Origin: Holophagaceae bacterium
Lineage (GTDB): Bacteria > Acidobacteriota > Holophagae > Holophagales > Holophagaceae
NCBI GenBank assembly: GCA_021286765.1
Contig: JAJTBS010000001.1
Coordinates: 620,001-684,000, forward strand
Direction of reading: 5' to 3'
DNA length: 64,000 nucleotides
A program made the position numbers and the translations under genes. Position 1 is the first letter of the stretch. Each line of letters starts with the position of its first letter. The notes beneath the pieces were generated by a model. It saw only the letters and a list, made by a program, of their open reading frames with translations. It did no database searches and was not told where the DNA came from. Below are positions 1-64,000 of the stretch, piece by piece.

Positions 1-54
1 GTCTTGACAGGAAGGCCGCCCGGACGGACAGTGGCGGGGCCTTCCCGGAGCCCC

Positions 55-324
55 ATGCCCCGCGTCGCGTTCACCCGCAACCTCCAGCGCCACGTGGCGT
101 GTCCGCCCTGCGCGGTGGCGGGTGCAACCGTGCGCGAGAGCCTGGAGGCGGCCTTCGCCCTCTACCCGAGGCTCCGGGGCTACGTGCTGGATGAGCATGG
201 GGAGTTGCGGTTCCACATGTCCATCTACGTGGATGGCGTGCCCATCGCCGACCGCAAGGGGCTCGGCGATCCCGTGCCCGAGGGCGCCGAGATCTTCGTC
301 ATGCAGGCCCTGTCCGGAGGCTGA
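55..324 (+). CDS. MoaD/ThiS-like small ubiquitin-fold protein
   Basis: Predicted 89-residue beta-grasp protein of the MoaD/ThiS kind. It ends in the motif MQALSGG, and the terminal Gly-Gly is the hallmark of proteins that are adenylated and thiocarboxylated or conjugated through their C-terminus. The N-terminal half has the TVRESLEAAF helix typical of the fold, followed by YVLDEHGELRFH and a VDG turn. I start it at the ATG at 55; an in-frame ATG at 4 adds only a basic, low-complexity stretch. The stop is one base before the ATG of the BNR-repeat protein, so the two are probably co-translated. No molybdopterin or thiamine genes flank it, so a cofactor role is not supported by context. The fold is fairly certain; the function is unknown. 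Confidence 0.8.
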   Translation: MPRVAFTRNLQRHVACPPCAVAGATVRESLEAAFALYPRLRGYVLDEHGELRFHMSIYVDGVPIADRKGLGDPVPEGAEIFVMQALSGG

Positions 325-325
325 G

Positions 326-1435
326 ATGTCCGACCAGCTGCTCGTATCCACCCGCAAGGGGCTCTTCTCCGCCCGCCGCCAGGGGAAGGGTGCCTGGGCC
401 CTGGAGGAGGTCTTCTTCCTGGGGGACAATGTCTCCCTCAGCATGCGGGATCCCCGCGATGGCGCCTGGTACGCGGCCCTGGACCACGGCCACTTCGGCG
501 CGAAGCTGCACCGCTCGCGGGATCGCGGGGCCACCTGGGAGGAGGTCGGCGTGCCCGCCTATCCCGCGCCGCCCGAAGGCCATGTGGAGAAGGACTTCCT
601 GGGCCGCGAGATCCCCTGGCGCCTCATCCGCTTCTGGTGCCTCACGCCCGGACTCGCCTCCCAGCCGGGCCTGCTCTGGGCCGGCACGCTGCCCGGCGGC
701 CTCTTCTGGAGCGAGGACTGGGGCGCCACCTGGCAGATGGTGGAATCGCTCTGGAACATGCCCGAGCGCCGCAAGTGGATGGGCGGCGGTGCCGATGCGC
801 CCGGCATCCACTCCGTGGTCGTGGACCCGCGCGATGGCCACCGCGTGGTGGTGGCGGTCTCCAGCGGCGGCATCTGGCAGACCCGGGATCGCGGCCAGAC
901 CTGGACGGCCCACACCAAGGGCATGCGGGCCGATTACGCGCCGCCTGAGCTGGTGGAGGCCCCGGAATCGCAGGATCCCCACCGACTGGTGCAGTGCCCC
1001 GGGCAGCCGGACCACTGGTGGGTGCAGCACCACAACGGCATCTTCCGCAGCACCGACGACGCGCGGAGCTGGACCGAGGTCACCGACGTGCAGCCCTCGG
1101 TCTTCGGCTTCCCGGTGGTGGTGCATCCGAAGGATCCCGATACGGCCTGGTTCATACCCGCCATCAAGGACGAGAAGCGCATCCCCGTGGAGGGCCGGGT
1201 GGTGGTGAACCGCACCCGGGACGGTGGCCGCACCTTCGAGACCCTGCACCGGGGCCTGCCCCAGGCCTGGGCCTACGACCTGGTCTACCGCCACGCGATG
1301 GATCTGGATGGCAGCGGGGAGCGCCTGGCCTTCGGCTCCACCACGGGCTCGGTGTGGATCAGCGAGAACCAGGGCGACGATTGGCTCACCCTGGCCGAGC
1401 ACCTGCCGCCGGTCCATGCGGTGGTCTTCGTCTAG
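326..1435 (+). CDS. BNR/sialidase-like beta-propeller protein
   Basis: A 369-residue protein built from about six BNR/Asp-box repeats of the form S/T-x-D-x-G-x-T-W. They lie near residues 63 (SRDRGATW), 129 (SEDWGATW), 186 (TRDRGQTW), 242 (STDDARSW), 297 (TRDGGRTF) and 346 (SENQGDDW). This is the layout of a six-bladed propeller of the exo-sialidase/VPS10 type. There is no signal peptide, so it looks cytoplasmic, unlike secreted sialidases. The start at 326 follows the TGA of the MoaD-like gene by one base. Catalytic sialidase residues cannot be assigned by eye, so I do not call it an enzyme. Its tight pairing with the small Gly-Gly protein suggests a joint role. Confidence 0.8.
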   Translation: MSDQLLVSTRKGLFSARRQGKGAWALEEVFFLGDNVSLSMRDPRDGAWYAALDHGHFGAKLHRSRDRGATWEEVGVPAYPAPPEGHVEKDFLGREIPWRLIRFWCLTPGLASQPGLLWAGTLPGGLFWSEDWGATWQMVESLWNMPERRKWMGGGADAPGIHSVVVDPRDGHRVVVAVSSGGIWQTRDRGQTWTAHTKGMRADYAPPELVEAPESQDPHRLVQCPGQPDHWWVQHHNGIFRSTDDARSWTEVTDVQPSVFGFPVVVHPKDPDTAWFIPAIKDEKRIPVEGRVVVNRTRDGGRTFETLHRGLPQAWAYDLVYRHAMDLDGSGERLAFGSTTGSVWISENQGDDWLTLAEHLPPVHAVVFV

Positions 1436-1501
1436 GAGCGTAGGATCAGGGAACATCGCGGCGGCTTCCGCAACCTGCGGACCCTGCCTGGGGAGGACCC
1501 C

Positions 1502-1774
1502 ATGACCCGTTTCATCCGCACCCTCGTGGCCATGCTGTTCGGCGGCTCGCTCCTGATGGCCCAGCTCCCCAATCCGCTGAACCTGCCGGATCCCCTGGGC
1601 CTGTCCAGGAAACCCGAGCCGTCCCGCCCGGCTCCTCGCCCGGCCCCCCGCGAGGGCCGCCGCGCCGAGCGCCCGCCCAGGCGTGAGAAGCACCGCGACC
1701 AGGGAAAGCACAAAGGCCAGCAGAAGCGCCAGAACCGGGCGCGCGGCGAGCACCCGGGCCACGACAGGCGCTAG
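1502..1774 (+). CDS. small secreted basic protein, unknown
   Basis: A 90-residue protein with an N-terminal signal-like segment (basic residues, then LVAMLFGGSLLMAQ, with cleavage plausible after the Ala). The rest is low-complexity and rich in Arg, Pro, Lys and Gln. A purine-rich stretch (GGGGAGGACCCC) precedes the ATG and may act as ribosome binding site. I recognise no family. The disordered, very basic tail could bind nucleic acid or polyanionic polymer, but that is only composition. It lies between the propeller gene and the cytochrome lipoprotein on the same strand. Confidence 0.5.
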   Translation: MTRFIRTLVAMLFGGSLLMAQLPNPLNLPDPLGLSRKPEPSRPAPRPAPREGRRAERPPRREKHRDQGKHKGQQKRQNRARGEHPGHDRR

Positions 1775-1798
1775 ATGCTGTTCATTGGAGAGGTTCCC

Positions 1799-2503
1799 AT
1801 GCGCCTGCACGTCCGCCATCCCCTCCGCACGGCCGGCTTCGGCCTCCTGACTGCCCTGGCCCTGGGCCTCCAGGGCTGCGGTCCCAAGGAGGTGCCGCCG
1901 GCGACGACTTCCGCGCCAGCGGCCGAGGCGAAGCCCGGAGCCGCCCCGGCGGCTGCGCCCACCCCCGGAAGCTCCGCACCGCCACCGACGGCCAGGCCCT
2001 CGACGCCCGTGGCGGCGCAGCCTGCGGCCTCCCCTTCACCGGTGGCGGCAGCCGCCGCAGCTGCTCCGGCCCCTGCGCCGGTCACCGCAGTGCCCTCGCC
2101 CGCGCCCGAGGCGAAGCCTGCGGCGCCTGCTCAGACTTCTGCCCAGGCTTCTACCCAGACTCCTGCCCCGGCCACGAGTCCCATCGTCGATCCCGGGGGC
2201 GAGGTCGCGGTGAAGCCCGCCAAGGCCGGGCTCGCCAAGGTGGGCAGCCAGGCCTGCAAGCTCTGCCACCGCGTCCAGTTCGCCTCCTGGTCGGAGACCG
2301 CCCACGCCCGGCGCAACCCGCCGCTGGACTGCGAGGGGTGCCACGGCGCCGGGAGCGAGTACAAGGCCATGGCGACCATGAAGGACCCCGCCAAGGCCAG
2401 CGCGGCCGGGCTGGTGCGTCCCGGCGCCCCCTTCTGCACCACCTGCCACAAGCGCGGCTGGAGCGACGGTCTGCTGAAGAAGGCTCACGCGCATAAAGGC
2501 TAG
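1799..2503 (+). CDS. three-haem c-type cytochrome lipoprotein
   Basis: A 234-residue exported lipoprotein. The N-terminus is a signal peptide ending in a lipobox with the acceptor Cys at residue 27 (LQGC). Residues 28 to about 140 are an Ala/Pro-rich linker. The C-terminal domain carries three CXXCH haem-binding motifs: CKLCH at 153, CEGCH at 178 and CTTCH at 213. This suggests a small periplasmic or outer-membrane electron carrier related to multihaem cytochromes of the c554/NapC-like kind. The ATG at 1799 is chosen over one at 1775 because GGAGAGG lies at 1787-1793 and the signal peptide starts there. A hairpin shared with the convergent nrdJ follows. The redox partner is not shown in the window. 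Confidence 0.85.
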   Translation: MRLHVRHPLRTAGFGLLTALALGLQGCGPKEVPPATTSAPAAEAKPGAAPAAAPTPGSSAPPPTARPSTPVAAQPAASPSPVAAAAAAAPAPAPVTAVPSPAPEAKPAAPAQTSAQASTQTPAPATSPIVDPGGEVAVKPAKAGLAKVGSQACKLCHRVQFASWSETAHARRNPPLDCEGCHGAGSEYKAMATMKDPAKASAAGLVRPGAPFCTTCHKRGWSDGLLKKAHAHKG

Positions 2504-2533
2504 GCCCGGAGCGCAAGCGCTTCGCCAAAAAGA

Positions 2534-2557
2534 AAGGGCGGGATGACTCCCGCCCTT
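2534..2557 (-). terminator. intrinsic terminator of nrdJ
   Basis: Perfect hairpin: AAGGGCGGGA, loop TGAC, TCCCGCCCTT. On the minus strand it is followed by a T-rich tail (TTTCTTTTT), so it best serves nrdJ. It lies between convergent genes and may also stop read-through from the cytochrome side. Confidence 0.85.
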
Positions 2558-2579
2558 CGGCCATGCGTGGGGCCCTGGA

Positions 2580-5978
<3,399 letters not shown>

Positions 5979-6080
5979 GGGGCTGTCCTGGGCAGGGGGT
6001 GGAGAAGGACGGATCGAAAGACATGGCTTTTCCGCGAGGCGTACAAAGCCCTCCCCAGGGGGTGGGAGGCTATGAGGTGA

Positions 6081-6134
6081 CCTCTATGGGTTGTGCCGGG
6101 AGAAAAGGATGGCCCCAAGATGTAGGGGTGTCAA
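6081..6134 (-). promoter_or_regulatory. nrdJ promoter with two NrdR-box-like sites
   Basis: Reading toward nrdJ on the minus strand, TTGACA (6134-6129) is followed after 17 bases by CATCCT, a plausible though weak -10. The spacer is almost filled by the palindrome CCCCTACATCTTGGGG (6128-6113). A second 16-base site, CCTCTATGGGTTGTGC on the plus strand, lies at 6081-6096. The two sites are separated by 16 bases, which is the known arrangement of paired NrdR boxes about three helical turns apart. Each matches roughly 10 of 16 positions of an AT-rich NrdR-box form (ACACTATATATTGTGT). Binding by NrdR is inference; nrdR itself is not in the window. Confidence 0.6.
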
Positions 6135-6264
6135 GGGGGGCTAACCGGATTTTTCCATCGTTTAAAAAGACCCCGGAAATCAGGGACTTTGAGCACGGAG
6201 GCCCGGTCGCGCCGAGTCCTTCCCGCTGGTGTGCGGTGGGTCATCGCGGCTAGGCTGAATTCAA

Positions 6265-6357
6265 GCCGGGCCCCATGCATCGGGGTGCGATGAACCGGGT
6301 CAGGTCGGAAGAAGCAGCCCTAAGTCGTTCCCCCGAGTGCCGTGGTCAGCCCGGCCC
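6265..6357 (+). ncRNA. ffs: signal recognition particle RNA, small bacterial (4.5S) type
   Basis: The segment at 6297-6320 contains the conserved SRP domain IV: GGTCAGGTC, a GGAA tetraloop, then GAAGCAGCCC. This is the Ffh-binding hairpin with its asymmetric and symmetric internal loops. The ends pair: GCCGGGC at 6265-6271 with GCCCGGC at 6349-6355. The total of just over 90 nt matches the Alu-less bacterial form. It targets nascent membrane proteins together with Ffh and FtsY. It lies in the gap between nrdJ and the TIGR02757 gene. A TAGGCT hexamer at 6251-6256 is a possible -10 box. The exact 3' end is uncertain by a few bases. Confidence 0.93.
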
Positions 6358-6359
6358 CT

Positions 6360-6436
6360 CCTTTTGTGCCAAGCGCGCAGCGCTCGCCAGCAAAAGGAAT
6401 CACAGCCGCCCACGAAGCCGCGCAGCGGATTCGTGG
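6360..6436. repeat. two adjacent hairpins sharing a GCGCAGCG core
   Basis: Hairpin one spans 6360-6397: outer arms CCTTTTG and CAAAAGG, inner arms AGCGC and GCGCT around GCA. Hairpin two spans 6410-6436: outer arms CCACGAA and TTCGTGG, inner arms CCGC and GCGG around GCA. Both have the same apical GC-GCA-GC arrangement, as expected of REP-like palindromes. They follow the SRP RNA directly and may also act in its 3' processing. Whether they recur elsewhere in the genome cannot be told here. Confidence 0.5.
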
Positions 6437-6587
6437 CTGAGGAGATCGCCCGCCAGGGAACGTACGATTCCGGAGCCTTCGGTCCGGCCTCGCCTACGGC
6501 ACTGGCCTGCGCTCCCAGCGGGTCCCGCGGGATCGGCTCAACGGCCCACGCATGTCGCATGTCGCGCGCGGGCAAGCCTAGCCCTTC
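6437..6587. other. non-coding gap after the hairpins
   Basis: About 150 bases with no convincing gene. It holds a small inverted repeat, CCGGA (6470-6474) with TCCGG (6483-6487). The rest of the gap reads as GC-rich DNA that could be part of a longer dispersed repeat together with 6360-6436. Confidence 0.4.
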
Positions 6588-7460
6588 CTACGCCCGGGTC
6601 CGCACACCGGATTTGGAGCCCGCCCGGCACACCGTGTAGAGCGGGCACGCCGCGCAGGTGCTGCGCTTCCGCACGCCGGGGCAGTCGCCCAGGATGCCCA
6701 GGTGGCTGAGGGCGAAGTCGTAGCGCAGGGGATCGGCGGGGTCCAGCCGGCGGAGGGCTTCGGTGATGTCCCGGGCCATCTTCCCGTCCGGGGTGGCGCG
6801 GTGGCTGAGGCCGATGAACCGCGACACGCGGGCCACATGCGTATCCAGGGGGATGACCAGCCCATGGGCCGGGTAGCGGGTCCAGAGGCCGAGGTCGGGC
6901 CAGCCGCTGCGCACCATCCAGCGCAGGAACATGCGCCAGCGCTTGCAGGCGGCCCCTTCCAGCGGATCAGGGAGGGAGAAGCGGGCCCCGTACGAGGGGG
7001 GCAACTCCCGGCGGAGCCGTTGCACCAGGCGGGAGAGGGCCTCGTCCGGCCCTTCCTCCGGGCCGGGCAGGAGGTGGGCCTCCAGGCCCGCGCCGCTTTC
7101 CGCATCCAGCCGTTTCCAGGCCAGCAGCCAGGCCGCCAGATCCGGACCCGTGTGGAAGCGCCAGGCCCAGTTCCCCAGGGCGTGGGTGAGTTCCCTGCGG
7201 GCCACGGGGACGCTGCGCTCACGCAGCCAGTCCGCGGGACGGTCTCCCAGGGGCGCCAGGACACCCTGCACCGCCCGGATCATGGGTTCCACCCGCCCAT
7301 AGGCCAGGTGGGCGGCCACGAAGGCGGCCACTTCCCGGTCCAGCGGGGAGGCATAGGCCAGGACCACGCGGAGGGGGTCGCTCCTGAGGGCCCCGGCGGT
7401 GTCGTAGCGGGCGCAAAGGCCATCCAGGCGGGCCTTCAGGGCAGTCGTCGCGGTCGCCAT
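6588..7460 (-). CDS. TIGR02757 family protein (DUF2400), HhH-like
   Basis: A 290-residue protein of the uncharacterised TIGR02757/DUF2400 family. Family features are the N-terminal YASPLDREVAAFVAAHLAYGRV block, the central LFLRWMVR-like segment (here MFLRWMVRSGWPDLGLW) and a D-THVAR motif. The C-terminus has a Cys pattern, C-x8-C-x2-C-x5-C, close to the 4Fe-4S loop of endonuclease III (C-x6-C-x2-C-x5-C), which suggests a distant link to helix-hairpin-helix DNA glycosylases. The ATG at 7460 gives the family's normal N-terminus; the frame runs further upstream but only as high-GC extension. The activity is unknown. It is convergent with the SRP RNA and divergent from the next small gene. Confidence 0.82.
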   Translation of the reverse strand: MATATTALKARLDGLCARYDTAGALRSDPLRVVLAYASPLDREVAAFVAAHLAYGRVEPMIRAVQGVLAPLGDRPADWLRERSVPVARRELTHALGNWAWRFHTGPDLAAWLLAWKRLDAESGAGLEAHLLPGPEEGPDEALSRLVQRLRRELPPSYGARFSLPDPLEGAACKRWRMFLRWMVRSGWPDLGLWTRYPAHGLVIPLDTHVARVSRFIGLSHRATPDGKMARDITEALRRLDPADPLRYDFALSHLGILGDCPGVRKRSTCAACPLYTVCRAGSKSGVRTRA

Positions 7461-7599
7461 GGCGCCAGTGTCCCAGGATCGCCGGCGGCGATGGCCCGGA
7501 AAAAACCCCGCCTCGTGCCTAAAATCACTATGTAGGTGAAGCACTTCCCGATAGTCTGGTGGATGGTGGCCCGTGGCCCCTCTGGAGAAACAACCGCAC

Positions 7600-8001
7600 A
7601 TGATGAACCTGCGTGGCCTTGGCAACCTGGCGAAGATCCTCGAAGAAGCCGCAAAGCCTGATTCCGTGTTGCGGGAAGACCGTGAAAAGCCGAAGCCGAA
7701 GGTTCTCAAGAAGGGCGAGAAGGCCGGGAACATCCGGGTCATCGATCCCAAGCGGAAGGTCTGGTACGAGAAGCGCCTGAAGGAGATCACCGCCAAGGCC
7801 GCTCCCGCCGAGGACAGTGCCTCCGGCCCCGTGAGCGCCCCCGTGGTGCCCGCCGCGCCGGCCCTGGCCAAGAACGTGGCCTCCCTGCTGGGCGGCTCCC
7901 TGCTGCAGACCCTGGCCGCCGCCAAGGACGCGAAGCCCAAGGCCGAGGGCCAGAAGCGCTCCGAAGCCTGGCGCCGCAAGCCCGGCGAATCGATCTTCTA
8001 G
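7600..8001 (+). CDS. hypothetical charged protein
   Basis: A 133-residue protein I do not recognise. The first 75 residues are charged and likely helical (LRGLGNLAKILEEA, then Lys/Glu-rich, then VWYEKRLKEITAK). A low-complexity Ala/Pro/Val stretch follows, then a hydrophobic patch (LAKNVASLLGGSLLQTLAAAK) and a basic tail ending GESIF. There is no signal peptide. Tandem ATGs lie at 7600 and 7603, with GGAG at 7584-7587; a GTG at 7573 would lengthen it by nine residues. It has its own upstream region divergent from the TIGR02757 gene. Confidence 0.6.
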   Translation: MMNLRGLGNLAKILEEAAKPDSVLREDREKPKPKVLKKGEKAGNIRVIDPKRKVWYEKRLKEITAKAAPAEDSASGPVSAPVVPAAPALAKNVASLLGGSLLQTLAAAKDAKPKAEGQKRSEAWRRKPGESIF

Positions 8002-8021
8002 GGTTCGACCTGCCCGGTTGG

Positions 8022-8046
8022 AACGAGGCGGCCTGGCCGCCTCGTT
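8022..8046. terminator. bidirectional hairpin between convergent genes
   Basis: AACGAGGCGG (8022-8031) pairs perfectly with CCGCCTCGTT (8037-8046) around a CCTGG loop. It sits between the ends of the small hypothetical gene (+) and the next gene (-). A short T run follows on the plus side only weakly. Confidence 0.65.
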
Positions 8047-8071
8047 TCCGTGTTGGGGTGGCTTCAGCGCC

Positions 8072-8599
8072 TCACACCGTGGTGGGCGCCGGCCGGAGGT
8101 GTTTCCGGCCGATCCAGGTGGCGGCGAGGGGCCGCTCGAAGCGGCCCTGGCGCAGGTCGCCGACGGTCAGCAGGGCCAGGTCCAGCACGGGCGTGGCGCC
8201 ATCCAGGGTGCCATCGGCCAGCCGGGCGGCGAGGTCGGCACGGGGCAGGGCGCGGATCCCGTCCGCCAGCCGCACGATCACGGCCTGGGGATCTTCCAGG
8301 GCCAAGCCCAGCTTCGCCGTGAGCTGGTTCACGCCGCGCAGCATGCCGTCGATGGCGCAGCCCGAGGGCTGGGCGGCGAGGGTGGGTTCCGCCACGGCCA
8401 GGATGCGGCGCTCCAGGAGCGTCCAGGCGCCCTGGTATTGCACGCCCTTGTGCCGCCAGCGCCCGAGCAGGGCCTCCACCTCCGGCGCCAGGACCGCCGC
8501 GTCGGCATCGCGCGTCAGGGCCAGCAGCCAGAGCCGGGCCTCGTCGGGCAGGTGGGTGAAGGCGGAGAGGTCGGCTGGGACGGACGTTGAAGCGGGCAT
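8072..8599 (-). CDS. conserved hypothetical protein (family often misnamed 'ABC transporter ATPase')
   Basis: A 175-residue protein. Its spacing and motifs (ARLWLLALTR near the start, GRWRHKGVQYQGAW, LAVAEP, then SGCAIDGMLRGVNQLTAKLG, and a final W-x-G-K/R) resemble a family of about 160 residues common in Bacteroidetes that is often labelled ABC transporter ATPase. There is no Walker A or B motif, so that label is wrong for it. The S-G-C-x-I-D motif is the most conserved-looking point and could hold a functional Cys. The ATG at 8599 is preceded by AGGAG at five bases; a GTG at 8605 would overlap that site. Function unknown. Confidence 0.65.
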   Translation of the reverse strand: MPASTSVPADLSAFTHLPDEARLWLLALTRDADAAVLAPEVEALLGRWRHKGVQYQGAWTLLERRILAVAEPTLAAQPSGCAIDGMLRGVNQLTAKLGLALEDPQAVIVRLADGIRALPRADLAARLADGTLDGATPVLDLALLTVGDLRQGRFERPLAATWIGRKHLRPAPTTV

Positions 8600-8726
8600 G
8601 GGCACTCCTGGTGTCGGAACAGTCTATGGGATGCCGGCGATACTGTGGCCATGCCCGCCGTCTGTCACGCCGCGTCCAGGCTTCCGTGACGAAAGTGACG
8701 GGCTCCCTCGCGTAAGGTGGAGGACG

Positions 8727-9674
8727 ATGCGCGACACGGCCCTTCTCCTCCTCAACCTCGGCGGTCCCGTGAACCTGGGCCAGGTGGAACCCTTCCTGGC
8801 GGCCCTGTTCGGGGACCGGGACCTCATCAAGCTGCCGGGGCCGGCCTGGCTGCAGCCGCCCCTGGCCCGGCTCATCGCCCGCCTGCGGGCCCCCAGCGCC
8901 AAGGGCCGCTACGCGGAGATCGGCGGAGGCTCTCCCCTGCTGGCGGAGAGCGCTTACCAGGCTTCGGCGTTGCGGGCGGCCCTGCGCGCGGCGGGCCGGG
9001 AGGAGGCCGTGAAGCTCTGCTTCCGCTGCACGGCCCCCCGGGCCAAGGGGCTGCTGCAGGCGCTGAAGCGCCAGGGCATCCGCAAGCTGGTGCCCGTGTC
9101 GCTCTATCCCCACGACTGCCGCGCCACCACCGGCTCGAGCCTGCGGGAGCTGGCCACCGAGGCCGCCAAGGCCGGCCTGGAGCTGCTGCCGGGCGTGGAC
9201 CACTACGCCACGGATCCCGACTACCTGGATGCGCTGGAGCGGCCCCTGCGCGCGGCCCTCCGGGACTTGCCCGGCGCCACGGTGATCTTCAGCGCCCACA
9301 GCCTGCCCGTGCGCCAGATCGAGGCCGGCGATCCCTACGAGGAGGAGATCCACGCCACCTGCGATGCCCTCAAGGCCCGCATCGGCGAGCTACCCGGCGG
9401 CTACCTGCTGGCCTACCAGAGCCGAACCGGCCCCGTGCGCTGGCTGGAACCGCCGCTGAAGGCGGTGTTGGAGTCCATGGGCGGCAAGGATGTCATCGTG
9501 GTGCCCGTGAGCTTCGTCACCGAGCACATCGAGACCCTGCACGAGCTCGACATCGAGTACCGCCACGTGGCCGACCAGGCCGGCATCCGCACCTACCGCC
9601 GCGTGGCCCCGCCGGGCACCGACCCTTCGTACATCCGCTGCCTCACCCGCCGCGTCCTGGAGATCCTCCCATGA
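8727..9674 (+). CDS. hemH: ferrochelatase
   Basis: A 315-residue enzyme that inserts ferrous iron into the porphyrin ring at the end of haem synthesis. The N-terminus (ALLLLNLGGPVN) is the classic ferrochelatase opening. The metal-binding His is in FSAHSLP near residue 190, and the conserved Glu is in PVSFVTEHIETLHELDIEY near the C-terminus. Length is typical. GGTGGAGG precedes the ATG at 8727. The stop overlaps the start of hemG by four bases (ATGA), so the two steps are translationally coupled. An upstream frame extension to 8058 is antisense to the preceding gene and is not used. Confidence 0.95.
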   Translation: MRDTALLLLNLGGPVNLGQVEPFLAALFGDRDLIKLPGPAWLQPPLARLIARLRAPSAKGRYAEIGGGSPLLAESAYQASALRAALRAAGREEAVKLCFRCTAPRAKGLLQALKRQGIRKLVPVSLYPHDCRATTGSSLRELATEAAKAGLELLPGVDHYATDPDYLDALERPLRAALRDLPGATVIFSAHSLPVRQIEAGDPYEEEIHATCDALKARIGELPGGYLLAYQSRTGPVRWLEPPLKAVLESMGGKDVIVVPVSFVTEHIETLHELDIEYRHVADQAGIRTYRRVAPPGTDPSYIRCLTRRVLEILP

Positions 9675-10927
9675 GCACCCTGATCCTCGGCGGCGGCGTC
9701 ACCGGTCTGGCCGCGGCCTGGCATCTGCAGCAGCGCGGCGAGGCCGTGGAGGTGTGGGAGTCCGGCGCCACCGTGGGCGGCTGGATGAAGACCCTGCCCT
9801 GGGAGGGCGGCCACGTCGAGACGGGCCCCCAGGGCGTGCTGTGGCAGAAGGGCACCGCGGTGGATCGCCTCTTCAGCGCCCTCGACCTGCCCTTCAAGTC
9901 GCCGGGCACCGGTGCCCGCTGGGTGGGGAAGGGCGGGCGCCTCATCCCCGTGCCGGCTTCGCCCGTGGGGCTGATGACCTCGCCCCTGATGTCGCTGGGC
10001 GCCAAGTTGCGCATGGTGCTGGAGCCCTTCCAGCCCGTGCGGACGGCGGAACCCGAAGAGGGCCTCAGCGCCTTCATCGCGCGCCGCCTGGGCAGGGGGG
10101 TGGCCACGGAGCTGCTGCCCGCCATGGTGGCCGGCGTGCTGGCCGCGCCGCCGGAGATCCTCTCCGTGGATGCCATCCCCAAGCTGCGCCAGTGGGAGGC
10201 CACGGGCAGCCTGGTGAACGGCATCCGCAAGAGCGGCGTGAGCCACATGGTGGTGCCCGAGGGCGGCATGGGCCAGCTGCCCATCCGGCTGGCCGCCAAG
10301 CTGCCCGCGGTGCGCACCGGCCTGCGCGCGGAGCGGCTGGAGGCGCTGCCCGACCGGCGCTGGAAGGTGAGCGGCGGCGGCGAGGTCCGCGAGGCGGACC
10401 GGGTGGTGCTGGCCCTCCCGGCCTTCGAGGCCGCCCTGCTGCTGGGTCCGGTGGCCTCCCGGAGCGCCGAGGCCCTGGCGGCCATCCCCTACACCTCGGT
10501 GGACCTCTGGCACAGCCGCCACGCACCGCTGCCCGCCCTGAAGGACAGCTTCGGCTTCCTCATCCATCCGCCCGAGGGGAAGGGCTACCTGGGCTCCCTG
10601 GTGCCCTCCTGGATGGATCCCCAGAGCGCGCCCGAGGGCGTCATGCAGCTCCGCAGCTTCATCGGCGGCGCCTTCGGCAAGCCCGCCGACCTGGAAGCCT
10701 GGGAGGGCATCCACGCCCGCCTGAAGCACTGGATCCCCGCGCTGGGCGAACCCGCGGCCGTGCGGCACGAGCGCGCCGAGCGCGCCATCCCGCGCCCGGA
10801 GCTGGGGCACCGCGCCCGCGTGCAGACCGCGCTGGCGGGCCTGCCGGCGGGGCTGGACTGGCTGAGCAACGCGCGGTTCGGACCCGGCGTGCGCGACATC
10901 CTGGAAGGCCTGGAGGAGTGGCGCTAG
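9671..10927 (+). CDS. hemG: protoporphyrinogen/coproporphyrinogen oxidase, HemY type
   Basis: A 418-residue FAD-dependent amine-oxidase-fold enzyme that oxidises the porphyrinogen before iron insertion. The N-terminal dinucleotide-binding motif is clear: LGGGVTGLAAAW, followed by an acidic residue and GGW. The middle has the typical VPEGGMGQLP block, and the C-terminus has W-N-A-R-F-G-P-G-V-R-like residues (SNARFGPGVRDI), where the family usually has a glycine-rich FAD contact. It is directly coupled to hemH. Whether the substrate is protoporphyrinogen or coproporphyrinogen cannot be decided from sequence alone; a diderm context favours the protoporphyrin route. Confidence 0.9.
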   Translation: MSTLILGGGVTGLAAAWHLQQRGEAVEVWESGATVGGWMKTLPWEGGHVETGPQGVLWQKGTAVDRLFSALDLPFKSPGTGARWVGKGGRLIPVPASPVGLMTSPLMSLGAKLRMVLEPFQPVRTAEPEEGLSAFIARRLGRGVATELLPAMVAGVLAAPPEILSVDAIPKLRQWEATGSLVNGIRKSGVSHMVVPEGGMGQLPIRLAAKLPAVRTGLRAERLEALPDRRWKVSGGGEVREADRVVLALPAFEAALLLGPVASRSAEALAAIPYTSVDLWHSRHAPLPALKDSFGFLIHPPEGKGYLGSLVPSWMDPQSAPEGVMQLRSFIGGAFGKPADLEAWEGIHARLKHWIPALGEPAAVRHERAERAIPRPELGHRARVQTALAGLPAGLDWLSNARFGPGVRDILEGLEEWR

Positions 10928-10971
10928 AGCGCCCTCAGGCGCAGAATGGCTCCATCCTTTCCGGAGCTCCC

Positions 10972-11397
10972 ATGCGTCCCAAGCGCCTGCTTCCCTTCCT
11001 CGTGGCGGTGCCCCTCGTGCTGGCCGTGGCCTTCGTGGCCCGGGCCCAGGCCGCCAAGGCCAAGGCTCCGGCGGGTCCGGCGACGGCGGAGGTGAAGGTC
11101 GGCACCGGCATCGAGAAGATGGAGCTCAAGGGCGAGGCCAAGGCCTTCAAGGTGGCGGCAGGCGCGAAGATCCATGCCTGGACCAAGGTCAGCGGCGCCG
11201 CCGATACCACCATCGCGGTGGTGTTCACCAAGGGCGACAAGTCCTCGCGCCAGGAGCTGAAGGTGCCCCGCTCCCCCTATCGCACCCACGCCTACCGCAC
11301 CTTCCGCATGGGGGACGAAGGTGCCTGGACGGCGAAGGTGCTGGCCGCCGACGGCGCCGAGTTGGGCAAGGCCGAGTTCACGGTCGAGTTCCAGTAG
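10972..11397 (+). CDS. DUF2914-like exported protein
   Basis: A 141-residue protein with an N-terminal signal peptide (KRLLPFLVAVPLVLAVAFVARAQA). The mature part resembles DUF2914: an AWTKVSG strand, a KGDKSSRQELKVPRSPYRTHAYRTF segment and a final WTAKVLAADGAELGKAEFTVEFQ. This looks like a small immunoglobulin-like beta sandwich in the periplasm. GGAG lies a few bases before the ATG at 10972. It sits between hemG and the DUF421 gene on the same strand. No biochemical role is known to me. Confidence 0.7.
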   Translation: MRPKRLLPFLVAVPLVLAVAFVARAQAAKAKAPAGPATAEVKVGTGIEKMELKGEAKAFKVAAGAKIHAWTKVSGAADTTIAVVFTKGDKSSRQELKVPRSPYRTHAYRTFRMGDEGAWTAKVLAADGAELGKAEFTVEFQ

Positions 11398-11419
11398 CTC
11401 CGCCCCTTCTGGAGTGGCC

Positions 11420-11944
11420 ATGTCCCTCGCCGCCCTGCTCGACGGCCCGCTGCCGGTGGGCGTCTCCATGTGGAAGCTCGCCCAGCCCTGGTGGGAGTTC
11501 GTGCTGCGCGGGCTGCTGGTCTACGGCTTCCTGCTGGTCATGCTGCGGCTCACCGGCAAGCGGCAGGTGGGCCAGCTGGCGCCCTTCGACCTCGTGCTGC
11601 TGCTGGTGCTGAGCAATGCCGTGCAGAACAGCATGAACGCCGGCGACAACACGGTGGCCGCAGGCTACATCCTGGTGGCCACCCTGCTGGCCGCCAATGG
11701 CCTCCTGTCCTGGCTCACCTCCCGCAGCAAGCGGGCGGAGACCCTGCTGGAGGGGCGGCCCCTGATCCTGGTCCACAACGGCGAGCTGGACGAGGCGGTG
11801 CTGGCCTCGGAGCGCATCACGCGCCACGAGCTCATGGCCGCGGTGCGCCAGGCGGGGCTCACCGACCTGGCCGATGTGCGGGTGGCGATCCTGGAGACCA
11901 ACGGCCGGATCAACGTCATTGCCAAAGCGCCGGACAGGGCTTGA
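11420..11944 (+). CDS. DUF421/YetF-type membrane protein
   Basis: A 174-residue protein with three predicted membrane helices in the first 90 residues (FVLRGLLVYGFLLVMLRL; PFDLVLLLVLSNAVQN; GYILVATLLAANGLLSWL). A cytoplasmic DUF421 domain follows, with the characteristic GRPLILVHNGELDEAVL and ERITRHELMAAVRQAG motifs and the closing VAILETNGRINVI. This is the YetF/YcaP family layout, whose function is not established. GGAG is spaced suitably before the ATG at 11420. It follows the DUF2914-like gene by 22 bases. Confidence 0.88.
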   Translation: MSLAALLDGPLPVGVSMWKLAQPWWEFVLRGLLVYGFLLVMLRLTGKRQVGQLAPFDLVLLLVLSNAVQNSMNAGDNTVAAGYILVATLLAANGLLSWLTSRSKRAETLLEGRPLILVHNGELDEAVLASERITRHELMAAVRQAGLTDLADVRVAILETNGRINVIAKAPDRA

Positions 11945-11974
11945 CGAAACGAATAAAAAGCGAACACTGGGGGC

Positions 11975-12865
11975 ATGACGCCCCTCCTGCCACCCGTGGA
12001 TGCGCCGCCGCTCTTCGAGGGGCTGCGGGTGGAGCCCGAGGAGGCCCGCTCGATCCTGCGGCCCCAGAAGGACGAGCGGTACGGCTTCGGCTTCGCGCTG
12101 AGTCCCTACCGGGGCTGCGGCCATGGCTGCCGCTACTGCTATGTGCGGGAGTACCCCAACACGCTCCACCGGCCCGAGGACTGGGGCGGCTGGGTGGCGC
12201 CCAAGCTGAACGCGCCTGAGCTGCTCTGGGCCCAGCGACACAAGCTCCACGAGGCGCGGGTCTTCATGGCCTCGGCCACGGACCCCTACCAGCCCCTGGA
12301 GCGCCAGTACCGCCTGAGCCGCCGCTGCCTCGAGGTGCTGCTGCTCTGCCCCACCACCGAGGTGATCGTGCACACCCGCTCGCCCCTGGTGCTGCAGGAC
12401 CTGGAGCTGCTGAAAGCCTTCGGTGGCCGCCTCACCGTGGGCCTCTCCATCCCCACGGATGACGATACGGTGCGCCAGGTGGTGGAGCCCCACGCCCCGG
12501 CGATTCCCAGCCGCTGGGCCGCCGCCGAGCGCCTGGCGGCGGCGGGCATCGCCGTCACCATCGGCGTGGCGCCCCTGCTGGCCGTGCATGACGCCAGGGC
12601 CTTCGCCCGCCGGGCCCGGGCCAGCGGCGCCGCCAAGGCATGGGTGGGCGGCTTGCGGCTGCTCAAGCAGGACCCCTTCTACAAGCTGCTGGCTGACCAC
12701 GGCTGGCTGAAGGTGCTGGATCCCGACTACAAGGAGGGCATCCGGGCGGCCTTCCTCGAGGCCTTCCCGGCCCGGAAGCACACCCGCGAGGCCCGGCCCA
12801 GGGCGGAGGCGCCCGCGGCGCCGCCGCCCCCGCGCCAGCCGGGGCTGTTCGACCGCGTGGGATGA
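11975..12865 (+). CDS. SPL-type radical SAM protein
   Basis: A 296-residue radical SAM enzyme of the spore photoproduct lyase-like group. The cluster motif C-G-H-G-C-R-Y-C (Cx3Cx2C) lies near residue 50, following LSPYRGC, which is typical of this subgroup. Other family blocks are SATDPYQPLE and HTRSPLVLQDLELL. The C-terminus is a Pro/Ala-rich tail ending PGLFDRVG. True spore photoproduct lyases repair UV dimers, but most members of this family lie in non-sporulating bacteria and have no assigned substrate. The gene ends in an ATGA overlap with a possible upstream start of the tyrosine recombinase. Confidence 0.88.
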   Translation: MTPLLPPVDAPPLFEGLRVEPEEARSILRPQKDERYGFGFALSPYRGCGHGCRYCYVREYPNTLHRPEDWGGWVAPKLNAPELLWAQRHKLHEARVFMASATDPYQPLERQYRLSRRCLEVLLLCPTTEVIVHTRSPLVLQDLELLKAFGGRLTVGLSIPTDDDTVRQVVEPHAPAIPSRWAAAERLAAAGIAVTIGVAPLLAVHDARAFARRARASGAAKAWVGGLRLLKQDPFYKLLADHGWLKVLDPDYKEGIRAAFLEAFPARKHTREARPRAEAPAAPPPPRQPGLFDRVG

Positions 12866-12912
12866 GGTCCTCCGGAATCCGGCGGCCGGATGCCGCGGAC
12901 CGGGAGGCGGAC

Positions 12913-13743
12913 ATGGATCTGCTCTGGCAGTGGATGGAGCAGGACCTGGCCCTGGCGGGACGCTCGCCCTTCACCAGGCGGGTGTACCTCTCGGCGGCCC
13001 GGGCCTTCGCGGCCTTCCACGGCCGGCATCCCGAGGTCATGGGCCAGGCGGAGGTGCGGGCCTGGGTCGAGCACCTCCGCGGCCGGACCATGAGCCCCCA
13101 GCGCTTCCGCCAGCTCCTTTCAGGCCTGGCCTTCCTCTACCGGAAGACCCTGGGCCGGCCCGAGGTCGTCTCCTTCCTCTCCTGGCCCAAGATCCCCCGG
13201 AAGCTGCCCGTGGTGCTGAACCTCAAGGAAGTCGCGGCGCTGCTGGAGGCCGTGCCCCACCCGAGCTATCGCATGCTGTTCCGGACCATGGTGGCCACGG
13301 GCCTGCGCATCCGCGAGGCCTGCCGTCTCCGGCTCTGCGATCTGGATGCCGCCCGTGGGGTCATCCGCACCGTGGGGAAGGGGGGCCACGAGCGCCAGGT
13401 GGCGCTGCCCCGGAACCTCCTCAAGGCCCTCCGCCGCCACTGCCGCGAAACCCGCCCCGTGGCCCCCTGGCTCTTCACCGGCCGCCTGGGTCGGCCCCTG
13501 GATCCCGACCATGCCCGCCGGGTCTTCCGCGCCGCGTGCCGGGCCTCGGGCCTGGAGCGGCGGGCCACCCCGCACGCCCTGCGCCACACCTACGCCACCT
13601 TCCTGCTGGAGGCCGGGGCCGACCTGCGCGTCATCCAGGCCCTCCTGGGCCACGCCAGCATCCATTCCACCGAGCACTACCTGCGGGTCTCCACCCGCCT
13701 GATCGCCCAGGCCCCGAATCCGCTGGATCAGCTGCGGGGATGA
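12913..13743 (+). CDS. tyrosine recombinase (XerC/D-like integrase)
   Basis: A 276-residue site-specific recombinase. The N-terminal SAM-like domain (SPFTRRVYLSAARAFAAFHG) is followed by the catalytic domain: Arg in ATGLRIREA, Lys in GKGGHER, the H-x-x-R box in TPHALRHTYA, His in LLGHAS and the nucleophile Tyr in STEHYLRV. It lacks the extra alpha helix that marks integron IntI, so it is not an integron integrase. The WLFTGRLGRPL block resembles recombinases that travel with transposons. I start at 12913 because GGAGG lies five bases upstream; the ATG at 12862 overlaps the radical SAM stop and would add 17 residues. It borders the lower-GC island at 13.8-15.9 kb. Confidence 0.88.
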   Translation: MDLLWQWMEQDLALAGRSPFTRRVYLSAARAFAAFHGRHPEVMGQAEVRAWVEHLRGRTMSPQRFRQLLSGLAFLYRKTLGRPEVVSFLSWPKIPRKLPVVLNLKEVAALLEAVPHPSYRMLFRTMVATGLRIREACRLRLCDLDAARGVIRTVGKGGHERQVALPRNLLKALRRHCRETRPVAPWLFTGRLGRPLDPDHARRVFRAACRASGLERRATPHALRHTYATFLLEAGADLRVIQALLGHASIHSTEHYLRVSTRLIAQAPNPLDQLRG

Positions 13744-13834
13744 GGGAGCGGCCCGCGGAAGGGGGCGGGCCATAGGGTGTCACGCGGTGGCTGGCCCGCT
13801 CCCGGGTGGCGTCCTGGGCGGGTCGGCCGACCCG

Positions 13835-14296
13835 TCACACCGAGTCGTACGCCCGCTCAAGGGCCGCCACATCCAGCTTCACCATGTCCATCATGGCGTC
13901 CATGACGGCCTTCACCTTCGCGGGGTTCCCATCGCTGATGAGTTCGACGAATCGCTTCGGGACAATCTGCCAGGTCAGTCCGAACGGGTCCTTGATCCAG
14001 CCACATTGCATGGGGGTGGCCCCGGCCTGGAGGAACTGATCCCAGTACTTGTCCACCTCCTCCTGGTCCTCGCAGGCCACGAACAGCGAGAAGCCTTCGG
14101 AGAAGGAAAAATAGGAACCGCCGTTGTAGCCCATGAAGGACTGCCCGCCGATGACGAATTCGGCCGAGTTGATGGGGCCATCTTCGCCCGTGCGGGCGAC
14201 CTTCGTGATCCGGGAGTCCGGGAACGTGGCGCTGTAGAACGCGATGGCGGACTCAAGCTGGTCGTTGAACATCAGGAAGGGGGTTACCTTGCTCAT
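13835..14296 (-). CDS. VOC/PhnB-like (glyoxalase-fold) protein
   Basis: A 153-residue protein of the vicinal oxygen chelate superfamily, PhnB-like subgroup. It opens with KVTPFLMFNDQLESAIAFYSATFPDSRI, the usual first beta-alpha-beta unit, and has FVACEDQEEVDKYWDQFLQAG and CGWIKDPFGLTWQIVP in the second unit. Members are often labelled 3-demethylubiquinone methyltransferase but lack that activity. Base composition is visibly less GC-rich than the flanking housekeeping genes. It reads in the same direction as the cassette gene at 14364-14801 and may belong to the same acquired block. No substrate can be inferred. Confidence 0.85.
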   Translation of the reverse strand: MSKVTPFLMFNDQLESAIAFYSATFPDSRITKVARTGEDGPINSAEFVIGGQSFMGYNGGSYFSFSEGFSLFVACEDQEEVDKYWDQFLQAGATPMQCGWIKDPFGLTWQIVPKRFVELISDGNPAKVKAVMDAMMDMVKLDVAALERAYDSV

Positions 14297-14363
14297 CGGG
14301 GCTGTCTCCTTTCATGGATCGCACGACTGGACCGGGCTAGCCATTGTGACCGAGATGGCCGTC

Positions 14364-14801
14364 CTAGCTGCGCAACACGACCTCTCCGGTTCGTGGGTTT
14401 GTGAGGGTCACATTCTCGAGTGCTCGAATTCGCCAAGTCTCATTCTCCTTGGTGAGCACGGCCAGGATCATTGTATCGACTTCGTGCGGTCCGGCAGGAT
14501 GAGCGGGACCGGTGGTCAAGCGGCTCCAGAAATGAGTGACCACCACTCCAGGAGCAACGTGGGCGACATCGATCAGCTCATTTTCGAGCGTGGAGTCGCG
14601 GTAGATCGTTTCATGAATGGGGACATGGAGTGCCACGATTTCGTTGACCCCGCGGACGTAGTGACCAAAGCGGTTTACGAACGTTGCATCTTGATCAAAC
14701 AATGAACCAAGAGCGGCCATGTCATGGGCGTTCCAGGCCATCTGGAATGCACCAGGAATGTCTTCAGGCCTGCTGATTTGAGGCGTGGAAGCTGGGGCCA
14801 T
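14364..14801 (-). CDS. SgcJ/EcaC-type SnoaL-like protein, integron cassette gene
   Basis: A 145-residue NTF2/SnoaL-fold protein of the SgcJ/EcaC (DUF4440-like) group. Key blocks are AWNAHDMAALGSLFDQDATFVNRFGHYVRG, HFWSRLT and the final RIRALENVTLTNP. Such proteins are small binding or isomerase-like domains, often found in cassettes. The start codon lies 23 bases past the attC end and is preceded by AGGAG, exactly the compact layout of an integron cassette. Its GC content is lower than the host background. No attC follows its 3' end in the 66 bases before the VOC gene, so the cassette is incomplete or fused. Function unknown. Confidence 0.82.
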   Translation of the reverse strand: MAPASTPQISRPEDIPGAFQMAWNAHDMAALGSLFDQDATFVNRFGHYVRGVNEIVALHVPIHETIYRDSTLENELIDVAHVAPGVVVTHFWSRLTTGPAHPAGPHEVDTMILAVLTKENETWRIRALENVTLTNPRTGEVVLRS

Positions 14802-14823
14802 GCTTCTCCTGGTTGATTAGGAC

Positions 14824-14947
14824 GCCTAACGAAAGAAGCTAAGCGGCCACGCCTGCACCGAGACGGCGAACGGAGCCGAGATAGCGAAGTGTTGAGAGAG
14901 AGCGAAAGGCAATGCAGGCGGGGTCCGACTTGAGCGAGGGGTTAGGC
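14824..14947 (-). other. attC recombination site of an integron cassette
   Basis: A 124-bp imperfect palindrome bounded by GCCTAAC (14824-14830) and GTTAGGC (14941-14947), matching the R'' RYYYAAC and R' GTTRRRY boxes. Inside are L-box-like arms: on the minus strand CTCAAGTCGGAC near one end and GCCGCTTAGC near the other, which pair except for two extra bases. Extra bases in the first arm are the feature that fixes attC orientation, so this site is oriented on the minus strand. That puts the recombination point just upstream of the SnoaL-like gene. Only one site is convincing and no intI is present, so this is a CALIN-like remnant. Confidence 0.85.
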
Positions 14948-15862
14948 CGAGAACTTGGATTTTGGGTTTGAAGGGCTTGGATTGGATGAACTGCTGGGCG
15001 ATGACCCAGGGTACCAACCAGGGCGAGACCGCCGAAGCGGGAAATGGTGGGCCACCGCCAAGGGTCAGGTTTCCCGACGCCCGAAGTTGAACAAGAAGTT
15101 GTTCAACCAGAATTTCGAAAGAGCGGCCTAACTAGTAAGTTGGACGGTGTCTGGTTTGGGGGGTGGGTTCGTCTAATCGGGGGAGGGGGAGGGGTAAGTA
15201 TTGGAGGAACCGTGGGGGTATCGGAGCGTTGGGGCTGGATAGGCAGACCGGTGGGGAGCGGATGGAGGCGGGGTTTGGGGGGCGATACCTTGGGTGGCGA
15301 TGCAGGACTAAATGTTAGGGCGAACTGGGGGCTGGCGGGCGATTCGAATGGATGCGGGACGGGGGGTGGATGGGGTTGAAGGTGCTTGGCAGCTGGCTTT
15401 CAGCCGATGCCTGGCAGGCCGCCGGGGGTGGTGCAGGTGGCCTGGACGGGCCATCGGCTTGGTCGAGAGGGGCGAAGGTCCGGATTGGACGATGAATACG
15501 ATGGATTTCGTCGTTCGCCTAATCAGGGACTGCGAGGCGCTAAGCATTGAAAAGGCCCTGGACCTAGCGAAAGGATAGGCAGATCGGTCGGAGGCGGACG
15601 GGAGTCGATGCTCTGGGAACTGTCCGGAGGGGGGAAGGGTGAACCCCGGGGGAGCCTTTCAGGCTGGGATGGTGGGAGAGGCCCGTTCGCCCCCAGGAGG
15701 GATTCACCCGGGGCGTACCGAGGGCCTCCGGGCAGGCCCGAGCGCCGAACTGGGCGCCGGCCTTGGGGGGAATGGCGTCTCCTGCAGCCCGTCTGTTGCG
15801 CGTTTTGCGCGGATGGAGCCTCCGGGCGGGCGAACGCCTGGCATCCGCGCGCTTCGCCGGGA
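14948..15862. other. 0.9-kb non-coding, G-rich remnant region
   Basis: No convincing gene. From the attC outward it holds a 9-bp perfect hairpin (GTTGAACAA 15086-15094, TTGTTCAAC 15099-15107), an isolated GCCTAAC at 15126-15132 that could be one half of a decayed attC, and a strongly G-rich stretch at 15155-15300. Short frames exist on both strands but have odd composition and no family features. It ends at the gltB stop codon. It is probably decayed cassette or mobile DNA. Confidence 0.5.
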
Positions 15863-18800
15863 TCAGGGGTCCTGGCGGTTCGCCAGATCGGTTGCCACGG
15901 CCACGGGCACGAAGGGGCTGAAGGCCTGCAGGGTGCCTGGCCAGTCGGCCAGGAGGTGGGCGGCGGTGGCGCTGCCGGTCTCGAGGGCGTGGGCCTCCAG
16001 GAGGCTGCGGAACGTGGCCTCCTCCTCGGGGCGCCAGGGGATGGCGGCCAGGTAGTCGCGGTTCACGCGGGCCTCGTGGTCGCGGCGCAGGAAGAGGATG
16101 CCGCCGGTCATGCCGGCGCCGGCGTTGGCCAGCACCTGGCCCAGGATGGCCACGGCGCCGCGGGTCATGTACTCGCAGGCGTGGTGCCCGGCGCCTTCCA
16201 CCACGGCGGTGGCGCCGCTGTTGCGCACGCAGAAGCGGTCGCCGGCGAGGCCCCGGGCGAAGAAGCGGCCGGCGGTGGCGCCGTAGAGGGCGCCGTTGCC
16301 GAGGATGGCGTTCTCTTCAGGGGTGTAGGTGGACAGCGGACCGGGTCGCAGGACCAGGGTGCCGCCGGACATGGACTTGCCCACGGAGTCGTTGGCCTCG
16401 CCCAGCAGCTTCACGTGCAGGCCCTCGGTGAGGAAGGCCCCGAAGCCCTGGCCGGCGCTGCCGTTGAAGGTGATGCGCAGGAGGCCGGGCACTGCGGCGT
16501 CGGCGCCGGTGCGGCGGCGCTCGCGGATGCCCTGGGCGATCTCGCCCGAGAGCGTGGCCAGGACGCCGCGGTCCTCGGTGCCGATGGGGAAGGCGAGCGC
16601 GTGGTCGCCGCCGTGCTCGAGGAAGGGCCGGGCGGCGGCCACCAGCTGCTGGTTGAGCTGGCCCACGCCCTCGGGGATGACCACGATGGGCTCGCCCGCC
16701 TCCGGGGCCGGCGGCGCCTCCAGGAAGGCGGAGAGGTCCAGCTTCCGGTCGTGCACGAAGGTGGCGTGGGCGGGGGCGATGGTCAGCAGGTCGGTGCGGT
16801 CCTGCAGGTCGGCCAAGCTGCCGAGGCCCAGGGCGGCCAGGTGGCGGCGCGCGTCTTCGGCGAGGTGGGTCAGCATGCGCAGGACCGCCTCGGGGCTGCC
16901 CGTGTAGCGGGCCTTGAACTTGGGATCGTGGGTGGCGATGCCCGCCGGGCAGGTGTTCTTCTCGCAGATGCGGGCCATCATGCAGCCCTCGGCCACCAGC
17001 AGGAGCTTGCCGAACTCGAAGCCCTGGGCGCCCAGGATGGCGGCCGTGACGATGTCCTTGCCCGTGAGCAGGCCGCCGTCCACCCGCAGCTCGACCTGGT
17101 CGCGCAGGCGGTTCTCGCGCAGGGCCCGGTGGGCCTCGATGAGCCCGAACTCCCAGGGCAGGCCCGCGTGCTTCATGGAGCCCAGGGTGGCCGCGCCGGT
17201 GCCGCCGTCGCCCCCGGCGATGTAGATGATGTCGGCGCCCGCCTTGGCCACGCCCATGGCGATGGTGCCGATGCCCGTGCCCGAGACCAGCTTCACGCTG
17301 ATGCGGGCGGCGGGGTGCACCTGCTTCAGCTCGTAGATGAGCTCTTTCAGGTCCTCGATGCTGTAGATGTCATGGAGGGGCGGTGGGGAGATGAGGTCCA
17401 CGCCGGGCAGGGAGAAGCGGGCCCGGGCGATGGTGGCGTCCACCTTCACCTTCATGAGCTGGCCGCCCTCGCCGGGCTTGGCGCCCTGGGCCACCTTGAT
17501 CTGGATCTCCTGGCCCGAGACCAGGTACTCGGCCGTGACGCCGAAGCGGGCCGAGGCCACCTGCTTGGTGCTGGCCGTGAGGCCGTCGGTCCAGTAGAAG
17601 GGGTTCTCGCCACCCTCGCCGCTGTTGCTGCGGCCGCCCGCGGCCTCCATGGCCAGGATGAGGTCGCGCTGGCTCTCGGCGCTCACGGCGCCGAAGGACA
17701 TGGCGCCCGCACCGAAGCGGGCCAGGATCTCGGAGCGGGGCTCGACCCCGGCCAGGGGCAGGGGCGCGGCGGCTTCGCGGAAGGCCAGCAGGTGGCGGGG
17801 GTTGATGGGCTCGTCCGCCTTGAGGGAGGCCAGGTACTCGCGGTAGAGCCCGGCGGCCTCGGGCGAATCGGGATCCAGGGCCACCAGCTTGTGGACGAGG
17901 CGGGAGCGCGCGGTGGTCATGCCGTGCTTCTCGCCCTCCTCGGCCTTGCCGGATTCCCGGAACTGGTGCGTGTGGAGCAGCTTGTCCGCGAAGCCGGACT
18001 GGGCGGCGAACCCGGTCTTCAGCAGCACGTCGCCGGCCAGCTCCTCGTAGCCGATGCCGCCGATGGGGCTGGCGTGGCCGGGGAAGAAGATCTCCATGAG
18101 CTCGGGGCCCAGGCCCACGGCGGTGAAGAGCTTGGCGCTCATGTAGCTCTGAACCACGGAGATGCCGCACTTGGCCATGATCTTGAGCAGGCCCGACTCC
18201 AGGGCGGCGATGAGGTTCTGCTCGCGCTGGTCTGGCGTGAGGTGGGCGAAGCTGGGGTGCTCGTCCCGGCGGGCGATCTCCAGGGCCAGGGCGGGGCAGA
18301 CCGCCGAGGCGCCGAAGCTGATGAGGGCCGCCACGTGGTGGGAGGTGCGGGCCTCCGAGGTCTGCATGACGATGGAGGCGTTCAGGCGCAGGCCCGACTC
18401 GTTGAGCGTGTGCACCACGGCCCGGAGGGCGATGAGCCCCGGGATGGGCGGCTGCTCCACGGTGGCCTCCTGGTCGCTCAGGATGATCACGGTGGTGCCG
18501 GTCTCCACGGCGTGGCGCACATCGGCGGCCAGCTGCTCGATGGCGGCATGGAAGCCGCGGATGCCGTCCGCCCGCCGGAACAGCATGGGGAAGCTGCGGG
18601 GGATGATCTGGGATTCCGAGGGCCGCAGCGTCTGCATGCGGTTGAGGAAGCGCATCTGCCCCAGGTCGAGGATGGGGCGCGGCAGCTCCAGGGCCTCGTT
18701 CAGGGGCACCAGGTCCTTGGGGAAGAAGATGTTCGGCGCCCGGCCCAGGAACACGCGCAGGTCGGTGATGTTGCCCTCGCGGAGGTAGTCCAGGGGCGGG

Positions 18801-20260
18801 TTCGTGACCTGGGCGAAGTGCTGGTAGAAGTAGTCGAAGAAGGGCCGGGGCTGGGAGGAGAAGACATTGGGCCGGGCCGTGTCGCCCATGGAGCCGATGG
18901 CTTCCTTCCCCGTGGCCACCATGGGGTAGATCATCTTCTCCAGTTCCTCGCGGGAGCAGGTGAAGAGGGTCTTGCGGAAGACGGTGACGGGGCCGGCGGG
19001 GGCCTGCTCCTCCGGCAGCGTGCCGATGGGCGTGGCGCGGGGATCGAAGGCCGCGTAGCGGTTCTCGCGGGACTGGCTGGCGTCGCGGAAGTTCACCTTG
19101 CCCGTGGCCAGGTTCAGCTTCACGCCCGTGCCGGCGTAGACGATGCCCTTCTTCTCGACGCGGGCCTCGTCCACCGGGAAGGCGCCGGCCTCGGAGGCGA
19201 GGATGAAGCGGTCGTCGGTGAGGGTCCACCGGGCGGGGCGGAAGCCGTTGCGGTCGAGGCGGGCGCCCACGGTGATGCCGTCGGAGAACATGATGATGGC
19301 CGGACCGTCCCAGGGCTCCATGGCCCGGCTCCAGAAGGTGTAGAAGTCGTTCTGCCCCTCCGCCGGGGGCATCATGATGGCGAGGATGTCCTCCATGTTC
19401 GGGATGCTGCTGCGGTAGAGCAGGGCCTCGGCGATCTCGTTGAGGCTGCCGGAATCACTGATGGAGCCGTGGGTGACCAGCTGGTCGGCCTTGAGCCCGA
19501 TGGACATCTCGCGGGAGATGGCGCGGGAGCGGTTGCCGGCGATGGTGTTGATCTCGCCGTTGTGGGCGATGAGACGGAACGGCTGGGCCTTGTCCCAGGA
19601 GGTGCGGGTGTTGGTGCTGAAGCGGCGGTGGATCAGCGCGAAGCGCGTGACGTAGCGCGGGTCCCGCAGGTCGAGGTAGAAGCGGTCCAGGTCCTCGGAG
19701 CGGGTGAGGGCCTTGTAGACGATGGTGCGGGCGGACAGCGAGGCGAAGAAGAACTCGTTGCGGATGCCGGCTTCGGACAGCTTGGTGCGCAGCACCTGCT
19801 TGGCGTTGTAGAGCAGCTTTTCGAAGGAGGCGTCGGTGCGGCAGTGGGCGGGCCGCCGGATGATGGCGTGGCGCAGGGCGGGCAGGGTGCGGCGGGCGTC
19901 CTCGCCCAGCACGGCCGGGTTGACGGGCACCTCCCGGAAGGCCAGCACCTTGAGGTCGAAGAAGTCGAAGGTGGCCCGGAAGATGGAGAGGGCCTCCTGC
20001 AGGCGCAGCAGGTCCGGCGGCGCCAGCAGGCTGGCCACGGCGATCTCGCCGGGCCGGTAGCCCAGCAGGTCGAAGGGGATGTCGGTCATGACGCCGGCAC
20101 CGTCGCTGGACACCTGGTCCGCGGCGCAGCCGCCCCGGTGCTCCACGCAGCGCAGGGCGTGGAGGGCATCCTTGAGGATCTGGTGGCAGGCCTCGCCGGT
20201 GCGGCTGGCGATGAAGCCAACCCCGCACGCATCGTGCTCGTTCCGGGCTGCTCCGCGCAT
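15863..20260 (-). CDS. gltB: glutamate synthase, large (alpha) subunit
   Basis: A 1465-residue enzyme that transfers the amide of glutamine to 2-oxoglutarate, giving two glutamates. The N-terminal class II amidotransferase begins at the Cys in DACGVGFIAS (residue 12); the preceding short propeptide is expected to be removed so that Cys becomes the N-terminus. The FMN and 3Fe-4S synthase domain shows GAMSFGAVSAE and SGEGGENPFY, with CEKNTCPAGIATHD in the cluster region. The C-terminal GXGXG beta-helix is present (FNGSAGQGFGAFLTEG). Length is normal. The small subunit gltD is not adjacent, so it must be elsewhere or replaced. The gene is divergent from dnaX. Confidence 0.97.
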   Translation of the reverse strand: MRGAARNEHDACGVGFIASRTGEACHQILKDALHALRCVEHRGGCAADQVSSDGAGVMTDIPFDLLGYRPGEIAVASLLAPPDLLRLQEALSIFRATFDFFDLKVLAFREVPVNPAVLGEDARRTLPALRHAIIRRPAHCRTDASFEKLLYNAKQVLRTKLSEAGIRNEFFFASLSARTIVYKALTRSEDLDRFYLDLRDPRYVTRFALIHRRFSTNTRTSWDKAQPFRLIAHNGEINTIAGNRSRAISREMSIGLKADQLVTHGSISDSGSLNEIAEALLYRSSIPNMEDILAIMMPPAEGQNDFYTFWSRAMEPWDGPAIIMFSDGITVGARLDRNGFRPARWTLTDDRFILASEAGAFPVDEARVEKKGIVYAGTGVKLNLATGKVNFRDASQSRENRYAAFDPRATPIGTLPEEQAPAGPVTVFRKTLFTCSREELEKMIYPMVATGKEAIGSMGDTARPNVFSSQPRPFFDYFYQHFAQVTNPPLDYLREGNITDLRVFLGRAPNIFFPKDLVPLNEALELPRPILDLGQMRFLNRMQTLRPSESQIIPRSFPMLFRRADGIRGFHAAIEQLAADVRHAVETGTTVIILSDQEATVEQPPIPGLIALRAVVHTLNESGLRLNASIVMQTSEARTSHHVAALISFGASAVCPALALEIARRDEHPSFAHLTPDQREQNLIAALESGLLKIMAKCGISVVQSYMSAKLFTAVGLGPELMEIFFPGHASPIGGIGYEELAGDVLLKTGFAAQSGFADKLLHTHQFRESGKAEEGEKHGMTTARSRLVHKLVALDPDSPEAAGLYREYLASLKADEPINPRHLLAFREAAAPLPLAGVEPRSEILARFGAGAMSFGAVSAESQRDLILAMEAAGGRSNSGEGGENPFYWTDGLTASTKQVASARFGVTAEYLVSGQEIQIKVAQGAKPGEGGQLMKVKVDATIARARFSLPGVDLISPPPLHDIYSIEDLKELIYELKQVHPAARISVKLVSGTGIGTIAMGVAKAGADIIYIAGGDGGTGAATLGSMKHAGLPWEFGLIEAHRALRENRLRDQVELRVDGGLLTGKDIVTAAILGAQGFEFGKLLLVAEGCMMARICEKNTCPAGIATHDPKFKARYTGSPEAVLRMLTHLAEDARRHLAALGLGSLADLQDRTDLLTIAPAHATFVHDRKLDLSAFLEAPPAPEAGEPIVVIPEGVGQLNQQLVAAARPFLEHGGDHALAFPIGTEDRGVLATLSGEIAQGIRERRRTGADAAVPGLLRITFNGSAGQGFGAFLTEGLHVKLLGEANDSVGKSMSGGTLVLRPGPLSTYTPEENAILGNGALYGATAGRFFARGLAGDRFCVRNSGATAVVEGAGHHACEYMTRGAVAILGQVLANAGAGMTGGILFLRRDHEARVNRDYLAAIPWRPEEEATFRSLLEAHALETGSATAAHLLADWPGTLQAFSPFVPVAVATDLANRQDP

Positions 20261-20366
20261 CGGATGTCCTTCGGGATGGGAAGCAGAGTACCCCGAAAGC
20301 CGGGCCTATGGGATCCCAAGACTTGCTTATGCCACCGCCCCGACCCTGTGGGAGACTGGTTCCGTC

Positions 20367-21995
20367 ATGACCACCCTCGCCCTCAAATACCGCCCCCGCC
20401 TCCTGTCCGACCTCGTGGGGCAGGAGGGCAGCGTGAAGGCCCTGGCCAACGCCCTGAAGCGGGCCAAGGAGAGCGGCCGGATCCACCAGGCCTACCTCTT
20501 CGCGGGCGTGCGCGGCACGGGCAAGACCAGCACGGCCCGCATCCTGGCCCGGGCCCTGAACTGCGCCGAGGGCCCCACGGCCACCCCCTGCGGCGTCTGC
20601 GATCCCTGCCGGGCCGCGGAACAGCCCGACAGCAGCCTGGACATCGTCGAGATCGACGCCGCCAGCCGCGCCTCCGTGGCCGACGCCCGGGCCCTTCGGG
20701 AGCAGGTGCAGACCCGGCCCGCCTTCTGCCGCTATCGCGTCTACATCATCGACGAAGTGCACATGCTCAGCACCGAGGCCTTCAACGCCCTGCTGAAGGT
20801 CATCGAGGAGCCGCCGCCCCACGCCATCTTCGTGCTGGCCACCACCGAGCTGCAGGATGTGCCCGACACCATCAAGAGCCGGGTGCAGATCTTCCCCTTC
20901 CGCCTCATCCCCGTGGGCCTCATCGAGGGCCGCCTGAAGCACGTCTGCGAGCAGGAGGGCGTCGCCTTCGAGGGCGGGAGCCTCCGCCTGGTGGCCGAGG
21001 CGGGGCAGGGCTCCATGCGCGACGCGCTCACCATCCTCGACCGCGTCATCTCGGCCGGGGACGGCCAGGTTCAGGAAGAGGCCGTCCGCGAGCAGCTGGG
21101 CATCGTCAGCGCACACCTGGTGCAGGGCGTGATGTCCGCCCTGGCCATCGGCGATTCGGCGGCCCTGGTGGAATCCTGCCGTGAGCTGGCGGAGCAGGGC
21201 GCCGACTGGGCTACCTTCTGGCGGGAGCTGGTGCTGGCTTTCCGGGATCGGCTTGAGCAGGAAGCCCGATCCAACCGCGGGCCCCAGGAGCTGCTGCGCT
21301 GGTCCCGGATGCTGAACCTGCTGCTGAGCCGGGAACGGGATCTGCGGGACAGCAGCCTGCCCCGGGTGGTGGTGGAGCTGGCCCTCATCACCGCCGCCCA
21401 GCTGCCCCATCTCGCGCCCCTGGATGCCCTGGTGTCCGGCGCGGCGTCCCGGCCGGCCAGTCCACCGCCGGTCCCTCCTAAGGCCCCCCAGGTCGCGCCG
21501 GCGCCTGAGGGGCCTCGCCGGCCGGCCCCGCCTGTGCCTGCGCCCCCGCTGGCGCACACGCCCCCGCCGTCATCCGCCCCGTCATCCGCTGCCGAGGCCC
21601 CCGCGTCGAGGCCCCACCGGGTGCCCACCACCCCCGACCAGCTGCGTGCCGCCTGCACCGAGGCCCTGCGGCAGGCGCCCGGCCTGCGCGGCCTGGCCAC
21701 GGCGCCCCAGCTGGCCTCGGACCTGCGCTGGGAGGCGCCCACCCTCCGCTTCCGCTTCCCGGGCAATGTGCGCCAGACCCTGCAGGACTTCGAGCGGGAG
21801 AAGGCCAGCCCCCACCTCCTGGCGGCCCTGGCGGCGGTGCTGCCGGGCATGCAGGCCATTGAGGTGGCCTTCGAGGATGGGGAGGGCGTGACCGCGCCGG
21901 AGCGCCCCGAGGATCGCCTCCGCCGCGAACCGGCCTTCCAGGAGCTGCTGCGCTTCACGGGAGGCGAAGTGCTGGAGATCCGCCGCGAGGGCTGA
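20367..21995 (+). CDS. dnaX: DNA polymerase III subunit gamma/tau
   Basis: A 542-residue clamp-loader ATPase. The AAA+ core starts at once with ALKYRPRLLSDLVGQ. Walker A is GVRGTGKTS near residue 48, the four-Cys zinc site is CAEG..CGVCDPC, Walker B is IIDEVHMLS, and the sensor region has TTELQDVPDTIKSRVQIFPF. Domain III continues to about residue 360. A long Pro/Ala-rich linker and a C-terminal domain follow, the latter probably binding other replisome parts. I chose the ATG at 20367; upstream codons in frame belong to antisense gltB sequence. Programmed frameshifting to give a short gamma form is possible but I see no clear slippery site. Confidence 0.95.
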   Translation: MTTLALKYRPRLLSDLVGQEGSVKALANALKRAKESGRIHQAYLFAGVRGTGKTSTARILARALNCAEGPTATPCGVCDPCRAAEQPDSSLDIVEIDAASRASVADARALREQVQTRPAFCRYRVYIIDEVHMLSTEAFNALLKVIEEPPPHAIFVLATTELQDVPDTIKSRVQIFPFRLIPVGLIEGRLKHVCEQEGVAFEGGSLRLVAEAGQGSMRDALTILDRVISAGDGQVQEEAVREQLGIVSAHLVQGVMSALAIGDSAALVESCRELAEQGADWATFWRELVLAFRDRLEQEARSNRGPQELLRWSRMLNLLLSRERDLRDSSLPRVVVELALITAAQLPHLAPLDALVSGAASRPASPPPVPPKAPQVAPAPEGPRRPAPPVPAPPLAHTPPPSSAPSSAAEAPASRPHRVPTTPDQLRAACTEALRQAPGLRGLATAPQLASDLRWEAPTLRFRFPGNVRQTLQDFEREKASPHLLAALAAVLPGMQAIEVAFEDGEGVTAPERPEDRLRREPAFQELLRFTGGEVLEIRREG

Positions 21996-22009
21996 GGGAG
22001 ATGACCGGC

Positions 22010-22231
22010 TCAGCCGCCCGACACCGGCGGCATGAGGGCCACTTCATCGCCGTCCCGCAGGGGCGTGGCGCGGTCGGCGAAGCTCTGGTTGACGGCCAGC
22101 AGGGCCTCCGGGGGCAGGGCGGCCAAGCGGGAATCGAGCAGCAGGTCGCCCAGGGTGGGCGCCCAGGGGAGGCTCAGCTCGCTGAAACCCAGCAGGGCCC
22201 GGTACCGCGCGAAGGCCTTCACCGTGATCAT
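22010..22231 (-). CDS. moaD: molybdopterin synthase sulfur carrier subunit MoaD-like
   Basis: A 73-residue beta-grasp protein ending in PPVSGG, the C-terminal Gly-Gly that is thiocarboxylated and donates sulfur in molybdopterin synthesis. Internal motifs are FARYRALLG, LGDLLLD, LLAVNQSFAD and LRDGDEVALMPPVSGG, all typical of MoaD. GGAG lies in good spacing before the ATG at 22231. It is convergent with dnaX and lies 28 bases downstream of the tamB stop on the same strand. No moaE or other cofactor gene is nearby, so the pathway partner is elsewhere. Confidence 0.87.
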   Translation of the reverse strand: MITVKAFARYRALLGFSELSLPWAPTLGDLLLDSRLAALPPEALLAVNQSFADRATPLRDGDEVALMPPVSGG

Positions 22232-22259
22232 GGGCAGCTCCTTGTGCTCCGGGCCAAAC

Positions 22260-25200
22260 CTACTTGGGACTCCAGGTGTGCCGGATCTCCCCGGAGGGGT
22301 TGATCCCGGCATCGCCGCCCTTGCTGGCGCCGAGCTGGAGGATGAGGTTGCCGAAGCGCCACTCCACCTGGCCGGAGGTGATGTTCAGCTCGCCGCTCTT
22401 CTTGTGGGAGACGACGAAGGCGCTGCGCTGGCCCAGCAGGCTCACGCTCTTGCCCAGGGTCACCTCGGTCTCGGTGCTGCCCAGGGTCGTGGTGCGCACG
22501 GCCACGTTCACCCGGTCCAGGCCCAGGGTCCGGCGCAGCTGCTCCTGGAAGGGCGCGAAGGCGAGGGTGGTGATGAGTCCGGAGCCGGCGCTGGCGAGGC
22601 CGGAGGTGATGGCCCCCTGGGTGGCCCCGGAGGTGCCGCCGGCGGTGCCCACATTGGCCACGTTGCCGGGGTTGATCAGGATGGCCACGATCTCGTCCTG
22701 CCGCAGGCTGGGGGTGGAGGTGGGCACGATGGTGAGGTTGCTCAGCGTGCCCCGGATGTCGAGGTTCACGGTGTAGCCGGGAATGGAGCTCACGCTGCCC
22801 TGCATGGCGATGACCGGGTCGAGGGCGCGCAACTCGGAGAAGCTCAGGGAGCCCCGGTCCACCACCATGTCGCCGGCGGGGAAGATGTTGGTGACCCGGC
22901 CCCCGGCCTGGAAGACCAGGGTGCCCTTGGGCACCGGGTGGCCCAGGGTGCCGAGCACCTGGAAGGGGCCGTCGGTGCGGCCTTCGAGCTTCAGGAGGTT
23001 GGTGTCGAAACTCCAGGGCGTCCGCAGGTCCAGCTCCAGGTCGAGGCGGATGCGCTCCAGGGGATCGTCCAGCTCCAGGCCGGTGAGGCCGCCGCTGTCG
23101 CTGAGGGCGCTGCGCAGGATCAGGTCCGACAGCTTCACCTCGCTCTGGTAGCTGAGGCGGTCCGCCCGCAGCCGGCCCTTGAGCAGGCCGCCCTCCTCCG
23201 TGCCGGTCAGGTTCGCCTCGAGGGTGCCCTGGAGGTCCAGGCCATCGGGCACGTCGCGCAGCTGGAAGTTCGCAAGCCCGGCCTTGAGGGCGTAGGTGTC
23301 CAGCCCGCCCTGGCGCCAGGTGATGGCGCCGCTGGCCTTGAGCTCGCCGTGGGCCAGGGTGCCGCGCACCGGGCGGTCCTCGGCGATGGTGACCGTCCGG
23401 TCCTTGAGCACCACCTCGGCCTGGATGTCCTCGGCACCCTGGTAGCCCCGCAGGTTCATGCGCCCCTTGTCCAGGGAGACCACGCCGTCCAGGAGCGGTT
23501 CCAGGTAGGTGCCGTGGGCCAGCGTGTCGAAGCGGCTCGTGCCCTGGACGGTCAGCTCGGAAAGCAGGCTGTAGTCGTCCACCTCCATGAACCGGTCGAG
23601 GATGGCCTTCATGTGCGCCAGATCCGCCGACCCCTGCACCTTGAGGGCCAGGGGCGCCGAGGCGGAGAAGGGGACGGTGCCCGAGAGGCGCACCTGGGCC
23701 GCCTGGGCGTTCACCCCGCCCACCGGCCCCCGGGCGCCGCCCTCCAGGCTCAGGTCCACGGAGGCGCCGAGCGCGTTGCCGCGGAGCATGGAGGCACCGG
23801 TCTGGTGCAGCTCGAACGCGCCGAATTGGGCGGCGAGCCGATCCAGGGAGCCGCTCCAGGCCAGGTCCCGGCCGTTCGTCCAGCGGCCCTGGGCCGTGGC
23901 GGACAGGGTCAGGTCCTCCAGGAGGTCATCGGTCAGGCCCCGGGCCAGCAGCTCGGTCCGGGCGCTCTCGGGGGAGATCCTGAGTTTCAGCCCGCCCACC
24001 AGATCCGGCCCCGCCTGGCGGCCCCGGGCTTCCAGCAGGGGACTGGGCATGCCCTCCATGCCCAGCTGGCCTTCGAGGGCGCCCCGGTCCAGGGAGACCC
24101 GGCCCTGGAGCCCCTCCACGCTGCGATCTCCGAAAAAGAGGCGGCCCCGGCTCAGCTGGATCCGCCCCTGGGGCAGGTCGTAGCCGCCGAAGGGGGCGGT
24201 GATGGGACCCAGGAGCCGGGCCTCCGCCTGGGCCTGGATCCGGGGGCCGGGCAGGGCCAGGAGCTGGGAGTCCAGGCGGCCGCCCAGCTCCACCCACCAG
24301 GTCCAGCGCTGGAAGTCCATGTCAGCCTGCCCCTGGAGGGCCAGGGCGCCTTCCGGAGGGGCCTCCCCTCGGCCGAGCAGGTCGAGGCGCTCCGCCACCC
24401 GGACCCCCCTGAGGGACATCTGGAGGGCCTCGATGTCCATGGAGAAGTCCCCAGAAGCCGCTGGAATCTTGATTCCGTAAGCTTCACCCTGTTCGACTTG
24501 GGCGGATCCATACATGAGAAGGTGATCGTACGGTCCGTGGAGCCGCACCCAGCCGCTGCCGAGGCCCGTGAGGGGGAGGTCCTGCCCGGCCTCGTCCTTG
24601 AGGTCGGCGGCCCGCAGGCCCTCGGCCACGGGCAGCCGCTGGGCGGTGTAGCACATGTCCATCTGGGGCTGCCCGGGGGCGGTCCTGGCCCAGGTGAGCC
24701 AGAGGTCTCCGCCGCCGGTCCCCTGGTCCTTGGTGAGCTCGATGTTCCTGATCCGGAGGTCGGAACCGCGGATCTCCACCACCTTGGCCAGCACCCGATC
24801 GGCCCGGGCCCCGTGCCAGCGGGGATGGTCCACCTGGCCAGAGCCATCCAGCTCCAGGCCCTTGGCCCGGCTCCACCGCACCTTGGCCTGGGCGCTGGTC
24901 TGTCCCTCCATGTCCAGGGTGACGATCTGCCAGGCCTGAAGGGTCCGGGCGACCTGGTTCGCGTCCACGCCGGTGCGGCCTTCGCCCTCCAGCTGGACCA
25001 GGCCCCGGGCATCCAGGGTGGCCCAACCCGCCCCGTCGAGCTTCAGGGTGTCCAGGTCCAGCTTCAGGCGATCCAGGGAAGCCCTTCCCCGGTTCAGGCT
25101 GGCCGACAGGCCCCCGGCCTCCCGGCCGTTCTGGGAGAGGTCCATCTGGAGGGTGGCCTGCCAATGGTCCAGGCGATCGAGCGGCAGGCCCGGCTGCGGA

Positions 25201-26363
25201 CCTTGGACCTGGCCTGTGACATGCGCCTGGGCGCCCCGGAATTCCTGCACCCGCAGGGCCGCGCCGAGAGCCTCCAGGTCGATGCCCTTGCCCTGGAGGC
25301 CAAGCTGCAGAGGGGCGGTGCGGGACCAGCTGCCCTGGACCTCGAGGTCGCCCTGGGGAGAGGTCCAGCGCAGGTGGTCCAGCCTGGCCTGATCCAGGGT
25401 GCCGCCGCCCTTGGCGGCCAGGTTGCCGGGGACGAAGGCGGCCAGGCCTGGGCGCAGGTCCTGGCCTTCGGCCGAGAAGGTCCAGACGGGGTGGGCCAGG
25501 GAGCCCTGGAGGGTGCCCAAGAGGTCGAGGGTGCCCGCGAGGGGTGGCTTGGCGGCGCCGCCCCAGCGGCCGGCCTGGGCCAGATCCACCAGGCCGGACA
25601 GGCGGGCCTCCACGCGCTCGGCGGCTGCGGGCGTCTTCGACTCGTAGCGGCCGAGGAGGCGGACCTGGCTCTCGCCGAGCCGGAGGTAGGCCTCGTGCAG
25701 CACCAGGGCGGGTTCGGACACCTCGCCATGGAGGTCCAGGCGGCCCTTCTCCCAGCCCCGGGGGCTTTTCACGGCCAATTGGGCTCCGGCCAGCTCGACG
25801 CGCAGGTGGTTGGGCCCCAGGCCCGTGGCCTTGGCCTCGAAGAGGCAGCTCAGGGCGGGGATCCCCCGCAGGGGCTCGGGGACCTCGACCTGGCCGCCCG
25901 TCAGGCTGAAGCTGTCCAGCCGGAACTGGGGCAGGGGGCCCTTCCGGGGCGGGTGCTCCTTGAGCTTGATCGCGGCCAGACCTGACGCCGTGAGCCGCAG
26001 GTGGGGCTGCTCCACCTGGACGCGGTAGATGCGGCGGGTGGGCCCCAGGAGGGACCACAGGTCGGCGCGGGCTTCGAGGCGCCGGATGGTGAGCAGGTCG
26101 CCGCCCAGCTGGATGTCGTGGAGCACCAGGGAGCCCAGCATGGGATGGAGCTCGATGCGGCCGATGGCCAGGGGGAGCCCCGTCTCCTCACGGACCAGCG
26201 CATCGGCCCGGCCCACCACCCAGCGCAGGACGGCCGGCCTGGACGCGATCCAGGGGGTCACGGTGGCCAGGGTGGCGCCACCGACCAGGGCGTAGGAGAC
26301 GCGGCGAACCCAACGCCTGCGCCAGAGGCTGCGCACCGCGTCCTTGGCGGAAGGCCAGGTCAT
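22260..26363 (-). CDS. tamB: TamB-like inner-to-outer-membrane transport protein
   Basis: A 1367-residue AsmA/TamB-superfamily protein. One membrane helix lies near the N-terminus (residues 21-40, RVSYALVGGATLATVTPWIA). The long middle is repetitive beta structure with recurring LxGxxxLxG blocks, as expected of the periplasm-spanning, lipid-conducting groove. The C-terminal TamB domain ends with GLDRVNVAVRTTTLGSTETEVTLGKSV and RHTWSPK. Members help deliver phospholipids or assemble outer-membrane proteins. The ATG at 26363 overlaps the stop of the kinase gene (ATGA), which is why I use it in place of an ATG nine codons upstream. No tamA is adjacent. Confidence 0.9.
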   Translation of the reverse strand: MTWPSAKDAVRSLWRRRWVRRVSYALVGGATLATVTPWIASRPAVLRWVVGRADALVREETGLPLAIGRIELHPMLGSLVLHDIQLGGDLLTIRRLEARADLWSLLGPTRRIYRVQVEQPHLRLTASGLAAIKLKEHPPRKGPLPQFRLDSFSLTGGQVEVPEPLRGIPALSCLFEAKATGLGPNHLRVELAGAQLAVKSPRGWEKGRLDLHGEVSEPALVLHEAYLRLGESQVRLLGRYESKTPAAAERVEARLSGLVDLAQAGRWGGAAKPPLAGTLDLLGTLQGSLAHPVWTFSAEGQDLRPGLAAFVPGNLAAKGGGTLDQARLDHLRWTSPQGDLEVQGSWSRTAPLQLGLQGKGIDLEALGAALRVQEFRGAQAHVTGQVQGPQPGLPLDRLDHWQATLQMDLSQNGREAGGLSASLNRGRASLDRLKLDLDTLKLDGAGWATLDARGLVQLEGEGRTGVDANQVARTLQAWQIVTLDMEGQTSAQAKVRWSRAKGLELDGSGQVDHPRWHGARADRVLAKVVEIRGSDLRIRNIELTKDQGTGGGDLWLTWARTAPGQPQMDMCYTAQRLPVAEGLRAADLKDEAGQDLPLTGLGSGWVRLHGPYDHLLMYGSAQVEQGEAYGIKIPAASGDFSMDIEALQMSLRGVRVAERLDLLGRGEAPPEGALALQGQADMDFQRWTWWVELGGRLDSQLLALPGPRIQAQAEARLLGPITAPFGGYDLPQGRIQLSRGRLFFGDRSVEGLQGRVSLDRGALEGQLGMEGMPSPLLEARGRQAGPDLVGGLKLRISPESARTELLARGLTDDLLEDLTLSATAQGRWTNGRDLAWSGSLDRLAAQFGAFELHQTGASMLRGNALGASVDLSLEGGARGPVGGVNAQAAQVRLSGTVPFSASAPLALKVQGSADLAHMKAILDRFMEVDDYSLLSELTVQGTSRFDTLAHGTYLEPLLDGVVSLDKGRMNLRGYQGAEDIQAEVVLKDRTVTIAEDRPVRGTLAHGELKASGAITWRQGGLDTYALKAGLANFQLRDVPDGLDLQGTLEANLTGTEEGGLLKGRLRADRLSYQSEVKLSDLILRSALSDSGGLTGLELDDPLERIRLDLELDLRTPWSFDTNLLKLEGRTDGPFQVLGTLGHPVPKGTLVFQAGGRVTNIFPAGDMVVDRGSLSFSELRALDPVIAMQGSVSSIPGYTVNLDIRGTLSNLTIVPTSTPSLRQDEIVAILINPGNVANVGTAGGTSGATQGAITSGLASAGSGLITTLAFAPFQEQLRRTLGLDRVNVAVRTTTLGSTETEVTLGKSVSLLGQRSAFVVSHKKSGELNITSGQVEWRFGNLILQLGASKGGDAGINPSGEIRHTWSPK

Positions 26364-27331
26364 GTGGCCGGTTCGCCGCAGTTGGGGCACTTCATGGCCA
26401 TGCGGGGCAGCTGCCGGTAGCAGAAGCGGCAGAGCCTGGACTGGGTGGCGGCCCGCAGGGTGGGGTGGGGCCCGGAGGTGGAGGTGGACAGCACGGCGGT
26501 GCCCAGCGGGCGGGTCTCCCGGGCCACGTTGTCCTTGAGCCGGCGGAGGGCCTCCAGGAGGGCCTGGGCGGAGAGGTAGCGCTCGCCCAGGTTCACGGCC
26601 AGGGCCTTCATCACCACCTCGGAGAAGGCCTTGGGCACGATGGGGTTCCGCAGGTGCGGCGCCACGATCTGCTGGGTGGTGAAGGCCTGGGCGATCTTCA
26701 GGGGGTCCGCGTCGTAGAAGGGCACGGTGCCCGTCAGCATCTCGTAGAGGGTGATGCCCAGGGACCAGAGGTCGGACTGGAACACGGCCCGGCCCCTGAA
26801 GTGCTCGGGGGCCATGTACGGGGGCGAGCCGATGCGGGTGGGCGCGTAGGGCACATGCTGGAGCTCAAGCACGCGGGAGGTGCCGAAATCAGTGACCTTG
26901 GCCACGCCCTCGCGGTTCACCAGGATGTTGGCGGGGCGCAGGTCGCGGTGGAGGATTTGGTGGCCATGGGCGAAGGCGATGGCGCAGCAGACATCGATGC
27001 CGATCTCCAGCGCCCGGGTGGGCGGCAGGGCGCGCTCGCGGCGGATGAGCCGGTCCAGCCCCTCGCCCTCCACGTATTCCAGCACCATGAAGAAGATGCC
27101 GTTCTTCCGCTCGACGGTGATGAGCTCGACGATGTTGGGGTGCTTCAGGCCCGCCATGATGCGGGGCTCCTTCAGCAGGTCGACGATCTCCTCCTGCTGC
27201 TGATGCGGCACCTTGAGCGCCACCTTGCGGTTCACCCAGGTGTCCATGGCCAGGTACACCGCCCCGAAACCGCCGGAACCCAGGCGGTCCAGGATCTGGT
27301 ATTTGCCCAGCGTCTGGTCCTTGGAAAGCAC
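26360..27331 (-). CDS. serine/threonine protein kinase with C-terminal zinc ribbon
   Basis: A roughly 323-residue Hanks-type kinase. The glycine loop (LGSGGFGAVYLA), the VALKV lysine, a catalytic loop HRDLRPANIL and DFG are all present. The usual Lys in HRDLKPEN is Arg here, but Asp and Asn are kept, so activity is likely. After the kinase fold there is a short linker and a zinc ribbon, CRFC..CPNC, ending at the C-terminus. There is no membrane helix. The start is uncertain: a GTG at 27331 has GGAG upstream, while a TTG at 27346 adds five residues. It overlaps tamB by four bases, so kinase and envelope protein are co-expressed. A hairpin separates it from rpoD. Confidence 0.88.
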   Translation of the reverse strand: MLSKDQTLGKYQILDRLGSGGFGAVYLAMDTWVNRKVALKVPHQQQEEIVDLLKEPRIMAGLKHPNIVELITVERKNGIFFMVLEYVEGEGLDRLIRRERALPPTRALEIGIDVCCAIAFAHGHQILHRDLRPANILVNREGVAKVTDFGTSRVLELQHVPYAPTRIGSPPYMAPEHFRGRAVFQSDLWSLGITLYEMLTGTVPFYDADPLKIAQAFTTQQIVAPHLRNPIVPKAFSEVVMKALAVNLGERYLSAQALLEALRRLKDNVARETRPLGTAVLSTSTSGPHPTLRAATQSRLCRFCYRQLPRMAMKCPNCGEPAT

Positions 27332-27365
27332 GAGTGATGGCTCCAAATCGATGGGTTCAGGATGA

Positions 27366-27399
27366 CCGAAAAAGCCCCGCCGAGGCGGGGCTTTTTCGG
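27366..27399. terminator. intrinsic terminator downstream of rpoD
   Basis: GCCCCGCC and GGCGGGGC pair around a GA loop (27374-27391), flanked by an A5 run on one side and a T5 run on the other, then CCG/CGG. It can terminate in both directions. It lies between the rpoD stop and the kinase start, so the kinase needs its own promoter or read-through. Confidence 0.92.
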
Positions 27400-27415
27400 G
27401 TGGCTGGATCGGGTA

Positions 27416-29140
<1,725 letters not shown>

Positions 29141-29239
29141 TCGTACCTCAAAGAGCGCTGCGATCATCGGACCGGGGGACCCGGGGGCCGAGGGATATGC
29201 ACAGTTCGGCCAATGTACCGGCCGAATCCGGAACTTTTC

Positions 29240-29267
29240 AGTATACGGAATCTACGGTTTCAGGCAA
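29240..29267 (-). promoter_or_regulatory. sigma-70 promoter of rpoD
   Basis: On the minus strand TTGCCT (29267-29262) and TATACT (29245-29240) are separated by 16 bases. It lies between the dnaG stop and the rpoD start, leaving a leader of roughly 90 bases. This is the best-matching sigma-70 promoter I can see in the window. Confidence 0.72.
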
Positions 29268-29276
29268 GGGCCGGGC

Positions 29277-31004
29277 TCAGCGGGGGCCCCTCCGGCGGCG
29301 GGACAGCTCCTTCTGGCGGACCAGGAGGTCGTTCTGCCTCGCCATGACCCGGTTCATCAGGGCGGCGTCCACCATGGTGGCGGGATCCTGCAGGAGGCGG
29401 TTGTTGGCCTGGAGTTCCCGATCCAGGTAGCGCCCCTCGAGCCGGGCGAAGAGGGCGTCGGCATCCCGGCCCGCCTCGTCCTGGCGGCTGGCCAGGGCCT
29501 CCAGGTGGCGGAGGGCCGCCACCACGCCCTCGGGCAGCAAGCTGACCTCGCCTTCCGCATCCAGCAGGGCCTGAAGGAGGGGGGCGCCCTGCAGGCTCTC
29601 CCACCAGGCCGGGGGAACCTCCTGGACCCGGCGCCAGTGGCCCGCGGTGCTGAGCAGCAGCAGGGGGCGGATCAGGTCGTCCAGCTCCGGCAGACCCGGG
29701 GACACGGGGGCCTCCGCCTCCTGGGGCCGGGTGGAGACGGCCCGCCCTTTCACAGCACGGTCCAGCTCCTGCAGGGGCACCTGCAGCTGGTGGGCCAGGC
29801 TGGCGAAGAGATCCCGGGATTCCGTGGTGCGGGGCAGGTAGGGCAGGAAGTCCAGCAGGTCCTTGAAGGCGCCCATGCGGTCGGTGATGCGCCGAAGGTC
29901 CTTGCCTTCCATGGCGCGGTCCACCATGAAGGCGGTCCAGTCCGGGGCGGCCCGCAGCAGCTCCCGGAAGGCGTCACCGCCCAGCTTGAGGCACCATGTA
30001 TCGGGATCCTCGCCCTGGGGCAGCTCCAGCAGGCGCACCTCGAAGCCCAGGGGCAGGGCCAGGCGCAGGCTCTTCTCCATGGCCCGCCGGCCGGCCGAGT
30101 CGCCGTCGAAGCAGAGGATGACCCGGCGCGTGAACCGGCCCAGGGCCTTCAGGTGCTCCTCGGTGAGGGCCGTGCCCAGGGGCGCCACCGCCTGATGAAT
30201 GCCGTGCTGGTGCAGCTGCAGCACGTCGAAATAGCCTTCCACCACCAGGGCCCCATCCTTCATGGCGCCCTTGGCGCGGTGGAAGCCGAAGAGGGTGCCG
30301 CCCTTGTGGAAGAGGGGCGTGTCGCGGGTGTTGAGGTACTTGGGCTGGCCTTCGCCCATGATGCGGCCGCCGAAGGCCACCACGCGGCCGCGGGCATCGT
30401 GGATGGGGATGGTCAGTCGGTTGCGCAGGAAGTCGATCTGGGTGCCCCGCTCGCTGCGGCTGGCCAGGCCCGCCTGCTCCAGCAGCTCGCCCGAGAAATT
30501 CAGGCCCCGCAGGTGGTTCACCAGCGAATCCCAGGCATCGGGGGCCATGCCGAAGCCGGCTTCGGCCAGGAAGGCGCCCTCGTAGCCACGGTCGCGGAGG
30601 TAGGTCCGTGCGCCCTCGTGGCGGGTGAGCTGGGTTTCGAAGAACGCCTGGGCGGCCTCCAGGGCGGCGCGCATGCGGGTTTCGAGGTCGACTTCAGCCG
30701 AGGGCCGCTCCCGGCGCTGGGGCAGGTCGATGCCTGCGGCCCGGGCCAGCTGCTCCAGGGCCTCGGGGAAGGTCATGCCCTCGCGTTCCATGAGCCAGGC
30801 GAACGCATCGCCGTGCTTGCCGCAGCCGAAGCAGTGGTAGAAGCCCCGGTTGGCCACCACCTGGAAGCTTGGGCTGCGTTCCGCATGGAAGGGGCAGAGG
30901 CCCACGTGGGCCGAGCCCTGCTTGCGCAGCTTGACCGCCGAGCCCACCAGGGCCAGCAGGTCCGTCGCGTCCCGGACGCGCTCGACGATTTCGCGGTCAC
31001 GCAT
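29277..31004 (-). CDS. dnaG: DNA primase
   Basis: A 575-residue enzyme that makes RNA primers for replication. The N-terminal zinc-binding domain has C-P-F-H and CFGCGKHGDAF. The TOPRIM catalytic core shows VVEGYFDVLQLHQHG, ALTEEHLKAL and CFDGDSAGRRAMEKSLRL, with the metal-binding acidic residues. The C-terminal helicase-binding region is shorter and divergent. The ATG at 31004 begins MRDREIVERVRDATDLL, the normal N-terminus. The expected upstream partner rpsU is absent; instead a divergent P-loop gene lies next to it. rpoD follows after 137 bases. Confidence 0.96.
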   Translation of the reverse strand: MRDREIVERVRDATDLLALVGSAVKLRKQGSAHVGLCPFHAERSPSFQVVANRGFYHCFGCGKHGDAFAWLMEREGMTFPEALEQLARAAGIDLPQRRERPSAEVDLETRMRAALEAAQAFFETQLTRHEGARTYLRDRGYEGAFLAEAGFGMAPDAWDSLVNHLRGLNFSGELLEQAGLASRSERGTQIDFLRNRLTIPIHDARGRVVAFGGRIMGEGQPKYLNTRDTPLFHKGGTLFGFHRAKGAMKDGALVVEGYFDVLQLHQHGIHQAVAPLGTALTEEHLKALGRFTRRVILCFDGDSAGRRAMEKSLRLALPLGFEVRLLELPQGEDPDTWCLKLGGDAFRELLRAAPDWTAFMVDRAMEGKDLRRITDRMGAFKDLLDFLPYLPRTTESRDLFASLAHQLQVPLQELDRAVKGRAVSTRPQEAEAPVSPGLPELDDLIRPLLLLSTAGHWRRVQEVPPAWWESLQGAPLLQALLDAEGEVSLLPEGVVAALRHLEALASRQDEAGRDADALFARLEGRYLDRELQANNRLLQDPATMVDAALMNRVMARQNDLLVRQKELSRRRRGPR

Positions 31005-31079
31005 GCTCCAGGCATAACACGAGACCGGGCCCGGATCGAGGACTCGTGGCATGCTTGAGGATTCGCACGGCGGAGCCCC

Positions 31080-32066
31080 ATGACCCAGCTGCTTGATACG
31101 ATCCTGCTTTTCAGCCTGCCCGCCTCGGGCAAGTCGGAGGTGCGCCGCTACCTGGCCAGCCTCACGCCGGACCAGTGCCGGAACGACTTCCACATGGGAC
31201 CCACGCTGCAGCTGGACGACTACCCCTACGTCCACCTCATGCACCGCATCGATGACGAGCTGAAGGCCAACGGTCTGGGCTACGCCTACTACCATGGCCC
31301 CAGCCGCCCCTTCCGCGACAACTGGACCTGGGCCGTGCTCATCGAGCTGCTGAACGAGGACCACGCAAACCTCATGGCCAGCCGCCAGACGGAGGTCCCC
31401 AGCGCCGCCCAGCACCTCTTCGACCGGTTGGACGCCGCCCACGCCAAGGTGGGCCTGTCCCAGCCCCTGGGCGACATCCCTCACCGCATCCGGGTGCGCA
31501 TGGCCGAAGCCCTGGAGGCCGAGTGCCGGGCCGAGCTGGACGCGCTGAACCGCCAGAATGCCCAGGACAAGGCGGGCCGCACCCTGGTCATCGAGGCCGC
31601 CCGGGGGGGTGCCCATGGCTCCGCCTTCCCCCTGTGCCCGCCCCATGGCTATGACACCGCCTTCCAGACGCTGGACCCCGCGATCCTGGCGAAGGCCTCC
31701 GTGCTGTACGTCTGGGTGGATCCCGCCGAGAGCCGCCGCAAGAACATCGAGCGGGGCCGGCCCAATGGCCAGGGCAGCATCCTGCACCACAGCGTCCCCA
31801 TGGAGGTGATGCTGGGCCAGTACGGCACGGACGACATGGGCTGGCTCATGGAGCAGAGCGACCGTCCCGGCACGATCCGCGTGGAGCGCATCGTCCAGGC
31901 CGGTGATCGCTACGAGACGAAGGTCTACCACCTGCCCGTGGCCCGCTTCGACAACCGCGGCGACCTCACCACCTTCGTCCGTGAGGACCAGACGCTCTGG
32001 AAGCCCGCCGACGTGCAGGCCATCCACGGCGGCCTCAAGGCGGCCTTCGACCAGCTGGCGAAGTAA
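31080..32066 (+). CDS. P-loop NTPase of unknown function, kinase-like
   Basis: A 328-residue soluble protein. It opens with TILLFSLPASGKSEVRRYL, a Walker A motif of the small-molecule kinase type. Next come a conserved-looking LDDYPYVHLMHRIDDEL, GPSRPFRDNWTWAVLIELLNEDH, and TLVIEAARGGAHGSAFPL, where a Walker B or base could lie. Later blocks are YVWVDPAESRRKNIERGRPNGQGSILHHSVP and YGTDDMGWL. The layout suggests a nucleotide or metabolite kinase, but I do not recognise the family and the substrate is open. CGGAG lies before the ATG at 31080. It is divergent from dnaG and ends near an unusual inverted repeat. Confidence 0.75.
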   Translation: MTQLLDTILLFSLPASGKSEVRRYLASLTPDQCRNDFHMGPTLQLDDYPYVHLMHRIDDELKANGLGYAYYHGPSRPFRDNWTWAVLIELLNEDHANLMASRQTEVPSAAQHLFDRLDAAHAKVGLSQPLGDIPHRIRVRMAEALEAECRAELDALNRQNAQDKAGRTLVIEAARGGAHGSAFPLCPPHGYDTAFQTLDPAILAKASVLYVWVDPAESRRKNIERGRPNGQGSILHHSVPMEVMLGQYGTDDMGWLMEQSDRPGTIRVERIVQAGDRYETKVYHLPVARFDNRGDLTTFVREDQTLWKPADVQAIHGGLKAAFDQLAK

Positions 32067-32083
32067 TTCGGCCATCACCCACC

Positions 32084-32132
32084 GATTTCACCGATTCACG
32101 TCGGCACCAGAAGGCGTTGAATCGGTGAAATC
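32084..32132. repeat. 15-bp perfect inverted repeat between convergent genes
   Basis: GATTTCACCGATTCA (32084-32098) and its exact complement TGAATCGGTGAAATC (32118-32132) are separated by 19 bases. The left arm itself has a tandem CCGATTTCA/CCGATTCA flavour. It lies between two convergent genes. It may act as a terminator, though there is no T run, or be a copy of a dispersed palindromic element. Confidence 0.7.
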
Positions 32133-32158
32133 AGGACCATCCGCGAGTGGGATTCGCT

Positions 32159-33523
32159 TCAGTGCGCCCCGGCGCCCGCCTTGGCGTTCCAGATGCGGGT
32201 CATGATGAAGGCGCCGATGAGGCTGAAGGGGATGATGGCGCCCACCCAGACCCAGGCGTGGGCGGGCTGGTGGCCGTGGGCGCCCGCCCCGGCCAGGGCC
32301 AGCGGCGTTCCGTCCCAGCCATAGGTCTTGAGGATCCAGCCCAGGCCGAAGCCCGTGAGGCCCGAACCGATGTACTGGATGCCGTCCAGGGCGCCGGCCA
32401 CGGAGGCCGCGGCCTTGCGGCCGCCGAAATCCATGCTGGCCGTGCCGCTCAGCATGCCGTGCACGCCGAAGATGAACATGGCCGTGAGCCCCAGCAGGAT
32501 CACGGCCCAGACCTGGCCGCCGGTGCTGCCCTGGCCCAGGGTCATGCCCAGCAGGCCCAGCATCACCACCTGCACCAGGTAGAAGAGGAAGGCCACCGGG
32601 GGCCGGCGGGACTGGAACAGCTTGTCGCTCATCCAGCCGCAGAGCAGGCCGCCCAGGATGCCGCCGCCCATGAAGGCGATCCCGGTCCACCAGAAGAGGT
32701 GGTCCTTCTTGCTGAGATGGTAGACCTCCTGCAGGTACTCCGTGAAGTAGAGCATCACGCCCTGCCGCACGAAGCCGGTGCAGAACTCCGCGAAGATCAG
32801 GGCCACGATCACGGGGTTGTGGAACACCTTGCGGAAGAGCTCGCCCAGGGGCAGGGGGGCGTCCTCGGCCGAGGCGGCATTGGAGCCGTCGCCGGTATCG
32901 AAGTCGGCCAGGCCCGCATGGCTGGGGCGATTGCGCACCAGGAACCAGTCGATGATGAACATCGTGGTCATGGCGGCGGCGGGCACGAACCAGATGACGG
33001 TCCAGCTGCGGAAACTGGCCAGCAGCCAGGCGCCGATGGTGGTGGCCAGGAAGTAGCCGGAGCTGATCATGATGCCGAAGATGCCGCCGAAGACCCCGCG
33101 CTCCTTCACGTGGAACCAGGTGCTGTTCACCTTGACCACGGAGAGGGCCCCGAAGCTCTGGAAGTACATGTTCAGGCTCCAGAGCAGGCTCATGCTGACC
33201 AGCACCTTCGAGGCGTCGCCGTTCAGGAATATGAACCCGATGAGCAGGTTCAGCAGGGCCGCGCCCAGGGAGCCCACCAGGATGGCCTTGCGGCCGCCGA
33301 TGCGGTCGGCGATGGGGCCGTTGAGGGCCACGGCCAGGCCGTAGGTCCAGAAGCCGGCGGAGGCGATGAGGCCCATCTGGGCCTTGTCCAGGTGGTACCA
33401 GGCGCCGATGTCGTTCTTCACGATGTTGAAGTTGTAGCGGCCCATGTACATGGCCGCGTAGGTCAGACCCAGGGGAAACCAGTTCAGGAACCGGCGCAGG
33501 CGAAAGGCGGGGCTGTGATCCAA
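32159..33523 (-). CDS. organophosphate:phosphate antiporter (OPA) family MFS transporter
   Basis: A protein of about 454 residues with twelve predicted membrane helices. The N-terminal FLNWFPLGLTYAAMYMGRYNFN block and the FVRQGVMLYFTEYLQ block in the second half carry the two Arg residues that bind phosphate in GlpT/UhpT-type antiporters. It probably exchanges a phosphorylated metabolite such as glycerol-3-phosphate or a sugar phosphate for phosphate. No glycerol or sugar-phosphate gene is adjacent, so the substrate is open. No ATG fits: a TTG at 33523 has GAGG five bases upstream; another TTG at 33571 would add 16 residues but lacks a site. Confidence 0.87.
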   Translation of the reverse strand: MDHSPAFRLRRFLNWFPLGLTYAAMYMGRYNFNIVKNDIGAWYHLDKAQMGLIASAGFWTYGLAVALNGPIADRIGGRKAILVGSLGAALLNLLIGFIFLNGDASKVLVSMSLLWSLNMYFQSFGALSVVKVNSTWFHVKERGVFGGIFGIMISSGYFLATTIGAWLLASFRSWTVIWFVPAAAMTTMFIIDWFLVRNRPSHAGLADFDTGDGSNAASAEDAPLPLGELFRKVFHNPVIVALIFAEFCTGFVRQGVMLYFTEYLQEVYHLSKKDHLFWWTGIAFMGGGILGGLLCGWMSDKLFQSRRPPVAFLFYLVQVVMLGLLGMTLGQGSTGGQVWAVILLGLTAMFIFGVHGMLSGTASMDFGGRKAAASVAGALDGIQYIGSGLTGFGLGWILKTYGWDGTPLALAGAGAHGHQPAHAWVWVGAIIPFSLIGAFIMTRIWNAKAGAGAH

Positions 33524-33592
33524 AGGAACCTCGATGTCCTCAAGGGTAATGAGGGGACCCCGATCCCCCAAGCCACGAAGCTGTAACGCCGG

Positions 33593-34141
33593 TCACTCCG
33601 CCTTGCGGAAGACCTCGTCGGTGCCGGTCAGCTCCCAGGCGCCCTTCTTCTTCTCGAAGGTGGCGTACCGGATCTTGGTCTGGCCCACCTTCACGTCCTG
33701 GTGCAGGGCCTGGAAGAGGGGGAACTGGGCCGTGGGCTTCTCCAGGCGGATCTCGTACATGACCCGCGCCCCCTCCCGGGTGGGCTCCATCTTGGTGGCG
33801 CGAACGAAGGCGGCCTCGGCCGCCGGCATCAGGAACCCGCCCTTGGGCGCCGCCTTGATGGCCTTGGGGGCATCGGGCTTCAGGCGGAAGCTGAAGGTCT
33901 CCTGGCCCGCCTCGGCCTTGACCTCGCAGGTGAACCAGCCGCTGGCCTCGAGGTTCTCCTTCAGGGTCGTGAGCCGCAGGTGGGCGGGGGAGCCCTTTTC
34001 CGCCGAGGCCTTCTCCGGCACCGTGACCGGAACCACCACGGGGTAATCCTTGCGGATCAGGTCCTCGGCCTTGCTGCGTTCCAGCTTGGAGCTGCAGGCC
34101 AGGGTGAGCAGGAGGGCGGGGAGGAGCACGAGGCGGCGCAT
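33593..34141 (-). CDS. lipoprotein, unknown
   Basis: A 182-residue lipoprotein. Signal peptide RRLVLLPALLLTLAC ends in a lipobox with Cys at about residue 16. The mature part is mixed alpha/beta with LERSKAEDLIRKDYPVV near the start and VKVGQTKIRYATFEKKKGAWELTGTDEVFRK at the end, a repeated-strand pattern like small periplasmic lipoproteins. AGGA precedes the ATG at 34141. I recognise no family. It is divergent from kbl and 22 bases downstream of no gene on its own strand except the far transporter. Confidence 0.65.
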   Translation of the reverse strand: MRRLVLLPALLLTLACSSKLERSKAEDLIRKDYPVVVPVTVPEKASAEKGSPAHLRLTTLKENLEASGWFTCEVKAEAGQETFSFRLKPDAPKAIKAAPKGGFLMPAAEAAFVRATKMEPTREGARVMYEIRLEKPTAQFPLFQALHQDVKVGQTKIRYATFEKKKGAWELTGTDEVFRKAE

Positions 34142-34206
34142 GGGATTCCTTTCCAGTTCGCAAAGAGGTTGGCGCGACGGCCTCGCCGTCACACAACCCC
34201 GCAGTA

Positions 34207-34231
34207 TCCTATCAAGCCTCTGATGATAGGA
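34207..34231 (+). promoter_or_regulatory. hairpin covering the kbl ribosome binding site
   Basis: TCCTATCA (34207-34214) pairs perfectly with TGATAGGA (34224-34231) around a 9-base loop. The second arm contains AGGA of the AGGAG ribosome binding site (34228-34232) for the GTG start of kbl at 34239. If transcribed, it could hide the site; as DNA it could equally be an operator half-site pair. Confidence 0.5.
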
Positions 34232-34238
34232 GATCCCC

Positions 34239-35432
34239 GTGAATTCCGCCTACCTGACCCACCTCACCCGCGAGATCGAGCTGCTGAAGGAGGCGGGGCT
34301 CTTCAAGACCGAGCGGGTCATCACCTCGCCCCAGCAGCCCCAGATGAAGGCCAACGGGCGGGACGTGGTCTGCCTCTGCGCTAACAACTACCTGGGCCTG
34401 GCCAACCACCCCGACGTCATCGAAGCGGCCAAGGCTGTCATGGGCGGGCACGGATTCGGCATGGCTTCCGTGCGCTTCATCTGCGGCACCCAGGACATCC
34501 ACCGGGAGCTGGAGCAGAAGCTGGCGGCCTTCCTGGGCTTCGAGGACACCCAGCTCTATTCCAGCTGCTTCGACGCCAACGGCGCCATCTTCGAGGGCCT
34601 GCTGGGCGAGGAGGACGCCATCATCAGCGACGCCCTCAACCACGCCTCCATCATCGACGGCATCCGCCTCTGCAAGGCCAAGCGCTTCCGCTATGCCAAC
34701 TCCGACATGGCCGACCTGGAAGCCCAGCTCAAGGCCGCTGAGGAGGCCGGCGCCCGCTTCAAGCTGGTGGTGACCGATGGCGTGTTCAGCATGGACGGCT
34801 ACATCGCCAAGCTGGGCGAGATCTGCGACCTGGCCGAGCGGTTCGGCGCCATGGTGATGGTGGACGACAGCCACGCGGTGGGCTTCATGGGCGTGAACGG
34901 CCGGGGCACTCACGAGCACTGCGGCGTCATGGGCCGGGTGGACTTCATGACCGGCACCTTCGGCAAGGCACTGGGCGGCGCTTCCGGCGGCTACATCGCG
35001 GGCAAGCAGGTGGCCATTGACTGGCTGCGCCAGAAGGCCCGCCCCTACCTGTTCTCCAACTCCGTGGCTCCCACCATCGTGGCCGCCACCCTGAAGGTGC
35101 TGGATCTGCTCAAGAACAGCCAGGGCCTCATCCGGCAGGTGCACGAGAATGCCCGCTATTTCCGCGCCGGGATGGAGAAGGCCGGCTTCAAGCTGCTGCC
35201 CGGCGAACACCCCATCGTGCCCGTCATGCTCTACGAGGCGCCCCTGGCCCAGGAGTTCGCCAAGCGGCTGCTGGAGGAGGGCGTCTACGTCATCGGCTTC
35301 TTCTTCCCCGTGGTGCCCAAGGGCCAGGCCCGCATCCGGACGCAGATGAGCGCCGCCCACACCCGCGCCGACCTCGACCACGCCATCGCCGCCTTCACGA
35401 AGGTGGGCCGGGACCTGGGCGTGATTCAGTAG
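34239..35432 (+). CDS. kbl: glycine C-acetyltransferase (2-amino-3-ketobutyrate CoA ligase)
   Basis: A 397-residue PLP-dependent alpha-oxoamine synthase. It cleaves 2-amino-3-ketobutyrate with CoA to glycine and acetyl-CoA, the second step of threonine breakdown. The substrate region has [12 protein letters not shown], the Asp-His PLP contacts are in [11 protein letters not shown], and the Schiff-base Lys is in [15 protein letters not shown]. Length matches Kbl. The start is a GTG with AGGAG upstream; the site lies in a hairpin. Its partner tdh lies about 4 kb downstream on the same strand, not in one operon as in enterobacteria. Confidence 0.95.
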
Positions 35433-35502
35433 CTTTGGCCGAAAATGACCCTGATGGGCCGAGAACCTGAAAGGGGCTGAGGAGCGCGGAGAGGAGCCGG
35501 GT

Positions 35503-35997
35503 TCACCGCCCCATTCCTGAACTTTCCTCCGCTTCTTTCCCGTCCCCCAGTTCCTGATTCAGCCGGGTCGCCGTGAGCAGTTGGGCGACCAGCAGGAGCA
35601 GGGCCGCGTCGCGCAGGATCAGCCAGCGCATGTCAGCGAGGCGCTCGGCCTCGGTCTTCGGGGCCGCCGCGCCGAAGCAGCCGCAGTCCACGGGGTGGCG
35701 GCGGGCCAGGTTGAGGCCCAGGGCTAGGCAGAAGGACAGGAGCAGGGCCCCGGTCCAGAGGGCCGCGGCCCGGACCCAGAAGCCCAGGCAGAGGGCGAGG
35801 CCGCAGGCCAGCTCCAGCCAGGGCAGGAGCAGGGCCAGCGGACCCAGGCTCCAGGCCGGGAACAGGGCATAACCCCAGATGGCCTTGGCGAACCCCGGCG
35901 GATCCGCGATCTTCGGCAGGGCCGCGGCGAGGAAGACCAGGCCCAGGACGAGGCGGGCGGCCAGGGTCACCCCGGGATGGCGCACCCAGGCCCTCAT
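35503..35997 (-). CDS. DoxX/MauE-like membrane protein
   Basis: A 164-residue protein with four predicted membrane helices (ARLVLGLVFLAAALPKI; LGPLALLLPWLELACGLALCLGF; LWTGALLLSFCLALGLNLA; LILRDAALLLLVAQLL). The PKIADPPGFAKAIWGY segment and the CGCFG motif after helix three fit the MauE branch of the DoxX superfamily, where the two Cys may take part in disulfide chemistry. Its start overlaps the stop of the rhodanese-domain gene (ATGA), so the pair is likely one functional unit handling thiols or sulfur at the membrane. That role is inference. Confidence 0.82.
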   Translation of the reverse strand: MRAWVRHPGVTLAARLVLGLVFLAAALPKIADPPGFAKAIWGYALFPAWSLGPLALLLPWLELACGLALCLGFWVRAAALWTGALLLSFCLALGLNLARRHPVDCGCFGAAAPKTEAERLADMRWLILRDAALLLLVAQLLTATRLNQELGDGKEAEESSGMGR

Positions 35998-36650
35998 GGC
36001 TGCCCCTGGGCCATCGGGCGCTGCTGGGCCACCCAGTCCGGGAAGCCATCGCGGTAGATGAGCAGGTGGAAGTAGCCCTCGCCCAGGAGCCGCTCCGCGA
36101 GGAGGTGGGAGTCCCGGCAGTCGCCGCCGCTGCAGTAGATGATGATGGGATCCTCGGAACCTGGCCGGCGGGCGGCCTTGAAGGCCAGGAGCCGGTCCTC
36201 CAGATCCGCCTCCCACACCGGGGCGCACCAGGCTCCGGCCACATGGCCCGCTGCGTATTCCTCGCTCCGCCGGGCGTCGAGGAAGGGCAGCCCGCCCTGG
36301 AAGGCCTTCCATGCCTCCTGGCTGCTGATCTCCCGAATCGGGCTTGAGGGCACGGCGGGCGGTGGGGTCGACTGGGCACTTGGCCTGGGAGCCGGGGGGG
36401 GAACCAGCGGGGTGGGGCGAGTCGGACGGGCTGGCTGGACCGGTGTCACCAAGGGGGTTGGCGGCTGGGGGAGGGACGCCCCTTTTTCAGGGGGGGGCAC
36501 CGGGCTGGGGGGGCGGAAGCCCGACCAGGGCAGGCGGTGGGAGGGCGGCTGCAGGGCATTGGACAGCAGGGCCGCAGACCCCGCGAAGGCCGCCAGGGCC
36601 AGCATGCGGGTCAGGGTGGCGCCGGGCTTGGACGGCATGGATCGCAGCAT
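35994..36650 (-). CDS. exported rhodanese-domain protein
   Basis: A protein of about 218 residues. An N-terminal membrane or signal segment (LTRMLALAAFAGSAALLSNAL) is followed by a Pro-rich linker to about residue 95. The C-terminal rhodanese domain has FLDARRSEEYAAGHVAGA, and the active-site loop YCSGGDCRDS with the persulfide Cys. It is probably periplasmic, anchored or secreted. The start is uncertain: ATG at 36650 is used; a TTG at 36659 would overlap the preceding stop. It overlaps the DoxX-like gene, which carries a Cys pair, so both may serve sulfur transfer or envelope redox balance. Confidence 0.8.
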   Translation of the reverse strand: MLRSMPSKPGATLTRMLALAAFAGSAALLSNALQPPSHRLPWSGFRPPSPVPPPEKGASLPQPPTPLVTPVQPARPTRPTPLVPPPAPRPSAQSTPPPAVPSSPIREISSQEAWKAFQGGLPFLDARRSEEYAAGHVAGAWCAPVWEADLEDRLLAFKAARRPGSEDPIIIYCSGGDCRDSHLLAERLLGEGYFHLLIYRDGFPDWVAQQRPMAQGQP

Positions 36651-36655
36651 CCGGG

Positions 36656-36916
36656 TCAAAGCACGATGTACCGGTAGGTGCCGGGGTTCTGCTCCTTCAG
36701 GAGGAGCTGGATGGTCCAGCGTCCATCGGGGTAGCGCTCAAACAGGGTGGCGCTCATCACGGAGTCCCGCAGCCAGAGCCGGATGGCCTCGTAGTCCTCG
36801 AAGGCCGGGGGTTCCCACCCTTCGACGACGATGGCGGCGTGCCGGGACGATCCAGGCTTGATGCGGTCCAGCAGGTGGGCCAGGGACGTCTCGGGGGACT
36901 GCATCTTCAGCTCCAT
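36656..36916 (-). CDS. hypothetical protein, 86 residues
   Basis: A small soluble protein I do not recognise. It has SLAHLLDRIKPGSSRHAAIVVEGWEPPAFEDYEAIRLWL in the first half and RYPDGRWTIQLLLKEQNPGTYRYIVL at the end, an alpha-beta mix with no signal peptide. It lies three bases after the PilZ gene and ends about where the rhodanese gene starts, so it is within a four-gene minus-strand operon. An internal ATG at 36904 is an alternative start. Confidence 0.65.
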   Translation of the reverse strand: MELKMQSPETSLAHLLDRIKPGSSRHAAIVVEGWEPPAFEDYEAIRLWLRDSVMSATLFERYPDGRWTIQLLLKEQNPGTYRYIVL

Positions 36917-36919
36917 GGT

Positions 36920-37276
36920 TCAGTCGCCCTCGCAGGGCTCCTCCGCGCCCGGATCCAGGGAGTGGATCAGGGCCTTGAGGGATTCCACGCTTCCGGCATC
37001 GAGGGCCTTGGCGAATGCGATGGCGATGCCCCGCTCATCGGCCCTCACCACCATGCCCCGGGTCACGATCCGCTTTCCGGGGCTCCCCGCCCCGAGCAGG
37101 ATGGCCAGGCCACAGCTGGTGCCGAGGGGCAGGGGACTGCTGTTGTCCACGAGGATGCCCCCGAGGCTGAGGTCGATGGCCGAAGGGAAGCTGATCATGC
37201 GGTCTTCGACGATCAGCTTCACCTCGTAGGCGATGGGGACGCGGCGGAAGCGGCGTTTCTCGGGGGATGGGGTCAT
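36920..37276 (-). CDS. PilZ-domain protein
   Basis: A 118-residue single-domain protein. The RRFRRVP motif (residues 8-14) and the DLSLGGILV motif (about residue 39) are the two parts of the cyclic-di-GMP binding signature RxxxR and D/NxSxxG. It is a plausible c-di-GMP receptor, perhaps controlling motility or matrix. It is the first gene of the small minus-strand operon that continues into the hypothetical, rhodanese and DoxX genes. The link to those genes is only by position. Confidence 0.85.
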   Translation of the reverse strand: MTPSPEKRRFRRVPIAYEVKLIVEDRMISFPSAIDLSLGGILVDNSSPLPLGTSCGLAILLGAGSPGKRIVTRGMVVRADERGIAIAFAKALDAGSVESLKALIHSLDPGAEEPCEGD

Positions 37277-37321
37277 GGGCGGAATCCGTGCGGGCCATGA
37301 TAGCGCGGGTTCACGCCGGGC

Positions 37322-39034
37322 TCAGGGCCTCCCCGGTTCCTGGTAGGCCTGATCATGGACATCCATGACGGCGCGTCCCGAGGGGTCGGCCATCTTGGCG
37401 AAGGCAGCGTCCCAGCGCAGGGCGGTTTCCGTGCTGCAGGCCACGCTGCGCTCGTAGGGCACGCAGTTGACGGCGGTGGCGCTGGGGAAGTGGTGCTCGA
37501 AGAGCTGCCGGTAGAAGTAGGCCTCCTTGGTTTCCGGGGTCTTCACCGGGAAGCGTTCCGCCGCCCCGGCCATCATGCTGTCGCTGATCTCGCGCTCCGC
37601 CATGGCCTTGAGGGCGTTGATCCAGGCGTAGCCCACGCCGTCCGAGAACTGCTCCTTCTGGCGCCAGAGCACTTCGTCAGGGATGAAGCCGTCGAAGGCC
37701 TGGCGCAGGGGGAACTTCTCGATGGGCCGGGGCCGGTCGGCGTTCCGGGGCAGCTTCACCGCGGGATCCATGCGCATGGCCACGTCCAGGAACTCCCGGT
37801 CCAGGAAGGGGACGCGGGCCTCCACGCCCCAGGCGGCGCTGGACTTGTTGGCCCGGGCGCAGTCGTAGAGGTGCAGCTTCTGGAGCTTGCGCACGGTCTC
37901 AAAGTGCAGCTCGGGCCCATCCGGTGCCTTGTGGAAGTAGAGGTAGCCGCCGAAGATCTCGTCGGCCCCCTCCCCGGACAGCACCATCTTGATGCCCATG
38001 GCGCGGATCTTCCGCATCAGGAGATACATGGGCGTCGAGGCCCGGATGGTGGTCACATCGAAGGTCTCGATGTGGTGGATCACGTCCGGGAGGGCGTCCA
38101 GGCCCTCCTGCACCGTGAAGTGGATCTCATGGTGGATGGCGCCGATGTGCTCGGCCACCAGGCGGGCGGGAGCGAGATCCGGCGCGCCCTTCAGGCCGAT
38201 GGCGAAGGAGTGGATGCGCGGCCACCAGGCGGGGGCCGACCCGCCCTCCTCCACGCGGCCTTCCCGGTACTGGGCGGCGATGGCCGAGACGAGGGACGAG
38301 TCCACGCCACCGGAGATGAGCACGCCATAGGGCACGTCACACATGAGCTGCCGGCGGACGGCCGCCTCCAGCGCGGCGCGGAGGGCCCCGGGATCGTAGG
38401 GCGCTGAGGGGACATGGCCCGGCGCCGCCCAGTCGGGCTCGTAGTAGCGCTGGAAGCCCTTGTCGGCCTCATGACCGAGGAAGTAGTGCCCCGGTGGAAC
38501 CTCGCGGATGCGCTCGCAGGTGCCCACGAGGGCCTTCATCTCGGAGGCGACGTAGAGGTGGTCGTGGCGGTCCCAGCCCACGTAGAGGGGGATGACGCCG
38601 ATGGGATCCCGGGCGATGAGGTAGGTCTCGCGCTTGGGATCGTAGAGCACGAAGGCGAAGATCCCGTTCATGCGGTTGAGGAAGTCGCGGGGTTTGAGCT
38701 CATCGTAGAGGTAGAGGATCACCTCGCAGTCCGAGAGGGTCTGGAAGTCGTGGGTCTCCCGCAGGCCCTGGCGCAGCTCCTGGTGGTTGTAGATCTCGCC
38801 GTTCACCGCCAGCACCGTGCCCTGGAGGGTGTCGACGAGCGGCTGGGCGCCATGCTCCACATCCACGATGGAAAGGCGCTCATGGACGAGGATCGCGTGG
38901 TCATCGCTGAAGATGCCGCTCCAGTCCGGGCCCCGGTGCCGGATCTTGCGGGCCATGGCGAGCGCCTGCCGGCGCAGGTCGGCCAGGGGGGACTTGATGG
39001 GGTCCAGGTTGAGGATGCTGACGATGCCGCACAT
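37322..39034 (-). CDS. asnB: glutamine-hydrolysing asparagine synthetase
   Basis: A 570-residue enzyme that makes asparagine from aspartate, glutamine and ATP. The N-terminal glutaminase begins MCGIVSIL, whose Cys2 becomes the nucleophile. The synthetase domain has the pyrophosphate loop ISGGVDSSLV and LSGEGADEIFGGY. The C-terminal part has VPFLDREFLDVAM. Length fits the AsnB type. The start at 39034 is fixed by the Cys2 requirement. Its leader holds an Asn-rich peptide, an internal inverted repeat and a terminator just before the start, so expression is probably attenuated by charged tRNA-Asn. tdh is divergent. Confidence 0.96.
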   Translation of the reverse strand: MCGIVSILNLDPIKSPLADLRRQALAMARKIRHRGPDWSGIFSDDHAILVHERLSIVDVEHGAQPLVDTLQGTVLAVNGEIYNHQELRQGLRETHDFQTLSDCEVILYLYDELKPRDFLNRMNGIFAFVLYDPKRETYLIARDPIGVIPLYVGWDRHDHLYVASEMKALVGTCERIREVPPGHYFLGHEADKGFQRYYEPDWAAPGHVPSAPYDPGALRAALEAAVRRQLMCDVPYGVLISGGVDSSLVSAIAAQYREGRVEEGGSAPAWWPRIHSFAIGLKGAPDLAPARLVAEHIGAIHHEIHFTVQEGLDALPDVIHHIETFDVTTIRASTPMYLLMRKIRAMGIKMVLSGEGADEIFGGYLYFHKAPDGPELHFETVRKLQKLHLYDCARANKSSAAWGVEARVPFLDREFLDVAMRMDPAVKLPRNADRPRPIEKFPLRQAFDGFIPDEVLWRQKEQFSDGVGYAWINALKAMAEREISDSMMAGAAERFPVKTPETKEAYFYRQLFEHHFPSATAVNCVPYERSVACSTETALRWDAAFAKMADPSGRAVMDVHDQAYQEPGRP

Positions 39035-39043
39035 GGAGGCTCC

Positions 39044-39081
39044 AAAAAGAAAAAACCCCGATCCGCCTTCGCGAATCGGGG
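39044..39081 (-). terminator. intrinsic terminator in the asnB leader
   Basis: On the minus strand CCCCGAT (39081-39075) pairs with ATCGGGG (39062-39056); an inner CGC/GCG adds three pairs around a four-base loop. T6-C-T5 follows immediately (39055-39044). It ends ten bases before the asnB start codon, so it must be bypassed for asnB to be expressed. Confidence 0.88.
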
Positions 39082-39141
39082 TGGTCCGGGGTGTCAGGAA
39101 TCTTAGGAGAGACCCTTGCCGGCCCACGCGCGATTCGCGCG
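39070..39141 (-). promoter_or_regulatory. asnB attenuator: antiterminator and protector pairings
   Basis: CGATTCGCG at 39131-39139 is the exact complement of CGCGAATCG at 39070-39078. The latter lies in the 5' arm of the leader terminator, so their pairing would break that terminator. The first copy also lies in a local hairpin, CGCGCG-ATT-CGCGCG (39127-39141), that would keep it away. Ribosome position on the leader peptide could choose between the two states. Confidence 0.72.
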
Positions 39142-39189
39142 GGGGAGCCGATTGGTATTGCGGTTGAGCCGCAGGGGGGAGAGGGTCAT
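39103..39189 (-). CDS. asparagine leader peptide of asnB
   Basis: A 28-codon frame, MTLSPLRLNRNTNRLPRANR followed by eight more residues ending GKGLS, then TAA. Asn is at positions 9, 11, 13 and 19, by codons AAC, AAT, AAT and AAT. Four Asn in 28 codons, three within five, is unusual in so GC-rich a genome, where AAT is a rare choice. It starts about a dozen bases after the likely transcription start. A weak AGGCG precedes the ATG. Its stop lies 22 bases before the terminator stem. Role inferred: the sensor for Asn-tRNA supply. Too short for homology; comparison across related genomes would decide. Confidence 0.72.
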   Translation of the reverse strand: MTLSPLRLNRNTNRLPRANRAWAGKGLS

Positions 39190-39206
39190 GGGTCGCCTGA
39201 TAGAAC

Positions 39207-39234
39207 CTTATCGGTGCCTTTCACGGATCGTCAA
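39207..39234 (-). promoter_or_regulatory. candidate asnB promoter
   Basis: On the minus strand TTGACG (39234-39229) is followed after 16 bases by GATAAG (39212-39207), or after 18 by TAAGGT. Transcription would start just before the leader-peptide ATG at 39189, giving the short 5' end usual in attenuated operons. Confidence 0.55.
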
Positions 39235-39299
39235 GGTTGGATTGGCAAAAGTTGGTCCCGCTTGCGCTTGATGATGAAATGGTCCGGTTGGAGGCACCG

Positions 39300-40331
39300 A
39301 TGAAAGCCCTGTTGAAGACCAAGCGCGAGGAAGGCATCTGGATGGGGGAGGTCCCCATGCCGGAGGTGGGACCCAATGACGTGCTGATCCGCGTCCACAA
39401 GAGCGCCATCTGCGGCACCGACGTCCACATCTACAACTGGGACGAGTGGGCCCAGAAGACCATCCCCGTGCCCATGGTGGTGGGCCATGAATACGTCGGG
39501 GTCATCGAGCGCGTGGGCACCGAGGTGGAAGGCTACAGCGTCGGCGACCGCGTCAGCGGCGAAGGCCACATCACCTGCGGCCACTGCCGCAACTGCCGGG
39601 CAGGCAAGCGCCACCTCTGCCGCAACACCTTCGGGGTGGGCGTGAACCGCACGGGCTCCTTCGCCGAGTACCTCTCCATCCCCGCCTTCAACGTGTTCAA
39701 GGTGCCCGACAACGTGCCCGACGTCGTGGCCGCCATCTTCGATCCCTACGGCAATGCCGCCCACACGGCCCTCAGCTTTGATCTGGTGGGCGAGGACGTG
39801 CTGATCACGGGCGCCGGCCCCATCGGCATCATGGCCGTGGCCATCGCCAAGCACGTGGGCGCCCGCCATGTCGTCATCACGGATGTGAATGAATACCGCC
39901 TGGAGCTGGCCCGGAAGATGGGTGCCACCGTGGCCGTGAACCCCATGAAGAAGATCCTCCCCGAGGTCATGAAGGACCTGGGCATGACCGAGGGCTTCGA
40001 CGTGGGCCTGGAGATGAGCGGCAACCGCAATGCATTCGAATCCATGCTGGAGGCCATGCACCACGGCGGTCGCATCGCCCTGCTCGGCATCCTGCCCGGC
40101 GACTGCGCCGTGGACTGGAGCCAGGTGATCTTCAAGGGGCTCATCCTGAAGGGCATCTACGGCCGGGAGATGTTCGAGACCTGGTACAAGATGGCCGCCA
40201 TGGTGCAGAGCGGGCTGGACATCACGCCCGTCATCACGCACCACTACGGCATCGACGACTTCCAGAAGGGCTTCGACGCCATGCGCAGCGGGCAGAGCGG
40301 CAAGGTGATCCTGGACTGGGGTGTGAAGTAG
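39300..40331 (+). CDS. tdh: L-threonine 3-dehydrogenase
   Basis: A 343-residue zinc medium-chain dehydrogenase that oxidises threonine to 2-amino-3-ketobutyrate with NAD+. The catalytic zinc ligands begin with C in [16 protein letters not shown] and continue with GHEYVG. The structural zinc site has the four Cys of [15 protein letters not shown]. The NAD fold has [12 protein letters not shown]. These residues, especially [10 protein letters not shown], are specific to Tdh. GGAGG at 39290-39294 fixes the ATG at 39300. It completes the pathway with kbl 4 kb upstream. It is divergent from asnB, and a 14-bp hairpin follows. Confidence 0.96.
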
Positions 40332-40356
40332 GCCTTCCGTCCCCAGGCTTGAATCC

Positions 40357-40387
40357 GCAGGAGGGGCGCCCATGGCGCCCCTCCTGC
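40357..40387. terminator. 14-bp perfect hairpin between convergent genes
   Basis: GCAGGAGGGGCGCC (40357-40370) pairs exactly with GGCGCCCCTCCTGC (40374-40387) around a CAT loop. No strong T run follows on either strand, so it may act by stability alone or with Rho. It separates tdh from the next lipoprotein gene. Confidence 0.7.
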
Positions 40388-40422
40388 CTTGAGGCAAGGC
40401 GCGATCCCCCTGAGTCCGATGG

Positions 40423-41058
40423 CTACCGGATGGGCTGGGGCTGCGGGATGGGGGGGAAGGCGCTCTCGCTCAGGGGCGCCCCATCCTTGATGAGGATGTC
40501 GGCGGCCATGCCCTCCCCGCCGGGCTGAAGGTCCGTGCCGAGGCAGAGCAGGTAGTAGCCGTCGAGCTTGGTGTTGAACTTTTGTCTCGCCGGGCCCCGC
40601 TTGACGGGCACGTCCTCGATGGGCCGGGTGACGTAGGGCCGGTAGAGGAAAGGGTGCCCCCAGGGGGTTTCCGGCAGCTGGTCGAGGTATTCGGGAACCA
40701 GCTCCCCCAGGGCCACGGGATACTCGCTGCGCTTGGAACGGTAGCGGATCAGGGCGTCGGTGACTCGCTTCATGGCCGCGCGAACCTGCTTCTGGCGGTC
40801 GGCGATGTCCCGGTTCACGAAGGCCTCGATGAGGTAGAGGTCCCGCTTGGCCTGCTGGGCGGCCTCAGATTCGGGGTAGCGCTCGGTCAGCTGTTTCATC
40901 ATGGCCCGGGCCTCAAGGCTCCGGCCCTCGAGGTTGAGCTTTCGGGCCTCTTCGTAGAGGTTGGCCGGCAGCCTGGGGTCCTCGGAGCTGCACCCGGCCG
41001 CCAGCAGCAGGAGGGCCAGGGCAGGGGCGAAGCGGCGGTGGCGCATGGTCCGAACCAT
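40423..41058 (-). CDS. lipoprotein with TPR-like and GspG-like parts
   Basis: A 211-residue lipoprotein; the lipobox AAGC gives the acceptor Cys at about residue 23. Residues 30-80 look like a TPR-type helical pair (ANLYEEARKLNLEGRSLEARAMMKQLTERYPES). The C-terminal part, VTDALIRYRSKRSEYPVALGELVPEYLDQLPETPWGHPFLY then DGYYLLCLGTD, matches the soluble head of type II secretion major pseudopilins, without their N-terminal helix. It may be an envelope protein reusing that head. Two ATGs (41058, 41046) are possible starts. It is divergent from udk. Confidence 0.72.
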   Translation of the reverse strand: MVRTMRHRRFAPALALLLLAAGCSSEDPRLPANLYEEARKLNLEGRSLEARAMMKQLTERYPESEAAQQAKRDLYLIEAFVNRDIADRQKQVRAAMKRVTDALIRYRSKRSEYPVALGELVPEYLDQLPETPWGHPFLYRPYVTRPIEDVPVKRGPARQKFNTKLDGYYLLCLGTDLQPGGEGMAADILIKDGAPLSESAFPPIPQPQPIR

Positions 41059-41108
41059 AGCAGAGCCTGGGCCCGGCTTGAAGTAGCATGGAAGCCAAGG
41101 GGGGCACC

Positions 41109-41762
41109 ATGACGGACAGGCCGATGCTGGTGGGCATCGTTGGGGGGTCCGGCAGCGGCAAGACCTCCGTGGCGGCGGAACTCGTCAAGCGCCTGCGGGA
41201 GCAGGGGATCGCCGCCATGTTGCAGGACATGGATGCCTACTACGCCCCGCTGGAGGTGGTGAAGGGGCGCTTCGACGGCAGGCCTGTGAACTGGGACCAT
41301 CCTCACGCCTTCGATCTGGAGCTGATGGCCGCCCACCTGTCCGCCCTGCACCGGGGGGAGCCCATCCGCAAGCCCCGGTACGACTTCACCCTGTCGGACC
41401 GCACGGGCTGGGAGGAGCCAATTCCGCCGGGCCAGGTCGTCATCCTGGAGGGCCTGCTGCTCTTCGCGCTGCAGGAACTCCGGGAGCTGTTGGATGTGAA
41501 GGTCTTCGTGGACACGGACGCCGACATCCGGATCCTCCGCCGCATCCGGCGGGACACCCGCGAGCGGGGGCGGAGCCTGGAGAGCGTCATGGACCAGTAC
41601 GAGAACAGCGTGCGGCCCATGCACCTGGAGTTCGTCGAACCCAGCAAGCGCTGGGCCGACCTGATCGTCCCCACGGGTGTGGAGAACCGCACGGCCCTGG
41701 ACATCATCACCCACCACATCTGCAGCCGGGTGTTGAACCGGGAGGGGCTCTCCCGTGTTTGA
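41109..41762 (+). CDS. udk: uridine kinase
   Basis: A 217-residue P-loop kinase of the uridine/phosphoribulokinase fold that phosphorylates uridine and cytidine in pyrimidine salvage. Walker A is GIVGGSGSGKTSVA. Other uridine kinase blocks are DMDAYYAPL, NWDHPHAFDLELM, KPRYDFTLSDRT and VVILEGLLLF, with DTDADIRILRRIRRD near the lid. The ATG at 41109 follows a purine-rich stretch. Its end overlaps the next gene by eight bases. Together with the rhodanese and Nudix genes it forms a small coupled operon. Confidence 0.93.
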   Translation: MTDRPMLVGIVGGSGSGKTSVAAELVKRLREQGIAAMLQDMDAYYAPLEVVKGRFDGRPVNWDHPHAFDLELMAAHLSALHRGEPIRKPRYDFTLSDRTGWEEPIPPGQVVILEGLLLFALQELRELLDVKVFVDTDADIRILRRIRRDTRERGRSLESVMDQYENSVRPMHLEFVEPSKRWADLIVPTGVENRTALDIITHHICSRVLNREGLSRV

Positions 41763-42075
41763 GGCCGGTCCCCACCTCGATCCAGCCGCCTTCCGGGCCC
41801 TGGATCCCACCTCCGTGCAGATCCTCGATGTTCGGGAGGCCTGGGAATACGACCGGGCCCACCTGCCCGGGGCGCAGCTCATCCCCCTGGGCGAACTGGT
41901 GGATCGCGTCGGGGAGCTCGATCCAAGCCGCCCCCTGGCCGCCTACTGCCACCATGGCATGCGCAGCCTGCAGGCCCTGAGGTTTCTCAAGAGCGTGGGA
42001 TTCTCGGACCTGGCCCACCTTGCGGGCGGCATTGATGCCTACAGCCGGATGGATCCCTCGGTGCCGAGATACTGA
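41755..42075 (+). CDS. single-domain rhodanese
   Basis: A 106-residue cytoplasmic rhodanese (GlpE-like size). SVQILDVREAWEYDRAHLPGAQLIPLGEL is the typical first half; the active-site loop is YCHHGMRS with the persulfide Cys. It ends with LAGGIDAYSRMDPSVPRY. The start is a GTG inside the udk end, and its stop shares one base with the Nudix start (TGATG), so translation of all three is coupled. Its sulfur acceptor is unknown. Confidence 0.9.
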   Translation: MFEAGPHLDPAAFRALDPTSVQILDVREAWEYDRAHLPGAQLIPLGELVDRVGELDPSRPLAAYCHHGMRSLQALRFLKSVGFSDLAHLAGGIDAYSRMDPSVPRY

Positions 42076-42680
42076 TGAGATTGCTTCACGCCCAACCTGT
42101 GGGATTCGACCCGGCGGTGCCCTGGATCCAGGAATCCGAAAGCGTGCGGCAGGATTCCCGCCTCTTCCGCCAGATCGTGGCCCTGCGGCGGAGCCCCCAC
42201 ACGGGCCGGGAGCATGCCTTCTACCGCCTCCAGGGCCCGGACTGGGTCAACGTGGTGGCCTTCACCCGGACTGGCGAGCTCCTGGTGGTCGAGCAGTTCC
42301 GCCACGGCATCGACGCGGCGACCCTGGAGATTCCCGGCGGCGGCTGCGATGCGGGCGAGAGCCCCGAAGCTGCGGCCAGGCGGGAGCTCCGGGAGGAGAC
42401 CGGTTTCGTGTCCGAGCAGTGGGTCGCCCTGGGCGCCTGCACCCCCAATCCCGCCACCCAGAACAACCGCTGCCACACCTTCCTGGCCCTGGACTGCGAT
42501 CCGGATGGCGGCCTTGAGCTGGATCCCGCCGAGGAGCTCCAGGTCTGGGCCTGCCCCTGGGCGGAATGGCAGGCCCTCCTGCGGAGCGGTGCGATCCACC
42601 ATGCCCTGGTGCTGAGCGCCTTCCAGTTCCTGGGCCTCTGGGACGGCTGGCCCGACCTGCTCCGCCGGCTGGAGGCTTGA
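42075..42680 (+). CDS. Nudix hydrolase (ADP-ribose pyrophosphatase-like)
   Basis: A 201-residue Nudix protein. The Nudix box is clear: GGGCDAGESPEAAARRELREETGF, split here only by normal spacing, with Gly, Glu and REL-x-EE-x-G residues all in place. The preceding LLVVEQFRHGIDAATLEIPGG is the pattern of ADP-ribose pyrophosphatase-type members (VxQYRxxxxxxxxElPaG). It probably clears ADP-ribose or another nucleoside diphosphate derivative. It starts on the base after the rhodanese stop begins (TGATG). Confidence 0.88.
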   Translation: MRLLHAQPVGFDPAVPWIQESESVRQDSRLFRQIVALRRSPHTGREHAFYRLQGPDWVNVVAFTRTGELLVVEQFRHGIDAATLEIPGGGCDAGESPEAAARRELREETGFVSEQWVALGACTPNPATQNNRCHTFLALDCDPDGGLELDPAEELQVWACPWAEWQALLRSGAIHHALVLSAFQFLGLWDGWPDLLRRLEA

Positions 42681-42681
42681 C

Positions 42682-43749
42682 GTGATCCGCTCGACGACTT
42701 GCCTGCTCGTCTCCCCCCTCCTGGTGGCGCAGGCGCCCATGCCGGCCATTCCCCCCTGCCAGATCGGGGGCGCCCCGAATGCCCGCTTCGAAGCCGAGCT
42801 GGATGCCGCGGTGCAGTCCCTGGCCGCCCGGGATCGCAAGGCCTTCTTCAAGGCCCTGCGTGCCAAGCAGCGGGAGCTGCAGCAGCGCATCTTCGAGGTG
42901 GAACGGGGCCTCCAGCAGGCCCAGTCCCTCCGGAACACCCTGGAGCGGGAAGGCTCCGCGAACCTGCCCCAGGCCCAGGCCCTCGTGGAGGGGCAGGCCC
43001 GGATGCTGGCGGAGTTCCGCGAGATGGACAAGGTCATCGCCCGCCGGCGCTGGGAGGATGACCCCCTGAAGCTGGATGCCGACGAGCTCAAGGTGGACCT
43101 ATACGGGGGATTCCAGTTCTCCAGCCTCTTCAGCGAGCAGGATCAGAAGGGATCCTTCTTCTCCAAGTCCCGCCCCTTCGTGGCCCTGGACATCCGCCAG
43201 ACCTTCCGGCGTCCTGCCCAGGACACCTGGTGGGAGGTGTTCAGCACCCTGGCCTTCCAGTCCTCCAGCTTTGAGACCTCGGAGACCCTCAATGTCATCA
43301 CCTCGAGCGGACATTTCCGCGGAGAGGTGGGCCTCTGGTGGATGAAGGCCCTGACCGAGCGGGTGAGCTGGGGCGTGGTGGGTTCCGCCGGCGTGGTGGG
43401 CTTCAGCCAGCCCGTGAACCAGGCCGACCTCAACGCCACTTCCCGGGATGAGTTCCGGAACCGCTTCAAGGTGGGCGTCACCACCCGTCAGGAGGAGGGG
43501 GCCTTCAAGGGGTCCTTCGCCGAGTGGTCCTACCTCCGGGACCCCTTGTTCCGCTGCCAGGACCGGATCTACATGCGGGGCCGGGTGGTGCTCACGCAGT
43601 TCGGCTCCCAGGGGGCCAGCGGGGATTTCTACATGGAGGGCTCCGTTAACAAGGGCGCCCGCGGCAAGGACGAGGCCGTGATGCTGGTGGGCTTCCGCCT
43701 CAGCACCGTGGCCTTCTTCCGCAGCCTCGGCGGCGGCGCCAAGCCTTGA
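42682..43749 (+). CDS. exported beta-rich protein, unknown
   Basis: A 355-residue protein with a signal peptide (STTCLLVSPLLVAQA). Residues 35-115 are a likely coiled coil (AKQRELQQRIFEVERGLQQAQSLRNTL). From about 130 on, it has alternating amphipathic strands (VDLYGGFQFSSLF, PFVALDIRQTF, WEVFSTLAFQSSSF, FRGEVGLWWMKAL, SWGVVGSAGVVGF) ending in a Phe-rich strand, AVMLVGFRLSTVAFF. That fits an outer-membrane beta barrel, though I know no family name. The start is a GTG two bases after the Nudix stop. Confidence 0.68.
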   Translation: MIRSTTCLLVSPLLVAQAPMPAIPPCQIGGAPNARFEAELDAAVQSLAARDRKAFFKALRAKQRELQQRIFEVERGLQQAQSLRNTLEREGSANLPQAQALVEGQARMLAEFREMDKVIARRRWEDDPLKLDADELKVDLYGGFQFSSLFSEQDQKGSFFSKSRPFVALDIRQTFRRPAQDTWWEVFSTLAFQSSSFETSETLNVITSSGHFRGEVGLWWMKALTERVSWGVVGSAGVVGFSQPVNQADLNATSRDEFRNRFKVGVTTRQEEGAFKGSFAEWSYLRDPLFRCQDRIYMRGRVVLTQFGSQGASGDFYMEGSVNKGARGKDEAVMLVGFRLSTVAFFRSLGGGAKP

Positions 43750-43804
43750 GTCCATGCGGGTTTAGGCGCTAGTCTGGAGCCTGGATCCAACTGAGGAGCG
43801 CCCC

Positions 43805-44302
43805 ATGGCCAGCGAATGTTCCTTCGATGTCGTGTGCAAGGTGGACCTGGACGAGGTCAAGAACGCCGTCTCCCAGGCCATGAAGGAGATCGGGCAGCGC
43901 TACGACTTCAAGGGTTCGGTCTCGAAGATCGAGCTGAAGGACGACAAGGTGCTCGTCCTTACCAGTGACGACGAAGTGAAGCTCAAGGCCGTCATCGACG
44001 TGCTGCAGACCAAGCTCCACAAGCGTGGCGTCAGCATCCGCAGCATGAGCTACGGGAAGCTTGAACCTGCGGCGAAAGGCACCGTGCGCCAGGAGGTGAC
44101 CATCCAGCAGGGCATCCCCGTGGAGAAGGCCAAGGGGCTCATCAAGGCCATCAAGGATTCGAAGATCAAGGTGCAGGCCAGCATCCAGGGCGACCAGCTG
44201 CGGGTGAGCGGCAAGAGCCGCGACGACCTGCAGGAGGTCATCGCCCTCTTCAAGAAGGACGACCATGGCCTGGACCTGCAGTTCACCAACTACCGCGGCT
44301 GA
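43805..44302 (+). CDS. YajQ-family nucleotide-binding protein
   Basis: A 165-residue YajQ-family protein. It opens with [35 protein letters not shown] and has [49 protein letters not shown], all family hallmarks. Members bind nucleotides, and some bind cyclic-di-GMP and act with transcription factors in pathogens. With the PilZ protein in this window, c-di-GMP signalling is plausible, but binding is not shown by sequence. GGAG precedes the ATG. The polyprenyl synthase starts four bases after it. Confidence 0.94.
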
Positions 44303-44306
44303 GCTG

Positions 44307-45302
44307 ATGTCTCGACTGGACCTCGCCCACTACTTCCTTCCCATCGCGCCCAAGCTGGCCGGCGTGGAGGCGGAGCTGCAGCGCATTCTGCAGAGCGACG
44401 TGGAGGTGGTCCAGAAGCTGGCGGATCATGTGCGCGGCGGGCAGGGCAAGCGCCTGCGGCCGGCCCTGGTGATGCTCTCATCCCGGTTCTGCGGCGTGCA
44501 GAATGAGGATGACGTCCGCTTCGGGGCCGTGTTCGAGCTGATCCACACAGCCACCCTGGTGCACGACGACGTGATCGACCATGCCCAGCTCCGCCGCGGC
44601 AAGCCGACCCTCAACCGCCTCTGGGGCAACACCCTCACGGTGCTCTTCGGCGACGTGCTGTATCTGGTGGCCATGGGCGAGGCCATCGCCTGCCGCAACT
44701 GGCGGATGATGGAAATTTTCGTGGAAGTCACCACCCGCATGATCGAGGGCGAGCTCATCCAGAACGACGTGCTCTTTAAGCTTGATACCAGCCGGAAGGA
44801 CTACTTCGACATCCAGGAGCGGAAGACCGCGCTGCTGTTCAGCGGCTGCACCGAGACCGGCGCCGTGCTCACGGGCCGGAACGAGGCTGACTGCCGGGCC
44901 ATGCGCGGCTACGGGTTGGAAGTGGGCCGGGCCTTCCAGCTCATCGACGACTTGCTGGACTACACCGCCACCAGCGCCCAGCTGGGCAAGCCGGCCTTCA
45001 GCGACCTGCGCGAAGGGAAGCTCACCCTGCCCATGCTCACCCTTCTGGAGAAGGCACCGGACGAAGTGCGCCCCCTGATCCGCACCATCTGGGACCGGGG
45101 CGAGGAAGTCCCCATTCCCGAGGCGGAGGAAATCAAGCTTCGCGCCCTCATCCAGAAGCATGATGCCCTGGCCGAGACCCGGGCGCTGGCCCTGCAGGCC
45201 TCGGGCAATGCCGTGAACCACGTGGTGGGCCTGCAAGGCGATCCCGCCACCGGCGACCTGCTGAAGGAGATCCCGGAAGCGCTGCTCTCGCGGAGCATGT
45301 AG
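44307..45302 (+). CDS. polyprenyl synthetase (trans-isoprenyl diphosphate synthase)
   Basis: A 331-residue long-chain prenyl diphosphate synthase. The first aspartate-rich motif is LVHDDVIDHAQLRRG (DDxxD), the second is LIDDLLDYT (DDxxD), with the chain-binding GGQGKRLRP upstream. It likely makes the side chain of a quinone (hexa- to octaprenyl). The ATG at 44307 follows the YajQ stop by four bases. Chain length cannot be read reliably. A UbiA-type transferase at 60.4 kb could use the product, but they are far apart. Confidence 0.93.
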   Translation: MSRLDLAHYFLPIAPKLAGVEAELQRILQSDVEVVQKLADHVRGGQGKRLRPALVMLSSRFCGVQNEDDVRFGAVFELIHTATLVHDDVIDHAQLRRGKPTLNRLWGNTLTVLFGDVLYLVAMGEAIACRNWRMMEIFVEVTTRMIEGELIQNDVLFKLDTSRKDYFDIQERKTALLFSGCTETGAVLTGRNEADCRAMRGYGLEVGRAFQLIDDLLDYTATSAQLGKPAFSDLREGKLTLPMLTLLEKAPDEVRPLIRTIWDRGEEVPIPEAEEIKLRALIQKHDALAETRALALQASGNAVNHVVGLQGDPATGDLLKEIPEALLSRSM

Positions 45303-45306
45303 CGGC

Positions 45307-46878
45307 TCAGGCCTCCGGTTCGCCCAGCCTCAGGTCGAAGGGGATGCCGGCCCGCTTGCATGAGGCGATGAAGCTCTCCTTGTCCGGGCACTTCAGGTAG
45401 GCCTCCATGGGCTCCACCTTCCGTCCCTGGATCAGCTCGATCAAGGCGTCGTTCATGAGGCGCTGGCCGTAGCTGCGCCCCGTCTGCATGGCGCTGGGGA
45501 TCTGGAAGTTCTTCCCCTCGCGCATGAGGTTGGCGATGGCGGGCGTGACGAAGAGCGTCTCCAGGGCGGCCACTCGCCCTCCGCCAACCTTTTTCAGCAG
45601 GACCTGGCTGACCACGCACTTCAAAGCGTCGGCGAGCATGACCCGGATCTGCTGCTGCCGGTCGGAGGGGAACTGGTCCACGATGCGGTCGATGGTGCCG
45701 ATGGCGCTGCTGGTGTGCAGGGTGCCGAAGACCAGGTGCCCGGTCGCGGCCGTCTCCAGGGCGATGGCGATGGTCTCCAGGTCGCGCATCTCACCCACCA
45801 GCACCACGTCGGGATCTTCCCGGAGGGCCGCGCGGAGGCCGCTCTTGAAGCTGTCCGTGTGGGTGCCCACCTCGCGCTGGTTCACCAGGCAGCCCTTGCG
45901 GGGGTGCACGAACTCGATGGGATCCTCGATGGTGAGGATGTGGTCCCTCCGCTTCTGGTTGGCCAGGTCCACGATAGCGGCCAGGGTGGTGGATTTCCCG
46001 CTGCCCGTGGGGCCGGTAACCAGCACCAGGCCCTTGGCCAGGGTGGCCAGGCGGCGCACGGGGTCGGACAGGCCCAGTTTGTCGGGATCGGGCAGCTGGT
46101 TGGGGATGACGCGGCAGACCAGGCCAGGGCCGACCCGGTCCTGGAAGTAGTTGACCCGGAGGCGGCAGCCCCCGGCCTCGTAGCTGTAGGCGAAGTCCGC
46201 ATCGTGATGCTCTTCGAAGCGCTGCCAGACGGCGGGGGTGGCCAGGGCCTCCATCATCTCCAGGAGGGTGGCGGGATCCAGGCTGCCGAACCCCTCCAGC
46301 TCCTTCATGTCGCCATGGATGCGGGCCAGCGGGGGCTCATGGGTGGTGCAGTGCAGATCGGAGCCCTGCTTCTCCACGAGGGTCGCGAAGAGCCTCTCCG
46401 CCAGGGGGTGGGTCTGGGCTTTTCGGGTCCCTGTCTCGGTCTTCGGCGGCGGGGGGCGCAGCGCGGCGGTGGGGGCCGGGGCCTGGGCCGCCGCTGGAAC
46501 CACCTTGGGGGCAGCAGGCGCCGCCTCCACGGCCGCGGCGGGCTTGGGCGCTGGTGCCGGCGGCGTGCGGGAGGGCCCCTGGTGTTCTGCCTGGATCTGG
46601 GGCAGGTCCATGTAGCGGCTGAGCCGGATCCGGAAGGACTGCCCGGACAGGTCGTAGTCGAACTCGGCCTGGCCATCCTTCTGCCAGGAGGCCTTCAGCT
46701 CGGGAGGAACCACGTCCCCCGCCAGCACGTCGACCATCACGGCGGGCAGGGGATTGGGCAGCAGCTCGACGGCCTCCCCGGATTTCAGTTCGAGGCGGGG
46801 CTTCTTGTCGGCTTTCACCTCCAGGCGGCTGCCAGCCTTCGTGATGACTTGGGTGAGGAGACGATCCAGTTGGGCCAT
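45307..46878 (-). CDS. pilT: PilT-type twitching ATPase with extra N-terminal domain
   Basis: A 523-residue secretion-superfamily ATPase. From about residue 155 on it is a normal PilT: KQGSDLHCTTHEPPLARIHGD, Walker A GPTGSGKST near residue 290, Asp box ILTIEDPIEFVH, Walker B VVLVGEMRDLETI and the His box TGHLVFGTLHT. PilT retracts type IV pili. The first 100 residues (MAQLDRLLTQVITKAGSRLEVKA ... YMDLPQ) look like a second, divergent copy of the N-terminal PAS-like domain, joined by a Pro/Ala linker. Plain PilT is about 350 residues. It is convergent with the prenyl synthase and divergent from sucC. Confidence 0.88.
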   Translation of the reverse strand: MAQLDRLLTQVITKAGSRLEVKADKKPRLELKSGEAVELLPNPLPAVMVDVLAGDVVPPELKASWQKDGQAEFDYDLSGQSFRIRLSRYMDLPQIQAEHQGPSRTPPAPAPKPAAAVEAAPAAPKVVPAAAQAPAPTAALRPPPPKTETGTRKAQTHPLAERLFATLVEKQGSDLHCTTHEPPLARIHGDMKELEGFGSLDPATLLEMMEALATPAVWQRFEEHHDADFAYSYEAGGCRLRVNYFQDRVGPGLVCRVIPNQLPDPDKLGLSDPVRRLATLAKGLVLVTGPTGSGKSTTLAAIVDLANQKRRDHILTIEDPIEFVHPRKGCLVNQREVGTHTDSFKSGLRAALREDPDVVLVGEMRDLETIAIALETAATGHLVFGTLHTSSAIGTIDRIVDQFPSDRQQQIRVMLADALKCVVSQVLLKKVGGGRVAALETLFVTPAIANLMREGKNFQIPSAMQTGRSYGQRLMNDALIELIQGRKVEPMEAYLKCPDKESFIASCKRAGIPFDLRLGEPEA

Positions 46879-46983
46879 GGCGGTATTTCCCCAGCTTCAA
46901 AGGATGCCACGGGTCACAGCCTTCAGGGTTCGGGCTAGGGCATCCAGCCTGTAGACTGTTGATCGACCCTTCCTGGAGACAGC

Positions 46984-48141
46984 ATGAACATCCACGAGTA
47001 TCAAGCCAAGGAACTCCTGCGGCTCTACAAGGTGGCCACGCCGGACGGCAAGGTCGCCCAGGACGCGGAAGAGGCCCGCATGATCACCAAGGAATATGGT
47101 GGCGCCAGCGTGGTGAAGGCGCAGATCCATGCCGGTGGCCGTGGCAAGGGCGGTGGCGTGAAGTTCGCGACCGATCCCGACAAGGCCGCGGAACTCTTCA
47201 AGGCCATCTTCGGCATGCAGCTGGTCACCAAGCAGACCGGCGCCGAGGGGCGCAAGGTCCACACCGTGTTCATCTCGAAGCCCGTGGACATCGCCCAGGA
47301 GCTCTACCTGAGCTTCCTGGTGGACCGCGGTTCCAGCCGCGTGACCATCCTGGCCTCCACCGAAGGCGGCGTCGAGATCGAGGAAGTGGCCGAGAAGACC
47401 CCTGAGAAGATCGTCAAGGTGGCCGTGGATCCGGCCCTGGGCCTCTGCGGCTTCCAGGCCCGCCAGGTGGCCTTCGCCCTCGGGCTCGAAGGCGACACCT
47501 TCAAGCAGTGCGTGGTCTTCCTCCAGAACCTCTACAAGCTCTTCATGGAGAAGGACTGCTCCATGGTGGAGATCAACCCGCTGGTGATCACCAAGCAGGG
47601 GGATGTCACGGCCCTGGACGCCAAGATCGGCTTCGACGACAACGCCCTCTTCCGCCACCCCGACGTCCTGGCCTTCCGCGACCTCAACGAAGAGGCCGAG
47701 GAGGAGATCGCCGCCAGCAAGTTCAACCTGAACTTCATCAAGCTGGATGGCCAGATCGGGTGCATGGTCAATGGCGCGGGCCTGGCCATGGGCACCATGG
47801 ACATCATCAAGTACCACGGCGGTTCCCCGGCCAACTTCCTGGATGTCGGCGGCGGCGCCACTGAGGATGCGGTGAAGAACGCCTTCCGCATCATCCTGCA
47901 GGATCCCGCCGTGAAGGCCGTGCTGGTGAACATCTTCGGCGGCATCATGCGCTGTGACGTGGTCGCCGCGGGCATCGTGAACGCCGCGAAGGAGATCGGC
48001 ATCCAGGTGCCGGTGGTCGTCCGCCTCGAGGGCACCAATGTCGAAGAGGGCAAGAAGATCCTGGCCGAGAGCGGCCTGAACCTCATCGTCGCCGCCGACC
48101 TGAAGGATGCCGCCGAGAAGGTGGTCGCTTCCATCAAGTAG
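46984..48141 (+). CDS. sucC: succinate-CoA ligase, beta subunit
   Basis: A 385-residue subunit of the TCA-cycle enzyme that turns succinyl-CoA into succinate with ATP or GTP formation. The ATP-grasp part has [12 protein letters not shown], then [16 protein letters not shown]; the CoA-ligase part has [18 protein letters not shown] and [13 protein letters not shown]. These are standard SucC residues. GGAGACAGC precedes the ATG. sucD follows 44 bases on. It is divergent from pilT. Confidence 0.97.
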
Positions 48142-48185
48142 CATCTCCGCAGAACCCGACAGAGACCACTTTCACGAGGTATGAC

Positions 48186-49058
48186 ATGGCTGTTCTCGTA
48201 GGCAACCACACCAAATTGATCGTCCAGGGCATCACGGGCCGCGAAGGGCTCTTCCACGCCAAGGGCTCCCGCGACTACGGCACCAACGTGGTCGGCGGCG
48301 TGACCCCCGGCAAGGGCGGCACCGAGATCGAGGGCTTTCCCGTCTTCAACACGGTGAAGGACGCCGTCGCCAAGACGGGCGCCAACGCCACCATGATCTT
48401 CGTGCCCCCGGTGGGCGCGGCCGACGCCATCCTTGAGGCCCTGGAAGCGGGCATCGAGCTCATCGTCTGCATCACCGAGGGCATTCCCGTCCTCGACATG
48501 GTGAAGGTCAAGCGCGTCCTCCCCGACTATCCCAAGAGCCGCCTCATCGGCCCCAACTGCCCCGGCATCATCAGCCCCGGCCTGGCCAAGATCGGCATCA
48601 TGCCCGGCCGCATCCACAAGCAGGGGAATGTGGGCGTGGTCAGCCGCTCCGGTACCCTCACCTATGAGGCCGTGGGTCAGCTCACGGCGCTCGGCATCGG
48701 CCAGAGCACCTGCATCGGCATCGGCGGCGATCCGGTCAACGGCACGAGCCACATCGACGCCCTGCGTCTCTTCCAGGACGACCCCGATACCCACGCCATC
48801 ATCATGATCGGCGAGATCGGCGGCAGCGCCGAGGAGGAGGCCGCGGAGTTCGTGAAGCAGTACGTCACCAAGCCCGTTGTCGCCTTCATCGCCGGCCAGA
48901 CGGCCCCTCCGGGCCGCCGCATGGGCCATGCCGGCGCCATCATCTCCGGGGGCAAGGGCACCGCCGCCGAGAAGATGAAGGCCCTTACCGCCGCGGGCAT
49001 CACCGTGGTGCAGAGCCCCGCCGACATGGGCAAGGCCCTGGCTGAGAAGCTAAAGTAG
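48186..49058 (+). CDS. sucD: succinate-CoA ligase, alpha subunit
   Basis: A 290-residue subunit that binds CoA and carries the phosphohistidine. It begins [20 protein letters not shown], has [13 protein letters not shown], the [15 protein letters not shown] block, RSGTLTYEA, and the active-site His in [18 protein letters not shown]. It ends with [12 protein letters not shown]. This completes the enzyme with sucC in one operon. A strong intrinsic terminator follows. Confidence 0.97.
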
Positions 49059-49076
49059 GCCGATCACCCTCGATTC

Positions 49077-49110
49077 AAAAAGGGCACCGGGCCTCCCCGG
49101 TGCCCTTTTT
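49077..49110 (+). terminator. intrinsic terminator of sucCD
   Basis: AAAAAGGGCACCGG (49077-49090) pairs exactly with CCGGTGCCCTTTTT (49097-49110) around a six-base loop. The T5 run makes it a good Rho-independent terminator of sucCD. Confidence 0.93.
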
Positions 49111-49146
49111 GCTATCCAGGCGCGGCGTTCGTGGTGTACTCGCCCC

Positions 49147-49539
49147 ATGCTGATTTCCCGCGAGATGGTCCTGAACATGGACATCGCCCTGAACGAGGCG
49201 ATGTTCGGCGGGGACATGATGGCCCGCATGGACAAGGTCGCGGGCATCACGGCGTCGCTGCTGTCCCGCAACCGGCGCTTTCTCACGCTGAAAGTGTCCG
49301 AGCTCCGCTTCCACAGCCCCGTGCGGGCCGGGGAGATCATCGAGTTCTTCGCCGCCATCGCCCAGCAGGGAACCTCGAGCATGACGCTGCGGATCAAGGT
49401 GCAGGTCTATGAGCCCGTACCGGACCGCCGGCGCGATGTCACCAGCGGTGAGTTCGTCATGGTGGCGGTGGATGAAGCCCTCCGGCCCGAGCCCATCCTC
49501 TGGAAGCCGGACATGGTCCAGGCGACCACAGGCGCTTGA
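49147..49539 (+). CDS. acyl-CoA thioesterase, hotdog fold
   Basis: A 130-residue hotdog thioesterase of the YciA/BFIT-like group. EAMFGGDMMARMDKVAGITASLLSR is the typical central helix with the Asp, and FHSPVRAGEIIEFFAAIAQQGTSSMTLRIKVQVY is the second sheet. The ending shows VMVAVDE. It would hydrolyse an acyl-CoA; the chain length is unknown. It has its own start region after the sucCD terminator and no clear operon partner. Confidence 0.87.
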   Translation: MLISREMVLNMDIALNEAMFGGDMMARMDKVAGITASLLSRNRRFLTLKVSELRFHSPVRAGEIIEFFAAIAQQGTSSMTLRIKVQVYEPVPDRRRDVTSGEFVMVAVDEALRPEPILWKPDMVQATTGA

Positions 49540-49595
49540 AGCCGCCCGGCCCTGGGTTGAGGGCAGATAGGTCCTGATTCGCGTATGCTGGTGGC

Positions 49596-50474
49596 ATGAC
49601 GGATCTCATCAAGGCCCACCTGGATCATCGGCGCGTGTGGCGGGATTTCGACTACTGCTACCCCGTGATCTCCCGTCGCAGCCGGGGGGTCAGTCTGGGC
49701 GTGAACCTCAACCCGGACAAAGTCTGCAATTTCGATTGTGTCTATTGCGAGGTGGATCGCCTCACGCCCCCCAAGCGCCGGGATCTGGATTTGGAGCTGC
49801 TGGTGGAGGAACTGGGTCTGCTGCTCGACCTCGCCACCAGCGGCGAGATCTACCAGATCCCGCCCTTCGATTCGGCGCGCCCCGAGCAGCGCCGCCTCAA
49901 TGACATCGCGTTCAGCGGTGATGGCGAGCCCACGACCGCGCGGGAGTTCGCGGAGGCGGTGCACCGCGTCGCTCGGCTGAAGGATCAGCGGGGCCTCGAT
50001 CTGGTGAAGCTGGTGCTCATCACGGATTCCAGCCGGCTCCAGGCACCGGATGTGGTGACGGGACTGGAGACCCTCATGGCGCACCAGGGTGAGATCTGGG
50101 CCAAGCTGGATGCCGGCACCGAGGCCTTCTATCACGACATCTGCCGGAGCCAGGTTCCCTTCCAGCGCATCCTGGACAACCTGCTGGCCACGGCCCGCCG
50201 CTGGCCGATCCTGATCCAGACCCTCTTCCTCGAATGGAAGGGGCAGGGGCCCAGCGAGGCCGAGCTTGAGGCCTACTGTGGCAGGCTGGAGCACATCCTC
50301 AACGAGGGTGGCCAGCTGCAAGCCCTCCAGCTCTACACGGTGGCCCGGCCCACCCCCGAGCCGGAGGCGAGGCCCCTCTGGCACCTCGAGATGGACGCCA
50401 TCGCCGCCAGCCTCCGGGGCCGGCTTCCGGGGCTGCCGGTGGAGGTCTACTACGGTCCGGAGGAATGGGCCTGA
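49596..50474 (+). CDS. radical SAM protein
   Basis: A 292-residue radical SAM enzyme with its cluster motif C-N-F-D-C-V-Y-C (Cx3Cx2C) near residue 47. It is preceded by SRRSRGVSLGVNLNPDKV and followed by IAFSGDGEPT, the typical SAM-binding GEP motif in the barrel. LNPDKVCNFDCVYCEVDR is the hallmark of a subgroup without a known substrate. It shares one base with the downstream CapA gene (TGATG). No tRNA or cofactor gene nearby gives a clue. Confidence 0.85.
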   Translation: MTDLIKAHLDHRRVWRDFDYCYPVISRRSRGVSLGVNLNPDKVCNFDCVYCEVDRLTPPKRRDLDLELLVEELGLLLDLATSGEIYQIPPFDSARPEQRRLNDIAFSGDGEPTTAREFAEAVHRVARLKDQRGLDLVKLVLITDSSRLQAPDVVTGLETLMAHQGEIWAKLDAGTEAFYHDICRSQVPFQRILDNLLATARRWPILIQTLFLEWKGQGPSEAELEAYCGRLEHILNEGGQLQALQLYTVARPTPEPEARPLWHLEMDAIAASLRGRLPGLPVEVYYGPEEWA

Positions 50475-51700
50475 TGCGTCCGCTCCACCTCGGAGTCGGG
50501 CTGCTCCTCGGGTCCGGCTTGCTGGGCTGCCGGTCGCGTAAGGCGGAGCCGCCTGCTCCCGTTCCACCCAGCCTCACGCTGGTGGCCGTGGGCGACATTC
50601 TCATGCACCAGGATGTGAAGCGGGCCGCCGAGCTGGATCCCGACGGCTTTCCGTCGCTCTGGAGCGACCTGATCCCGGTGTTCAAGGGGGCGGATCTGGC
50701 CTTCGGGAATCTGGAAACGCCCATCGCCCCTCGCACCGGAAGACCCGGCGTGCCCTTCCAGTTCAACGCGCCGGAGGTGCTGCCTGCCGCGCTGCGGGCC
50801 AGCGGTTTCTCCGTGCTCGCCACCGCGAACAACCACGCCTTCGACCAGGGAGCCAAGGGCGTGCGGGAGACCCTGGAGCGCCTCCGGGCCGAGCAGCTGG
50901 TGGCCATCGGCAGTGGCGAGGATCAGGCCCAGGCGGAGCGGCTCCAGATCCTGGAGCGCCAGGGCATCAAGGTGGCCTTCCTCGGCTTTACAGACCTCTT
51001 CAACCTCGATCTGAACCATCGCGCCTCCGAGCCCTGGGTGCGCCCCCTGGATCTCGAGCCGGCCCTGCAGGCGGTCCGGGAGGCGAAAGGCCAGGCCGAC
51101 CTGGTGGTGGTGAGCCTCCACTGGGGCAATGAGTACCAGCACGAGCCCACCAAGCGCCAGAAGGACATCGCCCGCAGCCTGGTGGCCGCCGGCTGCGACC
51201 TGATCCTGGGGCACCACCCCCATGTGCTCCAACCCGTGGAGCTGCTGGAGTCCGGGGGGCGGCGGGCTGTGGTGGCCTACTCGCTGGGCAACTTCATCAG
51301 CAACCAGGACCGCATGTACCGGGCGGATCTCTTTCCCGTGGCCGGAGGGGACAACCGGGACGGGGCCGCGCTGAGGGTCCGTTTCGAACGCCCGCCCGGC
51401 CCCGAGGGCCAGGGACGGGTCATGCTCGCTGCGGCCTCTGCCGAGCCCCTCTGGACCGAGAACAACTGGGGCGTCCCAGCCACCCGGCGGGAGATCCGGG
51501 TCATCCGAGTGGCCGCCGCGGAAGCGAGGGTCCGCGCTGAGCTGGACCGCCTCTCAGACGTCGTGGAAGGCCCCAGGCTCCAGCCGGACGCGGCCCAGCG
51601 CCGGAAGGCCATCCTGGAGAAGCAGGAATACCTCCGCACGCTGATCCTGCGGCGGCGTCGGGTCGCCGGGATTGTGGGCGAGGCTTTCGTCAGCCGTTGA
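50474..51700 (+). CDS. CapA-family lipoprotein (metallophosphatase-like)
   Basis: A 408-residue protein of the CapA/PgsA family (metallophosphatase fold). The signal peptide ends in lipobox GLLGC at residue 19. Family motifs are TLVAVGDILMHQDV, ADLAFGNLETPIAP, LATANNHAFDQG, VVSLHWGNEYQHEPTKRQKDIARSLVAAGCDLILGHHPHVLQP and VAYSLGNFISNQ. CapA-type proteins take part in polyglutamate capsule export, but many copies are of unknown role. No capB or capC lies here. The ATG at 50474 overlaps the radical SAM stop; an ATG at 50465 sits too close to GGAGG. It overlaps the convergent HD gene by eleven bases. Confidence 0.87.
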   Translation: MRPLHLGVGLLLGSGLLGCRSRKAEPPAPVPPSLTLVAVGDILMHQDVKRAAELDPDGFPSLWSDLIPVFKGADLAFGNLETPIAPRTGRPGVPFQFNAPEVLPAALRASGFSVLATANNHAFDQGAKGVRETLERLRAEQLVAIGSGEDQAQAERLQILERQGIKVAFLGFTDLFNLDLNHRASEPWVRPLDLEPALQAVREAKGQADLVVVSLHWGNEYQHEPTKRQKDIARSLVAAGCDLILGHHPHVLQPVELLESGGRRAVVAYSLGNFISNQDRMYRADLFPVAGGDNRDGAALRVRFERPPGPEGQGRVMLAAASAEPLWTENNWGVPATRREIRVIRVAAAEARVRAELDRLSDVVEGPRLQPDAAQRRKAILEKQEYLRTLILRRRRVAGIVGEAFVSR

Positions 51701-52250
51701 GCCCCAGCTCCGCCCGGTGTTCGTGCAGCACGGCAATGATGCGGGCCAGGTGGGCTTCCTCGGTGCCGCCCACGGCCTCGATGAGCATTCGCAGGCCCTC
51801 GGCCACTTCGAAGCGGTCCACGCCGGCCGCGAAGGCCTTGTCCTTGAGCTTCTTCTTCACGCTCTTAGGCTCCAGCCCCTCGGTGCGCGTGGGGCGCACC
51901 AGGGCGCAGGCCATGATGAAGCCGGTGATCTCGTCCGAGGCCAGCAGGGCCTTGTCCAGCAGGCTGTCGTAGGGGACGTTCCAGCGGGTGTAGTGGGCGC
52001 TGATGGCGTGGGCCAGGTCCTCATCGCCCCTGGCCCGCAGCCAGGCGACGATGCGCGTTGGATGTTCGTCGGGCCATGCGTCGTAGTCCGCATCGTGCAG
52101 CAAGCCCGCCAGGCCGAAGCGCTCCACATCCTGCCCCAGGCCCGTGGCGAGGTCCCGCATCACCAGCTCCACGGCCCGCGCGTGGGTGCGCAGCTTCTCG
52201 GAGGGTGTCCAGTCGCAGAGCAGCTGCCAGGCTTCGTCACGGGTGAGCAT
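51690..52250 (-). CDS. HD-domain protein
   Basis: A 186-residue HD-superfamily phosphohydrolase-like protein. It has THARAVELVMRDL with the first His, GLAGLLHDADYDAWPDEHP with the HD dyad, and a later His in HAISAHYTRW. A KKKLKDKAFAAGVDRFEV segment follows. The arrangement resembles small predicted HD hydrolases that act on nucleotides. There is no signal peptide. It ends eleven bases inside the CapA end. truA lies just upstream on the same strand. Confidence 0.87.
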   Translation of the reverse strand: MLTRDEAWQLLCDWTPSEKLRTHARAVELVMRDLATGLGQDVERFGLAGLLHDADYDAWPDEHPTRIVAWLRARGDEDLAHAISAHYTRWNVPYDSLLDKALLASDEITGFIMACALVRPTRTEGLEPKSVKKKLKDKAFAAGVDRFEVAEGLRMLIEAVGGTEEAHLARIIAVLHEHRAELGLNG

Positions 52251-52261
52251 CGGGAACGACC

Positions 52262-53092
52262 TCAGGGAATGAAGAGGGTGGGCTTCGGCGGTCCAGGCTC
52301 GGGGTCCCCGGCATACCGGACGGTCTCCAGGAACAGGCCCGAGGATGGCGCAGCCTTGGCCCCCCAGTAGAGGTTGGCGGCTTCCGTGGGATTCCGCAGA
52401 TCCTCCAGCACCCGGCGGGGCTCCTCCTCGCCCAGGGCGCAGGCCACGGATGCGCCGACCATGCGGCGCACCTGTCGGCGGAAGAAGTGCGTGGCCCGGA
52501 CCCGCAGCAGGATCAGGGCGCCGGCCTCAACCACGTCGCAGCTGAGGATTCGGCTCCGGCCATCCTCCTCCGCGTCCAGGTCGGCGAAGGCGGAGAGGTC
52601 GTGGTCGCCCTCGAAGGCGGTCCAGGCGTGGCCCAGGCGGTCGAGATCCAGGTTGCGCTTCACCCACCAGATCCAAGGTTTGCCGAAGGCGCTGCGCCGG
52701 CGGCTGATCTGGTACAGGTAGGTGCGGTCGACGGCGTCATGACGGGCATGGAAGCGGGGTGGGCAGGTGCGCACGTCGCGGACGGCGATGTCCTGGGGGA
52801 GGGCGGCGTCCAGGATGCGCCGCAGCTCGCCGGGCCGGGGCGCGCCCTTGGCTTCCAGGTGGAGGTGGGCGACCTGGCCCAGGGCGTGCACGCCGGCATC
52901 CGTCCGGCCAGCGCCGCCGAGGTACACCAGGCGGAGGCCTGCCTCGTGGATGGCATGTTCCAGGCTGCCCGCGACGGTGCGGACGCCCTCCCGAGATTGC
53001 TTGGCACCCTGCCGCTGCCAGCCCTGGAAGCGGGATCCGTCATATTCGAGCAGCAGCCGGAAGGCGGCGATGGGCGGCACTTTCACGGCCAT
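52262..53092 (-). CDS. truA: tRNA pseudouridine synthase A
   Basis: A 276-residue enzyme that converts uridines 38-40 of tRNA anticodon stems to pseudouridine. The catalytic Asp is in AGRTDAGVHALGQVAH. Other TruA blocks are LLEYDGSRFQGWQRQ, FHARHDAVDRTYLYQI and FLRRQVRRMVG-like residues (here FFRRQVRRMVGA). The start is the ATG at 53092, one base past the response regulator stop on the same strand. It belongs to a minus-strand operon with the HD protein and the receiver protein. Confidence 0.95.
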   Translation of the reverse strand: MAVKVPPIAAFRLLLEYDGSRFQGWQRQGAKQSREGVRTVAGSLEHAIHEAGLRLVYLGGAGRTDAGVHALGQVAHLHLEAKGAPRPGELRRILDAALPQDIAVRDVRTCPPRFHARHDAVDRTYLYQISRRRSAFGKPWIWWVKRNLDLDRLGHAWTAFEGDHDLSAFADLDAEEDGRSRILSCDVVEAGALILLRVRATHFFRRQVRRMVGASVACALGEEEPRRVLEDLRNPTEAANLYWGAKAAPSSGLFLETVRYAGDPEPGPPKPTLFIP

Positions 53093-53093
53093 G

Positions 53094-53492
53094 TCAGGGC
53101 TCGATGACGGCTTTGACGGCCGTGATCAGCGTGGCGGGATCGTGGATGGGCTTGGCGATATAGCCTTCGGCCCCGGTGAGTTCCAGGTATTTCTCCCGGT
53201 CGCCGAACATGGCGTGGGCCGTGGCCAGCAGGACTGGAATGTGGCGGGTGATTTCGTCCTTCTTCAGCAGCTGCGTGATGAAGATGCCATCCACCTTGCG
53301 GCCTTCGTAGCTGGAGCGGGAGAGGCTCACGTCCATGATGATGGCGGCGAGGTCGGCTTCGCGGGCCAGGTGGAGGATCTCGTCCACCTCCTCCGATACC
53401 AGGACCTCGTACCCGCCCTTCTTGGCCAGCACGGTCTGAATGAACTTCACATTGATGGGATCGTCCTCCACCAGGAGGATCCGGTTGGACAT
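53094..53492 (-). CDS. stand-alone response regulator receiver
   Basis: A 132-residue CheY-like receiver domain with no output domain. The acidic pocket is LLVEDDP at the N-terminus, the phosphoacceptor Asp is in AIIMDVSL, the switch Thr/Ser is in LLATAHAM, and the Lys is in GYIAKPI. A seven-residue insert (SRSSYEGRKVDG) follows the Asp, as seen in DivK-like regulators. The partner kinase is not in the window. It precedes truA by one base. Confidence 0.92.
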   Translation of the reverse strand: MSNRILLVEDDPINVKFIQTVLAKKGGYEVLVSEEVDEILHLAREADLAAIIMDVSLSRSSYEGRKVDGIFITQLLKKDEITRHIPVLLATAHAMFGDREKYLELTGAEGYIAKPIHDPATLITAVKAVIEP

Positions 53493-53523
53493 GAACGCCT
53501 CGGCCTTCCCAGCCTATCGGCAG

Positions 53524-54375
53524 TCAGCGGTAACTGCCAAATCTTTGCTGGGTTTCCAGTCGATCGAGGAGGTCATCGGGGACTTGGAGGCCTCCGCGGC
53601 CACGGCCGAGCCGAAGCCCCGGCTTGTTGGCCCCGTGGTAGTCGCTGCCGCCCGTGACGACCATGCCCAGCCGGGCGGCCAGGGCCACGAAGTATTTCTG
53701 CTCGGCGGCGCGGTATTCGCCGTAGTAGCCCTCGAGCCCTTCGAGCCCCTGACGCTGGAGGTCGGCCATGGCGTCGTCCCAGCGGAAGCCGCCGCCGGTG
53801 AAGCGCCCGGGATGCGCGACCACGGGCACGCCGCCAGCCTCGCGGATCCAGCGGGAAGCCTCGCTGGGACTCAGTTCCTCCCGAGGCACGAATCCGGGGC
53901 AGTCATCCCCGATGAGCCGCTCAAAGGCCTCCGGCGCGCGCCTGACGAAGCCCCGGGCGGCCAGGGCCTTCGCGAAGTGGACCCGGGAGAGCAGGGGGGT
54001 ATCCGCGTGGGCCTGCACCTCCTCGAGGGTGATGGGGCAGCCCAGCTCCGCCAGTCGCAGGATCATGCGCCGGTTCCGGTCCTCCCGGCGCCCGCGGAGT
54101 TCCACCAGCCGGGACTGGAACACGGCATCCTCCGGATTCACCAGCAGCCCAAGAATGTGCAGCGACTGCCCCAGAAAGCGACAGCTGAGTTCTGTGCCAA
54201 CCAGGAGGCGCACCATCACCCGGGGCTGCATGGCCAGAAACCCGGGGATTCCCCCCAGGGTGTCGTGGTCCGTGAGGCAGAGCGCTGACAGGTGAGCAGC
54301 CTCCCCAAGCAGAGCCAAGCCCTCCGGGGTATCCGTGCCATCGGAATGGAGGGTGTGGCAGTGGAGGTCGATCAC
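53524..54375 (-). CDS. PHP-domain metal-dependent phosphoesterase
   Basis: A 283-residue PHP protein. The metal-binding motifs are in order: DLHCHTLHSDGT, LTDHDTLGG, GTELSC, and later VAHPGRF and GGSDYHG. This resembles the YciV/RNase AM-type PHP enzymes that remove phosphates from nucleotides or short RNA. Its GTG start overlaps the stop of the FlhB-tail gene (GTGA). The activity on RNA or 3',5'-bisphosphates is inferred from family only. Confidence 0.9.
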   Translation of the reverse strand: MIDLHCHTLHSDGTDTPEGLALLGEAAHLSALCLTDHDTLGGIPGFLAMQPRVMVRLLVGTELSCRFLGQSLHILGLLVNPEDAVFQSRLVELRGRREDRNRRMILRLAELGCPITLEEVQAHADTPLLSRVHFAKALAARGFVRRAPEAFERLIGDDCPGFVPREELSPSEASRWIREAGGVPVVAHPGRFTGGGFRWDDAMADLQRQGLEGLEGYYGEYRAAEQKYFVALAARLGMVVTGGSDYHGANKPGLRLGRGRGGLQVPDDLLDRLETQQRFGSYR

Positions 54376-54674
54376 TTGGTGGAAAGCTCCTTGTTGGCCC
54401 GGTACAGCCCGGCCAGCAGCACGGCCACGGCCTGGAACAGATCGGGCGGGATGAGGCGGTCCAGGTCGAGCGGTTCGAGGGCGGCCAGCAGATCCGGATC
54501 CTTGGTGATCGACACACCGTGTTGCTTGGCCAGCTCAAGAATCCGCTCGGCCAGGAGCCCCTGGCCCTTGGCGACGAGCCTGGGCGCGGCGTCCTGGAAC
54601 GGCGCCTCCGGCCGGTACCGCAGGGCGGCGGCACGGGGGCGGGAGGATCCGGGGCGGGCCGCTGGACGAGCCAT
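54372..54674 (-). CDS. stand-alone FlhB/YscU C-terminal domain-like protein
   Basis: A 100-residue protein resembling the cytoplasmic tail of the flagellar/type III export switch FlhB. Blocks are ALRYRPE, APRLVAKGQGLLAERILELAKQHGVSITKDPDLLAAL and LDLDRLIPPDLFQAVAVLLAGLYRANKEL. The self-cleaving NPTH site before this region is absent, so it is like the FhlX/YlqH group of free tails. No flagellar or type III gene is nearby. It overlaps the PHP gene. Its role is unclear. Confidence 0.85.
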   Translation of the reverse strand: MARPAARPGSSRPRAAALRYRPEAPFQDAAPRLVAKGQGLLAERILELAKQHGVSITKDPDLLAALEPLDLDRLIPPDLFQAVAVLLAGLYRANKELSTK

Positions 54675-54696
54675 GGTCCCTTATCGGACGCTTCGA

Positions 54697-56220
54697 TTAC
54701 TGGACGAAGTTCGAGGCGCTCTGGGCGTCGTCGGCGGGCTCATCCATGGCCAGACGGCGGAACAGCTTCACGTCAGCCAGGGACAGGATGCTCATGTAGG
54801 AGAAGCCGCTGAAGAACAGCCAGAGGAAGGGCACGGAGGCCCACTTGCGGATGTAGATGGCCACCAGCACCGCGCCGAAGTAGTAGATGGCGAAGCCCAG
54901 TTCCAGGAAGGTCATGAGGCTCTTGGGCACCTTGTAGGCCCGCTTGGTGACGGAGTTGCCATTGGCGTCCACGCCGTACTTGGGGGTGCGCTTGAACTCC
55001 TTGTCCTCGGTGAAGAAGCCTTCCAGCACGGCCTTGGCCTGGTTCAGGGCGAGGCCGATGCCCAGGCCCATGAGGCCGGGAATGTACTTCAGGCGGCGGG
55101 TCCAGCCGGTGTTGTCCGTCAGTTCCTTCTGGGAAAGACCGAAGTAGAGACCCACGCTGACGGCATTCAGGAGGAAGAAGGGACCGTCGGTCAGCAGCAG
55201 GATGTGGATGGGGGTGCCGGCACGGAAGATCATGGCGGGCACCATGATGATGGAGAGCACCACCATCAGCATGTAGTTGCAGTTGGCCGTGAGGTGAAAC
55301 CAGCATTCCAGCTTGGTGTGCAGGCTCTCGTTGGACTTCCAGATGGTCTTCATGAGCTTGCGGATGACCTGGGCATTGCCCTTGGCCCAGCGGTGCTGCT
55401 GGCTCTTGAAGGCGTTCACTTCCACGGGCAGCTCGGCGGGGACCACCAGGTCCTTGAGGTAGACGCCCTTCCAGCCCTTGAGCTGGGCACGGTAGGACAG
55501 GTCGGCATCCTCGGTGATGGTGTCGTGTTCCCAGCCCCCGGCGTCGGCGATGGCGGACACGCGCCACATGCCGGCAGTGCCGCTGAAGTTGAAGAAGGCC
55601 TTGGAGCGGTTGCGGGCGGTGTGCTCGAACACGAAGTGGCCGTCCAGCAGGATGGCCTGCACCTGGGTCAGCAGGGAGAACTCGCGGTTCAGGTGGGCCC
55701 AGCAGCCCTGGACGAAGGCCACCTTGCCATCGGCGAAGTGGGGCACGGCCTTGCGGAGGAAGTCGACGGTGGGGAGGAAGTCGGCGTCGAACATGGCCAC
55801 CAGCTCGCCCTTGGCGACCTTGAGGCCTTCCGACAGCGCGCCGGCCTTGAAGCCCGTGCGGTCCGTCCGGTGCAGGTAGTGGATGTCAAAGCCCAGGGCC
55901 TTGTAGCGGTCCACCACGGCGCTGGCGACCTTTACGGTGTCGTCCGTGGAGTCATCCAGCACCTGGATCTCGAGCTTCTCCTTGGGCCAGTCCATCTTGA
56001 CGACGTAGTCCATGAGCCGCTCGATGACGTTCATCTCGTTGAACACGGCCAGCTGCACCGTGACCATCGGAAGGTAGCTCTCATCGCCCTGGGGCTGGGG
56101 AACATCCTTCTTATGGCGGTAGTAAAGAAGCAGCATCCAGAGGCGGTGCGCCCCGTAGATGCTCAGGATGGAGAGCAGCGTGAAGTAGGTGACAAGTACG
56201 ACGGATTTGACGACTTCCAT
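54697..56220 (-). CDS. family 2 glycosyltransferase, cellulose-synthase-like membrane protein
   Basis: A 507-residue processive GT2 enzyme. One N-terminal membrane helix and several C-terminal ones (MLMVVLSIIMVPAMI; ILLLTDGPFFLLNAVSVGLYFG; LELGFAIYYFGAVLVAIYI) flank a cytoplasmic domain with the D,D,D,QxxRW signature: LDDSTDDT, FDADF, TEDADLS and QQHRW. It likely makes a beta-linked polysaccharide such as a mannan or glucan, like CslA. The acceptor and accessory genes are absent. The start is the ATG at 56220; a GTG three bases upstream is possible. It is divergent from the PEGA-type kinase. Confidence 0.9.
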   Translation of the reverse strand: MEVVKSVVLVTYFTLLSILSIYGAHRLWMLLLYYRHKKDVPQPQGDESYLPMVTVQLAVFNEMNVIERLMDYVVKMDWPKEKLEIQVLDDSTDDTVKVASAVVDRYKALGFDIHYLHRTDRTGFKAGALSEGLKVAKGELVAMFDADFLPTVDFLRKAVPHFADGKVAFVQGCWAHLNREFSLLTQVQAILLDGHFVFEHTARNRSKAFFNFSGTAGMWRVSAIADAGGWEHDTITEDADLSYRAQLKGWKGVYLKDLVVPAELPVEVNAFKSQQHRWAKGNAQVIRKLMKTIWKSNESLHTKLECWFHLTANCNYMLMVVLSIIMVPAMIFRAGTPIHILLLTDGPFFLLNAVSVGLYFGLSQKELTDNTGWTRRLKYIPGLMGLGIGLALNQAKAVLEGFFTEDKEFKRTPKYGVDANGNSVTKRAYKVPKSLMTFLELGFAIYYFGAVLVAIYIRKWASVPFLWLFFSGFSYMSILSLADVKLFRRLAMDEPADDAQSASNFVQ

Positions 56221-56346
56221 CACGGAATAAACCCTCCACAGCCCAGGTCAGAGGGCCTGCCTTATTGTGTCACAAGATCTTGGAAAATCCATGAAAAACC
56301 TAACAATCTACCGCTCCATCCTCGATGGGTTCGGTAGGATGCTGAC

Positions 56347-58251
56347 ATGGGCGACATCGACAACCTCAACTTCCCCAGAATGATCGGCCGCTACCTGGTT
56401 CTGCGCCTGCTCGGCTCGGGGGCCATGGGGAGCGTCGTGCTGGCGGAGGATCCCCGGATCAAGCGGAAGGTGGCCATCAAGCTCATGAAGCTGGATGCTG
56501 TCCGGACCGAGGCCGACCAGCACGAATACCTGGCCCGGTTCCAGCGGGAGGCGGAGGTCTCGGGCCTCCTGAACCACCCGGGCATCGTGGCCATCTACGA
56601 TGTGGGCGAGGTGGAGGGCCACGGTCCCTTCCTGGCCATGGAATACGTGGCTGGCCGCCCCCTGGACGGGATCATGAAGGCCGGTCCCGCCCTGACCATG
56701 AAGGAGAAGTTCAAGATCATCGTCGGCCTGGCGGAGGCCCTGGACCACGCCCATGCCAAGGCCATCGTCCACCGGGATGTGAAGCCCGGGAACGTGATGG
56801 TCGGCGAAGATGGCCGCCCCAAACTCATGGACTTCGGCATCGCCAAGCGGGAGGATGCCAGCCTCACCCAGACCGGGACCTTCCTCGGCACCCCGAGCTA
56901 TGCGAGCCCTGAGCAGATCAAAGAGGGCAGCGTCGACAACCGGTCGGACATCTTCAGCTTCGGCGTGTTGGTCTTCGAGTTGATGAGCGGGCAGTCGCCG
57001 TTTCCTGGATCGTCCATCAACACCATCCTCTACCGCATCGTCAATGAGCCCCCCGTCGAGATCCAGCCGCCGGTGCTGGGGGTGCTGCCGGAAGGCTGGC
57101 GGCGCGTCTTCGACCGGGTGCTGGCGAAACGGCCCGCCGACCGCTACCCCACCTGCACGGCCTTCGCCCGCGAGCTGCTGGACGCGGTGGTGGAGCTCGG
57201 CAAGGAGGAACGGCGGGAGATCCTGGGCCTCATGCGGATGAGCGGCGAGGCCCCTCTGCCTGAGATCGTGTCCACCTCCTTCGACGAAACCATGGTCGTG
57301 GCCCGGCCCGAGTCGAAGCCGTTCGGATGGTCATGGATCGCAGCCTTGACGCTGGTGGCCGTCGGGGGCCTGGGCTGGTTCCTCTTCCGGGGAGCCAAGG
57401 GCACGCGGCTCCAGATCGACTCCCAGCCGACGGGGGCGAAGGTCTATGTGAACGACCTGGCCGTGGGCACCACGCCCATGAATCAGGCCTTGGCCGCCGG
57501 CGACAAGCTGCGCCTCGAACTCAAGGGGCATCGCCCGGTCACCTATGAGGTCAGGCCCGGGGAAGCCCCGAAGGCCTTCCCGCTCCAACCCGTCATCAGC
57601 GAGGAGCTCATCGACTCGACGCCCCGGGGGGCGACGGTGGTTCTGGATGAGAAGCCCCTTGAAGGGGTGACACCGCTCACCGTCCGATGGAACCAGGGAC
57701 AACCCCACCGTCTGACCCTCACGAAGGAGAAGCTGGGCCATGCCTCGGACTTCGGTGTGGGCGAGGCGCCCGGGGGGCGGGCCTTCGAGCTCAAGGAGGC
57801 CACCACGGCCGAGACCCGGCAGGAACCGGCCCTGAATCCCCACGAACCTGGGGCCCTCAAGCTGTCCGGGGGCTTCAGCATCCGTGTGAAGACGGCCGGC
57901 AAGGACCTGGGCGAGCTGAGCCCGGGTGCGAAGCTGCCGTTGCCCCCCGGCACCCATCAGCTGGAGCTGAGCAGCGTCCGCCACTTCTACAAAGACACCC
58001 GGGCCGTCACCGTGATCGCAGGCCAGACGGCGCCCCTCAGTGTCCCGGGATTGGCTTCCCTCACCGTCAATACCTTCCCGGGCTCGGGAAAGGTCTTTGT
58101 GGATGGCGTGGATACCGGGACCGAAAGCGATGGCAGCAGCCCCATCCAGCTGGCCCTGGGCCGACACACCATCACGGTGCGCGGTCCCAAGGGCAGCAAG
58201 ACCGAGACCGTGGACCTGACCGGAGACAAGCTCCTGAGCTTCCAGCTCTGA
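56347..58251 (+). CDS. membrane serine/threonine kinase with PEGA-like repeats
   Basis: A 634-residue PASTA-less Hanks-type kinase. The kinase domain (residues 14-280) has LGSGAMGSVVLAED, VAIKLM, HRDVKPGNVM, DFGIAK and GTPSYASPEQ. A membrane helix is at about 328-347 (WSWIAALTLVAVGGLGWFLF). The outer part has PEGA-like beta modules, with LQIDSQPTGAKVYVNDLAVGTTPM, IDSTPRGATVVLDEKPLEGVTPL and LTVNTFPGSGKVFVDGVDTG, which often bind surface sugars or peptides. It may sense the envelope; next door is the divergent GT2 enzyme. Substrates are unknown. Confidence 0.92.
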   Translation: MGDIDNLNFPRMIGRYLVLRLLGSGAMGSVVLAEDPRIKRKVAIKLMKLDAVRTEADQHEYLARFQREAEVSGLLNHPGIVAIYDVGEVEGHGPFLAMEYVAGRPLDGIMKAGPALTMKEKFKIIVGLAEALDHAHAKAIVHRDVKPGNVMVGEDGRPKLMDFGIAKREDASLTQTGTFLGTPSYASPEQIKEGSVDNRSDIFSFGVLVFELMSGQSPFPGSSINTILYRIVNEPPVEIQPPVLGVLPEGWRRVFDRVLAKRPADRYPTCTAFARELLDAVVELGKEERREILGLMRMSGEAPLPEIVSTSFDETMVVARPESKPFGWSWIAALTLVAVGGLGWFLFRGAKGTRLQIDSQPTGAKVYVNDLAVGTTPMNQALAAGDKLRLELKGHRPVTYEVRPGEAPKAFPLQPVISEELIDSTPRGATVVLDEKPLEGVTPLTVRWNQGQPHRLTLTKEKLGHASDFGVGEAPGGRAFELKEATTAETRQEPALNPHEPGALKLSGGFSIRVKTAGKDLGELSPGAKLPLPPGTHQLELSSVRHFYKDTRAVTVIAGQTAPLSVPGLASLTVNTFPGSGKVFVDGVDTGTESDGSSPIQLALGRHTITVRGPKGSKTETVDLTGDKLLSFQL

Positions 58252-58277
58252 GGCGATCCCGCACACGCTTCCCAACG

Positions 58278-58305
58278 CAAATGGCCGCCTCACGGCGGCC
58301 ATTTG
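58278..58305. terminator. 12-bp hairpin between the kinase gene and tRNA-Gln
   Basis: CAAATGGCCGCC (58278-58289) pairs exactly with GGCGGCCATTTG (58294-58305) around TCAC. The right end runs into the CCA end of the tRNA gene. It can serve as terminator for both convergent units, though no long T run follows. Confidence 0.65.
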
Positions 58306-58378
58306 GTTGGGGAGGAAGGATTCGAACCCTCGATACGCAGGATCAAAACCTGCTGCCTTACCACTTGGCTACTCCCCA
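58304..58378 (-). tRNA. tRNA-Gln (anticodon TTG)
   Basis: A 75-base cloverleaf. Acceptor TGGGGAG pairs with CTCCCCA, D arm GCC/GGC, anticodon stem GCAGG/CCTGC around TTTTGAT (anticodon TTG, reading CAA), a five-base variable loop, and a T arm GAGGG-TTCGAAT-CCTTC with one G-T pair. The discriminator is A and CCA is encoded. It is the only tRNA in the window. Confidence 0.96.
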
Positions 58379-58435
58379 GGCGGAAAGGCAAGCATAGCGC
58401 GGGTCTGCGTCTTGCCCAAGCCCTGGGAGCGGGCC

Positions 58436-58795
58436 TCAGGGATTGGTCTTGGGGGTGAATCCGAACTCCTCGACGCCCAGCAAGTCAGGGCGCACCTGGG
58501 CGGCCTCGCCCCGCTCGATACGGCTCAAGGCGCGGTGCCCGGTGGCTGCCTCGTAGGCGAGCAGGACCTTCTCTTCGATCACCTCACGCAGGGTGTTGTT
58601 CAGGGGGTAGGCAATGTCCTTGAAGCTGCCGTCGCGCTTGCGGCGGCTGGGCATGGCCACAAAGTAGCCATCCTCACCCTCCACCACGCGGAGGTCCCCC
58701 ACCAGGAAGCAGTCCTCGATCACCAGGGCGGCAAAGGCCTTCAACTTGTCGTCGCCCTCCACCTTGGTGATCCGGATATCGGTGATGTTGAGCAT
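58436..58795 (-). CDS. spoVG: SpoVG-family RNA-binding protein
   Basis: A 119-residue SpoVG protein. The core ITDIRITKVEGDDKLKAFAALVIEDCFLVGDLRVVEGEDGYFVAMPSRR, then YPLNNTLREVIEEKVL, is the family hallmark. In Bacillus SpoVG affects septation and sporulation, and related proteins bind RNA or DNA. In non-sporulating diderms its targets are unknown. The start at 58795 is the family's normal one. It lies downstream of pgeF and the peptidase on the same strand. Confidence 0.94.
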   Translation of the reverse strand: MLNITDIRITKVEGDDKLKAFAALVIEDCFLVGDLRVVEGEDGYFVAMPSRRKRDGSFKDIAYPLNNTLREVIEEKVLLAYEAATGHRALSRIERGEAAQVRPDLLGVEEFGFTPKTNP

Positions 58796-58847
58796 GGCCG
58801 TCCTCGCGCGTCGGTCCTCGGTCTTCAGGAGCGAGGCGACTTCCAGG

Positions 58848-59555
58848 TTAGCCGATCTCGATCCAGCCCCACTGGCGGCCGGTGGTGTCGCCCCGGCGGT
58901 AGGAAAAGAGGAGGTCCGGCCGGCACATGGTGCAGAGCCCCACGCTGCCATCCTTCTCCGGAGCCATGCCCAGGTCGAGGGCCTGGGCCTTCAGAAAGCC
59001 ATGCAGATCCAGATGGGCCCTGCCGCCGGGTCCAACGGTCCCCAGGTCCTCCCGCCAAGCGGGGTCCTGACGGGCGGCCTCGATGACTTCGGCACCCACC
59101 TCGAAATGACAGGCCTGGATGGCCGGTCCGCAGGCCCACACCAGATCCCCTGGATGGCCGCCCAGTGCTCGAAACCGGGCCACGCCCCGACGCAGGATCC
59201 CGCCACCGGGCTCGGGATCGCCGTGGCCGGTGGCCCCGCGCCATCCAGCGTGGAGTGCAGCGACCCAGGGGGTGCCAGCGGCCAGCCGGCCGGCCAGCAG
59301 CACCGGCACACAGTCCGCCACCCGCACGCCGATGCGGATGCCGGGCCTGGTGGTCCAGAGTCCGTCCGCCTCGACCACGGCCTCGGGCGCCTCCACCACG
59401 CCGCAGCGGTGGACCTGGCGCAGAAGGGCCTGTGGCAAGGCATCTGGTGGATCCAGGCGCGTGGAGAATCCCCAGCGGAGCGGGAATGGGGTCGGGATCT
59501 CCGGGGTCAGCACCGGGTGGATCAGCCTTTTGATCCGGAGCGGCCTTCCAGCCAC
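58848..59555 (-). CDS. pgeF: PgeF-like peptidoglycan editing factor (laccase-domain)
   Basis: A 235-residue protein of the YfiH/PgeF multicopper-like family. LLRQVHRCGVV, RVADCVPVLLAG, ALHAGWRGA and ACGPAIQACHFEVG are the metal-binding His/Cys blocks. In E. coli the family member edits L-Ser out of UDP-MurNAc intermediates. It starts with a GTG inside the end of the D,D-peptidase gene (34-base overlap) and is followed by spoVG, so a cell-wall-linked operon is likely. Confidence 0.9.
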   Translation of the reverse strand: MAGRPLRIKRLIHPVLTPEIPTPFPLRWGFSTRLDPPDALPQALLRQVHRCGVVEAPEAVVEADGLWTTRPGIRIGVRVADCVPVLLAGRLAAGTPWVAALHAGWRGATGHGDPEPGGGILRRGVARFRALGGHPGDLVWACGPAIQACHFEVGAEVIEAARQDPAWREDLGTVGPGGRAHLDLHGFLKAQALDLGMAPEKDGSVGLCTMCRPDLLFSYRRGDTTGRQWGWIEIG

Positions 59556-60361
59556 TGCTTAATGCGGTTGGCATCGCCCAGCCGGGTGTACTTGCCCCAG
59601 GAATCCAGAAGGATGACCAGCACGGGCCGATTGGCCAGCATGGCCTGCATGACGAGGCAGCGGCCGGCCTCCTCGATGTAACCGGTCTTGGACAGGCCGA
59701 TGTTCCACCTGGGGTTGCGCACCAGGGCATTGGTGTTCGGGAACTGGATGCTGTGCCGTCCCGACTGGATGGTGGTCTCGGGCCGCGTGCTGAAATCCCT
59801 GATCTCCGGGTAGTTGTAAGCCGCCTGAATGATTCTCGCTAAATCCCAGGCAGTGGCCACGTTGCCGCTGGAAAGCCCTGCGGGGTCCTCAAAATGGGCG
59901 CCGCTGAGGCCGAGTTCCCGGGCCTTCGCGTTCATCGCCTGGACGAAGCCGGCCAAGCCGCCGGGATAGGTGCGTCCCAGGGCATGGGCCGCCCGGTTCT
60001 CCGAGGCCAGGAGGGCCAGGAGGAGGGCCTGTTCCCGGGGGAGGCGGGTGCCCACGGGAAGCCGTGAGCGGCTGTGGCGGAGGGAGTCCTTGTCATCGCT
60101 GGTGATGGTGAGCAGTTCGTTGGGGTCGAGGTGGGCGTCGAGCAGCACCATGGCTGTCATCAGCTTGGTCAGGGAGGCGATGGGCACCACGGCGGCGGCC
60201 TGCTTTTCCACCAGCGCCTGCCCTGTGCTCTGGTCCAGAACCAGGGCCGAGGCGGATTTCAGGGAAAGCCGCGGGGAGGCCTTCGGCGAGGCCGCGCCCA
60301 AGGTCACGCCCAGCAGGAGCCATGAACCGGTCTTCCATCCCCTCATCCTGGTGAATCCCAT
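59522..60361 (-). CDS. D-alanyl-D-alanine carboxypeptidase/endopeptidase (PbpG-like)
   Basis: A 279-residue low-molecular-weight penicillin-binding protein. A signal peptide (GSWLLLGVTLGAA) leads to the S-x-x-K motif in IASLTKLMTAMV, SEN in LLALLASENRAAH (the SxN triad member) and KTG in GLSKTGYIEEAG. It trims or cleaves peptidoglycan cross-links in the periplasm. It is close to PbpG/MepS-type size without a C-terminal anchor. GGAG precedes the ATG at 60361. It overlaps pgeF. Confidence 0.92.
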   Translation of the reverse strand: MGFTRMRGWKTGSWLLLGVTLGAASPKASPRLSLKSASALVLDQSTGQALVEKQAAAVVPIASLTKLMTAMVLLDAHLDPNELLTITSDDKDSLRHSRSRLPVGTRLPREQALLLALLASENRAAHALGRTYPGGLAGFVQAMNAKARELGLSGAHFEDPAGLSSGNVATAWDLARIIQAAYNYPEIRDFSTRPETTIQSGRHSIQFPNTNALVRNPRWNIGLSKTGYIEEAGRCLVMQAMLANRPVLVILLDSWGKYTRLGDANRIKQWLEGRSGSKG

Positions 60362-60435
60362 TCCAGCTCCAGAAGATTTCGATTGTCGTCACTTCTTCCC
60401 AGTCTATCGGATCTGGAGATCCCCAACTCAAGGGA

Positions 60436-61332
60436 TCATGGCCACAGCAGGGCCAGCAGGGTCAGATCGGTGACGGCCCAGGCAGCCAGGCCCCAGTACA
60501 TCCCCGCTTCATGCTGCTGGTCGGTCCAGGTGTGCCAGCCGCGCAGCCAGGGCAGGAGGACGGCCGTCCAGGCCAGCAGTGAAGGGATGAGGAACCGCGG
60601 GTCGCGTCCCAGGGCCAGGATGCCGACCCAGAAGAACCCATGGGCGGCCACGGCGGAGAGAAGCGCCAGGCCCAGGCTGCGTCCCACGCCCACCTGGATC
60701 ACCAAGGTCCGGTCCCCCCGGCGGCTGTCCTCAGCGACCTGGTAGATCTGGGTCATGGGATAGAGGGTGGCGAACAGGAAGGCGAAGCCGACGGAAGCCA
60801 GGAGGATGGGCCGAGTGAACGGGCGCCCGGTCAGCGCCCAGCCGGCCAAGGGGGTCAAAAGGCCGAACCCGACGCAGTTGATGAGCAGGTCCCAGCCTGC
60901 CCGGGCCTTCAGGCGGGGCGGGGGGACGGAGTAGAGAACGCTCATCGCCACGCAGCCCAGGTTGATGAGGGCGAAGGGCAGGGGGAGCAGGAAGCCGAGG
61001 AGGGCCGAGACCCCCAGGAGACAGGAGGAGAAGGCCGCCAGATGCTCAGGGGGCTTGGGCGGAGCCTTGAGGTAGCCGATGTCCCCCTCGTCCTGATCGA
61101 AGGCGCTGTTGATGGCCAGCGTCCCGCCATTCATGAGGGCCACGAAGACGAACCAGCCAAGGAGGGTGGGCCGGGCCTGCAGCGTCCAGCCTGCGGCCAG
61201 GAGGGTGCCCAGCAGGAAGTGGGCGGACATGATGGGCCACTCCAGCGGGCGCAGGTGCAGCAGGTAGGGCATCGCCCTGGGCCCGACGATCGTTTCGAAG
61301 AAGCGCCGGAGGGGGAAGCGGCTCCCCGTCAT
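60436..61332 (-). CDS. UbiA-family prenyltransferase
   Basis: A 298-residue integral membrane enzyme with about nine helices. The first acidic motif is NSAFDQDEGD (NxxxDxxxxD), the second is EDSRRGDRTLV (DxxxxD), the usual diphosphate-binding pair. It likely attaches a prenyl chain to an aromatic or other acceptor. The DUF116 gene overlaps it (ATGA). The acceptor cannot be inferred; quinone or haem O are only the common choices. Confidence 0.88.
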   Translation of the reverse strand: MTGSRFPLRRFFETIVGPRAMPYLLHLRPLEWPIMSAHFLLGTLLAAGWTLQARPTLLGWFVFVALMNGGTLAINSAFDQDEGDIGYLKAPPKPPEHLAAFSSCLLGVSALLGFLLPLPFALINLGCVAMSVLYSVPPPRLKARAGWDLLINCVGFGLLTPLAGWALTGRPFTRPILLASVGFAFLFATLYPMTQIYQVAEDSRRGDRTLVIQVGVGRSLGLALLSAVAAHGFFWVGILALGRDPRFLIPSLLAWTAVLLPWLRGWHTWTDQQHEAGMYWGLAAWAVTDLTLLALLWP

Positions 61333-62117
61333 GCGATGCCTTCACGACGCAGCGGCTGGATCTCCCCGCCTGGGCGGCGGGGCTCCACCAGGGCCTCCAT
61401 GGCCGAGAAGAGGTGGGGCACGCTGAAATCCGTGTCGACGCACATGCCGTGGTGCAGGACCAGCGGAATGACGTAGCAGGGGATCTCGGGCATCTTGCTG
61501 AGCCCCTTGAGCAGCCGGTCGGTGCAACTCACGGCCACCACCAGGTCTGGCCTGTATTCCCGGGCTTCGCGATAGGCTTTGTGGCTGCGGTTGGTGATGC
61601 GCCCCTCCCAGCGGTTCAGCAGGGCCGCGTTCATGTAGTCGCCCACGGGGCAGAGGCCGCAGTCGTAGCAGGCCTGGAGATCGTCGAGGATGCCTGCTTT
61701 GCAGCGGGACATCTGGATGCAGTGGGGCAGGAGGATCAGGGCGCGCCGGGCCCGGCGGCCGGAGAAAGCTGCACGCACACGCTGGTTGTTGTACCCGCAG
61801 AAGGCCAGGATCCAGGCGTCCTCCAGGCCCAGACGGCGGGCCAGGGGGAGGAGGGCATTGGCCCACAAGCTGTCCTGGCGCATGATCGCCGTCCTATTCC
61901 GGAGGAAAGCCTGCCCCCGGAGAAAACTCGGCCAGGCGGCCGCCAGGGAGCCCACACCGAGCAGCAGCCACCAGCCCCGGCCTTCGGCATGCAGGGTCGC
62001 GATCACGAAGGACATTCCGGCGATTAGGAGGGGAACGCCCCGGCGCACCAGGAGGAACGCCAGGCCCCGCTCATCCGGCAGGGGGCCGGGGAGGGCGGGG
62101 GCGCGGGGTTCCTTCAC
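61329..62117 (-). CDS. DUF116-family protein
   Basis: A 262-residue DUF116 protein. Two N-terminal membrane helices (LLIAGMSFVIATLHA; WLLLGVGSLAAAW) precede a soluble domain with ILLPHCIQMSRCKAG, LQACYDCGLCPVGDY and VVAVSCTDRLLKGL; the Cys cluster could bind iron-sulfur or zinc. DUF116 genes often stand beside radical SAM or lipoate genes, but here the neighbour is UbiA. Its GTG start overlaps the MCE gene's stop (GTGA). Confidence 0.87.
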   Translation of the reverse strand: MKEPRAPALPGPLPDERGLAFLLVRRGVPLLIAGMSFVIATLHAEGRGWWLLLGVGSLAAAWPSFLRGQAFLRNRTAIMRQDSLWANALLPLARRLGLEDAWILAFCGYNNQRVRAAFSGRRARRALILLPHCIQMSRCKAGILDDLQACYDCGLCPVGDYMNAALLNRWEGRITNRSHKAYREAREYRPDLVVAVSCTDRLLKGLSKMPEIPCYVIPLVLHHGMCVDTDFSVPHLFSAMEALVEPRRPGGEIQPLRREGIA

Positions 62118-63580
62118 TTGGCGGCTCCGGCGAGGCCGACCATCTTCTTGAGATCATCATCCTTCCAGCGCAGGCCGCCCCCGAAGAAGATCGTGCGCAG
62201 GTCCTTGTTCCCGATGTCCTGGACGCCGGCCTGGATGTAGGCGCCCTTCCAGAACTGGTAGCTGCTGGTGAAGCGGTAGCGGGGGTTCGGCTTGTCATCA
62301 CGCTTGGTGAAGTCATAGGCCAGGATGCCCAGCCGTAGGCGGTCATCCTCCAGCAAGCGGAACTCCAGCCCCCCGCCGCCCTTGTTCTCGACGATGCCCG
62401 CGGAGAAGATCGCAGGTCCCAGCCGCTTGGCGAACTGGGCCGAGGCGGTGAACGTCTGGTCCGTGGTGACGGTCTTGGTACGCTCCAGGACGCTGACCGG
62501 CTTGCCCGTGACGGGGTCGATCTGGGTGACCGTCCGCGAGCTTTCGCTGAGCTTGCCATCCGGCGTGGACGCGAAGCCCAGGGAGTACCAGTAGTCGGGC
62601 CTGGGGGCGATTTCGAGGCCCAGACCCACGCGGCTGTCCTTGCGCTTTTCCCACTGGGCCGCGTTCATGTCGAGGCGGAAGTCCATCTTGTTGAAGCCGC
62701 CCAGCAGGCCGTTCACGTTGTCCACGGCCTCGTTGATCTTCTTGATGGTGGTCTCGTCATTCAGCAGCTTGCCGATGGTGCCCTCGCCCTTGTTGACCCG
62801 ATCGGTGAGGACCTTCAGGTTCTCGGCGGTGCCCTGGAAGCTCTGGGCCAGCTTGCGCACGTCGCCCACGACGCCCTTCAGCTCGGGCCGGTTCTCCTCG
62901 AGGATGGCGTTGAGGTTCTTGCCCACGGCCTCGAACTGCTGGGCCAGTTTGGGCAGCTTGTCCCGAAGGTCGGAGGAGAGGGCCTCCACGTTGGCCATGG
63001 TGTGGTTGATGGCGCCGTGGTTCTCCTGGGCCATGGAGCGGAACTCAGCGGTCAGCACGCGGATGTTGTCCACGATCTCGTCGAGTTTCTGCCGGCCCTG
63101 CTCGCCGCCGATGGACTGGTTCAGGGCCTGGGTGACGCCCTTCACGTTGGCGCCGATCTCGGAAAGGGTTTCCATGAGGTTGTCGAGGCTGACACCGGCC
63201 TTGCTGGGCAGCGGCTTCCCTTCGGGAAAGGGTCCCTTGGCGCTGTGGCCCGGATCGAGGTCGATGAACTTCTCGCCCAGGATGCCGATGGAACCGAGGG
63301 AGACGACCGCGTCGGCGTAGACCGGCACCTCGTTCGAGAGGCCCAGGACCACCCGGGCCTTGCCATCCTCCAGCGCGATGGTGCGGACGTCGCCCACCTT
63401 GACGCCGGCGATGCGCACCGCGCTCTGCAGGTTGAGTCCCGCCACCTGCTGGAAGTAGGTGTATCGCTCGTTCTGGTTGCGCTTGCCGCCGAATTCCAGC
63501 TTCTCCGTGCGGAAGATCAGCACGGCCGCGAGGACGATGCCACCGGTGAAGAAGAGGCCGACCTTGGTTTCGAGCTTCAT
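62114..63580 (-). CDS. MCE-domain (MlaD-type) protein with beta-barrel-like C-terminus
   Basis: A 488-residue lipid-transport substrate-binding protein. A single N-terminal helix (residues 5-23, TKVGLFFTGGIVLAAVLIF) leads to one MCE domain (38-115, with AGLNLQSAVRIAGVKVGDV and VVSLGSIGILGEKFIDL). Residues 130-310 are long amphipathic helices (VEALSSDLRDKLPKLAQQ, VNKGEGTIGKLLNDETT). From about 315 to the end are alternating strands (SRVGLGLEIAPRPDYWYSLGF, FTASAQFAKRLGPAIFSAGI, GLEFRLLEDDRLRLGILAYDF, TIFFGGGLRWK) like an outer-membrane barrel. Plain MlaD has no such part. It overlaps the ATPase gene. Confidence 0.87.
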   Translation of the reverse strand: MKLETKVGLFFTGGIVLAAVLIFRTEKLEFGGKRNQNERYTYFQQVAGLNLQSAVRIAGVKVGDVRTIALEDGKARVVLGLSNEVPVYADAVVSLGSIGILGEKFIDLDPGHSAKGPFPEGKPLPSKAGVSLDNLMETLSEIGANVKGVTQALNQSIGGEQGRQKLDEIVDNIRVLTAEFRSMAQENHGAINHTMANVEALSSDLRDKLPKLAQQFEAVGKNLNAILEENRPELKGVVGDVRKLAQSFQGTAENLKVLTDRVNKGEGTIGKLLNDETTIKKINEAVDNVNGLLGGFNKMDFRLDMNAAQWEKRKDSRVGLGLEIAPRPDYWYSLGFASTPDGKLSESSRTVTQIDPVTGKPVSVLERTKTVTTDQTFTASAQFAKRLGPAIFSAGIVENKGGGGLEFRLLEDDRLRLGILAYDFTKRDDKPNPRYRFTSSYQFWKGAYIQAGVQDIGNKDLRTIFFGGGLRWKDDDLKKMVGLAGAAK

Positions 63581-64000
63581 GATGGGGCCTCCTGAGTCTT
63601 GCGCTTGGGGGGGGGAGGGTCCTGAAGAAAGGGACCATCCGCGTCGCCCCGGAGGAACTGCTGGATGACCGGGTGCGGGTTGACCTTGAAGTCGGCCGGG
63701 GATTCACAGGCGATGCACTCTCCCCGGAAGATCAGAGCGATGCGGTCGGCAATCTCGAAGGCGGACTTGAGGTCGTGGGTGATGGTGATGCTGGTGATGC
63801 CCAGTTCGTGCTTGAGGTCCAGAATGATCCGCCCGATCACATCGGTCATCACGGGGTCGAGGCCCGTTGTGGGCTCGTCGAAGAGGAGGATCTTGGGCTT
63901 GAGGGCGATGGCGCGGGCGAACCCCACCCGCCGCTTCATGCCGCCGGAGAGCTCGGCGGGCTTGAGCTGATCGGTGCCCTTCATGCCGACCATGGCCAGG
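63577..64000 (-). CDS. MlaF-type ABC transporter ATPase (partial, N-terminus outside)
   Basis: The C-terminal 140 residues of an ABC ATPase; the start lies beyond the window. Visible parts are the ABC signature LSGGMKRRVGFARAIALKPK, Walker B ILLFDEPTTGLDPV and the His loop in TITHDLKSAFEIADR. It powers retrograde or anterograde phospholipid transport with the MCE protein encoded next (ATGA overlap). The permease gene mlaE is probably further upstream outside the window. Confidence 0.92.
   Translation of the reverse strand, partial: LAMVGMKGTDQLKPAELSGGMKRRVGFARAIALKPKILLFDEPTTGLDPVMTDVIGRIILDLKHELGITSITITHDLKSAFEIADRIALIFRGECIACESPADFKVNPHPVIQQFLRGDADGPFLQDPPPPKRKTQEAPS

Follow-up and report, generated by a model that had tools for sequence, protein, structure and literature searches.

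The window (the whole stretch of DNA analyzed, 64,000 nt long) comes from a Geothrix-like soil bacterium of the Holophagaceae, whose closest named relatives are Geothrix. On the minus strand, to which all window coordinates below refer, it carries asnB (37322..39034), encoding a glutamine-hydrolyzing asparagine synthase B of 570 aa identified by the NCBIfam equivalog NF006949 (817 bits, cut-off 499), so that the gene under the leader described here makes the very amino acid that the leader would sense. The promoter-like TTGACG noticed in the original prediction is present as a −35 element (39229..39234), followed at a spacing of 18 nt by the −10 element TAAGGT (39205..39210). In all 42 type A leaders, TTGAC occurs within the 70 nt preceding the leader start; TAAGGT follows at the 18-nt spacing in 21 of them, while 13 further ones have TATCAT, TAAAGT, TATGAT, TATGGT or TATGTT at the −10 spacing. 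Downstream of the promoter, an AGG (39196..39198), likely the Shine-Dalgarno sequence of the leader peptide, lies 6 nt before the ATG of a 28-codon ORF, MTLSPLRLNRNTNRLPRANRAWAGKGLS* (39103..39189), whose frame is conserved in relatives and which has Asn at positions 9, 11, 13, and 19, as had been read from the sequence originally. The control codons Asn9, Asn11, and Asn13 (AAC CGC AAT ACC AAT) occupy positions 39151..39165, and among 1169 short ORFs (15–45 aa) of the whole window the leader ORF is the only one with at least three Asn in five codons.

The ORF and the region between it and asnB encode three mutually exclusive RNA pairings. The protector hairpin (region 1:2; 39119..39150; −20.3 kcal/mol) includes the local CGCGCG hairpin of the original prediction as its upper stem, CGCGCG-AAU-CGCGCG, and in addition a lower stem, CGGCUC/GGGCCG, which had been missed. 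Region 2, CGCGAAUCGCGCGUGGGCCGG (39119..39139), is also the 5′ arm of the antiterminator; its partner, region 3, CCGGACCACCCCGAUUCGCG (39070..39089), serves both as the 3′ arm of the antiterminator and as the 5′ arm of the terminator. The nine-base element complementary to the terminator 5′ arm, from which an antiterminator had been proposed, does exist, but it corresponds to codons 17–20 inside the ORF rather than to a segment following it, and its transcript reads CGCGAATCG (39139-39131), CGATTCGCG being the plus strand; the antiterminator itself is longer than described, comprising 18 bp in three blocks (39139-39119 with 39089-39070; −32.2 kcal/mol for the segment). The intrinsic terminator (region 3:4 with its tail, 39044..39082; −23.5 kcal/mol) is strong, as claimed, with a 12-bp stem at 39082-39055 and a T6CT5 tail running to 39044, which leaves nine, not ten, bases before the asnB ATG at 39034. 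This interval contains GGAG (39040..39043), the putative Shine-Dalgarno sequence of asnB, which is not sequestered by the terminator. The folding of the 172-nt leader has z = −3.3 relative to shuffles.

The original prediction had staked itself on an Asn-rich frame being conserved in related genomes, and an Asn leader with a terminator indeed precedes asnB in 46 out of 50 Holophagaceae genomes, these being the genomes of the family for which the asnB start and upstream DNA were retrieved. The control columns of Asn9, Asn11, and Asn13 contain Asn in 41, 37, and 42 of the 42 type A leaders, respectively, both AAC and AAT being used. On the asnB tree, the three Asn columns have undergone at least 11 codon changes and only three amino acid changes; for the flanking columns 9, 14, and 17, there are 35 codon changes and 34 amino acid changes. 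Judged by these sequences, the leader is demonstrably under codon-level selection for Asn. Indels in the ORF comprise whole codons, the stop codon region (TAA/TAG) has a 1-nt indel, and after the stop indels are free, the spacer between the stop and asnB varying freely from 62 to 84 nt. Asn19, previously counted in the control set, is not a control codon, because it falls within the protector loop and its column is Asp in 26 out of 42 type A leaders.

Asparagine genes of Firmicutes are often reported to have T-boxes, and one could suppose that a T-box or another tRNA- or metabolite-binding riboswitch governs the terminator. We consider this extremely improbable, as no Rfam family matches the leader at cut-off, no T-box appears even in a permissive scan, and what is conserved is a translated frame whose indels comprise whole codons. 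The NsiR1 family, covering the terminator region in the Rfam scan, was rejected at 25 bits, below its cut-off of 39.

The C-terminal part of the peptide, RA(N/D)RAWAG, is highly conserved, which would favor a functional small protein or a peptide acting in trans, like peTrpL of Sinorhizobium (PMC7298713), with the terminator being incidental. Yet this block coincides with the RNA-structured part of the ORF (the protector and region 2), codons outside Asn and the RNA structure drift freely, and in one genus the equivalent block is PPPGWSW, with the Asn codons and the pairing logic remaining; such a peptide function is thus very unlikely to be what the leader is conserved for.

The pairings are retained throughout the alignment: among 41 distinct aligned sequences, protector, antiterminator, and terminator pairs are kept in 95.5%, 97.8%, and 94.5% of cells, respectively, compared with 17–60% of cells paired in control pairings slid along the alignment, and the three alternative states suggested originally are all preserved in relatives. 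The expectation that both Asn codons and pairing would co-vary upstream of asnB was borne out for their preservation only, since no compensatory double change was found in the type A alignment for the protector, antiterminator or terminator, the sequences being nearly invariant; therefore, the support for pairing is retention and not covariation. At the loop base of region 2 and its partner position, three kinds of pair occur (GU, AU, and GC).

The genus g9 (L126, L127, L129-L131) has a version of the leader whose RNA sequence is unlike type A, while the order of elements, the topology, and the pairing logic are alike. Its leader MTFASVNFANNNPPPGWSW precedes asnB, retains the Asn codons, and contains the PPPGWSW region matching the type A C-terminal block; the protector is CCGCCC-CCG-GGGUGG, the antiterminator is formed by GGGGUGGAG with CUUCCGCCCC, and the terminator by GCCCCACG...CGUGGGGC and a U-tract.

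In four genomes (G035, G050, G051, and G069), asnB has no leader. In the first of these (L117), the promoter TTGACG-N18-TATAGG is joined to asnB, and the leader and terminator are gone, so that the locus is to all appearance a natural deletion; here TTGACGATTCGCGAAAGCGG resembles a fusion of promoter and terminator sequences. In favor of the attenuator reading, the genomes studied encode an asparaginyl-tRNA synthetase. So do G023, G031, and G032, which belong to the window's genus, are nearly complete, and lack this asnB. Outside the Holophagaceae, we considered 71 asnB loci, mostly from Bacteroidota, Gammaproteobacteria, and Spirochaetes (L041-L112 except L049), a few of which had three Asn in eight codons, and none was convincing.

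When 396 Acidobacteriota genomes were scanned with a covariance model built from the leader (R1), matches appeared in Holophagaceae only, mostly at asnB. In G053, a genome without this asnB, a secondary R1 match lies upstream of an asparagine synthetase A of archaeal type, which matches NF005054 below its cut-off (E = 8e-28) and PDB 3p8t (E = 2e-10), and all three relatives with upstream DNA have Asn leaders, MLKTSLTRQNNRNNANPSTDRAWGGEALV, ...MRRNNRNNASPSANRAWGGEALT, and ...MRQNNRNNNGLRANGVVVGEGMS. In G071, an Asn leader stands ahead of each of its two synthetases. Similarly, the bacterial AsnA of G610 (TIGR00669, 406 bits) is preceded by the leader MSSRNTNSNRNNPCARRAREGVGM and by a terminator with an energy of −26.8 kcal/mol. 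Thus, three non-homologous asparagine synthetases, AsnB, archaeal-type AsnA, and bacterial AsnA, carry Asn leaders, which suggests that the sensor tracks the product and not the gene family. In other Acidobacteriota families, AsnA genes have Asn-rich frames of a different design. AsnA-linked Asn-rich ORFs were seen at L215, L219, L220, L221, and L222, one with NNNNNNN, the hairpin mostly following directly after the ORF, ending near the stop codon, and lacking a clear U-tract. No Asn leader precedes one AsnA-like group, whose scores on TIGR00669 are about 280–325 bits.

Moreover, asnB together with its leader occurs in three genomes of another lineage, G633 (L193), G093 (L194), and G570 (L195), with asnB identity of 82–84%. 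Between G093 and the window's genome, rpoB identity is only 45%, the compared Holophagae being 59–62% identical among themselves; G093 was placed by rpoB, the name Gemmatimonadetes comes from the record label alone, and the other two genomes are of the same class. This discrepancy between asnB and rpoB suggests horizontal transfer of the gene and the attenuator as a unit as the simplest reading. Mis-binning of these metagenome-assembled genomes is a possible explanation but a less likely one, as it would have to affect three genomes.

Taking together the anatomy of the locus, its conservation, codon-level selection for Asn, exclusive pairings, and recurrence at unrelated synthetases, all of them features established by sequence comparison, the asnB leader is very probably a ribosome-mediated transcription attenuator by which asnB is controlled in response to charged tRNA-Asn. 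The original prediction of a leader-peptide attenuator thus gains support from the frame conserved at the amino acid level, the retained exclusive pairings, and the Asn leaders at non-homologous synthetases; ribosome stalling, termination in vivo, and the response to asparagine are what we infer from them. A ribosome would translate the 28-codon ORF as RNA polymerase synthesizes the leader. With ample Asn-tRNA, the ribosome would clear the Asn codons and reach the stop, the protector (1:2) would close behind it, making region 2 unavailable, and the terminator (3:4) would form, ending transcription near 39044. Under a shortage of Asn-tRNA, the ribosome would stall at the Asn codons, mainly at Asn13, its footprint would cover the 5′ arm of the protector, and region 2 would pair with region 3 (18 bp) before region 4 exists, so that no terminator forms and transcription continues into asnB. 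The kinetic race underlying such a mechanism has been described (PMC1183508).

We modeled the stall by folding the RNA downstream of a ribosome positioned at the last Asn, with region 4 not yet made, for 47 leaders and an assumed ribosome leading edge of 9, 12 or 15 nt. For these edges, respectively, 42, 42, and 40 of the 47 leaders had at least six bases of the terminator 5′ arm paired with leader sequence; type A accounted for 42 out of 42 at 9 and 12 nt and 40 out of 42 at 15 nt, and in the genus g9 only four or five antiterminator bases on the terminator arm paired, the outcome depending on the footprint edge. The terminator formed in 47 out of 47 both for a ribosome at the stop codon and in the absence of a ribosome. 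In this model, the control codons are placed so that a stall at the last Asn frees region 2, a result that depends on the assumed 9–15 nt edge. The original proposal that a stall at Asn9–13 opens the protector is accordingly narrowed: by footprint geometry, the stall predicted to open it is the one at the last Asn, here Asn13, whose column is invariant. Adding region 4 makes the terminator the minimum-energy fold in almost every case, a stalled ribosome notwithstanding, and therefore antitermination must be kinetic, an assumption also made for classic attenuators. If the ribosome stalls well upstream and region 4 is unmade, the antiterminator outcompetes the protector as well, hence the protector too must act kinetically.

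The same stall could act on translation of asnB, by exposing its ribosome-binding site, and not on transcription: the hairpin ends only about 20 nt from the asnB start, and some asnA leaders of other Acidobacteriota are hairpins without a clear U-tract. However, the GGAG of asnB is outside all three helices, and the stem is followed by the T6CT5 tract, as in an intrinsic terminator, which makes translational control quite improbable.

The attenuator reading extends to other amino acid genes of the window's genome, where the identities of the DAHP synthase, ilvA, pheA, and proB genes have been confirmed. The DAHP synthase gene (L178, G000:C6:498371-498523, minus strand) is preceded by an R1 match (E = 2e-13) with a near-identical scaffold, in which the leader MSHWFTYPYWSPRADRAWRGQGPS has aromatic control codons (Trp/Phe/Tyr). 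In relatives, HRYYWF or HHHYY versions of the leader occur. The leaders of ilvA (L179, G000:C4:608308-608444; MTPSVHISIHAAIAMISREGA, four Ile), pheA (L180, G000:C3:195779-195927; MLISRRFFVFSFRTPGARPGGV, four Phe), and proB (L182, G000:C4:108632-108775; MTHNPNPCPALPAAGGLRV, four Pro) match R1 weakly (E from 0.008 to 1), their control codons fit their genes, and they are attenuator candidates. In relatives, proC has Pro-rich leaders (L167-L169, L172), and the leader of class II DAHP synthase has Phe/Tyr codons. These loci probably form a lineage-wide, modular attenuation regulon, in which one RNA scaffold would have been copied and re-coded for Asn and Trp/Phe/Tyr and, by architecture, for Phe, Ile, and Pro, the Asn leaders having been recruited by three non-homologous synthetases and transferred along with asnB to another lineage. 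If so, Asn and biosynthetic Pro would be new specificities for leader-peptide attenuation.

Elsewhere, asparagine genes are usually reported to be under AsnC/Lrp or T-box control, responding to asparagine or charged tRNA-Asn, that is, through a protein regulator or direct tRNA binding, whereas the asnB leader would be a translated sensor. The original prediction knew of no leader-peptide attenuator for asnB, and in the open-access literature, the scope of our search, with proteobacterial subscription papers outside it, we found no published Asn leader-peptide attenuator; its novelty is therefore probable, not proven. Like the trp, his, phe, leu, and thr attenuators of Enterobacteria, the asnB leader has an ORF with codons for the product amino acid, 1:2, 2:3, and 3:4 pairings, and a position directly upstream of the biosynthetic gene; unlike them, it would sense Asn, occurs in Holophagaceae (Acidobacteriota), and has region 2 inside the leader ORF, and it has no match among their Rfam leader families. 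Outside Proteobacteria, comparative genomics has similarly revealed leader peptides with matching codons at trp, ilvB, and leuS in Actinobacteria, in a paper that also covers cys and leuA (PMC1262725), and at hisS/hisZ in bacilli (PMC2965389), which, in contrast to the leader studied here, include none for asparagine. Almost none of the attenuators predicted in Acidobacteriota had an assigned function (PMC2965389). The mechanism is classic; its probable novelty lies in the specificity, in the lineage, in recruitment by unrelated enzymes, and in the re-coded copies. Asparagine would join the amino acids that ribosome-mediated attenuation is known to sense, and the re-coded copies at other amino acid genes provide a natural test of how attenuators gain new specificities.
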